Assembly (NCBI RefSeq): GCF_006540305.1
Contig: NZ_BJOR01000001.1
Span: forward strand, 7,502,001 to 7,566,000
Source of the DNA: Streptomyces sp. 6-11-2
GTDB lineage: Bacteria > Actinomycetota > Actinomycetes > Streptomycetales > Streptomycetaceae
Direction of reading: 5' to 3'
DNA: 64,000 nucleotides
The translations under genes were made by a program, and so were the position numbers. The notes beneath the pieces are model-generated. The model worked only from the letters and a program-made list of their open reading frames with translations, was not told the DNA's origin and did not search any database. Numbering within the stretch: the stretch's first letter is position 1; each line of letters opens with the position of its first letter. Positions 1 through 64,000 of this stretch are shown here, piece after piece.

Positions 1-2
1 GC

Positions 3-146
3 TCCGCCACCATGGCACGACTCCTCAAGCGCTACGCCCACGACCACTGGTACGGCGTCTCCACCACCGCCGACTTCAAGAAGACCGCCCAGTCCATGAC
101 CGGCAAGGACCTGACGTCGTTCTGGAAGACCCACCGCATCCGGTGA
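3..146 (+). CDS. C-terminal end of an M1-family metallopeptidase (partial)
   Basis: Only the last 47 codons are present, and the gene begins before the window. The visible tail contains YAHDHWYGVSTTADFK and TGKDLTSFWKTHRI. This pattern is typical of the helical C-terminal domain of secreted actinobacterial M1 (aminopeptidase N-like) proteins. The catalytic HEXXH region lies outside the window, so activity cannot be judged. The next gene converges on it from the other strand. Family assignment rests on recalled similarity of the tail only. Confidence 0.6.
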   Translation, partial: SATMARLLKRYAHDHWYGVSTTADFKKTAQSMTGKDLTSFWKTHRIR

Positions 147-218
147 ACACCTTGCCCCACCCGCGGTGAGACCTCCTCGCCTCCGCGCCTGTACGCCCGC
201 CGCGCCGAGCGGAAGGGG

Positions 219-926
219 TCAGGCGTCGGCCTTGGGGTGGGCGGGGCTCAGATAGTGCACCGCGGTCCGCTCGGCGTGCGGGACGAGCAGGCCCTGCAGT
301 TCGTCAGCCGCGACCTTGAGGATGTCGCCGTCCCGGGTGGCGTGGAGGGTTTCCAGGACGAAGGCGACGTGGACGGAGTCCTCGGTGACGCGGGTGCGGT
401 GGGCGTCGCGGTGGTTCCAGTGGCGGGTGAGGACACCGGCGGCGTCGGCGTAGATGATCTCGCCGGGCCTGGGGCGTTCGACGGTGCCGGGTTCGCCGAG
501 CGGGGTGAACTCCTCGCTTCCGTCGGCGTAGCGGACGTCGACGTCGCCGGTGACGTGGTCGAGGTCGAAGGCCCCGGCCGGCAGCCCGTGGCGGACGGAG
601 ACGGAGTTGTAGGAGTCGACCGCCGGGTTGATACGGGGCAGCACACCCTTCTTGGTCATACGCCGGCCGAGGGCGTCGACACTGGGGCGGATGCGGCGGG
701 GGTTGGTGCCGAAGGAACGGTACGCGGTGTGCCACGCCTCGATGCGCGGGTCGTTCTCGTCGGCGGGCTGCCATATGCCGAGGGCGAGTTGCTGCTCCAG
801 GTCTTCGAGAGCGGTGGTGGTGTCGGGCCAGGGTTCATGGCCGAGCAGGCCGGTGGCGGTGACCAGGGCGACGAGGGTGTCCGGGAAGGCGTCGGTGACG
901 GCGGGGTTGATGCGGAAGGCGGTCAT
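219..926 (-). CDS. B3/B4 tRNA-binding domain protein
   Basis: This 235-residue cytosolic protein consists of a B3/B4 domain, the fold found as the editing domain of phenylalanyl-tRNA synthetase beta. Free-standing copies may hydrolyse mis-acylated tRNA, but their substrate is generally unknown. Family-like segments include YRSFGTNPRRIRPSVDAL, RINPAVDSYNSVSVRHGLP and GAFDLDHVTGDVDVR. The ATG at 926 is preceded by GGAGGACC, a strong ribosome site, so the longer upstream reading frame is not used. It is the third gene of a minus-strand set with the PaiB-like and EamA genes, which are probably all controlled by the divergent XRE-cupin regulator. Confidence 0.85.
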   Translation of the reverse strand: MTAFRINPAVTDAFPDTLVALVTATGLLGHEPWPDTTTALEDLEQQLALGIWQPADENDPRIEAWHTAYRSFGTNPRRIRPSVDALGRRMTKKGVLPRINPAVDSYNSVSVRHGLPAGAFDLDHVTGDVDVRYADGSEEFTPLGEPGTVERPRPGEIIYADAAGVLTRHWNHRDAHRTRVTEDSVHVAFVLETLHATRDGDILKVAADELQGLLVPHAERTAVHYLSPAHPKADA

Positions 927-966
927 GTGCGAGGTCCTCCTCTCGTGTGTGTGCCGGCGGCGGGCT

Positions 967-1614
967 TCAGGGCTTCCATGGGCCGATGCGGTCCAGGCGG
1001 CGCAGCTGCTGGCGTGCGGCTGGTCCGTCCAGACCCCGGCCGCGCGCGGTGAGTCGGCCGGCGACGGCGGTGCGGTGCTCGACGGGTTTGTGGTCGTCGT
1101 ACTTGAACTTGGCCCGCACCTCGATGACCTCCAGGCGCAGTCCGCGGATGCCGGGGAGCATCCGCCCGTAGGGCGGCTGGTCGACGTCGATGGGGGCGTG
1201 GTCGCCGTCGGGCTGGAAGTGGGCCAACTGGCGGCGCAGCAGGTCGGCCTTGGCCTCGGGGGCGTCGACGATGTGGGCGCGGCAGGTGAACTGGACGGCC
1301 GCGTAGTAGCTGGTGGGCACGCCATCGGTGGGCGGGATGCCGGGCTTGGCGCGCCAGGGTCCGGGGACGAAGGCGTAGTCGCCGATGACGGTGAAGGTGA
1401 CGTGCGGGTCGTGCTCGATCGCCTTCCAGACCGGGTTGGGCCGGGCGAGGTGGATCAGCAGTTGGCCGTTGTCGGTGGTGAAGTGGGTGGGGACGACGAC
1501 GGGCGCCTGGCCGAGCAGGCCGTTGACGCTGAGCTGGCCGAAGTCGTGGCCGTCGGCGATCCATGTCTGCCATTCGGCATCGTCCAGGCCGGCATCCCAG
1601 GGCTGGATGAACAT
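967..1614 (-). CDS. PaiB-like FMN-binding protein
   Basis: The 215-residue product matches the FMN-binding negative transcriptional regulator (PaiB) family. It has the N-terminal MFIQPWDAG, the FMN-fold segment VVVPTHFTTDNGQLLIHLAR and the C-terminal MLPGIRGLRLEVIEVRAKFKY. In Bacillus the family represses sporulation and protease genes. Actinobacterial members usually sit beside exporters, and a direct regulatory role here is inference. The gene lies 38 bases downstream of the EamA exporter and 40 bases upstream of the B3/4 gene, so the three probably share a transcript. The start at 1614 follows a GGAGAATC ribosome site. Confidence 0.85.
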   Translation of the reverse strand: MFIQPWDAGLDDAEWQTWIADGHDFGQLSVNGLLGQAPVVVPTHFTTDNGQLLIHLARPNPVWKAIEHDPHVTFTVIGDYAFVPGPWRAKPGIPPTDGVPTSYYAAVQFTCRAHIVDAPEAKADLLRRQLAHFQPDGDHAPIDVDQPPYGRMLPGIRGLRLEVIEVRAKFKYDDHKPVEHRTAVAGRLTARGRGLDGPAARQQLRRLDRIGPWKP

Positions 1615-1652
1615 GTGATTCTCCTTGGTGGCGGTAGAACGGACAGGGCGGT

Positions 1653-2489
1653 TCAGGTGAGGGCGAGGAGGCTGACCGCGACGGCGGCGGTGCCCAGGCC
1701 GACGAGCTGGCCACGGTGGACGCGTTCGGCGAGCACGGCGCGGGCGAGCAGCACCGTGCCCGCCGGATACAGGGCGGTGATCACGGCGACGACGGTGAGG
1801 TCCCCGCTGCGCGCGGCGAGCAGGAACAGCAGGTTCGCCAGCGAGTCCAGCACGCCCGAGGCCGCGGAGATCGTGTAGGCGGGCTTCTCCGGGCCCAGCC
1901 GGCGGCGCATCACCGCGGCCGCGGCCAGGGTGACGGCCGAGGAGACCGCTCTGCCGATGATCAGAGGGGCCACACCGCTGTCGGAGGGCGCCTGGTGCAG
2001 GAAGACGAGCTGAAGGGCGATGGCGGCACCCGCGCCGAAGGCCAGCAGCAGCGCCGTCCGGGACGGACGCGACGAGCTTTCTCCGTGCCCGGCGCTCACC
2101 ATGACCACCGCCACCAGCGCCAGCGGCAGACCCGCAAGCCCGGCCACGCCCAGGCGCTCGCCCTGGAGCAGTCCGACCGCGACCGGAAGCGCGGCGGAGA
2201 CCAGCGCGGTGATGGGCGAGAGCACGTTCATCGGGCCGATCGCGAGGGTCTTGTACAGCAGGGCGAACGCGGCGGCGGACGCGACCCCGGAGGCTGCGCC
2301 CCACCCGACGCTCGCCCAGGTGAACGTGGCGCCCAGGACGGGCCACAGCAGCAGCTCGACGGCGAGACTGGCCGGGGCCGCGACCAGTACGGTGCGCAGC
2401 ACATGCGCCTTACGGGCACCGAGGCCTCCGAGGAAGTCGGCGCATCCGTAGGCGAGAGAGCTGCCCAGGGCCAGCAGCAGAGCGAGCAC
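1653..2489 (-). CDS. EamA/DMT-superfamily small-molecule exporter
   Basis: This 278-residue integral membrane protein has about ten hydrophobic helices in two homologous halves, the classic EamA layout. It begins MLALLLALGSSLAYGCADF and has a recognisable second-half signature around ALYPAGTVLLARAVLAERVH. Family members export amino acids or metabolites, and the substrate here is not evident. It is the first gene of the minus-strand set and starts 118 bases from the divergent XRE-cupin regulator. Repeats in that gap probably control both directions. Confidence 0.85.
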   Translation of the reverse strand: MLALLLALGSSLAYGCADFLGGLGARKAHVLRTVLVAAPASLAVELLLWPVLGATFTWASVGWGAASGVASAAAFALLYKTLAIGPMNVLSPITALVSAALPVAVGLLQGERLGVAGLAGLPLALVAVVMVSAGHGESSSRPSRTALLLAFGAGAAIALQLVFLHQAPSDSGVAPLIIGRAVSSAVTLAAAAVMRRRLGPEKPAYTISAASGVLDSLANLLFLLAARSGDLTVVAVITALYPAGTVLLARAVLAERVHRGQLVGLGTAAVAVSLLALT

Positions 2490-2500
2490 GGCACTTCCCT

Positions 2501-2607
2501 AACTTTCACAATGGAACGACCCGACCGTACAATGAAACGACCGCCTGTTGTCAACCAAATGACCGGACGGTCCATTCCAGTGCTCCACTCGTCAGGACGG
2601 TGATCAA
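2501..2607. promoter_or_regulatory. Divergent promoter region with repeated ACAATGRAACGACC boxes
   Basis: The gap between the exporter and the XRE regulator carries two direct copies of ACAATGRAACGACC, at 2508-2521 and 2529-2542. They are spaced 21 bases apart, two helical turns. A related inverted copy, GGACGGTCCATT, lies at 2565-2576. This arrangement is what an autoregulating XRE dimer would need. Binding by the adjacent regulator is inferred from position only. Confidence 0.55.
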
Positions 2608-3192
2608 GTGCCCGAGGCAGAAGCAGCCCTGCGCACGCTCGCGCACAACGTCAGAGCCGCACGCACACGAGCGGGCCTGTCCCTGGACGAACTGGGGCGC
2701 CGGGCCAAGGTCAGCAAGGGTGCTCTGGTCGGGCTGGAGAAAGCCCAGGGCAACCCGAACTTCGCCACTCTGGTCCGCCTCGCCGACACTCTCGGCATCT
2801 CGGTGTCCGCACTGATGGAAGGACCGGCCGAAGGCCGTGTCCGCGTGGTGTCCGCCGACGCCGTCATGCCCCTGTGGGCCGGGGAGCAGGGCAGCGAGGC
2901 CCGGCTCATGCTGACCACCTCGGGACCGGCTCCGGTCGAGGTCTGGCGCTGGAAACTGGAGCCCGGCGAGGAATACCCCAGCCACCCCCACCAGGCCGGC
3001 GTCGTGGAAACCGTCAGCGTCACGTCCGGCCGGATGACACTGATCGTCGACGGCGCCGAGCATCCTGTCGAGGCCGGACAGACCGCCACCTTCGACGCTG
3101 ACACCACCCACACCTACCGCGGCTCGGGCACCGAGACCTGCCACCTCATCATGACCGTTCACATCCCGCCCGGCCCCGGCTCCACAACCTGA
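2608..3192 (+). CDS. XRE-family transcriptional regulator with C-terminal cupin domain
   Basis: The 194-residue protein combines an N-terminal XRE helix-turn-helix (about residues 10-65, with AGLSLDELGRRAKVSKGALV) and a C-terminal cupin sensor (about residues 110-185, with the EYPSHPHQAGVVETVSVTSG metal-site region). Such regulators sense a small ligand in the cupin barrel and usually repress a neighbouring exporter or enzyme. It starts at a GTG and is divergent from the EamA, PaiB-like and B3/4 set, which are its likely targets. The ligand is unknown. Confidence 0.9.
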   Translation: MPEAEAALRTLAHNVRAARTRAGLSLDELGRRAKVSKGALVGLEKAQGNPNFATLVRLADTLGISVSALMEGPAEGRVRVVSADAVMPLWAGEQGSEARLMLTTSGPAPVEVWRWKLEPGEEYPSHPHQAGVVETVSVTSGRMTLIVDGAEHPVEAGQTATFDADTTHTYRGSGTETCHLIMTVHIPPGPGSTT

Positions 3193-3330
3193 CCGGCCCG
3201 GACCGGAAGTCCGCCCGCGCCCGCGGCGACGAACGCCCCCGCGCACTCCGATCCGGAGTCCAGGACACGGTCTTCATCCCGCCGACGCCACCGCGCACTC
3301 CGGTCGGCGGCGGGTCGACGCTGGGTGGGC

Positions 3331-3456
3331 ATGCTGGTCCTGCCGGGCGCGCTGTTCACCGTGCTCGCCGTGGCGGCGTCCGTGTTCGGACACCGCCACG
3401 CCGCCGACGGGCAACGGCTGAGCCACGCCGTCGAACCCTTCCGTAAAGGCGCCTGA
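3331..3456 (+). CDS. Possible 41-residue single-span membrane peptide
   Basis: A short frame from ATG at 3331 encodes one hydrophobic segment, MLVLPGALFTVLAVAASVFG, followed by a charged tail ending EPFRKGA. No clear ribosome site precedes it and no family is recognised. It may be a remnant of a longer gene, since the frame stays open upstream without a start. It is reported because it is the only coding-like stretch between the XRE regulator and the leader of the hydrolase gene. Confidence 0.25.
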   Translation: MLVLPGALFTVLAVAASVFGHRHAADGQRLSHAVEPFRKGA

Positions 3457-3637
3457 GAGAATGACGGAGTGACTACTCGCTCTTGAGGTGGCACGCGCCC
3501 GCTCAAGGTCGCACGCGCCCGCGTCGACCCCTTCCCGAGCCGAGCCATACAGAATTCTTTGCCGCCCCCTATCGGTTTCTGTATGGGAGTGGGAGGGGAA
3601 GTCCGGAGCAGGTTTCGCGGAGCGATGGGGAATTGAC

Positions 3638-3857
3638 GTGACCTGCATCACATGAGGGTTGGATCTCGCCTTGTTTCACTCTTCCATCGCGAACTGAAGC
3701 GGCTGGTCAGAGGCGCTCTTCGGATTGCATTGCGGTTTCCTGGAGCAACACCGGCCGACGCGCAGACGGCACATCAAGGCTTCTGGCACCTATTGCTCTG
3801 CGTCAAACGGTCATGCGAGTCTTCCCGGCAATTCGACGCCGCAGGCTGTTTCGGACC
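3638..3857 (+). promoter_or_regulatory. Leader region A, sharing five boxes with the hydroxylase leader
   Basis: This non-coding stretch upstream of the metallo-beta-lactamase-fold gene aligns with 15427-15647 (minus strand). Shared boxes are GTGACCTGCATCACATG (3638-3654), TCAGAGGC (3707-3714), GGCCGACGC (3753-3761), CTATTGC (3790-3796) and a core containing TCTTCCCGGCAATTCGACG within 3818-3838. Distances between boxes agree within about two bases. The first box has the CRP-like layout CGTGA-N6-TCACA. The core ends about 140 bases before the hydrolase start. It could be a shared promoter or a structured RNA leader. Confidence 0.6.
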
Positions 3858-3977
3858 CGGATCGCCGCTCGGCGAATGAGCGCTTCCGGCTACTGCAATC
3901 TCGCAACGCCCCTATTGCGCACTGTCCATGGCAGTGCACAACCTCAGCCAGCCCACTCCACACCAAGGCGGATGATC

Positions 3978-5123
3978 ATGTGCAACCTGTGCGGTCCTGA
4001 ATCTCCTGCCGATGCCGGAAGCGGGGTCGCTCGGCGCTCCGTGCTGACCGCCCTCGGTATCTCTCCGGTGGTCCTCAGCCTCCCCGGCGCGACAGCGGCG
4101 GCGGCGGAAACCCGTACCGAGCCCTCGGGCCGGGAGCCCGGCAAGAGCTCGCCGAGTGCGCTCGAACTGGTGCTGCTGGGCACCAAGGCGGGCCCTCCGA
4201 TCGACCCGCTGCGGGCTGGGATCTCCACCGCGCTCGTCGTCGACGGCGCGACGTACGTGATCGACTGCGGGCGCTCGGCCGCCACCCAGTACGTGCGGTC
4301 CGGCCTCACACTGGCGTCCCTGAGCGGTATTTTCATCACGCATCTCCACGCCGACCACGTCGCCGACTACTACAACTTCTTCCTGCTCGGGGGCAGCGTC
4401 CCCAACCAGGAGCACGACAACCTCACCCGCCCCGTCCCCGTCTACGGTCCCGGACCGGCCGGCGGGCTCCCGCCGAAGTTCGGTGGCGGACAGGCGCCGA
4501 CGGTCAACCCGGACAGCCCGACGCCGGGCCTGAAGGCACTGACCGACGACTGCCACGCGGCGTACGCCTACAGCACGAACGTCTTCCTGCGTGACATGGG
4601 TATCCAGGACATCCGGGCCCTTGCCGATGTGCACGAGATCGAGCTTCCGAGGGTCGGTGCCACGTACGAGAACACCGCGCCCGCGATGAAGCCGTTCGTC
4701 GTGATGGAGGACGACCGCGTCAAGGTCTCCGCGATCCTGGTGCCGCACGGACCGGTGTTCCCCTCCTTCGCGTTCCGCTTCGACACCGACCACGGCTCGG
4801 TCACGTTCTCCGGCGACACGACGTACAGCGACAATCTGATCGCCCTGGCCAAGGGCTCGGACGTGCTGGTCCACGAGGCGATCAGCGTCGAGGGGCTCGA
4901 CGCCCCGGCGGTCTTCGTGGACCACTTGCTGCAGTCCCACGTCGAGGTCCAGAAGGTCGGTCCGATCGCACAGCGGGCCGAGGTCGACATGCTCGTGCTC
5001 TCGCACATCTCCGAGGTCGCCCACAACCCGATCGACGCCCGGAAGTGGAAGAAGTGGGCACAGCGGGGGTACGGCGGCAAGGTGGTCGTCGGCGAGGACC
5101 TTCAGCGGATCAAGCTGGCCTGA
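3978..5123 (+). CDS. Tat-exported metallo-beta-lactamase-fold hydrolase
   Basis: The 381-residue product carries a twin-arginine signal (ARRSVLTALGISPVVLSL followed by ATAAAAE), so it is probably exported folded. The zinc signature HLHADHVADYYNF lies in the first half. Later ligand regions are VTFSGDTTYSDN, with its aspartate, and LVLSHISEVAHN, with its histidine. The overall pattern is RNase Z/arylsulfatase-like. AAGGCGG lies six bases before the ATG at 3978, so that start is preferred over the ATG at 3972. The substrate is unknown. Sharing of the upstream leader with the aromatic operon suggests it acts in the same pathway, for example on a lactone or ester, but this is inference. Confidence 0.85.
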   Translation: MCNLCGPESPADAGSGVARRSVLTALGISPVVLSLPGATAAAAETRTEPSGREPGKSSPSALELVLLGTKAGPPIDPLRAGISTALVVDGATYVIDCGRSAATQYVRSGLTLASLSGIFITHLHADHVADYYNFFLLGGSVPNQEHDNLTRPVPVYGPGPAGGLPPKFGGGQAPTVNPDSPTPGLKALTDDCHAAYAYSTNVFLRDMGIQDIRALADVHEIELPRVGATYENTAPAMKPFVVMEDDRVKVSAILVPHGPVFPSFAFRFDTDHGSVTFSGDTTYSDNLIALAKGSDVLVHEAISVEGLDAPAVFVDHLLQSHVEVQKVGPIAQRAEVDMLVLSHISEVAHNPIDARKWKKWAQRGYGGKVVVGEDLQRIKLA

Positions 5124-5171
5124 TCCGGCCTGCCGAGGTCATCGGCCGGCCCACGACTCCCGACTCGTCGG

Positions 5172-5214
5172 GCCCGGCCCGGTGCGACCGTTGATCGGGC
5201 GCACCGGGCCGGGC
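5172..5214. terminator. Bidirectional hairpin between convergent genes
   Basis: A perfect 15-base-pair GC-rich stem (5172-5186 with 5200-5214) and a 13-base loop lie between the hydrolase stop and the end of the FAH-fold gene. It probably ends both converging transcripts. Confidence 0.75.
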
Positions 5215-5225
5215 GGCACAGGGGC

Positions 5226-6044
5226 TCAGATGATCGGGGTGGACACCGTGCCGATACCGTCGATGGTCACCTCGACCAGGTCCCCGGGCTTCAGATACCT
5301 CTGCGGCGTGCGAGCCCTCCCCACTCCACCGGGGGTGCCGGTGAGAATCAGGTCTCCGGGGTGCAGGGGCACCATGGTCGACACGTACGCGACCAAGTGA
5401 GCCGGAGTGAACAACAGGTCCGCGATCGTGTGCTCCTGGACCGGGGTGCCGTTGAGAGTGGTGCGGAGAACGGCGGTTGCGGGATCGAACTCGTCGGGCG
5501 TGGTCAGGACCGGGCCGACCGGAGTGGAACGTGCCCAGATCTTGCCCTGCAGCCACTCCGTCGTGCGGTACTGCCATCCCCGCATGGAGATGTCGTTGGC
5601 CACCGTGAAACCGGCGATGTACTGGCCCGCCTCTTCCTCACGCACCTTGTACGCGGTCCGTCCGATGACGACGGCGAGCTCCCCCTCCCAGTCCATCTCC
5701 GGATCCTCCGCCACGGCCGGCACCGCGTCAGCGGGGCCGGTCAAGGTGTCGGCGAACTTCGCGAAGAGGGTGGGATGGGCGGGGAGTTCCCGGCCCATTT
5801 CCTGAATGTGGCTTGTGTAGTTGAGGCCGGCGCAGAGCACCTTCGACGGACGCGGTACGACGGTCCGCACATCGACGTCGCCCCTGCGGTGCCGGCGCCC
5901 GGTGGCGTTCCTCGCGATCCGCTGCCAGTCCACGTCCGCCAGCAGGGAACCGACGTCGGCATGACCGGGGAGTTCGGTGAACTCATCACCGTCCAGGCGG
6001 GCTGCGCATGTCCCCTGGCGGGTGCGCACGGTTGCCAGTCTCAC
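5226..6044 (-). CDS. Fumarylacetoacetate hydrolase-fold enzyme (hydratase/hydrolase)
   Basis: This 272-residue protein has a short N-terminal domain (MRLATVRTRQGTCAARLDGD) and a FAH catalytic domain. Metal-ligand motifs are MDWEGELAVVIGRTAY, giving the E-x-E pair, and VANDISMRGWQ, giving the aspartate. The closing signature is HPGDLILTGTPGGVG. In meta-cleavage pathways this superfamily supplies 2-oxopent-4-enoate hydratases, oxalocrotonate decarboxylases and 2-hydroxyhepta-2,4-diene-1,7-dioate isomerases. It is the last gene of the minus-strand aromatic cluster and lies one base from the monooxygenase gene. A hydratase or decarboxylase step is the most plausible role. Confidence 0.85.
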   Translation of the reverse strand: MRLATVRTRQGTCAARLDGDEFTELPGHADVGSLLADVDWQRIARNATGRRHRRGDVDVRTVVPRPSKVLCAGLNYTSHIQEMGRELPAHPTLFAKFADTLTGPADAVPAVAEDPEMDWEGELAVVIGRTAYKVREEEAGQYIAGFTVANDISMRGWQYRTTEWLQGKIWARSTPVGPVLTTPDEFDPATAVLRTTLNGTPVQEHTIADLLFTPAHLVAYVSTMVPLHPGDLILTGTPGGVGRARTPQRYLKPGDLVEVTIDGIGTVSTPII

Positions 6045-6045
6045 T

Positions 6046-7305
6046 TCATTCCTTTCCTGTTGCGCCGACGCCCTTGCCCGCGCCGGAACTCGCGCTCGGT
6101 CCGATGCCTCGGACGCCGACGGACGCCGGGTCGGGAATCACCAGATCGAAGAACCCCCAGTGCGACCCGGCGGGCAGGGTGCCCGACAGCATCCGGCCGC
6201 ACTTCTGCGTCACGATGTGCGAAGAGCCCCGGTGCTGGCTTCCGGCATGGCTGTCGCGGAAGAACCGCTGCAACGTGCCGTTCCGCATGACCTGCGCGCC
6301 CGCGAAACGGTGCACGAGCTGACTGATCTCCAGCGCGGTCCGGGTGGCCAGGCTGCAGGCGAGCCGTGACATCGTCTCCTGCTCGTCGTTCAGCTGAGCT
6401 CCCGTCGCGAGGGTCGACTCGTTGTCGCGCCAGGTCTCACGCAGCAGGGCCATCGTGCCCCGGACATGCGAGAAGTGACGTGCGAACTCCGCGAAGAACT
6501 CGTCGCTGGTGACCGGGGAGCTCTCGGAAGGGTCCTTGCGCCGGGTCAGGTCACGCAGTTCGTCGAGCATGCGCCGCGCGACACCCTGGGACCAGGCCGC
6601 CTGGTGCAGGCCGGCCAGCAGGGCAGGGCTCACCCGGCTCATGCAGCGTCCTCGTCGGGCGTTCTCCGGGCCGATGCCGAAGACGTACTTGTCCTCGACC
6701 CGCACTTCCTCGGCCCGGTAGTCGAGGCTCGCGGTCGCGCGCAGCCCCAGCATGTCCCAGTTGTCACTGATCCGCATGGCGGTCCGGGGAACAAGGCAGA
6801 CCAGCCGCTCTCCCGTGCCCTCGACCGTCACCGCCAGATTGAGGTGGGTGGCCATCGACACCCCTGGGGCGAACTTCCAGACACCGCTCACCCGGTAGCC
6901 GCCGCCCTCCCGTACGGCCCGGCCGGTGAAGGCGGTCGACTGTCCCGCCACCAGCGGGTACGTGTCGTCGGCGAAGAGCTCGGGGACCGCCTCGTCACTC
7001 AAGTAGGCGGCCGCCGTCGCCGTTTCACTCGTCAGGGCGCGCACCAGCCATCCCAGCGAGGCGTCGGCGTGCGACAGCTTCTCGATCACCTCCAGGATCT
7101 GCAGGGGGGAAGCCTCCAGGCCACCGAGTTCGGCCGGCACCATCAGCTTGAAGACGCCGCTGTCGCGCAGTGCGTCCTGTACCACCGGTGTCGGCCGCCG
7201 CAGACGTTCGCTGTCCTCGGCCTCGCTCTGCAGGAGTGGGTAGATGTCCGTCAACTCCGCGAGCAGGCTGCCCGTTTCCTCGTTCACCTGCGTATCGACC
7301 GTCAT
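6046..7305 (-). CDS. Acyl-CoA-dehydrogenase-fold flavin monooxygenase
   Basis: The 419-residue protein has the three-part acyl-CoA dehydrogenase fold: an N-terminal helical domain (about 20-125), a beta domain containing VSGVWKFAPGVSMATHLNLA, and a C-terminal four-helix domain. The N-terminal LMVPAELGGLEASPLQIL and C-terminal HRGSSHIVTQKCGRML regions resemble the class D flavin monooxygenases (HsaA-, DszC- or HpaB-like) that use reduced FMN or FADH2. It overlaps the flavin reductase gene by four bases (ATGA), so the two are very likely a translationally coupled two-component monooxygenase. A true acyl-CoA dehydrogenase is the alternative. Confidence 0.8.
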   Translation of the reverse strand: MTVDTQVNEETGSLLAELTDIYPLLQSEAEDSERLRRPTPVVQDALRDSGVFKLMVPAELGGLEASPLQILEVIEKLSHADASLGWLVRALTSETATAAAYLSDEAVPELFADDTYPLVAGQSTAFTGRAVREGGGYRVSGVWKFAPGVSMATHLNLAVTVEGTGERLVCLVPRTAMRISDNWDMLGLRATASLDYRAEEVRVEDKYVFGIGPENARRGRCMSRVSPALLAGLHQAAWSQGVARRMLDELRDLTRRKDPSESSPVTSDEFFAEFARHFSHVRGTMALLRETWRDNESTLATGAQLNDEQETMSRLACSLATRTALEISQLVHRFAGAQVMRNGTLQRFFRDSHAGSQHRGSSHIVTQKCGRMLSGTLPAGSHWGFFDLVIPDPASVGVRGIGPSASSGAGKGVGATGKE

Positions 7306-7901
7306 CGTCGGCCCCTCTCGGACTGTGCACCCTCACCGGCGCCGCGCTCGGCGTCCTCGGCCAGAGCGCCCCACTGACCGCGGTAGAAGAGCAGGGGCCG
7401 GGTGTCGTCCTGCTGGCCGTAGGACAGCACACGCCCGAGCACGAGGACGTGGTCGCCGCCGTCGTACCCCGCCCACGGCGTGCACTGGAAGTACGCCAGC
7501 GAGCCGTTGATCCGTGGCGCCACGTCGTCGCCGACCCACTCGATGCGGTGGGTGTCCTGCGGCTTGCCCGCGAACTGCAGCGCGGTGGCGAGTTGGTTGT
7601 CCCCGAGCACGTTGACCGCGAAGGGCCGCTCGAGCAGGTAGGTCAGTGCGCGCGAGGTCCGCTGCATGGAGACGAGCACCAGGGGTGGGTCCAGGGACAC
7701 CGAGGTGAAGGAGTTCACGGTGACCCCGTAGTAGCTGTCGCCGGACTGATACGTGAGGACGACGACTCCGGTGGCGAAGTTCCCCAGCGTGTTGCGCAGC
7801 TGACGAGGATCGGCGAGCGGTGGTACCGCCGCGCTCGACGCGAGGGTCCTGGCGTCAGCGGCTTTCTCGTAGATCTCCGAGTCCCACATGATCTCGGTCA
7901 T
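7302..7901 (-). CDS. Flavin reductase (HpaC/HsaB-like)
   Basis: This 199-residue flavin reductase-domain protein carries LRNTLGNFATGVVVLTYQ, GVTVNSFTSVSLDPPLVLVS and FAVNVLGDNQLATALQFAG, all typical of NAD(P)H:flavin oxidoreductases that feed class D monooxygenases. The ATG at 7901 follows CAGGAGGATT, so longer frames are rejected. It overlaps the following monooxygenase by four bases. It could also supply reduced flavin to the HpaB-type hydroxylase at 13769-15334, which has no other reductase nearby. A hairpin separates it from the permease gene upstream. Confidence 0.9.
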   Translation of the reverse strand: MTEIMWDSEIYEKAADARTLASSAAVPPLADPRQLRNTLGNFATGVVVLTYQSGDSYYGVTVNSFTSVSLDPPLVLVSMQRTSRALTYLLERPFAVNVLGDNQLATALQFAGKPQDTHRIEWVGDDVAPRINGSLAYFQCTPWAGYDGGDHVLVLGRVLSYGQQDDTRPLLFYRGQWGALAEDAERGAGEGAQSERGRR

Positions 7902-7958
7902 CCCGAATCCTCCTGGATGAATCGTGGGTCCCGTCCTGGGACAGGGCCGGGGTAGGGG

Positions 7959-7994
7959 GCCGGCAGCCACGTACCGTGGGCCGTGGCTGCCGGC
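7959..7994 (-). terminator. Intra-cluster hairpin after the permease gene
   Basis: A perfect 13-base-pair stem (7959-7971 with 7982-7994) and a ten-base loop follow the NCS1 permease stop and precede the flavin reductase ribosome site. It probably terminates or attenuates the upstream transcript, splitting the cluster into two expression levels. Confidence 0.65.
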
Positions 7995-8001
7995 TGCGGG
8001 G

Positions 8002-9459
8002 TCAATGGGCCTCTTCGAGGGCTTCCTCGCCCGCGACGAACGTGGTGCCGGTGCCTTCGGGCAGCCAGTTCCGCAGCACCGGGTAGACGGCGAGCGCCAG
8101 CACGAAGGACACCAGGAAACCGAGGGCGAAGACGTCCGTGGCCATCAGGACGATGCCGACCGCGGCGGACAGGACCAGCGTGACGACTCCGGCCCAGTTC
8201 CACTTCTCGACCCGGTGGGTGGCGCTGTCGAACCGCGCCCGGCGCACCAGGTAGTAGTCCGCGATCATCACGCCGCACATGCCGAGCGTCATGGCGCCCA
8301 GGTACGCCAGGTACTGGGTGAACTTCTCCAGGATTCCGGCGGCGATCATCACCAGGGCGATGATGTTGCCGACGACCACCATCGCCGCCCGGCCCGGCTT
8401 TCTGCCGGTGAGGGAGTCGATCAGGTTGACCAGCGAGAGCGATCCGGAGTAGGCGTTGATCGCCTGCGCCTTGGCCTGGGCCGCGTAGATCGTGACGAAA
8501 CCCATCCAGCCCGCGAAGATGACGAAGAAGGCACCTGTGTTCTGCATGACGTACGTGTTGCCCGCGACAGCGGCCGCCTCCGGGCTCATGCCCTTGTCGT
8601 GAGCCAGCAGGTAGCCGATGACCTGGGGCATGCCGCCGATCACGACGAGGGAGCCCAGCACGGTCATGACGATGTTCTGGGTGACCGGGCCGGCCACGGC
8701 CAGGACCGTCACGTCGCGCCGCGTGCGGCAGTAACGGGCGAAGTCCGTCGTGACCAGAGCGATGGTTCCCGCCGTGGCGCCCATGACCGAGACCGCGGAC
8801 TCGAATCGCGGCCACAGGCCTCCGGGGACGACTCCCGCGTAGGCGAAGACGTCCATGGGGTCGGCGCCCTGGATCACATAGATGTCCACGATCATGTAGA
8901 TCGTGACGAGCAGTGTGACGGCGATCAGGACGCCGGTGGCTCGCAGGGCGAGTTTGATGCCGAAGACGGCGAGCGCGATCCACAGCAGCGTCATGCCGCC
9001 GTAGATCAGGACGCGCCAGCCCCACGAATCGGGCAGGCCGAACATCAGCAGCGTGCCCTGGTACAGGAGGGCGGCCTCGACGGCGAGGAAGCCGAGAATC
9101 ATGAACGCGAAGACGATGGAGCCGATCGCCGAGCCCTTGAAGCCGAATCCGAAGAACCGGGAGGTGATGGTGCTCGACATACCGGTTTCGAAGGCCATCC
9201 GCCCCAGGGCCTTGCCGAGACCCACCGCGAAGGCCGCGACGAGGACACCGACGATCAGGCCCACGGTGAAGCCGGCGAGTACCACGGTGAAGCCGGCGAT
9301 GGCGAAGACGACGAGAGCGGTGGCGACGCTGACCGGGCTGAGGGCGAGTTGGTAGCCGCTCCTGCGCTCTGCCAACGGCACGCTGACCAGGGCATGGTCT
9401 TCCGCCGCAGCCGCCAGTGCCGAATCAGCCGGTCTGGGATTCCTGGTGTATGAAGACAC
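8002..9459 (-). CDS. NCS1-family nucleobase/N-heterocycle permease
   Basis: The 485-residue polytopic protein has about twelve membrane segments and NCS1 features. The N-terminal SVPLAERRSGYQLALSPVS precedes helix 1, and LVTTDFARYCRTRRDV is a cytosolic loop typical of cytosine/purine permeases. Such carriers import cytosine, purines, hydantoins, thiamine or pyridoxine using a cation gradient. Its place inside an aromatic degradation operon points to uptake of the pathway substrate, probably a nitrogen-containing ring. The start at 9459 gives a full-length family member. The substrate assignment is inference. Confidence 0.88.
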   Translation of the reverse strand: MSSYTRNPRPADSALAAAAEDHALVSVPLAERRSGYQLALSPVSVATALVVFAIAGFTVVLAGFTVGLIVGVLVAAFAVGLGKALGRMAFETGMSSTITSRFFGFGFKGSAIGSIVFAFMILGFLAVEAALLYQGTLLMFGLPDSWGWRVLIYGGMTLLWIALAVFGIKLALRATGVLIAVTLLVTIYMIVDIYVIQGADPMDVFAYAGVVPGGLWPRFESAVSVMGATAGTIALVTTDFARYCRTRRDVTVLAVAGPVTQNIVMTVLGSLVVIGGMPQVIGYLLAHDKGMSPEAAAVAGNTYVMQNTGAFFVIFAGWMGFVTIYAAQAKAQAINAYSGSLSLVNLIDSLTGRKPGRAAMVVVGNIIALVMIAAGILEKFTQYLAYLGAMTLGMCGVMIADYYLVRRARFDSATHRVEKWNWAGVVTLVLSAAVGIVLMATDVFALGFLVSFVLALAVYPVLRNWLPEGTGTTFVAGEEALEEAH

Positions 9460-9540
9460 GGTGGTTCCTGTCCTAGTGAGAAATGCGGCACCTGCGGCGG
9501 AACTTCCATGGCCGGACCCGCCCGATGTGGCCGCGAGGGA

Positions 9541-9942
9541 TCAGTCCGCGCTGCAACCCGCTACGGCGATGGCCTCGATTTCGAGGAGGATCTCCGGCTT
9601 GGCGAGGGCGGAGACCTCGACCAGCGTGCAGGCGGGGAAGTCGCCGGAGAAGAACTCCTGACGGGCCTTCCACACCTCGGCGTTGTCACCGATGTCCGTG
9701 ACGTAGATGGTCATTTTGACGATGTCGTCCATGACCGCGCCGGCCGCCTCGACCAGGTCCTTGATCTTCTGGAAGACGACCTTGGCCTGTTCGTAGGAGG
9801 TCTCGCCGAGGACGGTCTCCCTGTCCTGCCCGCGGGCGGTCATTCCGGAGACCATGATGAGTTCGTCGATCCTCAGGCAGTTCGACCACATCTTGTCCGC
9901 CGGCTCCCGCACGGCGGCGGAGTGGATACGCTGCTTCTTCAT
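9541..9942 (-). CDS. Rid-family (YjgF/YER057c/UK114) protein, possible deaminase
   Basis: This 133-residue protein is a single Rid domain, with LIMVSGMTARGQD and VVFQKIKDLVEAAGAVMDDI as family signatures. The arginine that canonical RidA uses to bind the substrate carboxylate (within a PxR motif near residue 105) is replaced by Cys105 in DFPACTLVEV. It is therefore probably not a housekeeping imine hydrolase. In 2-aminophenol degradation a Rid-family enzyme, 2-aminomuconate deaminase, acts directly after the semialdehyde dehydrogenase. Here the gene lies 11 bases after an aldehyde dehydrogenase, which fits that role. The ATG at 9942 follows GAGGA. Confidence 0.85.
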   Translation of the reverse strand: MKKQRIHSAAVREPADKMWSNCLRIDELIMVSGMTARGQDRETVLGETSYEQAKVVFQKIKDLVEAAGAVMDDIVKMTIYVTDIGDNAEVWKARQEFFSGDFPACTLVEVSALAKPEILLEIEAIAVAGCSAD

Positions 9943-9953
9943 CGCTGTTGTCC

Positions 9954-11507
9954 TCACAGGTCGATGCGGTTGTCCCACGCGGACGTTCCGCCCCAGTTCA
10001 CGCATACGCTCTGGCGGCGCATGAATCCCTTCCAGGCGTCCGAACCGGCTGTACGACCACCGCCGGTCTCCTTTTCGCCGCCGAAGGCGGAACCGACGTC
10101 GGCACCCGTCGTGCCCATGTTGACGCGCACGATTCCGCAGTCACTGCCCCGAGCCGACAGGAACGTCTCGATGTTGGTCAGGTTCGTGCTGTGCATGCCC
10201 GAGGCGAGACCCTGGGCGACACCGTTGTGGATCTCGATGGCCTCCTCGAGATCGTCGTAGGTCAGCACGGAGACGATGGGCACGAAGGTCTCCGACTGGG
10301 CGATCTCGAAGTGCGGTTCGACACCCGTGACGATGGCCGGCTCGACGTACAGACCCGGGCGGTCGATCACGTTGCCGCCGTACGCCACGGTGGCGCCCTC
10401 ACGTTCGGCACCGGCGAGGACCTGCTTGTAGTCCTCCAGCGCACGCCGGTCGATCAGCGGGCCGACCACGGTGTCCGGGTCGCGCGGGTCACCGATGGCG
10501 ATCTGGTCGAAGGCCTTCTTCAGCAGCTCGACCAACTCGTCCGCGATGCTCGCGTGCGCGATGACACGGCGGGTGCTCGTGCAGCGCTGGCCGGTCGTGC
10601 CGACCACGCCGAACGTCAGTGCCTTGGCGGCGAGTTCCAGGTCGGCGGTCTCGTCGACGATGCAGCCGTTGTTGCCCGAGCACTCCAACTGGTACCGGCG
10701 GCCCAGCGTCGAGCCGACGATCTCGGCGACCTTGCGCCCCACCGGCGTGGAACCGGTGAACGAGATCATGGCGACACGGGTGTCGGAGACCATCTTCTCG
10801 GCGACGGCGTTGTCGTCGGGGATGAACAGGGAGAACACCCCCTCGCAACCCATCTCCGCCGCCGCCTTGTTGACCAGCTTCTGCACGGCGATGGCGGTCA
10901 ACGGCACCTTGGGGCTCGGCTTCCAGATCACCGTGTTGCCGGCGATCGCGGAGAGGAACCCGTTCTGCGCCCAGACGGCGGCCGGGAAGTTGTACGCGCT
11001 GATCAGCCCGACGACGCCCAGCGGCAGCCACTGGTCGTACATGCGGTGCTCGGCACGCTGGGACTGCTGGGTGAAGCCGTACAGCATCCGCGCCTGGCCG
11101 GCGGCCAGCGTCGACATGTCGACCGCCTCGCGGAGCTCGCCCTTGGCCTCCATCGTCGACTTGCCGGTGTCCAGCGAGACGACAGCGGCCAGACTTTCCA
11201 GATTCTCCTCGATCAACTGGCCGATCCGGCGCACGAATTCACCTCGTCGCGGCGGCGGCACCATCCGCCACTTCTTCTGTGTCTCGACGGCGGCGGCCAC
11301 GAGCGTCTCGTAGTCCTGTGCGTCCGAGGTCGCGATCCGGCCCACGACCTCGCCGTCTGCGGGACACTGCGCCTCGATGACCGGGCGGAACTCGACGGCT
11401 CCCCAGCCGAGCGAGTCCGCGTAGGTGCCGGAGTGCACCTGGTCCAGGCCGAATTCAGCCAGCACCTTGCCGGCGTCGAACAGAGTCTTGGTGGTTTCGT
11501 TCATCAT
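9954..11507 (-). CDS. NAD(P)-dependent aldehyde dehydrogenase
   Basis: The 517-residue protein is a full-length ALDH. It has the cofactor motif FTGSTPVGRK, the general-base glutamate Glu275 in YQLECSGNNG and the nucleophile Cys309 in TTGQRCTSTRR. Overall it looks ALDH7-like. It would oxidise the ring-cleavage semialdehyde formed by the extradiol dioxygenase encoded upstream in the operon, giving a (2-amino- or 2-hydroxy-)muconate. It is followed after 11 bases by the Rid-family gene and preceded by the cupin gene. The exact substrate is inferred from context. Confidence 0.9.
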   Translation of the reverse strand: MMNETTKTLFDAGKVLAEFGLDQVHSGTYADSLGWGAVEFRPVIEAQCPADGEVVGRIATSDAQDYETLVAAAVETQKKWRMVPPPRRGEFVRRIGQLIEENLESLAAVVSLDTGKSTMEAKGELREAVDMSTLAAGQARMLYGFTQQSQRAEHRMYDQWLPLGVVGLISAYNFPAAVWAQNGFLSAIAGNTVIWKPSPKVPLTAIAVQKLVNKAAAEMGCEGVFSLFIPDDNAVAEKMVSDTRVAMISFTGSTPVGRKVAEIVGSTLGRRYQLECSGNNGCIVDETADLELAAKALTFGVVGTTGQRCTSTRRVIAHASIADELVELLKKAFDQIAIGDPRDPDTVVGPLIDRRALEDYKQVLAGAEREGATVAYGGNVIDRPGLYVEPAIVTGVEPHFEIAQSETFVPIVSVLTYDDLEEAIEIHNGVAQGLASGMHSTNLTNIETFLSARGSDCGIVRVNMGTTGADVGSAFGGEKETGGGRTAGSDAWKGFMRRQSVCVNWGGTSAWDNRIDL

Positions 11508-11561
11508 CGCCTTCCATCAACGTCGCGAGTTCGGCAGGAATACGTCGGACGGCTCCGCACC

Positions 11562-11984
11562 TCACCCCTTGGCAAGGAAGTCGCCGATCGTCTCGTCCGT
11601 GTGGTACTCGGGCTTCTCGTAGTAGTGCGGGCCGTCGTAGATCTCGATCAGCACGCTGCGCTCGTGCGCCAGGGTCGGACCGTGCGGATGGTCCTTCGGG
11701 TTCATGTAGAACGACCCGGGACGCAGCCGGAGGCCGGAGTCGGTGTACTCGTAGTCGCCCTCGAGGCAGTACATGAACTGGTTCGAGGCGTGCGTGTGCT
11801 TGGTCGGGATGGTGCCGCCCCGCTGGTACTCGAGGAGGGCGATGCTGGCGCCGGTGTCGGGGTTCTTGTGGAGGAAGTACTGACGGAACCCGTAGTCGGG
11901 ATAGTCGATCCAGTCCTCGTCCTTGAGGTCGGCGGCATGGATCAGGACCTCGAGCGACTTCATGGTCGCGGGGTTGATGTCCAC
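11562..11984 (-). CDS. Small cupin-domain protein
   Basis: This 140-residue single-domain cupin has a metal-site motif in IPTKHTHASNQFMYCLEGDY and a second cupin motif near LRPGSFYMNPKDHPHGP. It may be an isomerase, a decarboxylase or a ring-opening enzyme in the pathway, and the sequence alone does not tell which. It is three bases downstream of the RraA-like gene and 54 bases upstream of the aldehyde dehydrogenase, well inside the operon. The start at 11984 gives an N-terminus typical of small cupins. Confidence 0.8.
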   Translation of the reverse strand: MDINPATMKSLEVLIHAADLKDEDWIDYPDYGFRQYFLHKNPDTGASIALLEYQRGGTIPTKHTHASNQFMYCLEGDYEYTDSGLRLRPGSFYMNPKDHPHGPTLAHERSVLIEIYDGPHYYEKPEYHTDETIGDFLAKG

Positions 11985-11987
11985 TGT

Positions 11988-12740
11988 TCACTCCCATCCG
12001 GGGCGGCCTGCTGCCACCCACGTCTCGTATTCCTGGCGGCTCTCGGGTGTGGCGGGGAACAGGCCGAAGAGGGACCGGCCCCGCTCGAGTTCACGAGCCG
12101 CGAACTCCTCGTACGCGGTGGCGTCGGCGGCTTCCGCGGCGACCTCCGGGGCCAGTTCACGGGGAATGACCACGACGCCGTCGCCGTCACCGAGCAGCAC
12201 ATCGCCGGGGTAGACCGCCACTCCGCCGCATCCGACGGGTTCGTCGAGTGCGACCGGATGCAGGGCGATGGGGGTCGCCCGGGGCGCGTTGTCCCGCTGA
12301 TAGCACGGCAGGCCCGTCCCCCTGACGGCCTCCGAGTCCCGGTAGCCGCCGTCGGTGACCACGCCGGACACACCGCGGTGCTTCAGCCGCGCCGCCATCA
12401 TGTCGCCCATGGACGCGGCAGCCGTGCAGCCGAACGCGTCGATCACGAGCACCGCGCCGGGCGGGCACTCCTCGATCGCCCGCCGGTGCAGGTTGTCGCT
12501 GCTCGAGTAGGTGGCGAGGCTGTCGAGATCCTCGCGTGCGGGGATGAACCTCAAGGTGTAGGCGGGGCCCACCAGCGGTGGCTGGCCGGCCGCCAGCGGC
12601 CGCACACCGGCCATGACCGTGTTCCGCAGGCCGCGCCGGAGCAGCATGTTGGCCACGGTGGCCGAGCCCGCCCGCGTCAGCTGCGCCCGGAGCGGTCCGG
12701 GCAGTGGTCCGGCGAGGTCCGCGCTCGCTGCGGCGGTCAC
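11988..12740 (-). CDS. RraA-like aldolase/decarboxylase
   Basis: The 250-residue protein belongs to the RraA/HMG-aldolase family. It has GDMMAARLKHRGVSGVV and the TDGGYRDSE segment that holds the conserved arginine-aspartate pair. Members cleave 4-hydroxy-4-methyl-2-oxoglutarate or 4-carboxy-4-hydroxy-2-oxoadipate, or decarboxylate oxaloacetate, using a divalent metal. Here it would perform the last cleavage to pyruvate. The GTG at 12740 overlaps the dioxygenase stop as GTGA, a clear coupling signal, and is preferred over a start further upstream. Confidence 0.85.
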   Translation of the reverse strand: MTAAASADLAGPLPGPLRAQLTRAGSATVANMLLRRGLRNTVMAGVRPLAAGQPPLVGPAYTLRFIPAREDLDSLATYSSSDNLHRRAIEECPPGAVLVIDAFGCTAAASMGDMMAARLKHRGVSGVVTDGGYRDSEAVRGTGLPCYQRDNAPRATPIALHPVALDEPVGCGGVAVYPGDVLLGDGDGVVVIPRELAPEVAAEAADATAYEEFAARELERGRSLFGLFPATPESRQEYETWVAAGRPGWE

Positions 12741-13672
12741 TGGAAGAACTCCAGGGGCGGGCGGTTCCCCCACTGGGTGGTGTCACTGGCGGTGCCGTTG
12801 AACTTGGTCGGCCGGTGGGTGTGGTCGACGATGTCGCCGTCGGTGTAGTGCTCGATGCGGAAGCCGAAGGGGTCCTTCCAGTAGTCGAAGATCTGGCTGC
12901 CGAGCAGGTGGCGGCCGACTCCGACGTCGAGGGAGTATCCCTGCTGGATGAGGTAGTCGTGCGACGACATGACGGCGTCCATGTCGGTGACCTCGAACGC
13001 GCTGTGGTGGATTCCCGCCCAGTCCGACTGCAGGACGAGCATGAAGTGGTGGTCCACGAGCTGCTCGCCCAGGTCCAGCCGGACGAAGGTGCCGACGACA
13101 GGCCCCTCCTCGCCCGGCGGGACGAAGTGGTCGGAGGGAAGGAAGTTGAAGCGTTCGTTGAGCCAGGCCATGGTCTCGTCGTGGTTCTTCACATGAAGCA
13201 CGAAGTGACCCAGGCGGGCGATGGTGCACGGCGCGACGGGCTGGCGGACGGCGGCGTTCACCCGGTTCTTGTCGCGGATGTTGTTCATCGCGAAGGGTTC
13301 CCGGTCCGGGATCGGCTCGGCCTCGCGCCGGCCCTGGACCGCCCGGATCTCGAAGCCGTCGGGCGTGGTCATCGCGACCTCGTGGCCGCCGCCGGGCTCC
13401 GTCGACTCGCGGACCGGGGACGACCCCGGCATCGCGGCGAGCTCGACGAGGTCGTCGTAGGTGGCGACCTCGATCGATGCGCCGACGAAGCGCTGTTTGC
13501 CGGCCTTGCGGGTCACATGGATGTGATGCTGGGTGCCCGTACCCCGCATGTACAGGGTCCGGTCGTCGCTGCCCTCGGCCGGCACCATGCCGAAGGCGGT
13601 CAGGAACTTCTCCATCACCTCGAGATCCGGTGCCTCGTAGGTGACTTGGGCAGCATCGATAGCCGTAGCCAC
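12737..13672 (-). CDS. Type I extradiol ring-cleavage dioxygenase
   Basis: The 311-residue protein consists of two vicinal-oxygen-chelate modules, as in BphC-type enzymes. The iron ligands expected in the C-terminal module are visible: His156 in RLGHFVLHV, His222 or His223 in GIHHSAFEV, and Glu274 in FRIEHYTDGD. It should cleave a catechol, aminophenol or dihydroxy-heterocycle next to the hydroxyl pair. The GTG at 13672 follows AGGAGG, so it is preferred to an upstream GTG. It is downstream of the hydroxylase that would create its substrate and overlaps the aldolase gene by four bases. Confidence 0.9.
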   Translation of the reverse strand: MATAIDAAQVTYEAPDLEVMEKFLTAFGMVPAEGSDDRTLYMRGTGTQHHIHVTRKAGKQRFVGASIEVATYDDLVELAAMPGSSPVRESTEPGGGHEVAMTTPDGFEIRAVQGRREAEPIPDREPFAMNNIRDKNRVNAAVRQPVAPCTIARLGHFVLHVKNHDETMAWLNERFNFLPSDHFVPPGEEGPVVGTFVRLDLGEQLVDHHFMLVLQSDWAGIHHSAFEVTDMDAVMSSHDYLIQQGYSLDVGVGRHLLGSQIFDYWKDPFGFRIEHYTDGDIVDHTHRPTKFNGTASDTTQWGNRPPLEFFQ

Positions 13673-13698
13673 GGGTCCTCCTGGGGTGGGTGAGAGCA

Positions 13699-13757
13699 CG
13701 GCGACGCGTACGCTCCGGCGTCGCCGAACGGCCGGGGCTCCCTCTCGGTAGGGAGCC
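13699..13757 (-). other. Two hairpins between hydroxylase and dioxygenase genes
   Basis: Two inverted repeats lie in this 96-base gap. One has a 9-base stem (13699-13707 with 13718-13726) and the other a 7-base stem (13736-13742 with 13751-13757). They could be an attenuator or mRNA-processing structure that sets the ratio of hydroxylase to downstream enzymes. Confidence 0.5.
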
Positions 13758-13768
13758 GCACGGGGCCG

Positions 13769-15334
13769 TCAGCCCTTGAGAATGCTGACGTCGTCGGGGT
13801 TGCGCAGGTCCGGAACCGTCCAGCCGTTCAGGTCGTACTCGTCCATGGCGCTCTGCGCGAATTCCTTGCAGTAGTCGAGCAGACCACTGCCCCGTGCGCC
13901 GAACAGGTTGGTCTGACGCGTCACGTCGTTGCTGCCGATGTAGTTGATCTCGTACAGCTCGTGACGGGCTCCGAACTCCGTACCGATGGAGTCCCAGAGC
14001 ATCTTCATGACCTTGACGCGCTCCTCGGCGTCGATGCCCCCGGTACCGCGCAGGTAGGTGTCCAGATAGCCCCGGATCTCCGCGGTCTTGAAGTCGTTGG
14101 CGTGGGAGTTGAGGTAGATCAGTCCACTGGCCACGACCTGCTCGATGATGTTCTTGATCTTCGGCATGGCCAGCTGGTTCATCACGCGGTAGGCGCCGGC
14201 GAACTGCGGGTCGGGCTGGATCATGCCGCCCTTCCACGGCACCGCGCTCTTCGCCATCGCGTCCGACAGCGCCCAGAAGGTGTTGCGCCAGGCGATGACC
14301 TCGCCGAGCTGGGACATGACGCCGTGGAACGAGCCGGCCCCGGTGACATCGAGGGCGCGCGACAGCATGCCGACGAGGAAGTCCATCTTGACGGCGAACC
14401 GGGTGCACCCGTGCAGGGAGGCGCGCTCCAGGTAGCCCGAGTGGATGTTGTACTTGTTCGCCTGTTCCAGGTCGTTGTGGATGAACGTGTTCTCCCAGGG
14501 GATGAACACGTTGTCGAGGACCAGGATCGCGTCGTTCTCGTCCAGTCGGCTCGACAGCGGGTAGTCGAACGGGCTGCCCAGCACCGAGGCCCGGTACTCG
14601 TTCGAGGTGCGGCAGAGCAGCTTCACGCCGGGAGCGTTGGTGGGCGTGATGAACACCGGGGAGAAGGCCGGGTCCTGCACGGCGACCTGGCCCACGTGAC
14701 CGACGAAGGTGTGGTGTGTCAGGGCGGACCCGGTGGCCACCACCTTGGCGCCGGTGACGTGGAAGCCCGCGTCGGTCTCCTTGGTGACCCGGATGAACAC
14801 GTCCTTGCCCGCGTCGGGACCGAGGCCGCGGTCCACCGGCGGGTTCATGATGGCGTGGTTGATGTACCAGGTTTTCTCCTGGGCCTTGCGGTACCAGTTG
14901 CGCGCGTTGTCCTCGAACCCCCGGTAGAACTCGGCGTTGGCGCCGAGCGTGCCGAGGAAACAGCCCTTGTAGTCGGGAGAGCGACCCATCCAGCCCCAGG
15001 TGATCCGCTGCCACTCGGCGATGGCGTCGCGGGAGGCCACCTGCTCCTCGACGCTCTTGGGCGCCTGGTAGAAGCGGTGGGTGAAACCTCCCCACTCCGT
15101 GGGCGCGGTGAGGATGTCCTTGCGCGCGGGGTCGTGCAGGGCGTCGTACATGCGAGCGATCATGCGAGCGGAGTTGCGGAAGGCGGGGTGTTCGGCGACA
15201 TTCTCCACCCGCTCCCCGTAGATCCAGACCTCGCGGCCGTCGTTGAGGCTTTCGAGATATTCATCTCCGGTAAAGGGGAGATGCTCACGGCCGGCAGGAC
15301 GCTGTGCCGACTGATTCGTGTTTCCCGTCGTCAT
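13769..15334 (-). CDS. HpaB-type flavin-dependent aromatic hydroxylase
   Basis: The 521-residue protein is full length for the 4-hydroxyphenylacetate 3-hydroxylase (HpaB/PvcC) family. Recognisable regions are ITWGWMGRSPDYKG, the flavin-binding TWYINHAIMNPPVDR, VLDNVFIPWENTFIH and the C-terminal GGIDAEERVKVMKMLWD. Members ortho-hydroxylate a phenol using FADH2 from a separate reductase; the candidate here is the product of 7302-7901. As first gene of the operon it would create the diol or aminophenol cleaved by the dioxygenase. The physiological substrate is not determined by the sequence. Confidence 0.9.
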   Translation of the reverse strand: MTTGNTNQSAQRPAGREHLPFTGDEYLESLNDGREVWIYGERVENVAEHPAFRNSARMIARMYDALHDPARKDILTAPTEWGGFTHRFYQAPKSVEEQVASRDAIAEWQRITWGWMGRSPDYKGCFLGTLGANAEFYRGFEDNARNWYRKAQEKTWYINHAIMNPPVDRGLGPDAGKDVFIRVTKETDAGFHVTGAKVVATGSALTHHTFVGHVGQVAVQDPAFSPVFITPTNAPGVKLLCRTSNEYRASVLGSPFDYPLSSRLDENDAILVLDNVFIPWENTFIHNDLEQANKYNIHSGYLERASLHGCTRFAVKMDFLVGMLSRALDVTGAGSFHGVMSQLGEVIAWRNTFWALSDAMAKSAVPWKGGMIQPDPQFAGAYRVMNQLAMPKIKNIIEQVVASGLIYLNSHANDFKTAEIRGYLDTYLRGTGGIDAEERVKVMKMLWDSIGTEFGARHELYEINYIGSNDVTRQTNLFGARGSGLLDYCKEFAQSAMDEYDLNGWTVPDLRNPDDVSILKG

Positions 15335-15426
15335 TGACCGGCCCCTTCTTGTCGTTCACGGAACCGGGCCGAGCCATCGGTTCGTGCAGTCAAGGCGCGG
15401 GCAGCAATCGCACGAGGTGTTTTCTC

Positions 15427-15647
15427 TCATCGATACGGCCCGCGCCGTCGAATTGCCGGGAAGACTGACACGGCCGCACGGCACGGGCAATAGAACGCGG
15501 AAGGGCCCAACGAGGCTCGAGTGCGTCGGCCACCGGCCTCCGGTCCGATCGGCACTCGAGCCAGAAACTGCCTCTGAGCAGGCATTTCAAGTGCTGGCAC
15601 GGGTTCCGTCGCAGGGCGGATACCGGCTCGCATGTGGTGCACGTCAC
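15427..15647 (-). promoter_or_regulatory. Leader region B of the aromatic operon, paired with leader A
   Basis: On the minus strand this region carries the boxes seen at 3638-3857. They are GTGACGTGCACCACATG (15631-15647, matching 15 of 17 bases), TCAGAGGC, GGCCGACGC, CTATTGC and an identical 21-base core at 15446-15466. The first box also forms the palindrome CATGTG-N8-CACATG on both strands, with the CRP-like layout TGTGA-N6-CCACA. Box 1 to core is 181 bases here and 180 in leader A. The core ends about 110 bases before the hydroxylase start. Confidence 0.6.
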
Positions 15648-15747
15648 ATGGATTCGGTGGTCGATCGCGGGGATGTGTTCTTGATTTCACCCTCCCTTTC
15701 CATATAGGGCGCAGCAGGGGGGTGCATAGTCCCGCGTATGGCTGCTC

Positions 15748-16653
15748 TCACCGTCCGAGCGCGCGGCGATGCTCGGCAACGGTCCGAGTGGCCTGGAGCC
15801 AGCGATCCATGAGCGGGGTAATCTCTCCTCCGCGCTTCCACAGCAGGGTCGCCTGCATGGACCGGAGCCATTCCGGGGGGTCGAGAAGCGCCACAGAATC
15901 ACTCGATCCGGCAATGCGCTCGGTCACGAGCGCGACACCCAGCCCGGCGGCAACGAAGGCTACTGCCGTCTGCGGCGTGGAAACCTCGATGACCTCGAAG
16001 GAGTCGTCGCCCGACAAGGCTTTCTCCGCGGCGTCCGGCATACCCCAGAACGCGGAAAGCCGGGACGGCAGGATCCACCGGCCCCAGCCCTTGCCGTCAG
16101 GACGGGATTCCATGGCGCGATACCTTGGCACAGCGAGCTTGACGTTGATGTCGATAATGGGGCACCAGTCACAGCCCTCGGCGACGAATCTGGCGAATTG
16201 CGTGGATCCGAACGGGACGCAGCCCATGTCCAGATCGCCGGACAGAACGCCCTGAACAATGAGGTCGGGAGTGACATCGGCCAGCGTGACGCGCGCCTTG
16301 GGGGCCTGATCGAGGAACTCCGCCAGTACGTCCGCGATGATTTCGTTGATGACCATGGGTTCCACACCGATGTGCAGATCGCCGATTGCGCCCCCTCCCA
16401 TCAATTTCAGCGTTTCCACGACTCGGTTCCGGTCCGCTATCAGACGTTCGCCCCTGGAGAGGAGGTGGAGGCCGGCCTGGGTGGGGTGCACGCCTTTCGC
16501 GGTTCGCTCGAGGAGGCTCACTCCGAGCTCGCGCTCCAGCTTCGCGATGGCGTGACTCAGCGGCGGCTGCGTCATGTGCAGATTCTTGGCGGCCTGTGAA
16601 ACCGAGCCGGCCTCGACGACGGCTTCGAAGTACTCGAGTTGGCGAAAATCCAT
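15748..16653 (-). CDS. LysR-family transcriptional regulator
   Basis: The 301-residue protein has an N-terminal winged helix (MDFRQLEYFEAVVEAGSVSQ, with MTQPPLSHAIAKLERELG as recognition region) and a C-terminal effector-binding domain. It lies on the same strand directly upstream of the aromatic operon and is the obvious candidate activator, probably responding to the substrate or a pathway intermediate. About 410 bases separate it from the hydroxylase gene, and leader B occupies most of that gap. Confidence 0.9.
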   Translation of the reverse strand: MDFRQLEYFEAVVEAGSVSQAAKNLHMTQPPLSHAIAKLERELGVSLLERTAKGVHPTQAGLHLLSRGERLIADRNRVVETLKLMGGGAIGDLHIGVEPMVINEIIADVLAEFLDQAPKARVTLADVTPDLIVQGVLSGDLDMGCVPFGSTQFARFVAEGCDWCPIIDINVKLAVPRYRAMESRPDGKGWGRWILPSRLSAFWGMPDAAEKALSGDDSFEVIEVSTPQTAVAFVAAGLGVALVTERIAGSSDSVALLDPPEWLRSMQATLLWKRGGEITPLMDRWLQATRTVAEHRRALGR

Positions 16654-16949
16654 GCCCTCTGAATGTCACGACTTCTGCGGAATGTCAACAGATGAGCAAC
16701 CGGCTTGGGGAAGGCAGTGGTCGTACGAAGTCGTGGGAGCGGCGCTCTTACGTTCAGGTCGCGTCCGGCCCGCTTCGGCGTGCCGCCGGCCGAAAACGGC
16801 CCGGGCCGGTCCGACCGCCGCCGTTATGGAACCCGCCGTGCCGTGAGCGCCACGGCGGGGGCGCGGGGCACCGTCGGCGTGTGTCGCGCGATGGGCGTTG
16901 AGCCACCGGAGGTTCTCATCGGTGACGAAGCGCTGTCGGGGGTCGCCCG
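16654..16949. other. Non-coding interval upstream of the LysR gene
   Basis: No convincing gene is visible here. Open frames on both strands lack family features and ribosome sites. The part next to 16653 must hold the LysR promoter. Confidence 0.4.
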
Positions 16950-17520
16950 GAGAGAGTCACGACGGGGGAGGACCGAAGGACCTTGCCCCCGACTGTCCAG
17001 CGCCTTTACCTGGAAGTACGGCCCGCGGTTGTGCGTCGTGACGGCGGTCTCGAATCCGGACCGAGGGACGCGTCGGGCGACGACCGACAGGGAGCCGGGG
17101 GTACGTCCGGGCCAGTACCCGCCATGCTCGGGTCTGCGTCGAGCCGTTCCAGGAGGCGTGGACGACGCTGCGCCCGCCGGCGGACCGTGCGGCCGCGCTC
17201 GGTGGGTAGTACGGCGTGCCGATCCACTCGTTCCGAAACGCTCGGTACGAGATGTCGGCCCCGGGCAGCTTCGCGTCGTGGAGCAGGTTCCGTGAGGCGT
17301 TGCCCTCGGTGTTCCCCGCACCCGCTTACTCCGAGTAGTACGGGCTCTGGCCCCACCCGATGAACTCGTTGCCGTTGGAAAGGGCCTGGGTGTTCCCCTG
17401 GGTCGGTGACTCCAGCGGCGGCTGGTGGTAGTAGCTGCGGTGCACGGTCGCCTTACGGCTGCGGAAATCGAGGTCGAGGATCAAGCCGTGCGACCGCTGC
17501 TCGGGGGCGCCGTCGGGCGA
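16950..17520 (-). pseudogene. Arylsulfotransferase (ASST-like) C-terminal remnant
   Basis: Conceptual translation on the minus strand gives family-like blocks in different frames. HGLILDLDFRSRKATVHRSY and QGNTQALSNGNEFIGWG come first and run into a stop after SPYYSE. LHDAKLPGADISYRAFRNEW and GGRSVVHASWNGSTQTRAW follow, then SGFETAVTTHNRGPYFQVK in another frame. These match the C-terminal half of secreted arylsulfotransferase-family proteins. The N-terminal half is missing, and at least one stop and one frameshift interrupt the rest, so the gene is dead. It lies between the LysR gene and the ABC transporter operon. Confidence 0.65.
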
Positions 17521-17584
17521 CGCCGTCCATCCGCGGCAGCTTCGCGAGGTGGTATCCGTCTTCGTGGTCGTCGGTGAAGCCGGG

Positions 17585-17614
17585 AGCGGGGGCGTCCCGG
17601 GAGGCGCCCCCGCT
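17585..17614. terminator. Terminator hairpin of the ABC transporter operon
   Basis: A perfect 10-base-pair stem, AGCGGGGGCG with CGCCCCCGCT, and a 10-base loop lie about 75 bases beyond the 2-hydroxyacid dehydrogenase stop. Confidence 0.7.
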
Positions 17615-17687
17615 GTGATGGTGCGGCTTCCCGGCGACGGCACGGAACCGCGGCCGGGCCGGGGCGGGTCGTGAAGGCGCGGCCTCG

Positions 17688-18791
17688 TCAGGCCGAGCGG
17701 GTGGTCTCCTCGTGGAGCACGGGGTGGGCGAAGGGGAGGCCGGCGGTGTAGCGGGCGAGTTCGTCCGCGGCGGCTGCCGCCATGCGGTGGAGTTCGCCGC
17801 CGAGGGAGCCGGCGACGTGCGGGGTGAGGAGGACGTTGGGCAGGTCGTACAACGGGGAGTCGGGGGGCAGGACTTCGGGGACCGTGACGTCGAGAACCGC
17901 GTTGAGGCGGCCGGTGAGGAGTTCGTCGACCAGGGCGTCCTGGTCGACGAGGGAGCCACGGGAGGTGTTCACCAAGGTCGCGTCGTCGCGGAACAGGGCG
18001 AGCCGGCGGCGGTCGATGAGGTGCTGGGTGGCGGGGAGTTCGGGGGCGTGGACGGTGACCACGTCGCTGGCCGCGCACAGCTCGTCCAGCTCCACCGGGC
18101 GGGCGCCGAGGAGTTGGGCCTCCGCCGCGTCCACGTACGGATCGTGCAGGAGCAGGTCGAGATCGTGCGGGCGGAGGAGTTCCAGAACGCGGCGGCCGAT
18201 GCGTGAGGCGCCGACGACGCCGACCGTACGCCGGTAGTTCCCGACGTGGGGGTAGGCGGCCAGCCAGTCGTGCTCGAGGCCGCGCCGGGCGCGGTAGTCG
18301 TCCCGCATGCGCAGCAGCTGCTTGTTGGCGAGGAGGATCACCGCCACGGTGTACTCGGCGACGGGCAGGGCGTTGGCCCCGGCCGCCGAGGTGACCTGGA
18401 TCCCGCGCCGCCAGCAGGCGTCGGTGATGTGGTGCTTGACCGATCCGGCTGCGTGGATGACGGCTCGCAGCGCGGGCGCCCGGGCGAGGACGTCCTCGTC
18501 CAGCGGCGGGCAGCCCCAGCTGCTGACGATGACCTCGGTGTCGCGCAGGGCAGCGGCGGCCCGCGGGTCGCCGAAGTCGTCGACGACGAGGGCCGGGTCG
18601 AGGTCGGCGAGCTCGGTGAGCCGGTCCAGGGTGGCGCGGTCGATCAGCCGGCCGGCGAGATCGGCGTGCATGGCCAGCAGGGTGCGTGGACGCCGCCGTC
18701 CGGAGGCGGCCGGGTTCGGCGACGCGGCTGGTGCGGTCGGGGGGTTGGACACTCGGTTCTCCGGTACGGGTGTGGCAGGGGAGGACGTCAC
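17688..18791 (-). CDS. D-isomer-specific 2-hydroxyacid dehydrogenase
   Basis: The 367-residue protein has the two-domain NAD-dependent fold. It shows a variant dinucleotide motif VGVVGASRIGRRVLELL, the conserved arginine region ATLVNTSRGSLVDQDALVDE, and the C-terminal histidine in LLTPHVAGSLGGE. It would reduce or oxidise a 2-keto/2-hydroxy acid, possibly derived from the sugar imported by the neighbouring ABC system. The GTG at 18791 overlaps the permease stop as GTGA, so it is the fourth gene of a coupled operon. Confidence 0.87.
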   Translation of the reverse strand: MTSSPATPVPENRVSNPPTAPAASPNPAASGRRRPRTLLAMHADLAGRLIDRATLDRLTELADLDPALVVDDFGDPRAAAALRDTEVIVSSWGCPPLDEDVLARAPALRAVIHAAGSVKHHITDACWRRGIQVTSAAGANALPVAEYTVAVILLANKQLLRMRDDYRARRGLEHDWLAAYPHVGNYRRTVGVVGASRIGRRVLELLRPHDLDLLLHDPYVDAAEAQLLGARPVELDELCAASDVVTVHAPELPATQHLIDRRRLALFRDDATLVNTSRGSLVDQDALVDELLTGRLNAVLDVTVPEVLPPDSPLYDLPNVLLTPHVAGSLGGELHRMAAAAADELARYTAGLPFAHPVLHEETTRSA

Positions 18792-19669
18792 TTGACGCTT
18801 CCCGCGGTCAGGCCGGCCTTCCAGTGGCGCTGCAGGGCGACGAAGGCGATGACCAGCGGGACGATGCCGAGCAGGGAGCCGGTGACGACCAGCGGGTAGT
18901 ACTCGGGGAAGGCGTGGGTCTGGGTGTTCCAGCTGTACAGGCCGAGACTGAGGGGGAACAGCCGGTTGTCGGAGAGCATCACCAGGGGCAGGAAGAAGTT
19001 GTTCCAGATGGCGGTGAACTGGAACAGGAAGACGGTGACGAGTCCGGGCATCACCATCCGCAGCCCCACCGACCAGAACGTCCGCAGCTCGCCGGCGCCG
19101 TCCATGCGGGCGGCCTCCAGCACCTCGCCCGGTACGTATCCGGCGCAGAAGACGCGCGCCAGGTAGACGCCGAAGGGATTGACGAGGCTGGGGACGAACA
19201 CGGCCCAGAAGGTGTTGACGACGCCCAGCTTGGAGGCCAGCAGGTACATCGGCAGCGCGAGCGCGGTGGTGGGCACCAGCACGCCGAGCAGGACGAGCCC
19301 GAACAGCTTCTCCTTGCCGGGGAAGCTGTAGACGTGGAAGGCGTATCCCGCGCAGACGCACACGAGCGCGCACAGCAGGGCGCCGATCCCGGCGTACAGC
19401 AGGGAGTTGACGTACCAGCGGAAGTAGATGCCGTCGCCGGCCGTGGCCAGGGCGTGGAGGTTGGCGCCGAGGTGCCAGGTGGAGGGGGTGAGGGTACGGC
19501 CGCCGAGCAGGTCCCCGGTGTTCTTGGCGGCGGCGGTGAGCAGCCAGGCGAGCGGCAGCAGGGTGTAGGCGGTGGCCAGTACCAGGGCGCCGTTGACGGC
19601 GGACCTGGACAGCGACCAGGGACGGCCCTTCACGCGTGCGGCGCCGCGCTGTGCGGTGGCGGTGGTCAT
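18788..19669 (-). CDS. Carbohydrate ABC transporter permease (MalG-type)
   Basis: This 293-residue membrane protein has about six helices. It has the EAA loop of MalG-type permeases around VLEAARMDGAGELRTFWSVG and a C-terminal segment, LVIAFVALQRHWKAGLTAGS, typical of the family. It pairs with the upstream permease to form the channel for the sugar delivered by the lipoprotein encoded at 20637-21977. The ATG at 19669 overlaps the stop of the previous gene as ATGA. No dedicated ATPase is present. Streptomyces sugar importers usually share the MsiK ATPase. Confidence 0.9.
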   Translation of the reverse strand: MTTATAQRGAARVKGRPWSLSRSAVNGALVLATAYTLLPLAWLLTAAAKNTGDLLGGRTLTPSTWHLGANLHALATAGDGIYFRWYVNSLLYAGIGALLCALVCVCAGYAFHVYSFPGKEKLFGLVLLGVLVPTTALALPMYLLASKLGVVNTFWAVFVPSLVNPFGVYLARVFCAGYVPGEVLEAARMDGAGELRTFWSVGLRMVMPGLVTVFLFQFTAIWNNFFLPLVMLSDNRLFPLSLGLYSWNTQTHAFPEYYPLVVTGSLLGIVPLVIAFVALQRHWKAGLTAGSVK

Positions 19670-20640
19670 GCGGCGGCCTCCGTGGCGGGCTGGGGCCGGT
19701 CCTCGCCCCGGGCGCGGGTGGCCCGGGTGACGACGAAGGAGAGCGCGGCGGCGGCCAGCGCCAGCAGGACCGAGGAGGCCGCGGCCAGGCCGTAGTCGTG
19801 CCGCTCGAAGGCCGCGGTGTAGGCGTACATGTTGGGGGACCAGGTGGAGACGACGCTGGGGGTGGTGCCGTGCAGGATCATCGGCTCGGTGAACAGCTGG
19901 AGGGAGCCGATGACGGTGAACAGGCCGACGACCGCGAGCGAGGAGCGGATCAGCGGGATCTTGACGCTGAGCGCCGTGCGCAGCGGCCCGGCACCGTCGA
20001 CCACGGCGGCCTCCAGGACCTCGCGCGGGATGGCCTGCAACGCGGCGAAGAAGATCACCATGTTGTAGCCGGTCCACTCCCACACCGCCATGTTGACGAC
20101 GGCCGGCAGCGGGTGGCCCAGCAGGTCGGCGTGGGTGCCGAGCGAGTCCAGGGCGCCGATCACCGGGCTGATGCCCGGCGTGTAGAGGTAGATCCAGACC
20201 AGGGTGGCGATGGTGCCCGGCACCGCGTGCGGCAGGAACAGGGCGAGCTGGAAGAACCGGCGGGCCTTGACCAGGGCGGAGTCCAGCAGCAGGGCCAGCA
20301 CCAGCGCCAGGATCATCATCAGCGGGATGTAGAGCAGGCAGTACTGCGCCAGGTTGAGGAAGCCGCCGCGGAAGGCCGCGTCGCCCAGCGCCCGGGTGTA
20401 GTTCCCGAGGCCCGTGAAGACGGTCTCGCTGCCGCCGAAGCCGAGGCCGGAGCGGTGCTCGGCGTAGAGGCTGAGGTAGACGGCGTAGCCCACCGGCACC
20501 AGCGTGGCGCCGGTGAAGAGCACGAAGAACGGCGCGAGCAGCACGGCGGGCGCCCCGTACCGCCGCCGCCGGACGGCGGCGGCGGTACGCGAGGGCGCGG
20601 CGGAGGCCGTGCGGGTGGCCGTGGGAGCGGTCGGGGTCAC
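19666..20640 (-). CDS. Carbohydrate ABC transporter permease (MalF-type)
   Basis: The 324-residue protein has a short cytosolic N-terminus and about six membrane helices. It carries the EAA motif region VLEAAVVDGAGPLRTALSVK, which identifies it as the MalF-type partner of the following permease. The GTG at 20640 overlaps the stop of the binding-protein gene (GTGA), so the proteins are translated in a coupled way. The substrate is expected to be an oligosaccharide or sugar-acid product, given the DUF2264 and beta-helix genes nearby. Confidence 0.9.
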   Translation of the reverse strand: MTPTAPTATRTASAAPSRTAAAVRRRRYGAPAVLLAPFFVLFTGATLVPVGYAVYLSLYAEHRSGLGFGGSETVFTGLGNYTRALGDAAFRGGFLNLAQYCLLYIPLMMILALVLALLLDSALVKARRFFQLALFLPHAVPGTIATLVWIYLYTPGISPVIGALDSLGTHADLLGHPLPAVVNMAVWEWTGYNMVIFFAALQAIPREVLEAAVVDGAGPLRTALSVKIPLIRSSLAVVGLFTVIGSLQLFTEPMILHGTTPSVVSTWSPNMYAYTAAFERHDYGLAAASSVLLALAAAALSFVVTRATRARGEDRPQPATEAAA

Positions 20641-21977
20641 GGCGCGGAGACCTTCAGACCGCGGTTCTTCAGCTCGGAGACGGTGTCCTTCTGAGCGGCC
20701 GCGAGGGCCTGGGCGATGGTGCCGGATCCGGAGGAGAGCTTGCCGAAGGAGTCCTTCAGGGAGTTGTTGGTGACGCCCATCGCCGGACCCCAGGTCCACT
20801 TCTGCTCGATGGACCCGGCGGCGCTCTTGTAGACACCGTAGATGTCCTGCCCGCCGTAGAAGTCGGCCTTGAACGCCTTCGCGGCCACCGGCACCAGCGC
20901 GGGGTCGGCCGGGAAGGCGGAGGAGTCACCGGAGGAGATCCGGGCCTGGATGCCCTGGGCGGTGGTGGTGGCCCACGTGGCGAACTCGACGGCGGCCTCC
21001 GCCTTCTTGCTGTCCTTGGAGACGGCGAAGGTGGTGCCGCCGAGCATGCCGCTCGCGGGGGTGCCGTTCCAGGACGGCAGCGGGGCCACGGCCCACTTTC
21101 CGGCCTGGTCCTTCGGAAGGGTGCCCTTCAGCACGCCCCCGCCCCAGGACGCCCCCAGGTAGCCGGCCGTCTGGCCCTTCTGCAGCGAGGCGGTCCACTG
21201 CTGGCTGAACGAGGGCTCGACCCGGACCAGGTCGTCGTTGATCATCTTCTGCCAGTAGTCGGCGACCTTCTTCGTCTCGGGCGCCTCCAGGTTCACCTGC
21301 CAGGTGTCCCCGGCGGTGCCGAACCACTGCGCGCCCGCCTGCCAGGCCATCGCCTCGAAGGTGGTCGGGTCGTCGGGGAAGAACGTGGCGATACGGCTGC
21401 CGGGTTCCGCCTTCTTCAGCTTCTCGGCGGCCGTGCGGAACTCGCCCCAGGTCGTGGGCACTTCGATGCCCGCCTTGTCGAACAGGTCCTTGCGGTAGTA
21501 GAAGGCCTGCGGGGCGGCGTCCAGCGGCAGCGCGTACGTGGCACCGCCGAGAGTGGTCAGCTGCACCGCCTGCGGCAGGTACTTCGCCTTCAGGTCGGCG
21601 CCGACGTACTTGCCGATGTCCTGGACGGCCCCCTGGCTGACGAAGTCCGGCAGCTGCGGGTACTCGACGTTGAACACGTCGGGGGCGTTGTGGGCCTTGA
21701 CCGCGTTGGAGAGCTTCGCATAGCCGCCGGCCGAACCGGAGGGGATCTCCTCGTAGCTGACGTGCACGTCCTTGTGGGAGGCGTTGAAAGCATCCACCAC
21801 CTGCTGGGTGCCCTTCGCCCAGCCCCAGAACGTGATGTCGACGGGCTTGCCCGAGCCGGACGCCGGGCGGTCGTCGTCGCTGCCGCAGGCGGCGAGGAGG
21901 GTGGCGGACAGCGCGGCGGCGGTGAGCGCGGCGGCGGCGCGGAGGGCTGTGCGACTGCGGGTGGGGGCAGCGGACAT
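20637..21977 (-). CDS. Sugar ABC transporter substrate-binding lipoprotein
   Basis: The 446-residue product has a lipoprotein signal ending in the lipobox LLAACGS. It has the body of a family 1 solute-binding protein, with the early motif ITFWGWAKGTQQVVDAFN, then APDVFNVEYPQLPDFV, and late MLGGTTFAVSKDSKKAEAA. It would capture the sugar outside the membrane. The ATG at 21977 follows AGGAG. It is first in the operon and is divergent from the DUF2264 gene. GATCGA-containing operators lie in the shared upstream region. Confidence 0.92.
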   Translation of the reverse strand: MSAAPTRSRTALRAAAALTAAALSATLLAACGSDDDRPASGSGKPVDITFWGWAKGTQQVVDAFNASHKDVHVSYEEIPSGSAGGYAKLSNAVKAHNAPDVFNVEYPQLPDFVSQGAVQDIGKYVGADLKAKYLPQAVQLTTLGGATYALPLDAAPQAFYYRKDLFDKAGIEVPTTWGEFRTAAEKLKKAEPGSRIATFFPDDPTTFEAMAWQAGAQWFGTAGDTWQVNLEAPETKKVADYWQKMINDDLVRVEPSFSQQWTASLQKGQTAGYLGASWGGGVLKGTLPKDQAGKWAVAPLPSWNGTPASGMLGGTTFAVSKDSKKAEAAVEFATWATTTAQGIQARISSGDSSAFPADPALVPVAAKAFKADFYGGQDIYGVYKSAAGSIEQKWTWGPAMGVTNNSLKDSFGKLSSGSGTIAQALAAAQKDTVSELKNRGLKVSAP

Positions 21978-22080
21978 GGCTCGGCTCCTGGGAGACGGGA
22001 CGGGTGAAGTGTGCCCGGTGCGGAGCCGGCGGCGGCGAGGACGGCCGGGCTCCGGGGCCGTCGGGCCCGGGTACCGCACA

Positions 22081-22250
22081 TCTTGGGAACGCTTCAGATC
22101 GAAGTCAATACCTTTCGATCGAACGATCTCATATGATCAGAGGGGCAGGGGGTGAGGAACCTGGATGTTCTGCGGATTTGTGGCGTTGGCGAGGTGTGGG
22201 CGTCCCTTGTTCAGATCATTCGATCGATTGCATTGACGATCGATCGGGCG
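22081..22250. promoter_or_regulatory. Divergent operator region with TTCGATCGAA palindromes
   Basis: Between the binding-protein and DUF2264 genes lie the palindrome TTCGATCGAA (22114-22123) within GATCGAACGATC, a near copy TTCGATCGAT (22219-22228), and a further GACGATCGATCG (22235-22246). A GGGAACGCTTC element (22085-22095) also resembles LacI-type half sites. The hybrid regulator encoded at 24296 is the likely ligand. This is inferred from position. Confidence 0.5.
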
Positions 22251-22287
22251 ACTTCTAGATTCGGCACCCCGAGCAAGGAGCCCCGCC

Positions 22288-24216
22288 ATGCCGCGCACGT
22301 CCCTCCCACCCGAGGACCGCTCGCTCAGCCCGTACACGGGCTGGACCCGCGCCCACTGGGAGGCCGTCGCGGACAGGCTGCTCACCGCGGCGTTGCGGCA
22401 CGCCGGGCCCGACCACGCCCTGATCGCGCTGCCCGGCCCGCGCCCGAGCTGGTCCGGCCCGCGGTCGGACGCGCTGGAGGGCTACGCCCGTACCTTCCTG
22501 CTGGCCGCCCTCCGAGTCGCGGGCGCCGGCGGGCAGGACCCGCTGCGACTGCTGGACCGGTACGCCGAGGGGCTGGCCGCGGGAACGCGGTGCCCCACCG
22601 GGGAAAGGGAACTGACCGGTCGTGATCCGGTCGCCTGGTCGGCGGTCACCGACCGGGGACAGGCCATGGTGGAGGCGGCCTCCGTCGCACTCGCCCTCCG
22701 TCTGACCCGGCCCTGGCTGTGGGACCGCCTCCCCGCACGGACCCGCACCCGCGCCGCCGACTGGCTCGCGGGCGCGCTGCGCCACACCCCCGTCGACAAC
22801 AACTGGTGGCTCTTCCAGGTCACCGTCGGAGGATTCCTCGCCGAGACCGGCCACCACACCGAGGCCGCCGAACACGCCGTCGCCCAGGGGCTGTCCAGGA
22901 TCGAGCAGTGGTACCTGGGCGACGGCTGGTACACCGACGGACGGCCGCGCGCCGTCGACCACTACAACGGGTGGGCCTTCCACCTCTACCCCGTCCTGCA
23001 CGCCCACCTGACGGACGACAGACGGCTGCTCGACCGCTACGGCACCCGGCTCGCCGCCCACCTCGGGCAGTACGCGCACACCTTCGGCGGCGACGGCGCC
23101 CCGCTGCACCAGGGCCGTTCGCTCATCTACCGGTTCGCCTCCGCCGCCGCACCGTGGGCCGGCGCCTTGACCGGCCACACCCCGCTGAGTCCGGGCACCA
23201 CACGACGGCTGGCCTCCGGCACCCTGCGCCACTTCCTCGACCACGGCGCCCTGGACGACGACGGCCTGCTCACGCTCGGCTGGTTCGGTTCCTGGCCTGC
23301 GCTGGTGCAGCCGTACTCGGGCCCCGCCTCGCCGTACTGGGCGAGCAAGGGCTTCCTCGGCCTGCTGCTGCCGCCCGGCCACCCCGTGTGGACGGCCGTG
23401 GAGGAACCCGCACCGGCCGAGCGCGGCGACGCCGTGGTCCCGGTGCGCGGAGCGGGCTGGCTGATCCAGTCCACGGCCGCCGACGGACTCGTACGCGTGC
23501 ACAACCACGGCAGCGACAACCAGCCGGCCGACGAACTCCTGCCGGACGACCCGCTGTACGCGCGCCTGGCGTACTCCACCGCCACCGGACCGGCCTTCGA
23601 GGGCACCGCCGACAACCACTTCGCGCTGCTGGACGGCGGCGAGGCGAGCGAGCGCGGCCCGATCGTCCCGCTCGGCGCGGGACCCGGCTGGGCGGCCTCC
23701 GCCCACCGGCCCCGCATCGGAGGGGCCGCACTGCCGGGCGTCGGCGTCACCTCCCTGGTGCTCGCCGCCGGAGCCGAGGAGATCCACGCGCACCTGGTCA
23801 CCGGCGCCCCCGGCGGGACCGGGGTACGGCACACGGGATGGGCCGTGGCCGGGAGCGCGGTGGAGACGGCTGTGACCGGCGGCGGAGCACGGGTACGGGT
23901 CACCGGGTCCGCACTGGTCTCCGAGGCAGTCGCCCTGCACGGCCTGGACGCCGCCACGACCGAGCCCGTGCCTGCGGGCACCGCGTTCGGGCCCGCGGCG
24001 GCGGTCCCGGTGCTGACCGGCACGGTCACGGGGGAGGAGTGCCTGTTCGTCTCGGCGGTCCGGCTGAGCGGAGCCGGGACCGCGCCGCCGGCCGCGCGGG
24101 TCGCGGTGGAGGCCGCCCCGACGGGCCACCGGCTGCGCGTCCACTGGCCGGACGGCAGCCACAGCGAGGCCCTCATCCGCGCGGACGGGGTGACCGTCAC
24201 CTCCGACGAGGACTGA
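22288..24216 (+). CDS. DUF2264-family protein
   Basis: The 642-residue cytosolic protein belongs to the DUF2264 family, which is linked to polysaccharide use. Its N-terminal helical domain resembles an alpha/alpha toroid, with HTPVDNNWWLFQVTVGGF, WYTDGRPRAVDHYNGWAFHL and GLLTLGWFGSWPALVQPYSG as characteristic aromatic blocks. The C-terminal half is beta-rich. It probably acts on unsaturated or acidic oligosaccharides imported by the divergent ABC system, but no catalytic mechanism can be assigned. AAGGAG lies seven bases before the ATG at 22288. Confidence 0.85.
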   Translation: MPRTSLPPEDRSLSPYTGWTRAHWEAVADRLLTAALRHAGPDHALIALPGPRPSWSGPRSDALEGYARTFLLAALRVAGAGGQDPLRLLDRYAEGLAAGTRCPTGERELTGRDPVAWSAVTDRGQAMVEAASVALALRLTRPWLWDRLPARTRTRAADWLAGALRHTPVDNNWWLFQVTVGGFLAETGHHTEAAEHAVAQGLSRIEQWYLGDGWYTDGRPRAVDHYNGWAFHLYPVLHAHLTDDRRLLDRYGTRLAAHLGQYAHTFGGDGAPLHQGRSLIYRFASAAAPWAGALTGHTPLSPGTTRRLASGTLRHFLDHGALDDDGLLTLGWFGSWPALVQPYSGPASPYWASKGFLGLLLPPGHPVWTAVEEPAPAERGDAVVPVRGAGWLIQSTAADGLVRVHNHGSDNQPADELLPDDPLYARLAYSTATGPAFEGTADNHFALLDGGEASERGPIVPLGAGPGWAASAHRPRIGGAALPGVGVTSLVLAAGAEEIHAHLVTGAPGGTGVRHTGWAVAGSAVETAVTGGGARVRVTGSALVSEAVALHGLDAATTEPVPAGTAFGPAAAVPVLTGTVTGEECLFVSAVRLSGAGTAPPAARVAVEAAPTGHRLRVHWPDGSHSEALIRADGVTVTSDED

Positions 24217-24295
24217 TCAAATTAATGAGCAATAGATCAGTAATGTATCGAACGCTAGACTCGTGATGAGTCAGATCAGGGAGAAGGGGACCGTC

Positions 24296-25357
24296 ATGTC
24301 GATCGCGGCTGACGAGCGCCGGACGCGGATCCTCGAGATCGTGCGCAAGCTCGGCACGGTTCGGGTGACAGACCTCGCGGCCCGTCTGGACCTCCCGGCG
24401 GTCACCGTGCGCCGGGACGTGGCGACCCTCGCCGAGACAGGCCTGTTGCGCCGCTCGCACGGCTCGGTCTCGGTACCGGACGAGCGAGCAGGCGCCGACG
24501 CCCGCACTCTCGGCCTGATCGTGCCCACGGTGAGCCACACCGTCAGCCAGTACTTCGACGAGGTGATCGCCGGCGCGCGCGCCGCAGCCGCCGACGCCGG
24601 AGCCCACCTGGTGCTCGGCATCTCGTCCTACGACCCCGGCGCGGACCGCGGCCAAGCGGAACAACTGCTCAAGTCGGGCGCCGAGGGACTCATGCTCACA
24701 CCCAACTGGATGTCCACGAGCAACCCGGACGACCGCCTCTGGCTCAACGAACTGCCGGTCCCGACCGTGCTCGTCGAACGCCGGGCCGCCGTCGGCACGG
24801 CCGCCGCGGAACTCGACTCGGTCAGCTCCGACCACCATCACGGCGTGCTGCTCGCCCTGCGCCACCTGGCCGCGCTCGGCCACGACACCGTCGCCCTCGC
24901 CGCCCGCCGCGACACCTGGACGGCGCTGAAAGTACGCAGCGGTTACGCCGAAGGCTGCGCCACCCTCGGCCTGACACCGCAGCCGGTGATCGACATCGAC
25001 GATCCCGCCACGGCCCCCGAGCGGGTGGCGGGCCAACTGGCCGAGGCCGTCGGCCGGGGCGTGCGAGCCGCGCTCGTGCACAACGACCAGGACGCCATCC
25101 AGCTTCCGGCACTGCTGCGCGCACGCGGCCTGTCCGTCCCCGAGGACCTGGCGCTGATCAGCTACGACGACGTCTTCGCGGCCCTCGGTGCCCCGCCGCT
25201 GACCGCCGTGGCCCCGCCCAAGCGGGCCGTCGGCGCCGCCGCCGTCGACCTGCTGCTGAGGCGGCTGCGCCACGGCTCGGCCCTCCCGATCCACCGGCTG
25301 GAACTGCTCCCCGAACTGAAGGTACGTGCCTCCTGCGGCCGTCAGGGCACCGCCTGA
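24296..25357 (+). CDS. DeoR-HTH/LacI-type hybrid transcriptional regulator
   Basis: This 353-residue regulator has a DeoR-like winged helix at the N-terminus (RRTRILEIVRKLGTVRVTDL followed by LPAVTVRRDVATLAETGLL) fused to a LacI/periplasmic-binding-type sensor (from about residue 60, with LGLIVPTVSHTVSQYFDEV and PEDLALISYDDVFAALGAPP). It should sense a sugar. It lies 79 bases after the DUF2264 gene and probably represses it, the ABC operon and perhaps the beta-helix gene. GAGAAGGGGA precedes the ATG at 24296, so a longer start at 24263 is not preferred. Confidence 0.88.
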   Translation: MSIAADERRTRILEIVRKLGTVRVTDLAARLDLPAVTVRRDVATLAETGLLRRSHGSVSVPDERAGADARTLGLIVPTVSHTVSQYFDEVIAGARAAAADAGAHLVLGISSYDPGADRGQAEQLLKSGAEGLMLTPNWMSTSNPDDRLWLNELPVPTVLVERRAAVGTAAAELDSVSSDHHHGVLLALRHLAALGHDTVALAARRDTWTALKVRSGYAEGCATLGLTPQPVIDIDDPATAPERVAGQLAEAVGRGVRAALVHNDQDAIQLPALLRARGLSVPEDLALISYDDVFAALGAPPLTAVAPPKRAVGAAAVDLLLRRLRHGSALPIHRLELLPELKVRASCGRQGTA

Positions 25358-25460
25358 GCGCCTGCATCACCCGGAGCACATGACTTCTGAGGTCAGACCG
25401 TCCGCTGCCCCGGCGAGCTCACGCGACGTGGGAGAGCCCGCCGGGTCTGTGGGCTGCGGG

Positions 25461-27650
25461 TCAGCCGATCCGGCCCGCGAAGCGGTAGCGGAAGCCGTCG
25501 GCCGCGGTGACGACCACGTCGTAGTAGCCGTCCTGGTCGGTCGGCCATTCCACGACCGCGGGCTTGCCCTGACCGACGTACACCGTCCTGTGGCCGCCCT
25601 CGTAGTCGTTGGCCGCCAGGGCGAAGCGGACCTGGTCGCGTCCACCGCTGGACAACTGGAGCCGCAGCGTACGGTGTCCGGGCACGAGTTCGGCCTCGAC
25701 CTGCGGGACGGCGCCGGCGTTCCGGCCGCCCGGGACGACGCTTCCGGCGAAGGACCGCACGAACCGGTCGGGGCCGTAGACGCTGAAGGCGTACTTCCCG
25801 TCCGTCGTCGCGGTGTCCCACACGTAGCGCTTGGCGCCGTCCTTGGTGACGGTGAACGGCGTCGCCTCGAAGTCGCGGTAGGCGTCCGGGAACACCTGCA
25901 TGCTCACACCCCGCGCACCCACGTTGGTGAGGGTCGCGGTGACCTTGCCGCTGGAGCGGTCGACGGCCACGGTGGCGTGCTGCTGGTAGGGCACGGGCCT
26001 CGCCTTCAGCCGGCCGGACGGCGGCACCGGCATCGACTGCTGCCCCGTGGCCGGTATCGCCTTGGCGATCGACGGCAGCGTCCGGTCGTGCTCCGCGGCA
26101 GCGACCAGTACATCGACCGACGGCAGCTCGGGCAGTGAAGTGTCGGCCGAGGAGAAGTCGATCGCCGAGGTCAGGTCACCGCACACCGTCCGGCGCCATT
26201 CGCTGACGTTCTCACAGAGCGCCGGCTTGCCCAGGCTCGTGGTCCAGTGCTCCAGGAACTGGACGAGCGAGGTGTGGTCGAACACCTCCGAGGACACCCA
26301 GCCGCCGCGCGTCCACGGCGAGACCAGGATCATCGGCACCCGAGCGCCCGGACCGATCGGCAGCCCCTGCACGAATTCGCCCTCCGTGCCGGGCTCCGGC
26401 AGCGGCGCCTGCACATGGTCGAAGTAGCCGTCGTTCTCGTCGAAGGTGAGGATCAGCAGAGTGGACTTCCACAGTTCCTCGTTCTCGTGCAGCGCCCGGA
26501 TGACCCGGTCGGCGTACACGGCGCCGTAGTCGGGAGCGCCGGCCGGGTGCTCCGACCACAGGTACGGGGCGACGACCCAGGAGACCTCCGGCAGCGGCCG
26601 CTCCGCGCCGGGCTCGCAGGCGTCGATGAAGTCCTTGAGGACGTAGTCGACGTTCTGGTTGGAGTTGGGCCCGGTCGGCTTGGTGTGAGTCCGCAGCACG
26701 TTGCCGCGCGCGAGCAGCCCGTCGGGGGAGGTGTCGGCACCGGACTGCGCCGGGTTGAACGACGCGAAGGAGCGTACGGTGTTGTCGGTGTAGTCACCGA
26801 GCCAGTTGCTGTCGGTGTCGTTGTTGACGTAGATCTGCCAGGACACCCCGGCCTTCTGGAGGGCCTCGGGGTAGGTCTCCCAGGTGTACCGGTAGCCGTA
26901 GTCCCCGCCGTTGTTGATGGCCGGTCCTTGGTTCGCGCCGGTCGGGTCGATGCCGCCGGACCACATGTAGATGCGGTTGGGGCTGGTGCTGGTGGCGATC
27001 GAACAGTGGTTGTGGTCGCAGACCATGTATGCGGACGCCAGGGCGTACTGCCAGGGAATGTCCTCGCCCGTGAAGTAGCCCATGGTCTGCTCGCCCTTGG
27101 CGGCGACCCAGCCGTTGTTCTTGCCCGTCGCCCAGGCGTTGTGGCCGTCCGACCAACCATGCGGCAGGCCACCCGCGTTCTGCGCGTTGTACTTGCCCGT
27201 CTCCAGACGGAAGGGCAGCAGATGGCCGCCGTCGGTCCGCTTGGCGTCCGGCTGCTGGAAGACGGTGGTGCCGTCCGGGTACCGCAGGGCCTGCTTGTCG
27301 CCGAAGCCGCGGACACCCGGGAGCATGCCGAAGTAGTGGTCGAAGGAACGGTTCTCCTGCATCAGGATCACCACGTGCTTGAGATCGGCGATCGTGCCGG
27401 TGAATCCGGTGGCGACCGCTGCCGAATCGGCCGGCGCGGCCGCGGCCTTGCCGGTGCCCGCCGTGGTGAGGCCGGTGGTCGCCACGGCCGTCGCCGTCGC
27501 CGCGGCCGCCTGCAGCAGCCGGCGCCGGCTCATGCCCGAGCGGAAGAGGGACGCGGGAACGCCTCGCGGGATGCGGCCGGTTGTGCCGGCCAGCGAGCCG
27601 TCGGGGTTGGTCTCGGGAAGGTGTTCGGTGGGCTCGTCGGCATGCGACAT
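25461..27650 (-). CDS. Tat-exported phosphocholine-specific phospholipase C
   Basis: The 729-residue protein has a twin-arginine signal (MSRRRLLQAAAATATAVA, about residues 40-57) and the phosphoesterase domain of the acidic phospholipase C/phosphatase family. It has VVILMQENRSFDHYFGMLPG, ILTFDENDGYFDHV and PMILVSPWTRGGWVSSEVFD, followed by two C-terminal beta-domains. It should cleave phospholipid head groups outside the cell, releasing phosphate and choline. The ATG at 27650 follows AAAGGA. It stands alone between the regulator and the beta-helix gene. Confidence 0.92.
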   Translation of the reverse strand: MSHADEPTEHLPETNPDGSLAGTTGRIPRGVPASLFRSGMSRRRLLQAAAATATAVATTGLTTAGTGKAAAAPADSAAVATGFTGTIADLKHVVILMQENRSFDHYFGMLPGVRGFGDKQALRYPDGTTVFQQPDAKRTDGGHLLPFRLETGKYNAQNAGGLPHGWSDGHNAWATGKNNGWVAAKGEQTMGYFTGEDIPWQYALASAYMVCDHNHCSIATSTSPNRIYMWSGGIDPTGANQGPAINNGGDYGYRYTWETYPEALQKAGVSWQIYVNNDTDSNWLGDYTDNTVRSFASFNPAQSGADTSPDGLLARGNVLRTHTKPTGPNSNQNVDYVLKDFIDACEPGAERPLPEVSWVVAPYLWSEHPAGAPDYGAVYADRVIRALHENEELWKSTLLILTFDENDGYFDHVQAPLPEPGTEGEFVQGLPIGPGARVPMILVSPWTRGGWVSSEVFDHTSLVQFLEHWTTSLGKPALCENVSEWRRTVCGDLTSAIDFSSADTSLPELPSVDVLVAAAEHDRTLPSIAKAIPATGQQSMPVPPSGRLKARPVPYQQHATVAVDRSSGKVTATLTNVGARGVSMQVFPDAYRDFEATPFTVTKDGAKRYVWDTATTDGKYAFSVYGPDRFVRSFAGSVVPGGRNAGAVPQVEAELVPGHRTLRLQLSSGGRDQVRFALAANDYEGGHRTVYVGQGKPAVVEWPTDQDGYYDVVVTAADGFRYRFAGRIG

Positions 27651-28131
27651 GCGAATGATCCTTTCGATGTGGCACTCGGACCGGAGCACGGCAGCAGCAC
27701 GGGCCGGCGGCCCCTCGGGGCAGGGGTGACCGGTAGCGGCAGCCATCGGACGCACAGCGGGAAGGTCCGAGATCGCGGTGGGAACGAGCGGGTGGAGGTC
27801 CGCCTGCGGTGGGGGAGCGTGGTGGCGGCAACTGATCGATGGCGCCTGCAGCTTTCCGACAGCCCGGCCAACCTGGCAAGACACATTGCCGACTTGTCTC
27901 GCATTGTTCACTCCCGCCCGGGCGGGAGCGGTGTGTGGACGCCTCAGGTATGTCGCCCGTACACCGGGTGGAGAGAAGACGCAGGTTGCCGGACGTCACG
28001 AGTTCATCGCCGGGCTCCGCCCCCGCGCCGCCCATGGCGGACTCGCCTGGAGAGCCTGCTGTGCCTGCGAACCGGCCCGCGAGCCCGCCCTTCCGGGTCT
28101 GCGGACCCGTGGGCTCTGCGCCCTCCGGGGG
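27651..28131. other. 480-base non-coding interval with a perfect 18-base palindrome
   Basis: No gene is convincing here. A perfect palindrome, CTCCCGCCCGGGCGGGAG (27911-27928), could be a terminator for the beta-helix gene or an operator. The phospholipase promoter must lie near 27650-27800. Confidence 0.4.
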
Positions 28132-29745
28132 TCAGCGGACGGGCGGTCCCTGGTACGCGCCGGCGGCGGGGTGTTGCTTCGGGATCGGGAAGCCGAAGTA
28201 GTCGTGGCGGCCCGAGTCGGGCACGGGCACGCCCAGGCCGAGTGCGGAGGATTCCCTGGCGACGCGGAAGGAGCCGGGGTCGGAGGTGTCGGAGCCCGCC
28301 AGGGAGGCGATCAGCTTCGGGTCCGCGGTGCTGCCGCCGGGGTTCGTGCCGCTCCCGTCGGTGTTGGCGGGCACGCCGCCCGGGATGCCGTACAGGACGT
28401 TGTGGTCGAAGTGCAGGTCCGGCGTCGGGTTCTTGAAGCGGTAGGAGTCGGCGGTGGTGTCCCCCGGACCGGCGAAGATGTTGTTGCGGATCGTCAGTTC
28501 GTGCCGGGTGGTGGCAGGCGAACCGGCGTCGTCCTGCACCAGGTAGGTGGGAACGGCTTCCTTGTTGAGGAAGGTGTTGTTGTAGATCTGCGTGTTCAGG
28601 ATCGGGCCCCAGCAGTTCTGCAGCAGCCGGGCGCCGTCGTTGTGGCTGATGTTGTAGCGGGCGACGACGTCGACGGTCTTCGCGCCGCTGTACGGGCAGT
28701 TCAGCAGGAAGCCGCCCTTGTTGTCATGGCTGTAGTTGTACTGGAACACGGTGTGGTTGGAGGCGCCGTCGGCGTCGAAGGACATGCCGTCCAGGCTGTT
28801 GCCGCCGCCGGACACCTCGTTGTACTGGATGAGGGTGTCGTCGGTGTTGAAGGTCCAGATGCCGGCGTTGGCGACTTTGGAGCGCAGCTGGAAGCCGTCC
28901 ACCCGGTTGTGCTCGACGACCGCCCCCGAGGTGGTGTCGAGCTTCATCGCGTCACCGGCGATCGACGTCAGCGTGTTGTGGTCGATGCGGACACGGGTGC
29001 TCGGCGTCCACGGGCCCGGGTAGACCTTGGGGTCCTGCTGGTCGCCCACCAGGTCACGACGGGAGAACGTCGACTTGAAGTAGATGCCCTCCCGGTCCAC
29101 GTCCCGGATGTGGTTCCCCGTGATCCGCACGTCGTCGAAGGCGCTCGCGGTCGTCGTGCCGGCGACGTCGATCTGGATGCCGCTGGAGCCGGTGAGGGTC
29201 TTGAAGTCGCCGCCGCGCACCGCGTGCACGTCCAGGCCGGAGAGCACGTAGTGGTGGCCGATGCCGTGGTCGGCCAGCTCCAGCCGGACGCCGTTGCGCT
29301 CGGTGCCGGGCGTGCCGCCCGAGTTGGTGATCTCCAGGTCGCGGACCTCGACGTACTCCATGTTGCGCAGCAGCACTGTGTCGTGCAGGCCACCGCCCTC
29401 CAGATGCGGCAGCGCACCGGTGCCGTAGGCGCCGATCCGGATGGGCGCGGCGGCGGAGCCGGCGCCGGTCGGGGCGAGGGTGCCGGTGCAGGTCGTGCCG
29501 CGCGCGATGCGCAACTGGTCGCCAGGGCCGTAGCGATGCGCTCCGGCCTGAGCCAGGGAGGTCCAGGGGTGCGCGTGACTGCCGTCGCCCGGTCCGCCGT
29601 CCGCGGAGCAGTCGAGGTAGTAGCGATGTCCGTGCGGGGCACTGTCGGCGAGGGCGGGGGACGCGGTGGCGGTGGCGACCAGCGCGACTCCCACCGCGCA
29701 GGTGAGCACGGCGCCGAGACGGGCGCCGGAGGGGCGGTGGGGCAT
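28132..29745 (-). CDS. Secreted right-handed parallel beta-helix protein
   Basis: The 537-residue product has a Sec signal peptide (ending near SPALADS) and repeated beta-helix coils rich in asparagine turns, such as VRIDHNTLTSIAGDAMKLD, ADDTLIQYNEVSGGG-like and VARYNISHNDGARLLQN. The fold is shared by polysaccharide lyases and glycosidases (PL1, PL9, GH28 and others). No catalytic triad can be assigned by eye, so the activity is open. The upstream GATCGAACGA site it shares with the ABC/DUF2264 locus suggests it generates the oligosaccharides imported there. Confidence 0.8.
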   Translation of the reverse strand: MPHRPSGARLGAVLTCAVGVALVATATASPALADSAPHGHRYYLDCSADGGPGDGSHAHPWTSLAQAGAHRYGPGDQLRIARGTTCTGTLAPTGAGSAAAPIRIGAYGTGALPHLEGGGLHDTVLLRNMEYVEVRDLEITNSGGTPGTERNGVRLELADHGIGHHYVLSGLDVHAVRGGDFKTLTGSSGIQIDVAGTTTASAFDDVRITGNHIRDVDREGIYFKSTFSRRDLVGDQQDPKVYPGPWTPSTRVRIDHNTLTSIAGDAMKLDTTSGAVVEHNRVDGFQLRSKVANAGIWTFNTDDTLIQYNEVSGGGNSLDGMSFDADGASNHTVFQYNYSHDNKGGFLLNCPYSGAKTVDVVARYNISHNDGARLLQNCWGPILNTQIYNNTFLNKEAVPTYLVQDDAGSPATTRHELTIRNNIFAGPGDTTADSYRFKNPTPDLHFDHNVLYGIPGGVPANTDGSGTNPGGSTADPKLIASLAGSDTSDPGSFRVARESSALGLGVPVPDSGRHDYFGFPIPKQHPAAGAYQGPPVR

Positions 29746-29880
29746 GTGGGTCCTCTCTGAGGAGGGAGCGGCATGGGGTGGGGCAGGCCACGCGCGCGTC
29801 GTGCGACGGGTCTCCGCCCCGAGTGGTGCCTCCCCGTAGGGTGGCCGACTGACTGATCTCGGTCAAGCCATATGGACACC

Positions 29881-29940
29881 TCGATCGCTATTTGATCGAA
29901 CGACCGCATCTCCGCCTATGTCCGATCACTCGATCAGTTC
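29881..29940 (-). promoter_or_regulatory. Upstream GATCGAACGA site of the beta-helix gene
   Basis: TTTGATCGAACGACC (29891-29905) matches TTTCGATCGAACGATC at 22113-22128. Related sites TCGATCGC (29881-29888) and CGATCACTCGATCA (29924-29937) flank it. The cluster lies about 140-195 bases upstream of the beta-helix start. Confidence 0.45.
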
Positions 29941-30043
29941 CCCCTGGCCCTCAAGAACCGTTCGTCGCACGATGGATACCGCTTACCGCATACGGTGACC
30001 GGATGGTGTTCAACCAGGTGCGGGGTTCGTACCGTCCGGGATC

Positions 30044-31368
30044 ATGAGTCCTCCTGTTGCTCCCCCGGGATGGAGTCGCTGGCTGGTTCCGCCTGCCGCT
30101 CTGTCCGTCCACCTCTCCATCGGCCAGGCCTACGCCTGGAGCGTGTTCAAACCGCCCCTGGAGTCCGCCCTCCACCTCGACGGCACCGAAAGCGCGCTGC
30201 CGTTCCAACTGGCCATCGTGATGCTCGGTCTGTCCGCCGCGTTCGGCGGCACGCTCGTGGAGCGCACGGACCGCGCTGGGCGATGACCGTCGCCCTGGTC
30301 TGCTTCTCCTCCGGATTCCTACTGGCCGCCCTGGGGGCGCAGACCGAGCAGTACTGGCTGATCGTCTTCGGCTACGGGTTCGTCGGCGGCATCGGACTGG
30401 GCATCGGTTACATCTCGCCCGTCTCCACCTTGATCAAGTGGTTCCCGGACCGGCCCGGCATGGCCACCGGCATCGCCATCATGGGCTTCGGCGGCGGCGC
30501 GCTGATCGCCTCGCCCTGGTCGGCGCAGATGCTGGACTCGTTCGGCACCGATCACTCGGGCATCGCCCTCGCCTTCCTCGTGCACGGGCTGGTGTACGCC
30601 GTCTTCATGTCCCTGGGTGTCCTGTTGGTGAGGGTTCCGCCCGCCAGGAAGCCGGCCGAGGCCGGGCCGAGTGCCCTTGCCGGGGCCCAGGTCTCCGCCC
30701 GCAGTGCCGTGCGCACCCCGCAGTTCTGGTGCCTGTGGCTCGTGCTCTGCATGAACGTGACCGCCGGCATCGGCATCCTCGAGAAGGCCGCTCCGATGAT
30801 CACGGACTTCTTCGCGGACAGCTCCACCCCGGTGTCGGCGTTCGCGGCCGCCGGCTTCGTCGCCCTGCTGTCGGCGGCCAACATGGCGGGCCGCATCGGC
30901 TGGTCCTCGACCTCGGACCTGATCGGACGCAAGAACATCTACCGCGTCTACCTGGGCGTCGGCGCGCTCATGTACCTGCTCATCGCGTCGTTCGGCGACT
31001 CGTCCAAGCCGCTGTTCATCCTGTGCGCACTCGTGATCCTCTCCTTCTACGGGGGCGGGTTCGCGACGATCCCCGCTTATCTGAAGGACCTGTTCGGGAG
31101 CTACGAGGTCGGCGCGATCCACGGCCGGCTGCTCACCGCGTGGTCGACCGCCGGCGTCCTCGGCCCGCTGATCGTGAACTGGATCGCCGACCGCCAGGAG
31201 GAGGCCGGCAAGCACGGGTCGTCCCTCTACGGTCTGTCCTTCATGATCATGATCGGACTGCTCGTCATCGGGTGCATCGCCAACGAGTTCGTACGGCCCG
31301 TCCATCCCCGCCACCACATTCCCGCACCGAAGGAGGCCGCCGATGGCCGACGCGAGCAGCCCGCCTGA
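30044..31368 (+). pseudogene. OFA-family MFS transporter, frameshifted
   Basis: Codons from ATG at 30044 give a normal MFS N-terminus (VPPAALSVHLSIGQAYAWSV) up to GTLVERT near 30272, then meet a stop at 30284. The rest (PRWAMTVALVCFSSGFLLAA onward) continues in another frame to 31368. Inserting one base near 30272 restores an unbroken protein of about 441 residues, the usual size of oxalate/formate-antiporter-type carriers. The remaining frame shows no other damage, so this is either a recent mutation or a sequence error. The small subunit gene overlapping its end is intact. Confidence 0.85.
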
Positions 31369-31471
31369 CCGGCGAGCACTGATCACCCTCTCCTGGCTGT
31401 GGGTGGGGGCGCCCCTGTGCTACGGCCTCTACGAACTTGTCCTGAAGGCCAAGCAGCTCTTCACCGGGTGA
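31343..31471 (+). CDS. MFS transporter small subunit
   Basis: This 42-residue protein starts at ATG 31343, inside the end of the MFS gene. It has one membrane span in LITLSWLWVGAPLCYGLYEL and a short basic tail. Such tiny genes recur directly after OFA-type MFS genes in actinobacteria and are annotated as the transporter small subunit. AAGGAGG (31329-31335) precedes it. It is intact although the partner gene is frameshifted. Confidence 0.8.
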   Translation: MADASSPPDRRALITLSWLWVGAPLCYGLYELVLKAKQLFTG

Positions 31472-31499
31472 GACCACCGGCGCCGTACGGGAGATGCCT

Positions 31500-31541
31500 G
31501 GGCGCCCGAGAGCCGGCGCGACGCCGGCCATACGGGCGTCC
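31500..31541 (+). terminator. Hairpin after the MFS small-subunit gene
   Basis: An inner 7-base-pair stem (31512-31518 with 31522-31528) lies inside an outer 9-base stem (31500-31508 with 31533-31541, one wobble pair). It lies 28 bases after the small-subunit stop and just before the insertion element. Confidence 0.65.
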
Positions 31542-31742
31542 CACTCCAAAAGGACCGAGCCGGCTTGCGTTCGAGCGAGCCTCCTAGTGCCGTGACCGGA
31601 TAGGTTCACCGAGGTCTCGTGGCCTGCGGGTGCGCGAGTCCCGCTGCTCCCCAGTTTCGGCTGGTCGCAGGGCGGAACGACCTCGTTTGCATGGCTGTAA
31701 TCAACTTGCTGACCACCTTGGTGGGCGGGCAGGGTCTGGATC

Positions 31743-32240
31743 ATGCTTGAACTACGCACCTTGGAATCAGACGACTGGCCCCTTTGGCGGGATTTGCGAC
31801 TGGCCGCGCTTGCTGAAGCGCCCTACGCGTTCGGATCGACGCTGGCCCAGTGGCAGGGCCCCGGCGACCGAGAGGAACGCTGGCGTGCCCGTCTGTCGAT
31901 TCCTGGCGCGCATGATCTCGTCGCGCTCCTGGACGGCCTCCCGGTGGGCATGGCCAGCGGAGTGCCGGGCGAGGGAGCAGGGAATGTGGAGTTGATCTCG
32001 ATGTGGGTCAGCCCCACGGCTCGGGGCAGGGGCGTGGGTAACTGCCTGATCCAGGCGGTCGAGCGGTGGGCGGCGGAGCGCGGTGCCACGACGCTGCGGT
32101 TGTCCGTCATGCCGGACAACTGCAAGGCGACCGCGCTCTATGAGCGGCACGGTTTCACGGACACGGGTGAGCCCGGTGATCTTCTGCCCGATGGCGTGGG
32201 CAGGGAGCGGGTCATGGCGAAGAGCCTGGCCGCTGTCTGA
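31743..32240 (+). CDS. GNAT-family N-acetyltransferase (IS passenger)
   Basis: The 165-residue protein is a single GNAT domain. The acetyl-CoA-binding motif A is ISMWVSPTARGRGVGNCLIQ, followed by motif B in YERHGFTDTGEP. It would transfer an acetyl group to an unknown amine. The gene lies between the left inverted repeat and the convergent transposase gene. It is therefore likely to move with the element and may confer a selectable trait such as drug or toxin resistance, which is speculation. Confidence 0.88.
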   Translation: MLELRTLESDDWPLWRDLRLAALAEAPYAFGSTLAQWQGPGDREERWRARLSIPGAHDLVALLDGLPVGMASGVPGEGAGNVELISMWVSPTARGRGVGNCLIQAVERWAAERGATTLRLSVMPDNCKATALYERHGFTDTGEPGDLLPDGVGRERVMAKSLAAV

Positions 32241-32276
32241 TCTCCACATCCGGGCACGGCGGGATCCCCCACGTGC

Positions 32277-33455
32277 TCAGGCTGCGGTGGCGAGGGGGCG
32301 TCCGCCCCAGCGGATGCCCTTCTCGCTGCGGATGCGGGCGCGTTCCTTGCGTTGGGCGGTGAGTACGTCGGGGTGGCGGGTGTTGGCGTTGCACCAGCGC
32401 AGGTAGCGGTGCAGGGCCTGGGTCTGCGCGGGATGGCTGCGGTGGTGGGAGTTGGCCAGGGTGAACTGCCGCAGCGGGCCGAAGTGGGCTTCGATCGGGT
32501 TGGCCCAGGAGGCGTAGGTCGGGGTGAAGCACAGCTCGGCCTTGTTCTTCTTCGCCCAGCGGCGGATGTCCGCGCCGGTGTGGGCGGAGAGGTTGTCCAG
32601 AATGATGTAGATCGGGGCGCCGTCGGGCCGGGCGGCGCGGATCGACTTCAGCGCGGACAGCGTGTTGGCGGTGCCTTTGCGGCGCCGGTTGACGCCCCAC
32701 AGCCGGTTGTCGCCGACGGAGTAGCAGCCGTGGAAGCAGGTGACGCCGTGGGTGCGGCGGTAGGTCGCCGGCAGGCGGTTGGGCTTGCCCTGCTTCGCCC
32801 AGCAGGAGCCCGCGGTGGGCCGGATCCCCAGGGGCCCGAACTCGTCGAAGGCGAAGACCCGGTCTGGGAAGTGCTCCAGCACGTGCTCGATGCGGTCGAG
32901 CTTGGCGTCGCGCTCGGGGTCGGGCGACTCCTTCCATGTCTTGGTGCGCTGGAAGGTGATGCCGCGGCGCCGGAGCAGGCACCGTAAGGCTTCGCGGCCG
33001 ATACGGATGATGCGTCCGTGCACGCGGCGCAGGTAGGCGGCGAGTTTGCGGATCGACCAGCGGGTGAAGGGCTGGCCGAGCTTGGTGGGGCGGGTGGTGG
33101 CCGTCTGGACGACGAAGTCCTCGTCGTCAGGGGTGAGCAGGCGGGGACGGCCTCCCGCCCATTGAGGGTCCAGGCAGGCCAGGCCGATCTCGTTGAACCG
33201 GTGGATCACGTCCCGCACTGTGTCCTCGTCGGCCTGGACCAGCTGGGCGATCACCGGGACACGGTTCCCGCCGGCGGACGCGAGCAGCATCATCGCCCGC
33301 CGAGAGCGCACCGAGCTGGTACTGCCCCGGCGCACGATCTGCTGCAGCTTCTGCCCCTCCTGGTCGGTCAGTCTGCGTACCCGCACAGGCTCAGCCGCCA
33401 CACCTCCAGCGGTCGGACCGGACGTCACCGCCCATCCAACCGCTCCAACCGCCAA
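32277..33455 (-). CDS. IS630-family transposase
   Basis: The 392-residue protein has an N-terminal helix-turn-helix (with VPVIAQLVQADEDTVRDVIH), a winged-helix Tc1-like segment (TKLGQPFTRWSIRKLAAYLR) and a DDE catalytic core. The core shows FAFDEFGPLGI (first Asp), PIYIILDNLSAHTG (second Asp) and SWANPIEAHFG (Glu). No internal stop or frameshift is evident, so the enzyme may be active. It reads towards the GNAT gene and ends 36 bases from it. Confidence 0.92.
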   Translation of the reverse strand: MAVGAVGWAVTSGPTAGGVAAEPVRVRRLTDQEGQKLQQIVRRGSTSSVRSRRAMMLLASAGGNRVPVIAQLVQADEDTVRDVIHRFNEIGLACLDPQWAGGRPRLLTPDDEDFVVQTATTRPTKLGQPFTRWSIRKLAAYLRRVHGRIIRIGREALRCLLRRRGITFQRTKTWKESPDPERDAKLDRIEHVLEHFPDRVFAFDEFGPLGIRPTAGSCWAKQGKPNRLPATYRRTHGVTCFHGCYSVGDNRLWGVNRRRKGTANTLSALKSIRAARPDGAPIYIILDNLSAHTGADIRRWAKKNKAELCFTPTYASWANPIEAHFGPLRQFTLANSHHRSHPAQTQALHRYLRWCNANTRHPDVLTAQRKERARIRSEKGIRWGGRPLATAA

Positions 33456-33481
33456 CCCGGCGAACCTTCCCGGTCAGAGCA

Positions 33482-33802
33482 CTAGTGACCGAGGCGAGGC
33501 ATCCGGACGACCGCAGTTCCTCCGTCCAGGTCCACCGTTGTCCTGTTCGGCGGTGCCCCGTCATCCTCGTTGTCGGGCATGACCAGTGCCGACTGCCGCT
33601 CCTTCAGCTCGTTCTGCTTGCCCGGCGAAAGACTCGCGTGGAGCTGCTCGAACCCGGTCGCCGAAATCTGGCCCTGTCGCGCGCCGTTCCGCCACGGCAA
33701 CACCCCGGCCCACCCCGCGCGCAACAGCAGCTGGTCGACAAAGGCGACCAAGGTCAGGGCAACGACCAGCCCGGGCAGGGTCATGAAGAAGACGAATGCC
33801 AT
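33482..33802 (-). CDS. Small single-span membrane protein (DUF6191-like)
   Basis: This 106-residue product begins MAFVFFMTLPGLVVALTLVA, one N-terminal membrane span. It continues with VLPWRNGARQGQISATGFEQ and a polar tail containing VDLDGGTAVVRMP. It resembles a short actinobacterial family annotated as DUF6191, of unknown function. Its stop codon TAG lies exactly in the CTAG at the right end of the insertion element, so the element sits at or within the last codons. The true C-terminus before insertion cannot be known from this window. Confidence 0.65.
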   Translation of the reverse strand: MAFVFFMTLPGLVVALTLVAFVDQLLLRAGWAGVLPWRNGARQGQISATGFEQLHASLSPGKQNELKERQSALVMPDNEDDGAPPNRTTVDLDGGTAVVRMPRLGH

Positions 33803-33939
33803 ACGGCCATTGTGTGGGGAGCGGAGTTGCCACGCTCGACGTTCGATGGCACGGGCCCAGTATTCGCCGTCACACGACATCGCGCGCCGACACCTCGTCG
33901 CTTGCGATCACCCACCAGCATCATCAGATCGAGTTAAAC

Positions 33940-33963
33940 AACTTGGCTAATAACAAGGCTAAA
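33940..33963 (+). promoter_or_regulatory. Tandem 12-base repeats in the tap promoter
   Basis: AACTTGGCTAAT (33940-33951) and AACAAGGCTAAA (33952-33963) are head-to-tail imperfect repeats in an AT-rich patch 31 bases before the tap start. They may be the binding site for the XRE-type domain of Tap itself. Confidence 0.45.
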
Positions 33964-33993
33964 TGATGCTAGCGTCGGGGTGGAGGTATGGAG

Positions 33994-36147
33994 ATGGCAA
34001 CCGAGGAAGAGCTGTTCGCGTCGGTCGACGCGCTGCTGGAGGAGGAGCCACAGCTCCCGCCTCCGTCTGAGCGCGCCCGGCTGCGTGAGGCCGCCGGGAT
34101 CACGCAGGCCCGCCTCGCGGTCGCGTTGAAGACGTCGACGCAGACGGTCAAGAACTGGGAGAACGGCCGCTCCGAGCCGAAGGAGCCGCGCCTGTCCGCC
34201 TACCAGCGGCTGCTGAAGGGCTGGGCGGCGAAGCACTCCGCCCACCCGGCCCACCCCGCCAGCAGCGCCACTCCCACTCCCACTGCCACGCCCGCCCCGG
34301 CCTCCTCGCCCCAGTCGGCACCGTTTCTGGAGGCGTTCTCCGCCCCGGCCGAGCCCGAGGCGGAGACCACCGCACCAATGCAGGCACCCGCTGCCCCGGC
34401 CGCGCCGGAACGTCCGGCCGTCCGCCGCCCGGTCACATCGTCACGCCGCCCGGTCGCTAAGAAGACCACCCAGCCCGAGCTGGACCCGCGGTTCCCGCAC
34501 GGGCCGCTCGCCGTGCTCGACGGTGACGGCTCCGCCTACGGCGTGAACGGGATCGTATGGGACTGTCCGGCGACCACCATCCCTCAGTTGGTGGAGTGGA
34601 CGCTGCGCGAGTCCGGGCTCGGTGCGCCGAAGCTGCATCGCAACGGGAAGGAAAGCGACCCGCTGATCGTGCTCACCGCGGCGGCCGCCGTGAAGCTCGG
34701 GCTGCCGGAGCGTCTGGAGGGCCACGAGCAGCGCCGCTCCCTGCGTCTGCCCGACGACCATCCCGTGGTCAAGCAGGTCACCCGCGCGAAGTGGAAGCTG
34801 ACGCAGCGCGGGTTCGGGCCGTGGGCGCGGATCTACCGCCCCGCGCAGGCCGGGCAGCGGCAGTGCGTGCAGCTCGCCGTCCTGTCGTGGGACGCGCTCG
34901 ACACCCGGGCCTGGCCGGGAGTCACGGACATGGAGCCTGCCGACATCGCACGCGTCCTGGGCATCTACGCCCAGCGCGTGATCACCCCTCGCGGCTCTAC
35001 AGCCGTGTCCGGGCTGGAGCTGATGACTGCGCTGCGCCCGCCCACGAGGGCGGTGCAGGACCGCGCGACCGGTAACTGGGTCTCCGGCCACAACCCCGGG
35101 TCGCTCGGGACGGAGCCGGTCGACCCGGCGCCGCCGGAGGCCACCCAGGAGCACCCCGTCGTCGTCAACTCCGGCTGGGAGGGCGGCTTCCTGGATGAGG
35201 AGGCGTACCAGTGGGCGCGCGACCTCGATCTGCTCACCGGCGAGGAGGCAGCCCTTCCGTGGGTGGTCGGCCTGGACCTGAACACCGCCTTCCTGGCGGC
35301 CGCGTCCCGCCTGATGGTCGGCCTGTCCGGCCCGGAGCAGGTCCAGCATCCGCACTTCGACAAGCGCATCCCCGGCGCATGGTTCGTGGACTTGTCCCAC
35401 ATCGAGCTGGACCCCCGCCTGCCCTCGCCGTTCACCCCCTCTGGCCTCCGGCCCACGGGACCCGCCTGGTACCAGACCCACACTGTCGCCTACGCCCAGG
35501 AGCTCGGCCACAATGTCCGGCCCACCGAGGCGTTCCTGCGGCGCGAGACCGGCGCGTACCTGGACCCGTGGCACGACCGGCTCAGGACCGCCTACGTCGA
35601 CACCCTCGCCGACCTGGGCGTCACCAAGGACCTCAGCGACACCGAATTCCTTGCGGCAATGGAGCGGCACAAGCAGGCCGACCCCGGTTCGGCGGCCGTC
35701 CTCGCGGCCATCAAGGCGACCGTCAAGGGCGGTGTGGGCAAGCTGCGCGAGCGCCCGCAGGGGCGGCACTACAAGGACGGCGACCGCTGGCCGGCCCTGG
35801 AACGCCCGACCTGGCGACCGGACCTCCGCGCCGCCGTCATCAGCAAGGCCCGGGTCAACATGCACCGCAAGATGCTCAGGATGGCGGAGTTCACCGGCCT
35901 GTACCCGCTCGCGGTGCTGTCCGACTGCGTCGTCTACCCCTCGCCGGGCCGCAGCCCGCTGGACTTCCTGCCCTACAGCACCAGCGGCAAGCCGATCCCC
36001 GGCGCCTTCCGCCTCGGATCCACCCCGGGCCTGGCCAAGGTCGAAGGAGTGCGGGAGATGGCGTGGGCCGTCGACCTGATGGAGCAGGGCCTCAACCCCG
36101 CCCGGCACATCAAGGGTGGCGACGCCGTCCTGGACGAAGGCGAATAG
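33994..36147 (+). CDS. tap: Telomere-associated protein Tap
   Basis: The 717-residue protein matches Tap of linear Streptomyces replicons in length and organisation. An N-terminal XRE-like helix-turn-helix (REAAGITQARLAVALKTSTQ followed by TVKNWENGR) is followed by a Pro/Ala-rich linker (about 75-145) and a long conserved C-terminal region (LDPRFPHGPLAVLDGDGSAY, then VSGLELMTALRPPTRAVQDR). Tap binds folded single-stranded telomere ends and recruits the terminal protein for end patching. GGAGG lies seven bases before the ATG at 33994, so that start is chosen over 33988. The tpg gene follows, as in known loci. Confidence 0.92.
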   Translation: MATEEELFASVDALLEEEPQLPPPSERARLREAAGITQARLAVALKTSTQTVKNWENGRSEPKEPRLSAYQRLLKGWAAKHSAHPAHPASSATPTPTATPAPASSPQSAPFLEAFSAPAEPEAETTAPMQAPAAPAAPERPAVRRPVTSSRRPVAKKTTQPELDPRFPHGPLAVLDGDGSAYGVNGIVWDCPATTIPQLVEWTLRESGLGAPKLHRNGKESDPLIVLTAAAAVKLGLPERLEGHEQRRSLRLPDDHPVVKQVTRAKWKLTQRGFGPWARIYRPAQAGQRQCVQLAVLSWDALDTRAWPGVTDMEPADIARVLGIYAQRVITPRGSTAVSGLELMTALRPPTRAVQDRATGNWVSGHNPGSLGTEPVDPAPPEATQEHPVVVNSGWEGGFLDEEAYQWARDLDLLTGEEAALPWVVGLDLNTAFLAAASRLMVGLSGPEQVQHPHFDKRIPGAWFVDLSHIELDPRLPSPFTPSGLRPTGPAWYQTHTVAYAQELGHNVRPTEAFLRRETGAYLDPWHDRLRTAYVDTLADLGVTKDLSDTEFLAAMERHKQADPGSAAVLAAIKATVKGGVGKLRERPQGRHYKDGDRWPALERPTWRPDLRAAVISKARVNMHRKMLRMAEFTGLYPLAVLSDCVVYPSPGRSPLDFLPYSTSGKPIPGAFRLGSTPGLAKVEGVREMAWAVDLMEQGLNPARHIKGGDAVLDEGE

Positions 36148-36150
36148 GCC

Positions 36151-36255
36151 GTGGCAGACACGAGCATCATCGCCCCGCACCTCGAAGCCGACACCGGCCT
36201 GGAGCGGACGCTGAACCACCCCAACGGCAAGGACTATGCCTCCGAAGGGAACTGA
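36151..36255 (+). CDS. 34-codon small ORF between tap and tpg
   Basis: A GTG at 36151, three bases after the tap stop, opens a frame encoding a peptide with the segments SIIAPHLEADTGLERTLNHP and NGKDYASEGN. It ends at 36255, five bases before the tpg start. An AAGG lies about ten bases upstream. No family is recognised. The tight packing suggests a coupling peptide or a real third gene of the operon. Confidence 0.4.
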   Translation: MADTSIIAPHLEADTGLERTLNHPNGKDYASEGN

Positions 36256-36259
36256 CGCT

Positions 36260-36817
36260 GTGAGAGAGATCGAGGACGCGATCGAGCGTGCCGAGCGGGA
36301 GGCTTTCACGCGGAAGCCGCCCAAGACGTTGAAGGGCCAGATCGGTTTCCTGCTCAAGCAGTTGAAGTCCGCGAAGGCCGTCGCCGCGGAACTCGGCGTC
36401 ACCGCCGACTCCGTCAACCGCTACCGGCGTGGCGCCCGCAAGCACCCGCCGAAGGAGATCCAGCAGAAGATCGACGCGGCCGTGCGGTCGCGCTGGCAGC
36501 CGCAGGTCCGCAAGCGGCGGCGCCAGCAGGCCGCCGCCACCGGCGGGATCACGGTGGAGACGCGGGCGCGCTTCGGGTACACCGCGCCGGTCGGCACGAC
36601 CGACGACGGACGCTTCCGCCGCCTCACCGTGCACCTCCCCCCGTCGTACGCGCAGCGTCTGTTCGACGCCCGCGAAACGGGAGCCGGCGAACCGCAGATG
36701 CGCCACATCATCGCCGAAGGATTCAAAGAGGTCTATTTCCAGGACGGCGGAGTACGCGCCATGGGACTGTCGGACGTGGCGATCAACGAAATTGATTACC
36801 TCGACCTGGATTTCTGA
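36260..36817 (+). CDS. tpg: Telomere-protecting terminal protein Tpg
   Basis: The 185-residue protein has the hallmarks of Streptomyces Tpg. These are IEDAIERAEREAFTRKPPKT at the start, a helix-turn-helix (AVAAELGVTADSVNRYRRG), a basic stretch KRRRQQ, and a C-terminal region ending INEIDYLDLDF. Tpg is covalently bound to the 5' ends of linear replicons and primes synthesis that fills the terminal gap. The GTG at 36260 follows GAAGGGA and gives the usual length of about 184 residues. An ATG 24 bases upstream is poorly spaced from its AAGGA. Confidence 0.92.
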   Translation: MREIEDAIERAEREAFTRKPPKTLKGQIGFLLKQLKSAKAVAAELGVTADSVNRYRRGARKHPPKEIQQKIDAAVRSRWQPQVRKRRRQQAAATGGITVETRARFGYTAPVGTTDDGRFRRLTVHLPPSYAQRLFDARETGAGEPQMRHIIAEGFKEVYFQDGGVRAMGLSDVAINEIDYLDLDF

Positions 36818-36874
36818 AGTGCTTCGTCATCCGACCAGTGGAGGTCGCTTCCGTCCACCGCTTCCCGCGTGATC

Positions 36875-37345
36875 TCACCGAGCGGGGAAGGTGAGCCGCA
36901 GAACGATCTCGCCGTCGTCGATCTCCCCGGTGGGCTGGAACCCGAACTTCTGGTAGAAGGGCCACGGTTCGCCGTCGCCGGGGTCGTAGCTGGTCAGCAG
37001 TTCGGTGGCGCCGTCCGTGCGAACCAGGTCGGCGATCTGTGTGAGCACCTCCCGGCCGATTCCTCGCTTCTGGTACCGCTTGTCGATGAGCAGGCGCCAG
37101 AGGAAGTGCCGCCCTTTGAAAAGACCGGTCGGCGGCTTCCAGGACAGCATCACGAAGCCCACTGGCTCGTCGCCACGGTATACGGCGCGGTACCAGGGAT
37201 TGGCCTCCGGCGTCTTTGCCGCCTGCTTGAGCGACTTGGACACGGAGGCGACGAACTGCTTCTGGTCACGGCGGACGCGGAGGGCACGAACGACATCCCG
37301 GTTGTCGTCGGTGATCTCCCGTAGGTGCACGCCTGGGGACCTCAT
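36875..37345 (-). CDS. GNAT-family N-acetyltransferase
   Basis: This 156-residue GNAT protein begins MRSPGVHLREITDDNRDVVR. It has the acetyl-CoA motif LLIDKRYQKRGIGREVLTQI and a terminal block WPFYQKFGFQPTGEIDDGE. The pattern resembles BltD/SpeG-like or small-molecule amine acetyltransferases. The substrate is unknown. It is convergent with tpg and has no operon partner. Confidence 0.88.
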   Translation of the reverse strand: MRSPGVHLREITDDNRDVVRALRVRRDQKQFVASVSKSLKQAAKTPEANPWYRAVYRGDEPVGFVMLSWKPPTGLFKGRHFLWRLLIDKRYQKRGIGREVLTQIADLVRTDGATELLTSYDPGDGEPWPFYQKFGFQPTGEIDDGEIVLRLTFPAR

Positions 37346-37562
37346 GCCACACCCTTCCTGCATCCGGCAGTTGCGCCGTCCGGGCCGACGGGGAGAGCCG
37401 CCACTGAGCGGCATTCCCCTGTGTGTACGCGGTATCAGGGAGGCCCGGCCGGGCGTCTTCGCAGCGTATGCGTCACAGGCGATCCGGGGCGGGACCGGCA
37501 CGCCGGAGTGTGACCGCGCCCGGGGCCGCTCCTGGCCAAGAGCGGCCCGGTCGCGGCGGACA

Positions 37563-37600
37563 AGTGTTTCCCGGAGCCACGGACGGCTCCGGGAAACACT
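37563..37600. terminator. Strong terminator of the subtilisin gene
   Basis: A perfect 16-base inverted repeat (37563-37578 with 37585-37600) and a six-base loop lie 35 bases beyond the protease stop. Confidence 0.8.
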
Positions 37601-37610
37601 CGGCCAGAGC

Positions 37611-37641
37611 CTCAGAGGCTCAGAGGCTCAGAGGCTCAGGG
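37611..37641. repeat. CTCAGAGG tandem repeat, 3.9 copies
   Basis: Three perfect 8-base units CTCAGAGG start at 37611, 37619 and 37627, and a partial copy runs into the protease stop codon. A simple repeat this close to a gene end can vary by slippage. Confidence 0.7.
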
Positions 37642-38841
37642 CACGATCCGCAGGAGCTTGTTCGGCGAGCCGGTGCCCGGGCTGGTGACCACGCCCGAGG
37701 TGGCGCCGTTCACCAGGGCCGTGGAGACCTGCGCCGGGGTGGCCGAGGTGTGGCTCGCGAGGTAGATCGCGGCCGCGCCCGCTACGTGCGGCGTCGCCAT
37801 CGACGTACCTGAGATGGTGTTGGTGGCGGTGTCGCTGGTGTTCCAGCCCGCCGTGATCGAGGAGCCGGGGGCGAAGAGGTCGAGGACCGAGCCGTAGTTG
37901 GAGTAGCTGGCCCTGGCGTCCGTACTGGTGGTGGCGCCGACGGTGATCGCCTCCGTGACCCGCGCGGGGGACGAGGTGGAGGCGTCTGCGCTGGAGTTGC
38001 CCGCGGCGATCGCGTAGGTCACGCCGCTGGCGATCGAGTTGCGTACGGCCGTGTCCAGGGAGGCGGAGGCCCCGCCGCCCAGCGACATGTTGGCGACCGA
38101 GGGACCGGTGTGGTTCTTGGTGACCCAGTCGACGCCGGCTATGACACCGGCGGTGGTGCCCGAGCCGCTGGAGTTGAGCACGCGGACCGCCACGATCCTG
38201 GCGTTCTTGGCGACGCCGTAGGTCGAGCCCGCGATGGTGGTGGCGACATGGGTGCCATGGCCGTTGCCGTCCGACGGTGTGCCGCCGCTGACGGCGTCGT
38301 AGCCGTAGGTGGCCCGCCCGCTGATTTGGCTGTGCGTGATGCGGACACCGGTGTCGATGACGTACGCGGTCACGCCGCTGCCCGCCGAGTCCGGATAGGT
38401 GTAGGTGCCGGAGAGCGGCAGTGACGCCTGGTCGATCCGGTCCAGGCCCCAGGGCGCGTTGGTCTGGGTGGTGTCGTTGAGATGGACCGTCTGGTCCTGC
38501 TCCACCGCGGCGACCGCCGGGTCGGCAGCGAGCCTCCTGGCCTCGGTCGCCGAGAGGTGCGCGGTGTAGCCGTTCAGCGCGCTGCCGAACGTCTTCTTCA
38601 CGCTGCCGCCGTACTTGGTGATCAGGCCCTTGCCCTGGCTCGAAGCGGACGTGAAGCCCGCGTTCTTCTTGAGGGTGACGATGTAGCTGTCCTTGACCGC
38701 CGTGGGTGAGCCGGCGGCGAGCACTCTGCCCTCCGCCGGGGCGGCCTGGGCGGGAAGCGCGGTGAGTCCGCCCAGGAGAGCGGCGGTTGTGACGCCGGTG
38801 AGGGCGGCGAAGCGGATCTTCCTGCTACGCGGTGGTGCCAT
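37636..38841 (-). CDS. Secreted subtilisin-family (S8) serine protease
   Basis: The 401-residue preproprotein has a Sec signal ([21 protein letters not shown]), an I9 inhibitor propeptide (about 45-120, with [13 protein letters not shown]) and a proteinase-K-like catalytic domain. The triad is in [14 protein letters not shown] (Asp), [15 protein letters not shown] (His) and [16 protein letters not shown] (Ser), with the oxyanion Asn in AIAAGNSS. It is a typical extracellular protease of Streptomyces. A strong hairpin terminator follows. The upstream gap of about 540 bases must hold its promoter. Confidence 0.96.
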
Positions 38842-39188
38842 GTGAGGGAGTCCTCCTCAGGCAGGCGCGCCGGGGTGTGGCGCGCGTTGTGGGGGGTGCG
38901 CACGCCAAGGCGCACTCGCCCCTGGAGCGTTGCGTTCCGCCCAGGGACGAGATAAGCGTGTGGCAAACGAGCCGCAGAGGCAAGGGAGTTGAGGGGCTGT
39001 CACATAGGTGTCATGCCCATGAAATCTACGTCCGTCCGAGGCGGTCGTCGGCGGGGCCGGGAGTGCGGCGAGCGCCCTGGCCGCCGTCGACGGTCAGCGT
39101 TCCGACTGGCCGTGCCGGCCGCGGTCTGGTCCTCAACTCCGGTACATGCACGCTCCGTTGACGCCCCTTGTGCTCAGCACTACCGTTT
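38842..39188. other. Non-coding interval between protease and glycosidase promoters
   Basis: No gene is convincing here. The part next to 38841 must contain the protease promoter; nothing else stands out. Confidence 0.4.
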
Positions 39189-39202
39189 TGAGAGCGCTCT
39201 CA
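39189..39202 (+). promoter_or_regulatory. LacI/CebR-type operator palindrome
   Basis: TGAGAGCGCTCTCA is a perfect 14-base palindrome close to the TGGGAGCGCTCCCA consensus bound by CebR-like repressors of Streptomyces glycosidase genes. It lies about 180 bases before the GH2 gene. No LacI-type gene is adjacent. Confidence 0.6.
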
Positions 39203-39380
39203 CACCCCGTCTGCCCAAGCCCCCTCCATCTGTACCTGCACCGCACCGGGCGGGATCACGACCCAGACAGGGAAACCCCCTCCGGCGAGTCCGGGCCTTC
39301 GCCGTCGCGCGGGAGCGGGCTGACCTGTCGCGCACGAATGACATGCACAGGACATCAGCCTTTCACAGGACACAACGGGA

Positions 39381-41759
39381 GTGACGACCGTGGCGAGACG
39401 CCCAACCCCCTGGAGGTTCCCCCTTCCCCGACCGCGGCAGGCCCTGCGGCGCCTGATGGCCTGCGGCGCGGCGCTGGTGGCGGCCGCCGCCGTGCTGGTC
39501 GTGGACGGCGCGGCGCCGAGCCGCGCCGTCACCGCGGCCTGGGCCCCCAAGTCCGCGCCGATGACGACGCCCTGGACCAACCAGGTCCCGGTCGACGCGC
39601 CGCTGCCGGAATACCCCCGGCCGCAGCTCACCCGCCCCGACTGGCTCAACCTCAACGGCATCTGGGACTTCGCGGTCACCTCCCGCGACGCTGGGCAGCC
39701 CGCCGTCTTCGGTGAACAGATCCGGGTGCCCTTCGTCCCCGAGTCCGCGCTCTCCGGCATCCAGCGCAAGATCACCCAGAACGACCGGCTCTGGTACCGG
39801 CGCACCTTCACGGTGCCCACGGGCTGGAGCGGCCGACGCGTCCAGCTCAACTTCGGCGCCTCCGACTGGGAGACCACCGTCCGGGTGAACGGACAGCAGG
39901 CCGGGTCCGTCCACCGCGGTGGCTACGACGCCTTCTCCTACGACATCACCCCCCTGCTCAACGGCGGCACCAACACGATCGTCGTCTCCGCGTACGACCC
40001 GACCGAGACCGGCGGCCAGGCCATCGGCAAGCAGCGCATCCAGGACGTCACCCCGCACGCCGGGCACAGCATCGTCTACACCGCCTCGTCGGGGATCTGG
40101 CAGACCGTCTGGCTGGAGCCCACCGCGACGGCCCGCATCACCCGGCTCGACATGGTGCCGCGCCTGGAGGACAACACCCTGCGGGTGACCGTGCGCGCCG
40201 CCGGAGCCGACGGGGCGAGCGTCAAGGTCACCGTCTCCTCCGGCGGAACGCCCTTCGGCAGCGCCACCGGCACGGTCGGCGCCGAGTTCGCGGTGCCGGT
40301 GCCCGCCGCCCACCTGTGGACGCCCGAGGACCCCTTCCTCTACGACGTCACCGCCGAGCTGATCGGCAGCACCGGCGGTGACCGGGTCGGCAGTTACACC
40401 GGTATGCGGTCCATCGCCGTCAAGGACGTGAACGGCGTGCGCCGGCCGGTCCTCAACGGCCGGTTCGTCTTCCAGACGGGCACCCTGGACCAGGGCTTCT
40501 GGCCGGACGGCATCCAGACCGCGCCCACGGACGACGCCCTCCGGTTCGACCTCCAGAAACACAAGGATCTCGGCTTCAACATGGTCCGCAAGCACATCAA
40601 GGTCGAGCCGCAGCGCTGGTTCTACTGGGCGGACCGGCTCGGGCTGCTGGTGTGGCAGGACATGCCCTCCATGGACAGTTCCAAGAGCCCGGACGGTGCG
40701 GCCCGTACCCAGTGGGAGAGCGAGTACCGCGCGATCGTCGACCAGCACCGCAGTTCCCCCTCGCTCATCCAGTGGGTGGACCAGAACGAAGGCTGGGGCC
40801 AGTACGACCAGGCCCGCATCGCCGACATGGTCAAGGCCTACGACCCCTCCCGCCTGGTCGACAACATGAGCGGCGTCAACTGCTGCGCCGCCCAGGACGG
40901 CGGCAACGGCGACGTCATCGACAACCACAACTACGTCGGCCCCGGCAACACCCCGACCGAACCGGTGCGCGCCTCGGTGCTCGGCGAGTACGGGGGCCTC
41001 GGCTACCGGGTTTCCGGCCACGAGTGGTACCCCGGCGGCGGCTGGGGCTACGAGGACCAGCCGAGCCAGGCCGCCCTCAACGACCGGCTGGTCGGGCTGC
41101 TGGACGGCATGCGGGAGAACTCCATGCCCGCGGCCGGGCTCTCGGCGGCCGTCTACACGCAGATCACCGACGTCGAGAACGAGACCAACGGCCTGATGAC
41201 GTACGACCGGCAGGTCGTCAAGGTCGACCAGGCCCGCGTCCGCGCCGCCAACCAGGCGCTCATCGCGGCCTCCCGCACGGCGGGCCCGCCGGTCGGGCTG
41301 CCGGTGGGGCAGTACGTGTCGATCCGCGTCACCACCAGCGGCTACACCAACCGCTACATCAGGCACTACGACGGGCTCGGCTACACGGAGGTGGTGGACG
41401 CGGCCGGCGGGACCGTGCTCAAGCAGGACGCCACCTGGAAGGTGACACCGGGGCTGGCGAACAAGCTCTGCTACTCCTTCGAGTCCCGCAACTACCCGGG
41501 CCAGTACCTGCGCCACCGCGACTTCCGTGTCCGGCGCGAGGGCGGTGGCGACACCGTCTACCGGGAGGACGCCACCTGGTGCCCCGTCCGGAACGACAGT
41601 GGCATCCGGCTGGCGGCGTCCAACTTCCCCGGGCAATACCTGCGGCACATCAACGCCGAACTGTGGCTGGCCCAGGCCGGCGGCTCGCACGCCTGGGACA
41701 ACCCGGCCACCTTCACCGAGGACACCACCTGGGCGATCGAGGCGCCCTGGGCTCCCTGA
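39381..41759 (+). CDS. Secreted GH2-type glycosidase with C-terminal CBM42 (AbfB) domain
   Basis: The 792-residue protein has a signal peptide (about 1-50), the GH2 sugar-binding jelly roll (about 70-230), an immunoglobulin-like domain, a TIM barrel and a C-terminal AbfB/CBM42 trefoil. The barrel contains the acid/base Glu in IQWVDQNEGWGQYD and a candidate nucleophile in VLGEYGGLGYR. The trefoil has three repeats (YIRHYDGLGY, PGQYLRHRDFRV, PGQYLRHINAELWL) that bind arabinofuranose side chains. It should trim arabinose-decorated polysaccharide. The GTG at 39381 is likely; a GTG three codons later is possible. Confidence 0.88.
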   Translation: MTTVARRPTPWRFPLPRPRQALRRLMACGAALVAAAAVLVVDGAAPSRAVTAAWAPKSAPMTTPWTNQVPVDAPLPEYPRPQLTRPDWLNLNGIWDFAVTSRDAGQPAVFGEQIRVPFVPESALSGIQRKITQNDRLWYRRTFTVPTGWSGRRVQLNFGASDWETTVRVNGQQAGSVHRGGYDAFSYDITPLLNGGTNTIVVSAYDPTETGGQAIGKQRIQDVTPHAGHSIVYTASSGIWQTVWLEPTATARITRLDMVPRLEDNTLRVTVRAAGADGASVKVTVSSGGTPFGSATGTVGAEFAVPVPAAHLWTPEDPFLYDVTAELIGSTGGDRVGSYTGMRSIAVKDVNGVRRPVLNGRFVFQTGTLDQGFWPDGIQTAPTDDALRFDLQKHKDLGFNMVRKHIKVEPQRWFYWADRLGLLVWQDMPSMDSSKSPDGAARTQWESEYRAIVDQHRSSPSLIQWVDQNEGWGQYDQARIADMVKAYDPSRLVDNMSGVNCCAAQDGGNGDVIDNHNYVGPGNTPTEPVRASVLGEYGGLGYRVSGHEWYPGGGWGYEDQPSQAALNDRLVGLLDGMRENSMPAAGLSAAVYTQITDVENETNGLMTYDRQVVKVDQARVRAANQALIAASRTAGPPVGLPVGQYVSIRVTTSGYTNRYIRHYDGLGYTEVVDAAGGTVLKQDATWKVTPGLANKLCYSFESRNYPGQYLRHRDFRVRREGGGDTVYREDATWCPVRNDSGIRLAASNFPGQYLRHINAELWLAQAGGSHAWDNPATFTEDTTWAIEAPWAP

Positions 41760-41798
41760 GCCCGGCCACCGCCCCGACGCGAAGAGGACGGACCCGAC

Positions 41799-43643
41799 AT
41801 GTCAGTACGTCAACATCGCATACTGAGCGGGCTGGTGGCCCTGGTGCTCGCCCTGTCCGGGCTGCTCGCCCTGCCCTCCCAAGCGCGGGCCGCGACGCCG
41901 GTGTGCGCGCTGGCCTGCGACACTCTCGACCCCTCCAAGGCGGCCCAGGAGGCCTTCCCGGTTCCCGACCGGAACATCAACGGCCGGATCCTGCGGCTGC
42001 ACGTCTCCGAGGCCGACAGCATGGCCTGGGCCAGCATCGACAACGGTGTCACCGGTGACGCGGTCTGGCTGGACCGCTCCTGGGACCGGGGCGCCACCTG
42101 GGAGGGACTGCTGGGCAAGGCCGCCATCCCCGGCGCCTGGACCGGCACACGCACCCTCATGTACAACGTCACCGACCCGGTGGGACACCGGCGCGGCTGG
42201 ATCCGGGCCTGCGGCGACGCGAACGCGGTCACCTGCACCGACTGGTTCCGCCCGCAGGTCTGCGACGGAGCCTCCTGCGACGGCGCCGACCCGGCCACCG
42301 CGGCCGGCGACGAGCAGCCGGTGCCGGCGACGACCCTGTTCGGGCGTGCCATCAGCCTGCACATGGACCAGCGGGGCGGCATGGCCTGGGGCGTCATCGG
42401 CAACGGCGGCGCGGGCGACGAGATCTGGCTGGACCGCTCCTGGGACGAGGGCGCGACCTGGTCCGAGGGCTCCTCCCTGGGCCGCGCCTCGGTGCCGTCG
42501 GGGCGGACGGGCACCCGGACGGCCATGTTCGCCACCCGCGACCCGCGCGGCCTGCTCTACGGCGGGGCGGTCCGCGCCTGCGGCCGTGAGGCGGCGCACC
42601 AGGAGGGCAGTTGCACGGCGTGGGCCAGGCCGGTGCCCACCCGGGCCGGCGCGGCGGCCGATGTGCTCATGGCCTCGTATCAGACCAACGAGGGCTGGTG
42701 GCGGAGCAGTTGGTGGAACTCGGCGGTGGCGCTCACCGCGCTGGTGGACTTCGCCCAGCGCACCGGGCGGCACGACTACGACTGGGCCGTCGCGCGCACC
42801 TTCGAGCAGAACAACGGTGTCTTCCCGGCGGGAGGGCGCAGCTCGGACCCGGTCGAGGGGCACTTCGTCAGCCGGGCCGTCGACGACGCGGCGTGGTGGG
42901 CGGTGGCCTGGGTGGCGGCCTACGACCACACCCATGAGCGGCGCTATCTGGACGAGGCGGTCACCATCACCTCCTACGTCCAGCAGTACTGGGACCCGGG
43001 AACCTGCGGCGGCGGTGTCTGGTGGGACCGGGAGCGCACCTACAAGAACGCGGTGACCAACGGCCTGTACCTGTGGCTGACGACGGCACTGCACCAGCGG
43101 CTCACCGGTGACACGCTGTGGGGCGGCCGGGCGCGAACGGCCGCCGACTGGTACCTGAACAGCGGGCTGATCAACGCCTCCGGTCTCGTCAACGACGGGC
43201 TGACCACGGACTGCGCCAACAACGGCCAGACCGTGTGGAGTTACAACCAGGGCCTGGCGATCGGCGCCTTCACCCAGCTGTGGCGCAGCACCGGCGGGGC
43301 CCGGTACCTGACGACCGCGCAGCGCCTGGCCGACGCCGCGCTGTCGGCGCCGGAGCTGACGCGCGACGGGGTGCTGACCGAGTCCTGCGACACCGGCACC
43401 CGCGCGTGCGACGACAACCAGAAGCAGTTCAAGGGCATCTTCGTCCGGCACCTGGCCGACCTGGCGGACGCCACCGGCTCGGCGGCCTACCGGGCGTACA
43501 TCGCCAGGCAGGCCGACTCCCTGTGGCGCACCGACCGGGATCCGCTGAACCGGCTCGGCCAGCGCTGGGCGGGCACCAGCCCGAACCAGTCGGACTGGCG
43601 TACCCAGGCCGGCGCCCTGGAGGCGCTCACCGCGGCGCAGTAG
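41799..43643 (+). CDS. Secreted GH76-family glycoside hydrolase (alpha-1,6-mannanase-like)
   Basis: The 614-residue protein has a Sec signal ending near ALPSQARAA. Two related N-terminal beta-modules (AVWLDRSWDRGATWE and EIWLDRSWDEGATWS) precede a GH76 alpha/alpha barrel from about residue 290. The catalytic Asp-Asp pair is in SRAVDDAAWWAVAWVAAYD, with further family blocks CGGGVWWDRERTYKNAVTNG and TVWSYNQGLAIGAFTQLW. GH76 enzymes cut alpha-1,6-mannan of yeast and fungal walls. It lies 39 bases after the GH2 gene, so both are probably induced together. Confidence 0.9.
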   Translation: MSVRQHRILSGLVALVLALSGLLALPSQARAATPVCALACDTLDPSKAAQEAFPVPDRNINGRILRLHVSEADSMAWASIDNGVTGDAVWLDRSWDRGATWEGLLGKAAIPGAWTGTRTLMYNVTDPVGHRRGWIRACGDANAVTCTDWFRPQVCDGASCDGADPATAAGDEQPVPATTLFGRAISLHMDQRGGMAWGVIGNGGAGDEIWLDRSWDEGATWSEGSSLGRASVPSGRTGTRTAMFATRDPRGLLYGGAVRACGREAAHQEGSCTAWARPVPTRAGAAADVLMASYQTNEGWWRSSWWNSAVALTALVDFAQRTGRHDYDWAVARTFEQNNGVFPAGGRSSDPVEGHFVSRAVDDAAWWAVAWVAAYDHTHERRYLDEAVTITSYVQQYWDPGTCGGGVWWDRERTYKNAVTNGLYLWLTTALHQRLTGDTLWGGRARTAADWYLNSGLINASGLVNDGLTTDCANNGQTVWSYNQGLAIGAFTQLWRSTGGARYLTTAQRLADAALSAPELTRDGVLTESCDTGTRACDDNQKQFKGIFVRHLADLADATGSAAYRAYIARQADSLWRTDRDPLNRLGQRWAGTSPNQSDWRTQAGALEALTAAQ

Positions 43644-44249
43644 GGCCCGCCCGGCGACCGCCGACACACCGTGGCCGGTGCGGCCGTCCCACCCGGGACG
43701 GACCGCACCGGCCGCTGTTCCGTGCCGCCCCGCCAGCCGTCGGGCGCGGGTGCTGCCGTCCGGTCAGTCGGGGAGTCGGTCGAGGACCCACTCCCCGATG
43801 TCGGCCGTCATGGCAGCGTGCGGGCCGTTGTCCGCCGAGAGCAGGAAATCGTCGAGATCGGACTCGTCCGGGGCAGGTCGTCGATGTTGGCACAGAGGTC
43901 CTCCTGGCGGTCCAGGTCGCGGACGGCGACGGCGCTGACGGAGGGTACGCAGCACACGGCCCGGTGGGACATGTCGATGTTCTCGCCCGGCCGTCTGCCC
44001 GGTCCTTAATCGCCTTTCGTGCCCTGCCGAGCAGGAGCTAGTGTTCGCGCAGCGAGTGACTCACGAGGAGCGAAGACATGGTCGGTCGTCCGAGCACGCG
44101 TTGACGTGGGAGGCCGTGAGCGGCCTGTCATCGCGTGCTGCCTTTGATGCGCGGCACAGCGAGCCTGCCTTTCCCGCTGCCTGAAATGGTCGGTGCACCC
44201 GTCGTGCGCCGGTTGGCGGGTCTCGTCTTCGGTTGTCCAAGGGGTCCCT
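43644..44249. other. Interval with a possible esterase-gene remnant
   Basis: Between the GH76 and MFS genes no intact gene is seen. On the minus strand, two frames give hydrolase-like tail fragments, VSAVAVRDLDRQEDLCANID and SDLDDFLLSADNGPHAAMTA, the latter ending in a stop at 43764-43766. They would join only through a frameshift near 43870. This may be the tail of a decayed gene, but the family is not certain. Confidence 0.3.
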
Positions 44250-45554
44250 GTGCCGTCCTCTTCCTCCGCTGTATCCGATTCCGGTCGACCCGTTCCGTCA
44301 AGCCTGTGGCGGGACGGCGACTTCCGCAGGCTCTGGGCGGGCCAGACGGCCTCCCAACTGGGCGAGCACGCAAGTCTGGTGGTTCTGCCGCTCTTCGCCG
44401 TCCTGACGCTCGACGCCGGCCCCGGCCAGTTGGGCGCGCTGCGCGCGGTGGGGCAGGCGCCGATCCTGCTGCTGTCGCTCTTCGCCGGCGCGTGGGTGGA
44501 CAGGTGGCGGACCCGCACGCTGATGGTGCTGACGGACGCCGGCCGGGCCCTGGCGCTGGGCGCCGCCGCCGTGGCCGGCCTCCTCGGTGGGCTCGGCCTG
44601 CCGGCGCTGCTCGTGGTTGCCTTCGCCGTCGGGGCTCTGTCCGTGTTCTTCGACGTGGCGTACCAGGCGTCTTTGGTACGGCTGGTGAAACGCGATCAGT
44701 TGGTGCGGGCCAACAGCGCGCTGGAGGGCAGTCGGTCCGCGGCGCAGATCGGCGGTCCCGCCCTCGGCGGTGCGTTGGTGTCTGTGCTGTCGGCGCCGAT
44801 CGCCGCCGCCTCCAGCGCAGTGTTCTTCGCGCTGTCGTTCCTGTCGATCCGACGGATCGGTCGCCGCGAATCCATCCCGGAGCGCTCGGAACGTCCTCCT
44901 CGGGTCTGGCGGCGGATCCATGAGGGCCTCCGCTTCGTCGCCGGCGACACGTCGCTGCGGACCGTGTGCCTCGCATCAGCCGCCTTCCAGTTCTTCTTCG
45001 CGGCTGTGATGACCGTCTATCTGCTGTTCCTGCCCCGGGACCTGCACCTGTCGGGCACCGCCGTCGGGCTGGCACTCGCGGCGACGGGGCCGGGCGCGCT
45101 CCTGGGCTCGCTGCTGGCCGCCCGCCTGCCGAGCCGCTTCGGACACGGCGCTGTGCTCGTGTCCGCGGCGGCACTCGGTGACGGCGTGTTCCTGTTTGTG
45201 CCCGCACTGCACGGCTCCTCCGTGGTGACGGTTCCCGCGCTCCTTACGGTCAACTTCGTCTTCGGGACCTTCAGCCAGCTGGTGAATGTGACGATCATGG
45301 CCGTCCGGCAGACCGTCACTCCGGACGGGATGCAGGGCCGCGCGGCCGCGACGATCAACTTTGTCGGCATGGGGCTGACCCCGCTCGGCTCGCTGCTCGG
45401 CGGCCTTGTCGCGGAAGTGTGGGGGACGCGCACCAGCCTCCTGGTGACAGCCGCAGGCATGCTGCTGTCGCCGGCACTGATGGCCCTGTCCCCACTCGCC
45501 CGCCTGGGACGGACACTTCCCGCTCCGCCGGAGACTCCGGTCCCGTCCGGGTGA
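44250..45554 (+). CDS. MFS transporter (MefA-like exporter)
   Basis: The 434-residue protein has about twelve membrane segments. The N-terminal FRRLWAGQTASQLGEHASLV and the loop DRWRTRTLMVLTDAGRALAL are typical of MefA/enterobactin-exporter-type MFS drug efflux proteins. AAGGGG lies five bases before the GTG at 44250, so an upstream in-frame start is not used. The substrate is unknown. It is convergent with the molybdenum oxidoreductase operon and shares a terminator hairpin with it. Confidence 0.87.
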   Translation: MPSSSSAVSDSGRPVPSSLWRDGDFRRLWAGQTASQLGEHASLVVLPLFAVLTLDAGPGQLGALRAVGQAPILLLSLFAGAWVDRWRTRTLMVLTDAGRALALGAAAVAGLLGGLGLPALLVVAFAVGALSVFFDVAYQASLVRLVKRDQLVRANSALEGSRSAAQIGGPALGGALVSVLSAPIAAASSAVFFALSFLSIRRIGRRESIPERSERPPRVWRRIHEGLRFVAGDTSLRTVCLASAAFQFFFAAVMTVYLLFLPRDLHLSGTAVGLALAATGPGALLGSLLAARLPSRFGHGAVLVSAAALGDGVFLFVPALHGSSVVTVPALLTVNFVFGTFSQLVNVTIMAVRQTVTPDGMQGRAAATINFVGMGLTPLGSLLGGLVAEVWGTRTSLLVTAAGMLLSPALMALSPLARLGRTLPAPPETPVPSG

Positions 45555-45605
45555 CGGTCTCTGCCGCAGCGGGTCATTCCAGGCTCTGCGCCGCGACGTA
45601 CCGGC

Positions 45606-45622
45606 AGCCGGCGACGCCGGCT
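45606..45622. terminator. Hairpin between convergent MFS and paoC-like genes
   Basis: AGCCGG and CCGGCT form a short GC-rich stem around CGACG in the 67-base gap between two convergent stops. It probably serves both transcripts. Confidence 0.5.
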
Positions 45623-47829
45623 CAGAGGAGGGCGTCGAGGGTGATCGGCAGTTCGCGGAGGCGTTTTCCGGTGGCGTGGTACACGGCGTTGGAGATCGCG
45701 GGCGCGATGCCGACCAGGCCGACCTCGCCCACCCCCTTGGTGCCGGTCGCGGTGCCGCGGTCGGGCTCGCCGACGAAGACCACGTCGAGCTCGGGTACGT
45801 CGGCGTTCACGGCGACCAGGTAGTCGGCGAACGTACCGTTGGCGACGCGCCCGGTGCGCGGGTCGGTGACGGTGTCCTCGTACAGGGCCATGCCGATGCC
45901 GCCGACCGTCCCGCCGATGATCTGGCTCCTGGCCGTCTTCGCGTTGAGGATGCGGCCGCCGTCGATCGCGGAGACCACCCGCGCGACCCGGATGAGGCCG
46001 AGGTCCGCGTCGACCTGGACCTCCACGAACTTCGCGCCGTACGCGCCGGCGAGGGACATGCCCAGCTCGGTGGCGACCGGGGGAGTGCTGGTCCCGTTCG
46101 CCGTGAGTTCGGACAGCCCGTGCCGGGCGAGGATGTCGACGTACGACTCCCCGCGGTCCGGGCGGCCCGCGAGGTGGACCCGCCCTCCGGTGGACTCCAC
46201 GTCGTCCGGGGACGCGCCCAGCAGGGGCGAGTCGGCGTCGCCACGCGCGAGTTCCACGACGGAGCGCACCAGCCGCCGGCAGGCGTCGTGCACGGCGTTG
46301 CCCAGCGCACCGGTCAGGCCGGAGCCGCCCGCCATCATCGAGTTGGGCATGTCCGAGTCGCCCAGGTCGAAGCGGACCAGGTCCAGGGGCAGGCCCAGTT
46401 CCTCGGCGGCCAGTTGGGTCATCACGGTGTACGTGCCGGTGCCGATGTCGGTCGCCGCACTGCGCACCAGCGCGCTGCCGTCGCTGTTGACGGTGGCCTG
46501 CGCCGCGCAGGGCTGCGCGAAGTACGGGAACAGCGCGCTCGCCATGCCGTAACCGACGAGCCAGTTCCCGTCGCGCATGGAGCGCGGCTCGGGGTTCCGG
46601 TCGGACCAGCCGAAGCGCCGGGCGCCCACCTCGTAGCACTCCAGGAGCGCCTTGCCGGACCAGGGCAGCCCGTTGCGCGGATCGACGTCCGTATGGTTCC
46701 GCAGCCGCAACTCCAGGGGGTCCATGCGCAGGGTACAGGCCAGTTCGTCGAGCGCCGACTCCAGCGCGAAGTTTCCCTGCGCCTCGGCCGGGGCGCGCAT
46801 GGACGTCGGCACGGCGACGTTGATCCGCGCCTGCCGGTCCCGCGTGATCACGTTGGGGCACCGGTAGGCGAAGGCGGTTGCCGAGGCGAACGGCTCGAAG
46901 TCGTCGCCCTCCATGCTCAGGGAGCTGAGGCTGCGGTGGTCGAGGGCGACCAGTTCGCCGTCGCGCTTGGCACCGACACCGAGCCACTGCACACCGCTGG
47001 GGCGGTGCCCGACCGAGGTGAACATCTGCGGTCGCGTCAGGACCAGCTTGACCGGGCGGTTGAGCGCCCGGGCAGCCATGGCGGTCAGGATCACGTGCGG
47101 CCATACGCGCAGTCCGGCGCCGAAGCCCCCGCCGACATAGGGCACCAGGACCCGTACCGAGCTCTCGGGGATACCGAAGACCATGGCGAGGGTGGTGCGG
47201 ACCATCGACGGCCACTGGCTGGTGTCGTGGACGGTGAGGGTGTCGCCCTCCCACACGGCGAGGGTGGCGAACAGCCCGAGCGGGTTGTGGGTGTTGTCCG
47301 CCGTGGTGTACGTGGCCCGGAGGGTCACCTCCGCGGTCTCCAGCGCCGCGGCGGCGTCGCCGCGCGCGTGGTCCATCCCCCACGGGTCGACGAGTTGCTC
47401 GGCCCGGGGGTCCTGGAGGTCCAGCAGCGGCTCCGAGGCCTCGTAGTCGGCCCGCACCAGGCGCGCCGCGGCGGCGGCCTGCTCCGGGGTCTCGGCCACC
47501 ACGAAGGCGATGTGCTGTCCGTGGTGGATGATCCGGTCGCTCCGCAGCGGTGCGGGCGTCGGCTCACCGAGCACCGTCGTCGGTCCCGCCGCGACCTCCG
47601 GGGCGTTCTCGTGGGTGAGTACGGAGATCACGCCCGGGGAGCTCTCGGCGGCCTCGGTGTGCACGCGGACGATCCGGCCCGCGGCGATGGTGCTCTGCAC
47701 CACGGCACCGTAGGCCTGGCCGGGGACGCTGAAGTCCATGGGGTACGGGGCGGTGCCGGTGACCTTGCGCGGGCCGTCGACCCGGTTGATGCCCGCGCCG
47801 ACCAGCGGCCTGCTCTCGACGGTGCTCAT
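45622..47829 (-). CDS. Molybdopterin-binding subunit of PaoABC-type aldehyde oxidoreductase
   Basis: The 735-residue protein is a xanthine-oxidase-family large subunit. It has VPYVGGGFGAGLRVWPHVIL and PTSMRAPAEAQGNFALESAL as cofactor regions. The catalytic glutamate is in the C-terminal KGVGEVGLVGIAPAISNA. With the FAD and 2Fe-2S subunits it should oxidise aldehydes with a wide aromatic range. It overlaps the FAD-subunit gene by four bases. The order, iron-sulfur then FAD then molybdenum subunit, is that of paoABC (yagTSR). The substrate and cytosine-dinucleotide cofactor are assumed from the family. Confidence 0.9.
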   Translation of the reverse strand: MSTVESRPLVGAGINRVDGPRKVTGTAPYPMDFSVPGQAYGAVVQSTIAAGRIVRVHTEAAESSPGVISVLTHENAPEVAAGPTTVLGEPTPAPLRSDRIIHHGQHIAFVVAETPEQAAAAARLVRADYEASEPLLDLQDPRAEQLVDPWGMDHARGDAAAALETAEVTLRATYTTADNTHNPLGLFATLAVWEGDTLTVHDTSQWPSMVRTTLAMVFGIPESSVRVLVPYVGGGFGAGLRVWPHVILTAMAARALNRPVKLVLTRPQMFTSVGHRPSGVQWLGVGAKRDGELVALDHRSLSSLSMEGDDFEPFASATAFAYRCPNVITRDRQARINVAVPTSMRAPAEAQGNFALESALDELACTLRMDPLELRLRNHTDVDPRNGLPWSGKALLECYEVGARRFGWSDRNPEPRSMRDGNWLVGYGMASALFPYFAQPCAAQATVNSDGSALVRSAATDIGTGTYTVMTQLAAEELGLPLDLVRFDLGDSDMPNSMMAGGSGLTGALGNAVHDACRRLVRSVVELARGDADSPLLGASPDDVESTGGRVHLAGRPDRGESYVDILARHGLSELTANGTSTPPVATELGMSLAGAYGAKFVEVQVDADLGLIRVARVVSAIDGGRILNAKTARSQIIGGTVGGIGMALYEDTVTDPRTGRVANGTFADYLVAVNADVPELDVVFVGEPDRGTATGTKGVGEVGLVGIAPAISNAVYHATGKRLRELPITLDALL

Positions 47830-48815
47830 GCGCTCACTCCTGACACTGTCTCCAGCTGGCGCACCAGTGTGCGCCGGGCGAGCGGCACCTTGAACGCCGT
47901 ACCCGGGACGGTCCAGGCGTCGCGCATCGTGGCCTCGGCCGCCTCCTGGAACGTGGCCGTGGTGGCCGGCGCGTCGGTCAGCACGTGCTCGGCCTCGTAG
48001 GCCCGCCAGGGCTTCGACCCCACCCCGCCCAGCCCGACCCGGGCCCGGCGGATCGTGCCGTCGTCCACGACGAGCAGCACCGCGGCCGAGGTGAGGGCGA
48101 ACTCGTACGACATCCGGTCGCGGACCTTGAGGTAGCCCGACCGGGCGGCCGGCGGCGGCAGCGGGATCTCGACCTCGGTGATCAGCTCGGCGTGCTCCAG
48201 GACGTTCTCGCGCTCGGGGCTCTCGTCGGCCGTCAGGTAGAACTCCGTCAGCGGGACCGTCCGACGCCCCGACACCCCCTGGATGTGCACGACCGCGTCG
48301 AGCGCCACCAAGGCGACGGCGAGGTCGGAGGCGTGCAGCGCGATGCACCGCTCGCTCACCCCGAGTACGGCGTGCATACGCGCCACGCCCTCCACCGCGG
48401 CACAGCCGGAGCCCGGCGTGCGCTTGTTGCACTCGACGACCGTCGGGTCGCGGAAGTAGCGGCAGCGGGTGCGCTGCAGCAGGTTGCCCCCGATGGTGGC
48501 CATGTTCCGCAGCTGCACCGACGCGCCCAGCAGCAGGGACTCCCGCACCATGGGCAGCCGCTCGATCACCGTGGCGTCGGCGGCCAGCTCCTCCATCGTG
48601 GCGAGCGCCCCCACGTGGAGGGACTCGCCGCGGCGCTCGATGCCGTGCAGCGGGAGCCGGGTGATGTCGATCAACCGCGGCGGCTCCAGGACCCCGTCCT
48701 TCATCAGGTCGAGCTGCGTCGTGCCGCCCGCCAGGCAGGCCGCAGCCGGGTCGTCCGCCAGCAGCCGTACCGCCTCCCGGGTGTCGTTGGCCCGTACGTA
48801 GTCAAAGCCGCGCAT
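47826..48815 (-). CDS. FAD-binding subunit of aldehyde oxidoreductase (PaoB-like)
   Basis: The 329-residue protein has the FAD-binding fold, with CLAGGTTQLDLMKDGV and ATIGGNLLQRTRCRYFRDP. Cysteines at about 118, 129, 138 and 157 (RTRCRYF, VECNKR, GSGCAA, SERCIAL) match the extra 4Fe-4S cluster loop of PaoB-type subunits, absent from ordinary xanthine dehydrogenases. It passes electrons between the molybdenum and 2Fe-2S subunits. It overlaps both neighbouring genes. Confidence 0.9.
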   Translation of the reverse strand: MRGFDYVRANDTREAVRLLADDPAAACLAGGTTQLDLMKDGVLEPPRLIDITRLPLHGIERRGESLHVGALATMEELAADATVIERLPMVRESLLLGASVQLRNMATIGGNLLQRTRCRYFRDPTVVECNKRTPGSGCAAVEGVARMHAVLGVSERCIALHASDLAVALVALDAVVHIQGVSGRRTVPLTEFYLTADESPERENVLEHAELITEVEIPLPPPAARSGYLKVRDRMSYEFALTSAAVLLVVDDGTIRRARVGLGGVGSKPWRAYEAEHVLTDAPATTATFQEAAEATMRDAWTVPGTAFKVPLARRTLVRQLETVSGVSA

Positions 48816-49332
48816 CGGGACCTCCCCCGGACGCCGCCTCGCGTATCGCGGCCACGATGTTGGGATAGGCGCCGCAGCGGCACAGGTTTCCGCTCATGAA
48901 CTCCCGGATCTCCTCGTCGGAGCCGGTCCGGCCCTCGGCCATCAGCGCCACCGCGGACATGATCTGCCCCGGCGTGCAGAAGCCGCACTGGAAGCCGTCG
49001 TGGTCCATGAACGCCTGCTGCACCGGATGCGGCCCGTCGGCGCCGGAGACGCCCTCGATGGTGGTGATCGCCCGGTCCTCGGCCTGGGCCGCCAGGGTCA
49101 GGCAGGACAGCACTCTCCTGCCGTCCAGGTGGACCGTGCACGCGCCGCAGGCACCCTGGTCGCAGCCCTTCTTCGTGCCCACCAGGCCCAGCCGGTCCCG
49201 CAGGGCGTCCAGCAAAGTGACCCGGGTGTCCAGGCGCAGGGTGTACGACCGGCCGTTCACGGTGAGTGTCACGACCCGCTCGGTGACCACGGGGCGCTCC
49301 TCCACGTCCCGTTTGCTCGCCACGTCCCTCAT
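48802..49332 (-). CDS. 2Fe-2S subunit of aldehyde oxidoreductase (PaoA-like)
   Basis: The 176-residue protein carries the plant-type 2Fe-2S motif GCDQGACGACTVHLDGRRVL followed by SCLTLA, and the second cluster motif in CGFCTPGQIM and SGNLCRCGAYPNI. It lacks an obvious Tat signal, so the complex is probably cytosolic, unlike the periplasmic E. coli enzyme. It is first in the operon and overlaps the FAD-subunit gene by 14 bases. Confidence 0.9.
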   Translation of the reverse strand: MRDVASKRDVEERPVVTERVVTLTVNGRSYTLRLDTRVTLLDALRDRLGLVGTKKGCDQGACGACTVHLDGRRVLSCLTLAAQAEDRAITTIEGVSGADGPHPVQQAFMDHDGFQCGFCTPGQIMSAVALMAEGRTGSDEEIREFMSGNLCRCGAYPNIVAAIREAASGGGPDARL

Positions 49333-49414
49333 CGCGTCCTCCTCCGGACGGGTCGGATACGACTCAAGCCCCTCCTGGGGGGCGGATCCGGTGAGTTGGT
49401 TCGTCAGGCGTCAT

Positions 49415-49457
49415 GAAAGGCGGGATCGACCTTTTGATGTCAATACATCCGCCTTTC
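49415..49457 (-). promoter_or_regulatory. Inverted repeat in the aldehyde oxidoreductase promoter region
   Basis: GAAAGGCGG (49415-49423) and CCGCCTTTC (49449-49457) form a 9-base inverted repeat around a 25-base AT-richer spacer, in a gap of 340 bases otherwise without genes. It lies about 80 bases upstream of the 2Fe-2S subunit start and may be an operator. Confidence 0.45.
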
Positions 49458-49672
49458 CTCTCAATATACGCCGAATGGGCGTTCCGGCACGGGGCCACCG
49501 GCTCCGCCTCCACCCCGGCCGCCACCAAGGCGGATGTGCCGATAGCCCAGCGAAACGGGGGCTGCTCGGGCCATGCGGTGAAGCGGACGCTCGTCACACC
49601 GGCCCCGGGCCACGCCGCCGACCTGTGACGACCGCGCTCCTGCCGTTCGCCGGCACCGCGTCCTGCCGTTCG

Positions 49673-50397
49673 TCAGCTGAAAGTCAGCTCGCACCGATGG
49701 CTTACGCATCCCGTCCCCAGGGTGCCCCTGAGCCGCAGCCTGCGGCCGGCTTCCAGGATCTGAACGGACGGGTCGCTCTCGACGACGCGACGCACCGGCC
49801 GGTTCCAGACGATCTCCACCGGGGCGCCGGAGCGGGGCGGCTCACTGACGCACAGGGTGGCGCTGCGACCCCGACGGCGCAACAGGACCGCGGCAGGGGC
49901 GGAGACGGTGAGCGGGCCCGCAGTGCCGGCCTGCCAGAAGGTGGCGGCGGTCAGCCCGAGGCAGTCGATGCTGACGGCCTGGCAGGTGCTGTCGTTCGCG
50001 AGGATCCGCAGCCAGTCGCGCTCGGCCGCGCGCTCGGTCACGGCGCGTCGGGTGGCGCCCGGCATGAGGACGTAGGCGTGCGAGCCCGCCACCGGGTCGG
50101 TGCCATGGCCGAGCCACAGGGTCTGCCAGCGGCGGGTGCGGCGCTCGGTGGAGCTGGTGGTGTTGATGTCGGACCAGGCGCCAGTGCGGTCCTCGCACAG
50201 AGTGCGCAGTTCGGCGCCGCTCGGCAGGACCCAGCCTCCGTGCCCTTCGAGGTGGGCCCAGCGGGGCCGCGGCCGGTCGTCGACGGTGAAGGCCCGGGTG
50301 CCGCCCTCGCCGAGGTTGCGGTTGTCGACGATCGTTTCGACGGGCACACCGTCCGTGGCAGTGACTCCGGCCCCGAGGCCATGCCCTATCAGCGGAC
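49673..50397 (-). pseudogene. 5'-truncated family 8 polysaccharide lyase
   Basis: The minus-strand frame encodes only the C-terminal beta-sandwich part of a PL8 lyase (hyaluronate/chondroitin/xanthan lyase family). It shows VETIVDNRNLGEGGTRAF, AHLEGHGGWVLPSG, TGAWSDINTTSSTERRTRRW, HAYVLMPGATRRAV and a final beta-domain. The frame opens near 50397 with GHGLGAGVTATDG. The catalytic alpha-toroid that should precede it (several hundred residues) is absent. No signal peptide or ribosome site is visible, so it is probably non-functional. Confidence 0.7.
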
Positions 50398-50690
50398 GGA
50401 AAGCGCTGTCTATGGGGCGAACGGGAAGGCCTCACGCGGGCGTCCGGACCGCGACCGTGTCCCTGGAGGCCGCCCGGGCCGGGGACGCGCCTCACCGCGG
50501 CCCGGGTGCAGTGGTTCGTACCGGCAACTGTGATCCGCATCCCTTGGGCGCGGACATTCATCCGGCGCTGCTGGAGCGGGCCGCCGTCGAAAAACCTCAG
50601 CTCCCCTGAACTCACGGGACTCCACGGCGTCGGGGATCAGTGCGACCGTGGTCGGCCCCGAGATTGATGTTGAGTCACTTCCGTGCTCTC
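50398..50690. other. Non-coding interval beside the lyase remnant
   Basis: No recognisable gene or lyase sequence is seen here. It probably marks the deletion or recombination point that removed the 5' part of the lyase gene. Confidence 0.35.
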
Positions 50691-51812
50691 TCAGCCGGTG
50701 TGGAGGACCCGGAAGTGATCGGGTCGCACCGGATCTCGATCGACGACTTGGATGGGCGGCCAAGCCCACTGCCATACGCTGATGCCTGGCGTGCGGGAGA
50801 ACTGGATCCGACCGCGGGTGCCTTCGACTGCCACGCGCGGCCAGGATTCGGCAGTGCGCGCCCGGTCCGCGCCGTGAGAACGCAGCACGTCGGCGAGGAC
50901 GGTGACCGTGTCATAGCCCTCGAAGGCGACGAAGGAGGGCGCTTCGGCCAGGCGCTCGCGGAGAGCCGTCTCGACTCGTGCGCCGAGTGGGCTGAGGCGC
51001 TCGGGCAGGTAGCGCAAGAACGGGATCGCGGCGCTGTCATCGCCCAGCAGCGTCGCCCATTCGGTGAACTCCGGTTGTCCGGCCGGAGCGCCGATCATGA
51101 TCTCGGCGAGGCGCCGGTCGCGGCGCACGGACTTGACGATCGACACTGCCGGCTCCGGGTGGCCGACCAGCAGAAGGAGGGCTGTCGCGCGATGGTCGAC
51201 GAGTTCGTCGCACACGGCCGTGGGGGTGAGCGCGCGCAGGTCGAGTTCGATGACGGTGCCGCCGCGTGGAGCGAGGCAGTCCCGCAGAATGCGGGTCCCG
51301 GATGCCCAGTAGACACTCGACTCGGCTGCTACGGCGATTCGACTGTGGCCCATGCCGAGGAGGAAGTCTGCGTAGACCCGCCAGCCATGGGACTGCGCGG
51401 GGGCGAGGCGCGCGACCCATTGCGTCGGCTGTTCGGTGAGCGCGTCGAGAACCGCTGACGAGCAGAGGAACGGCAGGCCGAGGGCGTCGGCCCTGGCGGC
51501 AGCGGCGCGAGCGACGACGCTGTGATATTCCCCCGCCAAGGCAGCCACACCCAGTCGAGCCAATTCCTCTACGGCCGCCGCGGCCCTCTGTGGATCGGCC
51601 GCGGTGTCCCGGACCACCAACTCAACTGGTCTTCCGGCGATCCCCTCGGCGTCATTGACGTCGCTTACGGCCAACTCAAGTCCAGCGAGCAAGTGTTGGC
51701 CTGCCTCGACCCAGCCGGGCCGAGTGAGCGGAACCAGAGCGCCGATCCGGACGGATGATCCGTCAGTCCGCTCCGTTCCAGGTGGCGACAGTGGCGATGG
51801 CGGCGTATTCAT
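50691..51812 (-). CDS. Periplasmic-binding-fold (LivJ/AmiC-type) protein without signal peptide
   Basis: The 373-residue protein has the type I binding fold of branched-chain amino acid/amide receptors. It has SVRIGALVPLTRPGWVEAGQ, the hinge GLELAVSDVNDAEGIAGRPV and ALAGEYHSVVARAAAARADA. The N-terminus MNTPPSPLSPPGTERTDGSS is polar, with no signal peptide or lipobox, so the protein is probably cytosolic. No permease or ATPase genes are adjacent. It may be an intracellular sensor like AmiC rather than a transporter part. The start at 51812 is preferred to a longer frame of low-complexity sequence. Confidence 0.75.
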   Translation of the reverse strand: MNTPPSPLSPPGTERTDGSSVRIGALVPLTRPGWVEAGQHLLAGLELAVSDVNDAEGIAGRPVELVVRDTAADPQRAAAAVEELARLGVAALAGEYHSVVARAAAARADALGLPFLCSSAVLDALTEQPTQWVARLAPAQSHGWRVYADFLLGMGHSRIAVAAESSVYWASGTRILRDCLAPRGGTVIELDLRALTPTAVCDELVDHRATALLLLVGHPEPAVSIVKSVRRDRRLAEIMIGAPAGQPEFTEWATLLGDDSAAIPFLRYLPERLSPLGARVETALRERLAEAPSFVAFEGYDTVTVLADVLRSHGADRARTAESWPRVAVEGTRGRIQFSRTPGISVWQWAWPPIQVVDRDPVRPDHFRVLHTG

Positions 51813-52062
51813 GAGCTGGCGTCTCCCGATTGACGATTCGCGTGATTCGGGTGATTCGGTGGCGGTGTGCCCGGAGCGCGGAGTGGCAAGGCCCGGTGGC
51901 GCACAGAAACCGGCGGACGTCGTGCATGGGCGCCCCAACGCCGGCCCCGACGAGCTGAAGGACTGCACCTCGTGCCGGCGTCTCCGGATCTCATCCTGCT
52001 GAGGTGGCGAAGACCCGTAGTCTCGCGCACGACCACTTGATCAACTGTGCATGGTGCATTGA

Positions 52063-52767
52063 TCACTTGAGGGTGACGTCGTGTGGCGGCACTTCCGAGC
52101 CGGCCGTCTGGCTCGGCCGGACTGCGGCGTCGATGTGGGCGAGTTGGGCGGCGAGAATCTCGTCGAACGCGGCCCGGCGGTCTGTCCCGAGGGGGCGGAC
52201 GTCGCGGGCGAAGTGAGCCAGCGCGGGGAAGCGTTCGGGGTCGGCGCCCAGTACCGCAACGCGGAACAGCTCCATGCCCTGTTCGTGCTCCTCGGCGGTG
52301 ATGGTGCTGACCCCGGCCTCGGAGGCGATCAGCGCGGCGAGGAGGACCGCGATTCGGTGGTAGCGCGCCGGGATCTCCTCGTCGGGCAGTCCCGACGCCC
52401 GCAGGGCCTGCAGTACCTCTTCCATGACCAGTCGGGAACCGGTGCCGCCCGATGCGTAGCGTCCCCAGACCGCGGCGAGTTGGGGCTGCCGACCGAAGGC
52501 CTCTCTCACGCGCAGGGCCAGGGCGGTGATGCGCTGCTTCCAGTCGCCCTCGGGGCGGTAGTCGTCCATGGCGGCCAGGAGGATCCGGTCGGCGACCGCC
52601 CGCAGTAGTTCCGTCTTGCTGCGGAAATGCCGGTAGAGGCTGGAGGAATCGGTCCCGAGGACCGCGGCAAGTTTGCGGACGCTGAACGACTCGGCGCTGC
52701 TTGTGCGCAGCAGCTTCGCCGCCGCATCCAGGATCTCCTCCGTCGACCAGCGCCTTCGGCCCGCCAT
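52063..52767 (-). CDS. TetR-family transcriptional regulator
   Basis: The 234-residue regulator has an N-terminal TetR helix-turn-helix (WSTEEILDAAAKLLRTSSAE, then VRKLAAVLGTDSSSLYRHFR) and a C-terminal ligand domain ending in a polar tail. It is divergent from the serine hydrolase gene. A 17-base palindrome in the shared gap overlaps the likely hydrolase promoter and is the natural operator. The ligand is unknown. Confidence 0.9.
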   Translation of the reverse strand: MAGRRRWSTEEILDAAAKLLRTSSAESFSVRKLAAVLGTDSSSLYRHFRSKTELLRAVADRILLAAMDDYRPEGDWKQRITALALRVREAFGRQPQLAAVWGRYASGGTGSRLVMEEVLQALRASGLPDEEIPARYHRIAVLLAALIASEAGVSTITAEEHEQGMELFRVAVLGADPERFPALAHFARDVRPLGTDRRAAFDEILAAQLAHIDAAVRPSQTAGSEVPPHDVTLK

Positions 52768-52805
52768 CCCACTCCTCTCGTCAGTTGTCAGCCTACCTTA
52801 TGCAC

Positions 52806-52833
52806 TTGGCGTTGCACGCAGTGCGTGCATAAT
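52806..52833 (+). promoter_or_regulatory. Promoter with TetR-type operator in its spacer
   Basis: TTGGCG (52806-52811) and CATAAT (52828-52833) are spaced by 16 bases. The spacer and the first bases of the -10 hold the near-perfect palindrome TGCACGCAGTGCGTGCA (52813-52829). A bound TetR dimer would block RNA polymerase. Confidence 0.6.
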
Positions 52834-52953
52834 GAGGACATGGGCGTGCCGAGGGGCCCGGAAGCGAGCTGGTCGGCTGCCACTCGTGCCCGGTTACCCG
52901 GGTCAGGCGACTGACGTGAAGCCCACTCTGGGCAATACGAAGGGACGCATGCT

Positions 52954-54072
52954 GTGAGGAACCCACTGGATCCCGCGAAGCTGAACGCCGCCATGGAGAA
53001 CGTCCACCGCGCCGGGATACCGGGCCTGTTCGCCGAGGTGCGTGACGGCGAACAGGTCTGGCGCGGCGCCGCCGGGGTCGCCGATGTCGCCACCGGTCGC
53101 CCCGTCACCGCCGACATGCGGCACCGAGTCGGCAGCATCACCAAGACCTTCACCGCCGCCGCGGTTCTGCAACAGGTCGAGAGCGGTCGGATCGGCCTCG
53201 ACACGCCGATCGGCCGGTACCTTCCGAGGCTGCTTCCAGGGGAACGCGGCGACGCGATCACGGTCCGGATGCTGATCAACCACACCAGCGGCCTCGCCGA
53301 GTACCTCCCCCACGCCTACGCCTCCCTCAATGCGTTTCCCGCCCTCGCGGACACCGGACCCCAGAGCCTGGACGACAACCGGCTCACGCGGTTTCACCCC
53401 ACCGAACTGATCGAGATGGGGGTCACCGCACCTGCCGTCGGCGCCCCGGGCGGCACTCCGGGGGTGTACTCCAACACCAACTACCTGCTCCTCGGCGAAC
53501 TCCTGGAACAGGTAACCGGCACAACGGCCGAGCGGTACATCACCCGGAACGTCATCGAACGTGCCGGGCTCCAGGACACCGAACTCCCCACCGGACCGTA
53601 CGTCGACGGGCCGCACTCGCAGATCTACGAGGCATGGTTCGGCATGATCGACCCCCCGCGTGACTACAGCGTCTACGACATGTCATGGGTGGGGCCGGCG
53701 GCCGCACTGATATCGACCGTCGCGGACCTCAACCGCTTCTTCCACATGCTGCTGGCCGGCGAGATCGTCAGCCCGTCGTCGCTCGCGCAGATGCAACGCA
53801 CCGTCCCGGTCGTCTCCCAAGAAGGAAAGACGATCGACTACGGCCTCGGCCTGCACCCGACGGAGACTCCAGGGCAGGGCACCTTCTGGGGCCACGGCGG
53901 CACGGTCTGGGGTGCTGGAGCACTGGCCATGACCCGTGCCGACGGCAAGCGACAGATGGCCGTCGCGGTGAACCTCCAGAGGTGGAACAGGCTCGACTCC
54001 TCGGGCAAGCCACAGCCCCATCCCATCGACGACGCGCTTGCGGCTCTCTACCGTGTGGCGATGTACGGCTGA
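52954..54072 (+). CDS. Serine hydrolase (class C beta-lactamase/DD-peptidase fold)
   Basis: The 372-residue protein has the three motifs of the penicillin-recognising superfamily: Ser61-x-x-Lys64 in GSITKTFTA, Tyr172-Ser-Asn in GVYSNTNYLLLGEL, and His314-Gly-Gly in WGHGGTVWG. No signal peptide is evident, which favours a cytosolic esterase or amidase over a cell-wall enzyme. The GTG at 52954 follows AAGGGA at eight bases. Control by the divergent TetR regulator is likely, so it may detoxify or process the ligand. Confidence 0.9.
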   Translation: MRNPLDPAKLNAAMENVHRAGIPGLFAEVRDGEQVWRGAAGVADVATGRPVTADMRHRVGSITKTFTAAAVLQQVESGRIGLDTPIGRYLPRLLPGERGDAITVRMLINHTSGLAEYLPHAYASLNAFPALADTGPQSLDDNRLTRFHPTELIEMGVTAPAVGAPGGTPGVYSNTNYLLLGELLEQVTGTTAERYITRNVIERAGLQDTELPTGPYVDGPHSQIYEAWFGMIDPPRDYSVYDMSWVGPAAALISTVADLNRFFHMLLAGEIVSPSSLAQMQRTVPVVSQEGKTIDYGLGLHPTETPGQGTFWGHGGTVWGAGALAMTRADGKRQMAVAVNLQRWNRLDSSGKPQPHPIDDALAALYRVAMYG

Positions 54073-54423
54073 CCGGGCCGGAGAGAGCCGCTTTCACCAT
54101 CCGTCGTGCCGGTGCGCCCAGTTCAGCCAGTGGCCCACCTTGTCGTGGACGTGCGCCTCGAGTTGCTCCCCCGGAACACCCACCCACAACAGGCCTACGA
54201 GGGCGGTGACTTGCCGCACGCACGCATGCACCCACGTACGCGCACACACGCACGCACGTCCGGTCCGATCGTTAGGGCAGTCTCCTGATACCACGCCAGG
54301 TCAGCGGCCGGGCTCACCGCGAACCCGTGCCACCCGCACGTCGGACTTGAACACCTGACGAACAGTCGGAGACGATCGCCTCCACCCCCGCCGAATCGCC
54401 CGGCGGGTCCGTACAGTCGGCTC
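54073..54423. other. Non-coding interval with a CA/CG-rich simple repeat
   Basis: No gene is seen. A stretch of alternating purine-pyrimidine sequence built from ACGC and ACAC units (about 54216-54259) can form unusual DNA and vary in length. The promoter of the following gene must lie near its end. Confidence 0.4.
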
Positions 54424-55965
54424 GTGGGATGGCTCGAAATCACCTTCACGGCCGCCGGCCTGGTGCTGGGCGTCGTCTCCATCGTCACGCCGTTCATCGC
54501 CGACCGGCGGGCCCGGCGCAGTAGACGCATCGGCTTCCGCAAGCAGATGGACATCGCGATAGGTCACAACGGTCAAGCCGGCGGGGTGGACCCGCGCCTC
54601 GGCCTCTTCAACGACCTGCCCACGATGCGCGACGCCACCCTCGTCCTGCTGCGCATCGAGAACGATGGATCGCGGCACGTCGAAGAATCCGACTACATCG
54701 ACCCGTCGGCGCAGTACGGGCTCAGTGCCGAGTTCCCGGGGCGGCGCATCCAGGCGCAGGACGTCACGCTGCCCGATGAACACGCCAATCTGATGGGCTA
54801 CTTCGAGAACCAGCCCGGCCTGTTCGTCGTGGGCCCGAGCACCCTGCGCATCCCGCGCCTCCCTCTCAAGCCAGGTGCCTACTACAAGATCCTGGTGCTC
54901 CTGACGGGGGGCCAGGAGGGCGCTCCGGTCGTCGTCACCGGCGACATCAAGGACGGCACGCTCCACGAGAACCACAGTCTGACGCCCGATGAGAAGCCAC
55001 CGGTGTTCAGCAAGCAGGCCCGCTGGACCACCGTCGTCCTCGGCCTCGCGCTGATCGCGGCGGCCACCCTGCCGCTCGTTGTGCCGGGCCCATTGCCCGA
55101 CGACTGCGAGACGGGCAGCCTCAGGCTGACCGGCTCGACGGCGTTCGCGCCGGTGATGAACGAGCTGGCACAGAAGTACCGGGACCACTGCGGCGGAAAG
55201 CCGGACATCACGGTCTCCACCCACGGCAGCCGCACCGGTGTGCGCGAACTCGCCCTGTCCGGGGGCCGGCACCGGCAGGGCGCGCCGGTGATCGCCTTCT
55301 CGGACGGCCCGCGCCCGGCGAGCTACACCCAGCTCAGCGAGAGCCGCGTCGCGGTTTCCCTGTTCACGCTGGTCGTGCACGACGACGTGCGCCTGACGAA
55401 CCTGTCCGTGGCCGACGTGCGCCGCGTGTACCGGGGCGATATCCGCAATTGGTCGCAGCTCGACGGCCCCGACCTGCCCGTCGTCCTGGTCAGCCGTACC
55501 TCTGGCTCCGGCACCCGCTCCGCCCTGATCAGCCGCGTCCTCGGCGGCGCGGACGAACCGCCCGCGTCGTCGGACGACTGCGTCAACCGCACGGTCCGCA
55601 GCACGCCGGTGCTGCGCTGCGAGCTCGACTCGACGGAGCAGGTCCTCGACACCGTGGCCCGCACCCCGGGTGCGATCGGCTACAGCGAACTGCGCGCCGC
55701 CTCCACTCCGGAGCGGCCGAAGGGGCTGCACCGCCTCAATCTGGACGGGCACGCCCCCGACCTGGACCGCCTCGAGTCGAGCGGCTACCCCTACCGCGAA
55801 ATCGAGTACGCCTACACCTACGGTCGTCCCCCCGCCGATTCGCTGGCCTCCAGCTTCCTCGCGTACGCCGTCGACAACGGAACCGGCAAGGGCGTGGTCG
55901 CCACCCACGGCCATCTCCCCTGCGGAACACCCGTGGGACTGCGCGTCTGCGGCGCGGCCGACTGA
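54424..55965 (+). CDS. Membrane-tethered PstS-like substrate-binding protein
   Basis: The 513-residue protein begins with a membrane span (ITFTAAGLVLGVVSIVTPFI). It continues with a region of about 170 residues resembling no family I recognise, a second span (TVVLGLALIAAATLPLVVPG) and a C-terminal PstS-like domain. That domain includes SLRLTGSTAFAPVMNELAQK, FTLVVHDDVRLTNLSVADVR, VVLVSRTSGSGTRSALISRV and TPGAIGYSELRAA. The anion-binding serines of phosphate receptors are represented by GSTAF and SGSGTR. No pst permease genes are nearby, so a sensing role is possible. The GTG at 54424 is the only plausible start. Confidence 0.8.
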   Translation: MGWLEITFTAAGLVLGVVSIVTPFIADRRARRSRRIGFRKQMDIAIGHNGQAGGVDPRLGLFNDLPTMRDATLVLLRIENDGSRHVEESDYIDPSAQYGLSAEFPGRRIQAQDVTLPDEHANLMGYFENQPGLFVVGPSTLRIPRLPLKPGAYYKILVLLTGGQEGAPVVVTGDIKDGTLHENHSLTPDEKPPVFSKQARWTTVVLGLALIAAATLPLVVPGPLPDDCETGSLRLTGSTAFAPVMNELAQKYRDHCGGKPDITVSTHGSRTGVRELALSGGRHRQGAPVIAFSDGPRPASYTQLSESRVAVSLFTLVVHDDVRLTNLSVADVRRVYRGDIRNWSQLDGPDLPVVLVSRTSGSGTRSALISRVLGGADEPPASSDDCVNRTVRSTPVLRCELDSTEQVLDTVARTPGAIGYSELRAASTPERPKGLHRLNLDGHAPDLDRLESSGYPYREIEYAYTYGRPPADSLASSFLAYAVDNGTGKGVVATHGHLPCGTPVGLRVCGAAD

Positions 55966-56016
55966 ACCTCGCGCAAGCCGCGCAGCTGGCTGCGCCGGCG
56001 ACAGAACTCCGGCCGC

Positions 56017-56124
56017 CTGGGCGGACACCGCCTGCACCGCCGCTATGAACGCAAAGCGGAACACTTCCCGGCCTTCGCTGGGATCGCCGCGGCGCTCATG
56101 TGCTTCCGGCGCCTCTCGCGGTAG
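56017..56124 (+). pseudogene. IS5-family transposase C-terminal remnant
   Basis: A short frame ending at 56124 encodes HRLHRRYERKAEHFPAFAGI followed by AAALMCFRRLSR. This is characteristic of the last residues of IS5-type transposases in Streptomyces. The rest of the transposase and the inverted repeats were not found. Confidence 0.6.
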
Positions 56125-56146
56125 GCATGAGGCAGCGGCTCTGCCG

Positions 56147-56734
56147 CTACGGGACGTTCCAGGCGGCAATGAACGGCTGCCCGTCCTCGGTGGCCAGGAA
56201 GCTGAGAGTGCCTGGATGCGGATGGCCGAGCAGCCGGCCGGCGGAGGCGTCGAGGCCGAGCCAGCGCACCGTGAGCACGCGCGCCAGATGACCATGCGCG
56301 ACGACGGCGACATCGCCCTCGTCCAGCAGCGGCCGCATCCGGTCCAGCACCGCGTCCGTGCGCGCGGCCACCTGCTGGAGCTGCTCGCCGGGATGGTCGT
56401 CGCCGCCGGGAATGACGCCGTCCCGCCACAGATCCCAACCCGGCCTCATCTCCTGGATCTGCGCCGCGGTCAGGCCCTCGTAGCCGCCGTAGTCCCACTC
56501 CATCAGGTCGGGATCGGGCCGGACGCCGGCCAGGCCCGCCAGTTCGGCCGTCCGCATGGCGCGGCTCAGCGGGCTGCTGAACACCGCCACCGGATGGCGT
56601 CGGGCCAGCCGCGGAGCGAGCGCCTTGGCCGCGGCCTCACCCGCGTCTGTCAGCGGAATGTCGGTACGGCCGGCGTGTTGGCCCGACAGGCTCCATTCGG
56701 TCTGGCCATGCCTGATCACTATCAGTTCACCCAT
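56147..56734 (-). CDS. Histidine phosphatase-family protein (phosphoglycerate mutase-like)
   Basis: The 195-residue protein starts MGELIVIRHGQTEWSLSGQH, holding the phospho-accepting histidine in the RHG motif. It shows further family blocks HPVAVFSSPLSRAMRTAEL, DLMEWDYGGYEG and VAVVAHGHLARVLTVRWLG with the second catalytic histidine. It probably dephosphorylates a small sugar phosphate or similar metabolite. It has no operon partner. The start at 56734 fits the conserved N-terminus, so the longer frame is rejected. Confidence 0.92.
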   Translation of the reverse strand: MGELIVIRHGQTEWSLSGQHAGRTDIPLTDAGEAAAKALAPRLARRHPVAVFSSPLSRAMRTAELAGLAGVRPDPDLMEWDYGGYEGLTAAQIQEMRPGWDLWRDGVIPGGDDHPGEQLQQVAARTDAVLDRMRPLLDEGDVAVVAHGHLARVLTVRWLGLDASAGRLLGHPHPGTLSFLATEDGQPFIAAWNVP

Positions 56735-56935
56735 GGCCGCGCACGATATCTGACCATGCGACACGACCGACCACTCCTCGCCTTCGCCGCCACCGCCCGC
56801 ACCCTCATCTGCGGCGGTCGACTCAACAACCGAGATGACCGCCAAGCGGGTCCGGTGAAGTGTGGTGCTGGTCCTTGGACGCCGGTGCCGATCGCCTCGA
56901 TGCCGGCATGGATGCGGCGGGGATAGCCTCTGGCG

Positions 56936-57115
56936 ATGGCGAGCTTCGAGATCACACCGATAGGTACGTTCCGGAACAACCGGACGGACGTCCAGCACAC
57001 GGACAACTGGGGTGCCGTCCGCAGCACGATCACCATCGACGAGGAGTTCCGCCCGGTGAACATCAAGCAGCCGGCGTGGGTCAGCCGCCCGATGTCGGAG
57101 TACTTCCAGCCGTAA
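56936..57115 (+). pseudogene. Internally deleted trmO (tRNA t6A37 methyltransferase)
   Basis: A 59-codon frame joins a normal TrmO N-terminus (MASFEITPIGTFRNNRTDVQ, then TDNWGAVRSTITIDEEF) directly to the family's C-terminal block (IKQPAWVSRPMSEYFQP). The middle of the protein, roughly 100 residues with the SAM-binding core, is missing without a frameshift. It is almost certainly inactive as a methyltransferase. The normal gene is about 160 codons. Confidence 0.65.
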
Positions 57116-57460
57116 GCCCTGGCGACAAAGATGATCGCTGCCGGCACAGCGGAGTCTTCGCGGCTGCCATCGCGCCGGTTGCCGACGGTGGATGGCGGAT
57201 CGCGCGTGCCGTGGTGGAACGTGATCCCGAGCGCCATCGTGGCACGGACGACGGCTACGACTGCCTGATGCTTGAGGTGGTGCTCAGTGCCATCGTGCTC
57301 GGCACACCGGATTCCAAGCCGGCTGTTCCGAGCAGCGGTCACGGAGGGGAATGGGTCTGCGAGGGGGTGTTTCTGCGGATTTCGTTGTTCAGTGGCCGAC
57401 TCTTCGATGAGATCAGAAGACATCTAGACGGCTATGTGCGATATCGCTACCTTCGGCGGT
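57116..57460. other. Interval without a recognisable gene
   Basis: Both strands have open frames, but none shows a family motif, signal or good ribosome site. The base composition is slightly lower in GC than the neighbouring genes, which fits decayed sequence next to the trmO remnant. Confidence 0.35.
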
Positions 57461-58135
57461 ATGGCCTCGAAACCCTTCCCGCCCAGACTCCCCGTTACCG
57501 ACCGCACCCGGCACAGGCGCCTACGCGAACAGGCCAGCCTGGAGCGGACCGATCTGGAGGCGGTTCTCGACGCCGGGTTCGTCTGTCACCTGGGAGTGGT
57601 GATCGAAGGGCGGCCACTTGTCCTGCCCACGGTGTACGGGCGGGACGAGCAGTGGCTGTATCTGCACGGGTCCGTAGCCAGTCGCAGTCTGACCGGTGAT
57701 CTCCCCGTCTGCGTCACCGTCACACACGTCGACGGGCTGGTGCTCGCTCGGTCCGTCTTCGAGCATGGTGTGAACTACCGCAGCGCCGTGATCCACGGCG
57801 ACGCCCGCAGGGTTACCGACCCCGAGGAAAAACTGGCGGGACTTCGCCGGCTCACCGAGCACTCGGCTCCTGGCCAGTGGTCTTACGCCCGCCGCCCGAA
57901 CCGCAAAGAACTCGCCGCCACCACCCTGCTCGCCCTCTCCCTGGAGGAAGCCTCAGTCAAGATCCGTACCGGCGCACCGGAGGACGGTGACGGGCCCGAC
58001 GCGGGACTCGGGCTGTGGGCCGGGGTCCTACCTCTGACTTCCGTATGGGGCGAGCCCGTCCCCGATCCAGCACTGCCTACCGGCACCCCCATACCGGCGC
58101 ACATCGCATGCCGGGAGGGAACCCGGCACGGCTGA
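57461..58135 (+). CDS. PNPOx-like FMN-binding protein (NimA-type)
   Basis: The 224-residue protein belongs to the pyridoxamine-5'-phosphate-oxidase-like family, in the NimA/nitroimidazole-resistance branch. It has VLDAGFVCHLGVVIEGRPLV, LPTVYGRDEQWLYLHGSVAS and FEHGVNYRSAVIHGDARRVT, all typical FMN-barrel segments. It probably binds FMN or F420 and reduces a small molecule. The ATG at 57461 is chosen because the extra residues from an upstream ATG look non-homologous; the ribosome site is weak. Confidence 0.85.
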   Translation: MASKPFPPRLPVTDRTRHRRLREQASLERTDLEAVLDAGFVCHLGVVIEGRPLVLPTVYGRDEQWLYLHGSVASRSLTGDLPVCVTVTHVDGLVLARSVFEHGVNYRSAVIHGDARRVTDPEEKLAGLRRLTEHSAPGQWSYARRPNRKELAATTLLALSLEEASVKIRTGAPEDGDGPDAGLGLWAGVLPLTSVWGEPVPDPALPTGTPIPAHIACREGTRHG

Positions 58136-58389
58136 GTGGTTGCGGTGACGTTCGGGAGGGTGGGACTCAGGGGTAATGAGCCTCATCCGCTCCTTCACTG
58201 TGGAGTTGTGCCCGGCCGTTTGTGCCCTGGCACCCGCCGGGGCGGCCGAGCGCGCACTCCCGCCCTGACCCACCGGCGAAGGCGGCCAGGCACCCAGCTC
58301 GGTGAGCGCCCATCCGCCGGCTCACGCCGTCGTTTCGGTTCGGTGACAGGGCGGGACTGGCTTGGTGAGGGGCCGTACGTTGTATCGAC

Positions 58390-59550
58390 ATGAGACCCCG
58401 TATCGCCGTGATCGGCAGCGGCCCTGCCGGCCTTACCTTCGCCCGCGTCCTGCACCGTCATGGTCACCCTGTCACCGTCCTCGAACGCGATCCCGCCCGC
58501 GACGCCCGTCCCGCGGGCGGCACGCTGGACCTGCACGAGGGGCTGGGCCAGCTGGCACTGGAGAAGGCGGGGGTGCTGGCGGAGTTCCAGGCGCTGTCCC
58601 GTCCCGAGGGGCAGGCCATGCGCATCCTGGACTCGGACGGGACCGTCCTCCGCGACTGGCAACCTCGTCCGGGTGACCGGGCCAATCCCGAGATCGACCG
58701 CGGGCAACTTCGTGACCTGTTACTCGGGCCTCTGGACGTTCAGTGGGGGCGGGGCGTGACGGAGGTAGTGCCGGAGAGCCGGAATGGCGTGCTGGTCCAT
58801 TTCGCGGACGGGCGACAGGAGACGTTCGACCTCGTGATCGGCGCGGACGGTGCCTGGTCCCGGGTCCGCCCGGCGGTCTCGTCCGCGACGCCGCAGTACA
58901 CCGGCGTCACCTTGGTCGAGACCTCCCTGGACGACGTCGACACCCGCCACCCCGACCTCGCCCGGCTGGTCGGCGAGGGTTCCGTGGCTGTGTACGGCGT
59001 GAACCGCGCGCTCGTCGCCCAGCGCAACAGCGGCGGCCACGTCAAGGTATACGCCCAGTTCCGCGTGCCGCTGGACTGGCACACGAACCCGGACCGGCAT
59101 AGGGGCCTGAACGAGCGCGCGGGCCTGGGCCCGGACGACGTCGAGGCCGTGCGATCAAGCCTGCTGGCTCTGTTCGACGGCTGGGCCGCTCCCGTCCTCG
59201 ACCTCCTCCGCCACGGCACAGCTTTCGTCCACCGCCCCCTCTACGCCCTTCCCGTGTCCCACACCTGGGCCCACGTCACCGGAGTGACGCTACTGGGCGA
59301 CGCCGCCCACCTGATGCCCCCGTTGGGGGTGGGCGCGAACCTCGCGATGCTGGAAGGCGCCGAACTCGCCGAGTCCGTCGCCGCCGCCCCCGGCCCTGGA
59401 GATCTGGACGAGGCCGTCCGCGCCTTCGAGGAACAGATGTGGGCACGGGCCGGCAGGTGGGCGAACATCACGATGGCTGGTCTGGAACGCCTCGTGAGCC
59501 CGGACCCGTCCGAAGCCCTCGCCCTCTTCGACGAGGTCCAGCCTTCCTGA
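58390..59550 (+). CDS. FAD-dependent monooxygenase (TetX-like)
   Basis: The 386-residue protein is a class A flavoprotein hydroxylase. The FAD motif IAVIGSGPAGLTFARVLHRH is at the N-terminus, DLVIGADGAWSRVRPAV is in the middle, and the second FAD motif GVTLLGDAAHLMPPLGVGAN is near residue 300. The overall pattern is like TetX and related antibiotic-modifying hydroxylases. It may hydroxylate an aromatic compound or drug; the substrate is not evident. It stands alone, 254 bases after the PNPOx gene. Confidence 0.9.
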   Translation: MRPRIAVIGSGPAGLTFARVLHRHGHPVTVLERDPARDARPAGGTLDLHEGLGQLALEKAGVLAEFQALSRPEGQAMRILDSDGTVLRDWQPRPGDRANPEIDRGQLRDLLLGPLDVQWGRGVTEVVPESRNGVLVHFADGRQETFDLVIGADGAWSRVRPAVSSATPQYTGVTLVETSLDDVDTRHPDLARLVGEGSVAVYGVNRALVAQRNSGGHVKVYAQFRVPLDWHTNPDRHRGLNERAGLGPDDVEAVRSSLLALFDGWAAPVLDLLRHGTAFVHRPLYALPVSHTWAHVTGVTLLGDAAHLMPPLGVGANLAMLEGAELAESVAAAPGPGDLDEAVRAFEEQMWARAGRWANITMAGLERLVSPDPSEALALFDEVQPS

Positions 59551-59699
59551 CCGCCAAGCGCGAGAGCATGGCCCAGTCCGCCGCCGATCACTACAGGTCT
59601 CCGATCGCACCCACTTCCATGAAACTGACTCCGCAACGACGGATGTGATCAAGTAACTGCGGCAGGCCGTCGGCGACCTTGTCGAACTCCGCATCATCC

Positions 59700-60010
59700 A
59701 GGGAGGCGGACCGGGACCCGGAGGCTCGCACCGCCCACCCGTGCAACTTGCCGAAGCAGCAGAGTGTTGACGTGCACGAGCGCGGACTGGAGCAGATGCA
59801 GGACGAGCATCGAGATCTCGGTGTGCTCCCTGCCCGGGCCGGTCAGCGGCGCGGTCCTTGCCGTAATGGAGCACGGTGTTGGCGCTGTTCCAGTTCTCCA
59901 CGGCCTGGAGCCCGCCGTGGATTTCCCGGCACAGGCCGGCACCGGCGAGGCAGTCGCAGGCGAAGACCGTACGGACGGCGCGGGCGCCCGTGCTGTCGGC
60001 AATGCACGGC
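59700..60010 (-). pseudogene. Tn3-family transposase remnant
   Basis: On the minus strand, ARAVRTVFACDCLAGAGLCR and REIHGGLQAVENWNSANTVL in one frame continue as TGPGREHTEISMLVLHLLQS and ALVHVNTLLLRQVA in another. These match the C-terminal DDE region of Streptomyces Tn3-family transposases, broken by a frameshift near 59850. The rest of the gene, about 900 residues in intact copies, is absent. A separate minus-strand tail ending at 59591 (DHIRRCGVSFMEVGAIGDL) is not assigned. Confidence 0.65.
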
Positions 60011-60088
60011 AAGCGCGGGTGGGATGCGTGATCTTGAGGTGGGATCGCCGGAGGCGCTGAACCGATCCAGGCCGGCCCGGTGCGGCGG

Positions 60089-60691
60089 TCAGCCGGCCGG
60101 GCGGCGACGGGTGCGCAGCGCCAGTACCAGGCAAACCGTGGTCGCGGCGATGGCGAGTGCGGCGGGCACCCGTGCCCATGAGGTGCCCGCGACCGGCGCC
60201 TGGGCGGCGAGCAGGACCACCGCGGTCGCGGCGGCGGCCGCCAGCGCGGGTGTCGCCTGCGGCTGGCCGGGCGGGGCGGTGACACCGGCTGTCCATGCGT
60301 CGGTGACGAGCAGGTAGGCGAGTAGCAGGGCGGCGATGCAGACGACCAGCCACACCGCCGGGTCGGTGGCCGCCGCGACAGCGATCGCCGCGGCCGGAAG
60401 CAGGGTCGTCCTGCGACGGGCCGCGACGGTCCGCCAGCGCATGGAGGTCAGGACGGGGCGCGCGTCGACCATCGGCGCGGCCCACCACGCGGCCGCCGCC
60501 GCCCCGAGCACCAGCAGCCTGACCAGCAGCGGTGCGTGCAGGGCTGCCGGCGGGTCGCAGGCGGCGACGGCGAGGGCCGTTCCGAGCAGTCGGTCGGAGA
60601 TACGGGAGGTGAGCCGTTCGATGACCTGGGCGGCTCGGCTGCCGGCGGGGCGCGGGCCTGGCCGGGCGAACCGGACGGAGGCGGGGGTCAT
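60089..60691 (-). CDS. Membrane protein of the MoxR operon
   Basis: The 200-residue protein has about five or six hydrophobic segments in an alanine-rich sequence (for example LLVRLLVLGAAAAAWWAAPM and PAVWLVVCIAALLLAYLLVT). No named family is recognised. The ATG at 60691 overlaps the DUF58 stop as ATGA, so it is the last gene of the MoxR operon. A role in assembling or anchoring the system is inferred from position only. Confidence 0.7.
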   Translation of the reverse strand: MTPASVRFARPGPRPAGSRAAQVIERLTSRISDRLLGTALAVAACDPPAALHAPLLVRLLVLGAAAAAWWAAPMVDARPVLTSMRWRTVAARRRTTLLPAAAIAVAAATDPAVWLVVCIAALLLAYLLVTDAWTAGVTAPPGQPQATPALAAAAATAVVLLAAQAPVAGTSWARVPAALAIAATTVCLVLALRTRRRPAG

Positions 60692-62030
60692 CGGGTCCCT
60701 CCGTGGATGCGGGTGCGCAGCAGCGGCGCAAGGGCGAGGTCGAGGGTCTCGCCGGGCCGGTGGGCGACGACCGCGATGCCGCGTTCCACGAGGGCGAAGC
60801 GCATGGCGTCGCGGTCGGCCCGCCACAGCCGCAGCGCGAGTTCGCCCTCGGAGTCGCCGGGTTCCACGACCGGGTCGCCGGTGGGGATCTCGACCACGAC
60901 CATCGGGTTGGCCCGCCCGCGCACCTGCTGCAGGACGTCGAAAATCCGCTGGTCGGTCAGCGGCGTGATGACGTACACCAGCGCTCCTTCGGGCAATGCG
61001 GGCGGTGGGAGCAGACTGAGGCCCTCCGTGCGGAACGCGAGGTCCTTGCGGACCTCCAGCACGCCCTCGACGATGCGGTAGAAGTACCCATGGCCGCTGC
61101 CCGGTTGCAGCCAGCGAGTCACGCCACCGACCGACACGACGCCGACCCGGTCGTGGGTGCGCAGGTAGGCGCGGACCAGCCCGGCAGCGGCCCGGAAGGT
61201 CTCGTCGAGAGAGGACGCGCCGGTGACCGGGTCGACCACGTCGCTGAGCACGTCCAGCAGTACCACGGTGTCGGCGGTGCGCTCCGCGGCGAACTGGTGG
61301 ACCTGCAGGGTGCCACGGCGGGTGGTGGCCGGCCAGTGGATCCGGCGCTGCCGTTCGCCGCGTACATACGGGTGCACGCCGGTGACCTCGACGCCCTCGC
61401 CGCGCTGCACGGCGGTGTGCTCTCCGAGCCGTTGCGGCAGCCGGACCGGGATGGGCGTGAGGCCGGCGTGTTCGGGCACTGGGAAGACGGCGATCTCGCC
61501 GAGTTCGGCCCGCACGGTGCGGCGGGCCAGCCCGCCGTGGTCGTAGACGTCGACGTCGACTGTGCCGAGCGTCCAGCGGCCCCAGCGCTGCGCGGTCAGG
61601 ACGAGCTCGACGCGGTGCGGGCCGACCGCGAGGTGGTCGAGCCGGACCCCGTGACCGAGGGTGACGCCGGGGTCCAGGCGGCCGGTCTCACCGTCGTAGG
61701 CCACCGTGATCCGCACCGACACCTGCTCGCCCTCGAAGCACCGCCGCGGCTCCACCTCGACCTCGATCGTCACCGCGTCCGGGCGCGGCCCGCTCGGCAG
61801 GGTGAGGGCGAGCAGCACCAGGGGCGCGGCGGCGAGAGCAAGTACCCAGGGCCGCCCGGTGATCAGCGCGGCGGTCAGCGCGACAACGGCCAACGTGCCC
61901 AGCCGCAGCGCGCGTTCACCGGTGCGCCAGCCGGGCGGGGGTGGTGGCGGGGGTTCGGCGGTCACGTCCTGGCGGCCGTTCAGGGCCCGTTGGGCGGCGG
62001 CGGACGCTCTGCGGGCCGGCATCGGCTCCG

Positions 62031-62034
<4 letters not shown>
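60688..62034 (-). CDS. DUF58-domain protein
   Basis: The 448-residue protein has two N-terminal membrane helices (about 40-75), a beta domain and a C-terminal DUF58/vWA-like region. That region includes EGVEVTGVHPYVRGERQRRI, WPATTRRGTLQVHQFAAERT and TVVLLDVLSDVVDPVTGAS, whose D-x-S-like start suggests a metal-binding vWA fold. DUF58 proteins are standard partners of MoxR ATPases. It overlaps both neighbours by four bases (ATGA), so the operon is tightly coupled. Confidence 0.9.
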
Positions 62035-63032
<998 letters not shown>

Positions 63033-63038
<6 letters not shown>

Positions 63039-63122
63039 GGTCGGATCCTCACGTGGCGGGGTCGGGGTGTGCGGGCTGGTCACGATCGGATCCTCACGGG
63101 GCGGGGTCGGGATGTGCGGGGC
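63033..63122 (-). repeat. 45-base tandem duplication over the MoxR start
   Basis: Units 63033-63077 and 63078-63122 are about 90% identical. Each contains a GTG codon and its ribosome site, giving the MoxR gene two alternative starts 15 codons apart in frame. Confidence 0.8.
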
Positions 63123-63148
63123 TGCGGGGTCGGCCGCAGCGCCACCGG

Positions 63149-63685
63149 TCACAGGGCTTCCAGGCGGTCGAGCAGGGAGCGCAGGACGGGCTCGGGGAGA
63201 GTGGGCTGCGGAGCGGTCGCCTCGGGATCGATCCACGGCCACAGCTCGGCGCCGACCAGGGCCCGGGCCCGCTGCGGGTCCCGGTGCATCTCCACGCCGT
63301 GCCGTTGGGCCAGCCGGGCGGCGAACAGCCGCTGCAACTGCGGCCGCATGACGGTACGGAGGTGCACTTCGCTGTCGTCCCCGAGGGTGTTGGCCACGAT
63401 GCGCCGCCACCCGCCGAGCGCCGGGGCCCGCCTGCCCAGCAGGCGCACCGGCTTGCGGTGTCCGCTGTCCTGGGCGGCACCGCCCGCGGCATAGCGCCCC
63501 AGGGCCAGCGCAACAGCGGTGATGAGGGCGAGGCCGGTGGCGGCCGCGGCGGCACCGTCGGCCAAGGCGAGCAGCACTTCGGCCGCGACGGCGAGGGTGA
63601 CGAGTACGGCCAGCGAGTTCCGAATCGAACCGGGCGCTCCCAGCACGGAGTTGACGAAGGTCCGGATCCGTGTGAGCGCCTTCAC
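63149..63685 (-). CDS. Membrane protein of the MoxR operon
   Basis: The 178-residue protein has two adjacent N-terminal membrane segments (about residues 22-65, SLAVLVTLAVAAEVLLALAD and ATGLALITAVALALGRYA). A basic, helical cytosolic part follows, with LRTVMRPQLQRLFAARLAQR. No named family is recognised, but small proteins of this type are common between DUF4129 and MoxR genes in actinobacteria. It overlaps the upstream DUF4129 gene by four bases (ATGA) and lies 65-110 bases before the MoxR starts. Confidence 0.75.
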   Translation of the reverse strand: MKALTRIRTFVNSVLGAPGSIRNSLAVLVTLAVAAEVLLALADGAAAAATGLALITAVALALGRYAAGGAAQDSGHRKPVRLLGRRAPALGGWRRIVANTLGDDSEVHLRTVMRPQLQRLFAARLAQRHGVEMHRDPQRARALVGAELWPWIDPEATAPQPTLPEPVLRSLLDRLEAL

Positions 63686-64000
63686 GTGGCACCCGCCGCC
63701 GCTTCGGGCCCACGCGCCCGCGAGCGCAGGCCGTGAGCGATCTCGGCGAGCGCGGCCGCGGCCCGGTCGCGGTGGCCGCCGTCCATCGGGTGCGTGGAGT
63801 AACGGGCCTCGCGGAACAGGGTGGTGAGCTCGCCGGCGGCCGCCCTCGCGGGCAGGCCGCCGGCGACGGCCCGTTCCAGTAGGTCCTGCGGGCTGTCCGA
63901 GGCACGCCGGGCCACGCCGGAGTCGGCGAGCGACTCCTCCATGGCGGCATAGCAGGCGATGACGGCTGCGCGGGTGTCGGTTCCGTCCAGCAGGGCGCGG
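63682..64000 (-). CDS. DUF4129-domain protein, C-terminal part
   Basis: The last 105 codons of a gene that begins beyond the window end. The visible region, AAVIACYAAMEESLADSGVA, then SPQDLLERAV and TLFREARYSTHPMDGGHRDR, is the DUF4129 signature. The family is found in membrane proteins that accompany MoxR and DUF58 proteins, and some carry a transglutaminase-like domain upstream. The N-terminal membrane part is outside the window. Confidence 0.85.
   Translation of the reverse strand, partial: RALLDGTDTRAAVIACYAAMEESLADSGVARRASDSPQDLLERAVAGGLPARAAAGELTTLFREARYSTHPMDGGHRDRAAAALAEIAHGLRSRARGPEAAAGAT

Follow-up and report, generated by a model that had tools for sequence, protein, structure and literature searches.

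Do the short boxes shared by the upstream regions of two genes in one catabolic locus belong to an RNA leader or to promoter DNA? The question is raised by the window, a stretch of 64,000 nucleotides from Streptomyces sp. 6-11-2, in which one set of boxes lies upstream of a metallo-hydrolase gene and a second set between lysR and an hpaB-like operon. A preliminary description of this DNA had offered two readings, a structured RNA leader or an extended promoter complex; the promoter reading has held up and the RNA reading has not. The best explanation, which we hold with good confidence, is a multi-site promoter module in DNA, probably worked by a complex of a LysR-type regulator and Crp.

Genes of the locus

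The first copy of the module is followed by the gene for an MBL-fold metallo-hydrolase (RNase Z-like superfamily; 3978..5123, plus strand, with an ATG at 3972 as another possible start). The second lies between the gene for a LysR-type regulator (15748..16653, minus strand) and the hpaB-like operon, which runs on the minus strand from 15334 down to 5226 and with which the hydrolase gene is convergent, starting from the operon's other end. The operon opens with the hpaB-like flavin monooxygenase gene (13769..15334, minus strand), followed by genes for an extradiol dioxygenase-like protein, an RraA-like aldolase, an aldehyde dehydrogenase, an NCS1 permease, a flavin reductase, an acyl-CoA-dehydrogenase-like monooxygenase and an FAA hydrolase; judging from these protein families, it resembles a set for 4-hydroxyphenylacetate breakdown. 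Upstream of the lysR start codon, at 35–36 bp, TTGACA occurs in six of 11 Streptomyces loci (the window at about 16654–16688 on the minus strand, L005, L006, L007, L009 and L039), so lysR may be transcribed with little or no leader.

Shared boxes in the two copies

All five boxes that had been reported as common to the hydrolase and aromatic-operon leaders are present where they had been placed: GTGACSTGCAYCACATG at 3638 (plus strand) and 15647 (minus strand), TCAGAGGC at 3707 and 15577, GGCCGACGC at 3753 and 15531, CTATTGC at 3790 and 15493, and an identical 21-base core, AGTCTTCCCGGCAATTCGACG, which starts at 3818 upstream of the hydrolase gene (3818..3838, plus strand) and at 15466 upstream of hpaB (15446..15466, minus strand). 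The reported agreement in box-to-box spacing was likewise borne out, with distances of 69/70, 46/46, 37/38 and 28/27 in the two copies. A 19-mer of the core has two matches in the window at up to three mismatches against 0.02 expected, and a search of all 8.7 Mb of the genome with this tolerance turned up two. Less weight can be put on the first box by itself (three matches at up to three mismatches against 0.8 expected).

The boxes differ in how far they extend to relatives, for which we counted exact matches anywhere in 523-base upstream regions of 14 elements, so that the counts are upper limits. TCAGAGGC was found in 8 of the 14 and CTATTGC in 7, and neither is general; GGCCGACGC, found in 2, is not conserved, and we rejected it as a real box and regard it as probably a chance match.

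The core can be read as V-F-P-A-I-R-R after GTG or ATG in several copies, and a coding or leader-peptide role was therefore considered. This reading was rejected on account of a one-base deletion in L010–L012 and a two-base insertion in L013 that break the frame, because of which the core looks conserved as DNA. The hydrolase reading frame could itself be extended upstream as far as an ATG at 3813, immediately ahead of the core (3813–5123, plus strand); the frame breaks in relatives argue against that ATG as the hydrolase start. A mobile or repeated element was also rejected: searches of plasmids and phages with the hydrolase copy (3580–3880) found no match, and the genome contains just two cores.

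Distribution in relatives

A search with HpaB yielded 53 loci (968 kb), of which 16 hpaB upstream regions were viewed closely (L005–L019 and L039) and the others were covered by automatic scans only. These include L005 from S. hirsutus, L009 from S. coelicoflavus, and more distant loci from Arthrobacter (L014), Leucobacter (L015), Rhodococcus (L016), Corynebacterium (L017), Enteractinococcus (L018) and Nocardioides (L019). The comparison of spacings leaves out L003, which is on the same contig as L005, the L007 hydrolase copy, whose locus ends, and L004 and L058–L061, which are copies from G092, G130, G136 and the window itself.

The preliminary description had allowed that no further copies might turn up near related genes, or that the matches might be a duplicated coding fragment. 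Further copies were found, and the indels of one or two bases in or beside the core of L010–L013 argue against a coding fragment. Every one of the 11 Streptomyces loci examined (the window, L005–L013 and L039) has the module before hpaB, and the core, at up to four mismatches, precedes hpaB in all ten of these fetched in addition to the window; at this threshold the Streptomyces core does not reach Arthrobacter, Rhodococcus or Nocardioides. Upstream of the hydrolase gene, the module is present in the window, L009 and L063, and at least the core precedes a metallo-hydrolase gene in four genomes; one is that of L007, where the locus ends 56 bp above the core, and another is G092, in which the module stands before both genes (L004 and L063). 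Hydrolase relatives of more than 80% identity were found only in the own genome and G092 among 392 genomes of the genus. The second hydrolase paralogue of G092 (L066, G092:C1:6141343-6142467, 84% identical) has no module in its 450 bp upstream, as judged by eye.

Searches beyond these loci do not support a general spread of the core. The core at one mismatch is found in 3 of 295 genomes of the genus, the own genome included, and a longer core pattern at three mismatches in 5 of 295, in one of which (G062, L062) neither gene lies within the 3 kb fetched. Seven HpaB relatives of 56–61% identity in a wider sample of 394 genomes lack the module. The literature matches listed hold no description of the element in their titles and abstract openings.

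The two window copies can be aligned in register over about 290 bp, as would be expected if the hydrolase promoter had recently been copied from the hpaB promoter and the likeness reflected descent and not function. We consider this highly unlikely, because spacer identity between the copies is only 0.37 while the boxes are intact, and because L007, L009 and G092 also carry a copy in front of each gene. Given these paired copies, the pair is probably old and selected. In L009 (8353-8642), where lysR and the hydrolase gene are divergent, the hydrolase promoter is a natural deletion variant, with about 115 bp missing from the stretch that separates Crp box and −35.

A CCATAY element and a Crp-type palindrome at fixed distance

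The shared region begins about 95 bp further upstream than had been described, at the CCATAC of 3545 and 15741, with a previously overlooked 42-bp element, CCATAY-N30/31-RTATGG, that is present in all 16 elements measured. This inverted repeat, which we propose as the operator of the LysR-type regulator, reads CCATAC-N30-GTATGG upstream of the hydrolase gene (3545..3586, plus strand) and CCATAC-N30-ATATGG upstream of the hpaB operon (15700..15741, minus strand), where it lies 6 bp after the lysR stop codon. Its second half, RTATGG, falls at +36 or +37 after CCATAY and is replaced by ATATAG, ATATAA or GTCTGG in single loci.

The first box, GTGACSTGCAYCACATG, is a Crp-type palindrome. The predicted Crp/GlxR-type sites of the window, CGTGACCTGCATCACA (3637..3652, plus strand) and TGTGACGTGCACCACA (15633..15648, minus strand), are centred 100 and 101 bp, respectively, from the start of CCATAC. 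All 16 elements, including those of Arthrobacter and Rhodococcus, keep this distance at 99–101 bp and carry GTG-N8-CAC, with zero to two mismatches to TGTGA-N6-TCACA. A looser scan that left some 16 bp of freedom found 13 places in the 53 loci (968 kb), all at 99–101 bp, 12 of them before hpaB and one before the hydrolase gene. In the own genome the composite pattern is confined to the two window sites. With a stricter Crp half, one that matches 11 of the 16 known boxes and only one of the two window copies, the pattern was found in none of 393 further genomes of the class.

Little similarity is left in the 46 bp before the Crp box, where the median pairwise identity is 0.35 (range 0.17–0.85) against 0.26 for shuffled sequences. 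Values for individual pairs were 0.26 for the window hpaB copy and Arthrobacter, 0.33 for the window hpaB copy and Rhodococcus, and 0.50 for Arthrobacter and Rhodococcus (shuffled pairs, 0.26 ± 0.07). In some distant loci only one of the two sites is present: Nocardioides has kept the CCATAY element and has no Crp palindrome at the 99–101 bp distance, and Enteractinococcus has a Crp-type palindrome and no CCATAY. CCATAY is also absent in Leucobacter and in Corynebacterium, whose sole Crp-like match (two mismatches) overlaps the predicted −10.

The bare pattern CCATAY-N30-32-TATRG occurs at four sites in the own genome, including the two in the window. A third, CCATAC-N30-ATATGG at G000:C1:2701655-2701696 (L088), lies near the start of a GntR/aminotransferase (MocR-like) gene, with a gene of the carboxymuconolactone decarboxylase family on its other side, and is probably the site of a different regulator.

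Middle box and inverted repeats

In all Streptomyces elements but two (12 of 14; the exceptions are L013 and the L009 hydrolase copy), 58–60 bp separate a middle box near TCAG from the Crp centre upstream of it; in Rhodococcus the distance is 50. The box is weakly dyadic around CTGGTCAGAGGC upstream of the hydrolase gene (3696..3719, plus strand) and partly palindromic in GAAATGCCTGCTCAGAGGCAGTTT upstream of hpaB (15565..15588, minus strand). As a full palindrome it was rejected, as dyad matches average 6.1 of 12 against a background of 5.1, a weak excess.

Downstream of the middle box in the hpaB copy lies a long inverted repeat, GGCTCGAGTGC...GCACTCGAGCC (15514..15562, minus strand), whose score was reached in 4 of 60 shuffles and which differs in relatives; it possibly marks where the lysR transcript ends. 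The GGCCGACGC zone of hpaB loci, between lysR and the −35, often carries such a GC-rich inverted repeat, unrelated in sequence from locus to locus, and in 6 of 19 regions the repeats score at this level or better (shuffles matching the score, of 60: none for L013, L039 and L014, two for L005, three for L007, four for the window hpaB copy), and those of L013, L039, L005, L007 and L014 lie within 95 bp upstream of the −35. The other 13 regions have no high-scoring inverted repeat, and in the window hydrolase copy all 60 shuffles matched the score. The repeats of L005, L013 and L039 are probably the end of the lysR transcript because they follow lysR, and lysR terminators or insulators are a possible role for those of all six regions.

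Promoter elements and the core

The last two boxes resemble a −35/−10 pair. Upstream of the hydrolase gene, a predicted −35, TTGCTC (3793..3798, plus strand), overlaps the CTATTGC box and is followed after a spacer of 18 by a predicted −10, GAGTCT (3817..3822, plus strand), which would place the start site near 3829–3830; upstream of hpaB, the corresponding TTGCCC (15485..15490, minus strand) and CAGTCT (15462..15467, minus strand) are separated by 17, with a predicted start near 15454. The core would thus comprise the −10, the probable start site and the first transcribed bases. As CTATTGC carries the predicted −35 and the core carries the predicted −10 and the probable start, the other boxes would lie upstream of the transcript.

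All Streptomyces elements except L039, where TTC replaces TTG, show the arrangement TTGNNN-N17/18-NAGYCT at these boxes (13 of 14). TTGNNN-N17/18-NANNNT, a pattern common by chance, was found by eye at the matching place in four of six distant loci (Arthrobacter, Leucobacter, Corynebacterium and Enteractinococcus); the fit fails in Rhodococcus (GTGCCC, spacer 15) and Nocardioides (spacer 14). The −35/−10 pairs were assigned from the alignment, with picking by eye in the six distant loci. A scan for promoters of the E. coli consensus found none in either region, which fits an activator-dependent promoter, yet also counts against the promoter reading.

In favor of the promoter reading are the Crp-type and CCATAY...RTATGG palindromes, the −35/−10-like pair, and conservation before the same two genes in other genomes.

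Evidence on an RNA leader

If the boxes were instead RNA motifs in a structured leader or riboswitch common to both transcripts, conserved islands at fixed spacing upstream of a gene would be expected, and such islands are present. No Rfam family matches the window at the gathering threshold. RNAalifold was run on 13 aligned relatives, with column shuffles as the control. In the upstream part only CCATAY/RTATGG and GTGA/TCAC pair (z −2.6, 3 of 100 shuffles as good; for the hpaB loci alone, z −1.9, 7 of 100), and neither the stretch between Crp box and core (z −0.6) nor the 5′ UTR (z +0.7) has a consensus fold above chance.

Folds of single sequences are uneven. For the span first described, one copy folds no better than shuffles (z 1.17) and the other modestly better (z −1.94, 8 of 200 shuffles as good). 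With a z of −3.15 and a long CGACGGCGCGGGC/GCCCGCGCC stem, the predicted fold of the window hpaB 5′ UTR (15335–15454, minus strand) is unusually stable; this counts in favor of an RNA leader, but none of the ten other Streptomyces hpaB loci shares it (z −1.3 to +0.2), and the window hydrolase UTR has a z of −0.55. The upstream regions of L005, L013 and L039 also fold better than shuffles (z −3.4 to −4.4, in a comparison that left out the L009 hydrolase row), but they share no structure; in each, the GC-rich inverted repeat noted above, its sequence unrelated to the others, lies a short way before the −35. In addition, the L009 hydrolase copy dispenses with about 115 bp of the middle, and the best prediction of the start site leaves four of the five boxes upstream of it. 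We therefore judge an RNA leader to be very unlikely, and a promoter module in DNA remains the preferred reading.

Candidate binding proteins

In all 11 Streptomyces loci, and likewise in those of Arthrobacter, Leucobacter, Rhodococcus and Nocardioides, lysR is the gene immediately before hpaB; in Enteractinococcus a lysR relative lies elsewhere in the locus. Where the LysR wing reads RTAKGV, CCATAY is found upstream of hpaB (14 of 14 loci), and it is absent in both loci with another wing (Leucobacter and Enteractinococcus), an association that is confounded with relatedness. CCATAY is most likely bound by the adjacent LysR-type regulator, an assignment that agrees with the wing association, although the association does not prove binding. 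The T-N11-A dyad is a criterion for LysR-type operators; here CCATA-N8-TATGG gives T-N10-A, by eye and in some loci only.

For the palindrome, the candidate binder is L077, a protein of 247 aa with cNMP_binding and HTH_Crp_2 domains that is the one strong Crp-type protein of the own genome (HTH_Crp_2, 67.9 bits, with the next matches at about 32 or less) and that falls, at 101 bits, below the NCBIfam CRP cut-off of 266. Its best eight matches to solved Crp/Fnr-family regulators have E values of 9e-77 to 1.5e-86, and 6 of the genome's 26 matches to HTH_Crp_2 exceed the Pfam cut-off. The palindrome fits the motifs GTG(N)8CAC and GTG(N)6GNCAC given for Streptomyces Crp and Corynebacterium GlxR in an excerpt of PMC10033298.

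Distance from the promoter and helical phase

The upstream sites lie far from the predicted start. CCATAY of the window copies is about 245–285 bp upstream of it, and in the 12 long elements with a value CCATAY starts 275–300 bp upstream of the end of AGTCTT (164 bp in the L009 hydrolase copy). Counted from the predicted start, 13 of the 14 Streptomyces elements have their Crp centre between about −180 and −205, and the L009 hydrolase copy has it at about −70.5. An excerpt of PMC6301791 describes class I Crp sites as centred at −61.5, with action periodic at 10.5 bp; the 13 elements do not occupy this position or nearby helical steps and their Crp sites are probably too distant for class I direct contact, and the L009 hydrolase site is not far from it.

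LysR-type proteins at aromatic genes usually bind at −80 to −35 according to an excerpt of PMC4486848, a range outside which the CCATAY element falls. This placement favors an alternative in which Crp and LysR act separately, Crp serving as a distant bender or in control of lysR, LysR binding at the middle box or core, and CCATAY belonging to another protein. The near-constant position of the middle box after the Crp centre and the core, which is the most conserved block of the module and may hide an operator, also favor it. However, CCATAY and the LysR orthologue both reach Arthrobacter, Rhodococcus and Nocardioides while the Streptomyces core does not, and the 99–101 bp lock suggests that the CCATAY and Crp sites work as a pair. 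Separate action is thus rather unlikely, though less so than an RNA leader, and we retain the joint LysR–Crp complex.

The distance from the Crp centre to the −10 end is 174–181 in the 11 of 14 Streptomyces elements without large indels. The other three are L006 (189), L005 (198) and the L009 hydrolase copy (64, because its middle ~115 bp are missing); the distant loci give 199 (Arthrobacter), 187 (Rhodococcus) and 271 (Enteractinococcus). Expressed as offsets from 178.5 in turns of 10.5 bp, these are +1.0 for L006, +1.9 for L005, −10.9 for the L009 hydrolase copy, +2.0 for Arthrobacter, +0.8 for Rhodococcus and +8.8 for Enteractinococcus. Agreement with near-whole turns was compared with random phases (P = 0.007 for all six, 0.02 for the three Streptomyces elements and 0.005 for the four without Rhodococcus and Enteractinococcus; Rayleigh P = 0.02 for all six), in a post hoc test with few, possibly non-independent events and a reference of 178.5 chosen by us. 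Because the test was picked after the data had been seen, we take the closeness of these indels to whole helical turns as suggestive.

Proposed mechanism and comparison with known systems

We propose that the module has four parts: the LysR-type regulator encoded by the adjacent gene would bind the 42-bp CCATAY-N30/31-RTATGG element; Crp would bind the palindrome centred 99–101 bp from the CCATAY start; the middle box near TCAG would be a third part; and a weak −35/−10 pair (e.g., TTGCCC-N17/18-CAGTCT), with the −10, start and first transcribed bases in the core, would be the fourth. LysR carrying an aromatic inducer would join cAMP-bound Crp in a rigid, bent complex that, by looping, would touch RNA polymerase across about 180 bp of DNA and activate transcription. 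The hpaB operon and the convergent hydrolase gene would then be co-induced when an aromatic substrate is present and preferred carbon is absent. A more specific version, in which LysR and Crp at an invariant 100 bp form a phase-locked, enhancer-like unit at a sigma-70-type promoter, active from about 70 to 200 bp away on the same helix face and shifted by near-whole turns, is a tentative suggestion.

In E. coli, the malK-malE control region carries arrays of MalT and CRP sites that act as one complex over 200–300 bp. The predicted sites here similarly combine those of a specific regulator with that of Crp over such a length, but the specific regulator is of another family, there is one Crp site, and there is no divergent promoter pair. 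Crp/GlxR-controlled actinobacterial promoters share the palindrome motif and the Crp-type protein encoded in the genome, and differ in that the site is near −61.5 in place of the remote position found here. As at the LysR-type aromatic promoters of BenM, CatR and NahR covered in the excerpt of PMC4486848, a LysR-type gene lies beside an aromatic operon with a candidate inverted-repeat operator, and the regulator is divergent from a target, here the hydrolase gene in L009; in contrast to them, the element is far upstream of the predicted start and paired with a Crp site at 100 bp, and the regulator is in tandem with hpaB and not divergent from it. Riboswitches and Rfam leader families have conserved islands upstream of a gene in common with the module, which differs from them in having no Rfam match, no common fold and boxes upstream of the predicted start.

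The shared region is real and is best read as a promoter module common to two convergent transcription units of one catabolic locus. Its parts are of known kinds, and a rigid CCATAY–Crp unit that would act from far upstream is unusual. L005, L006 and L009 offer natural variants for tests of helical phasing. If the proposed mechanism is true, a LysR-type regulator and Crp can form one long-range assembly on a weak promoter, a departure from the usual promoter-near placement of LysR-type and Crp sites, and the two-site unit has kept its rigid 100-bp spacing in Streptomyces, Arthrobacter and Rhodococcus while the intervening DNA drifted. The predicted regulon would then consist of the aromatic operon and one metallo-hydrolase.
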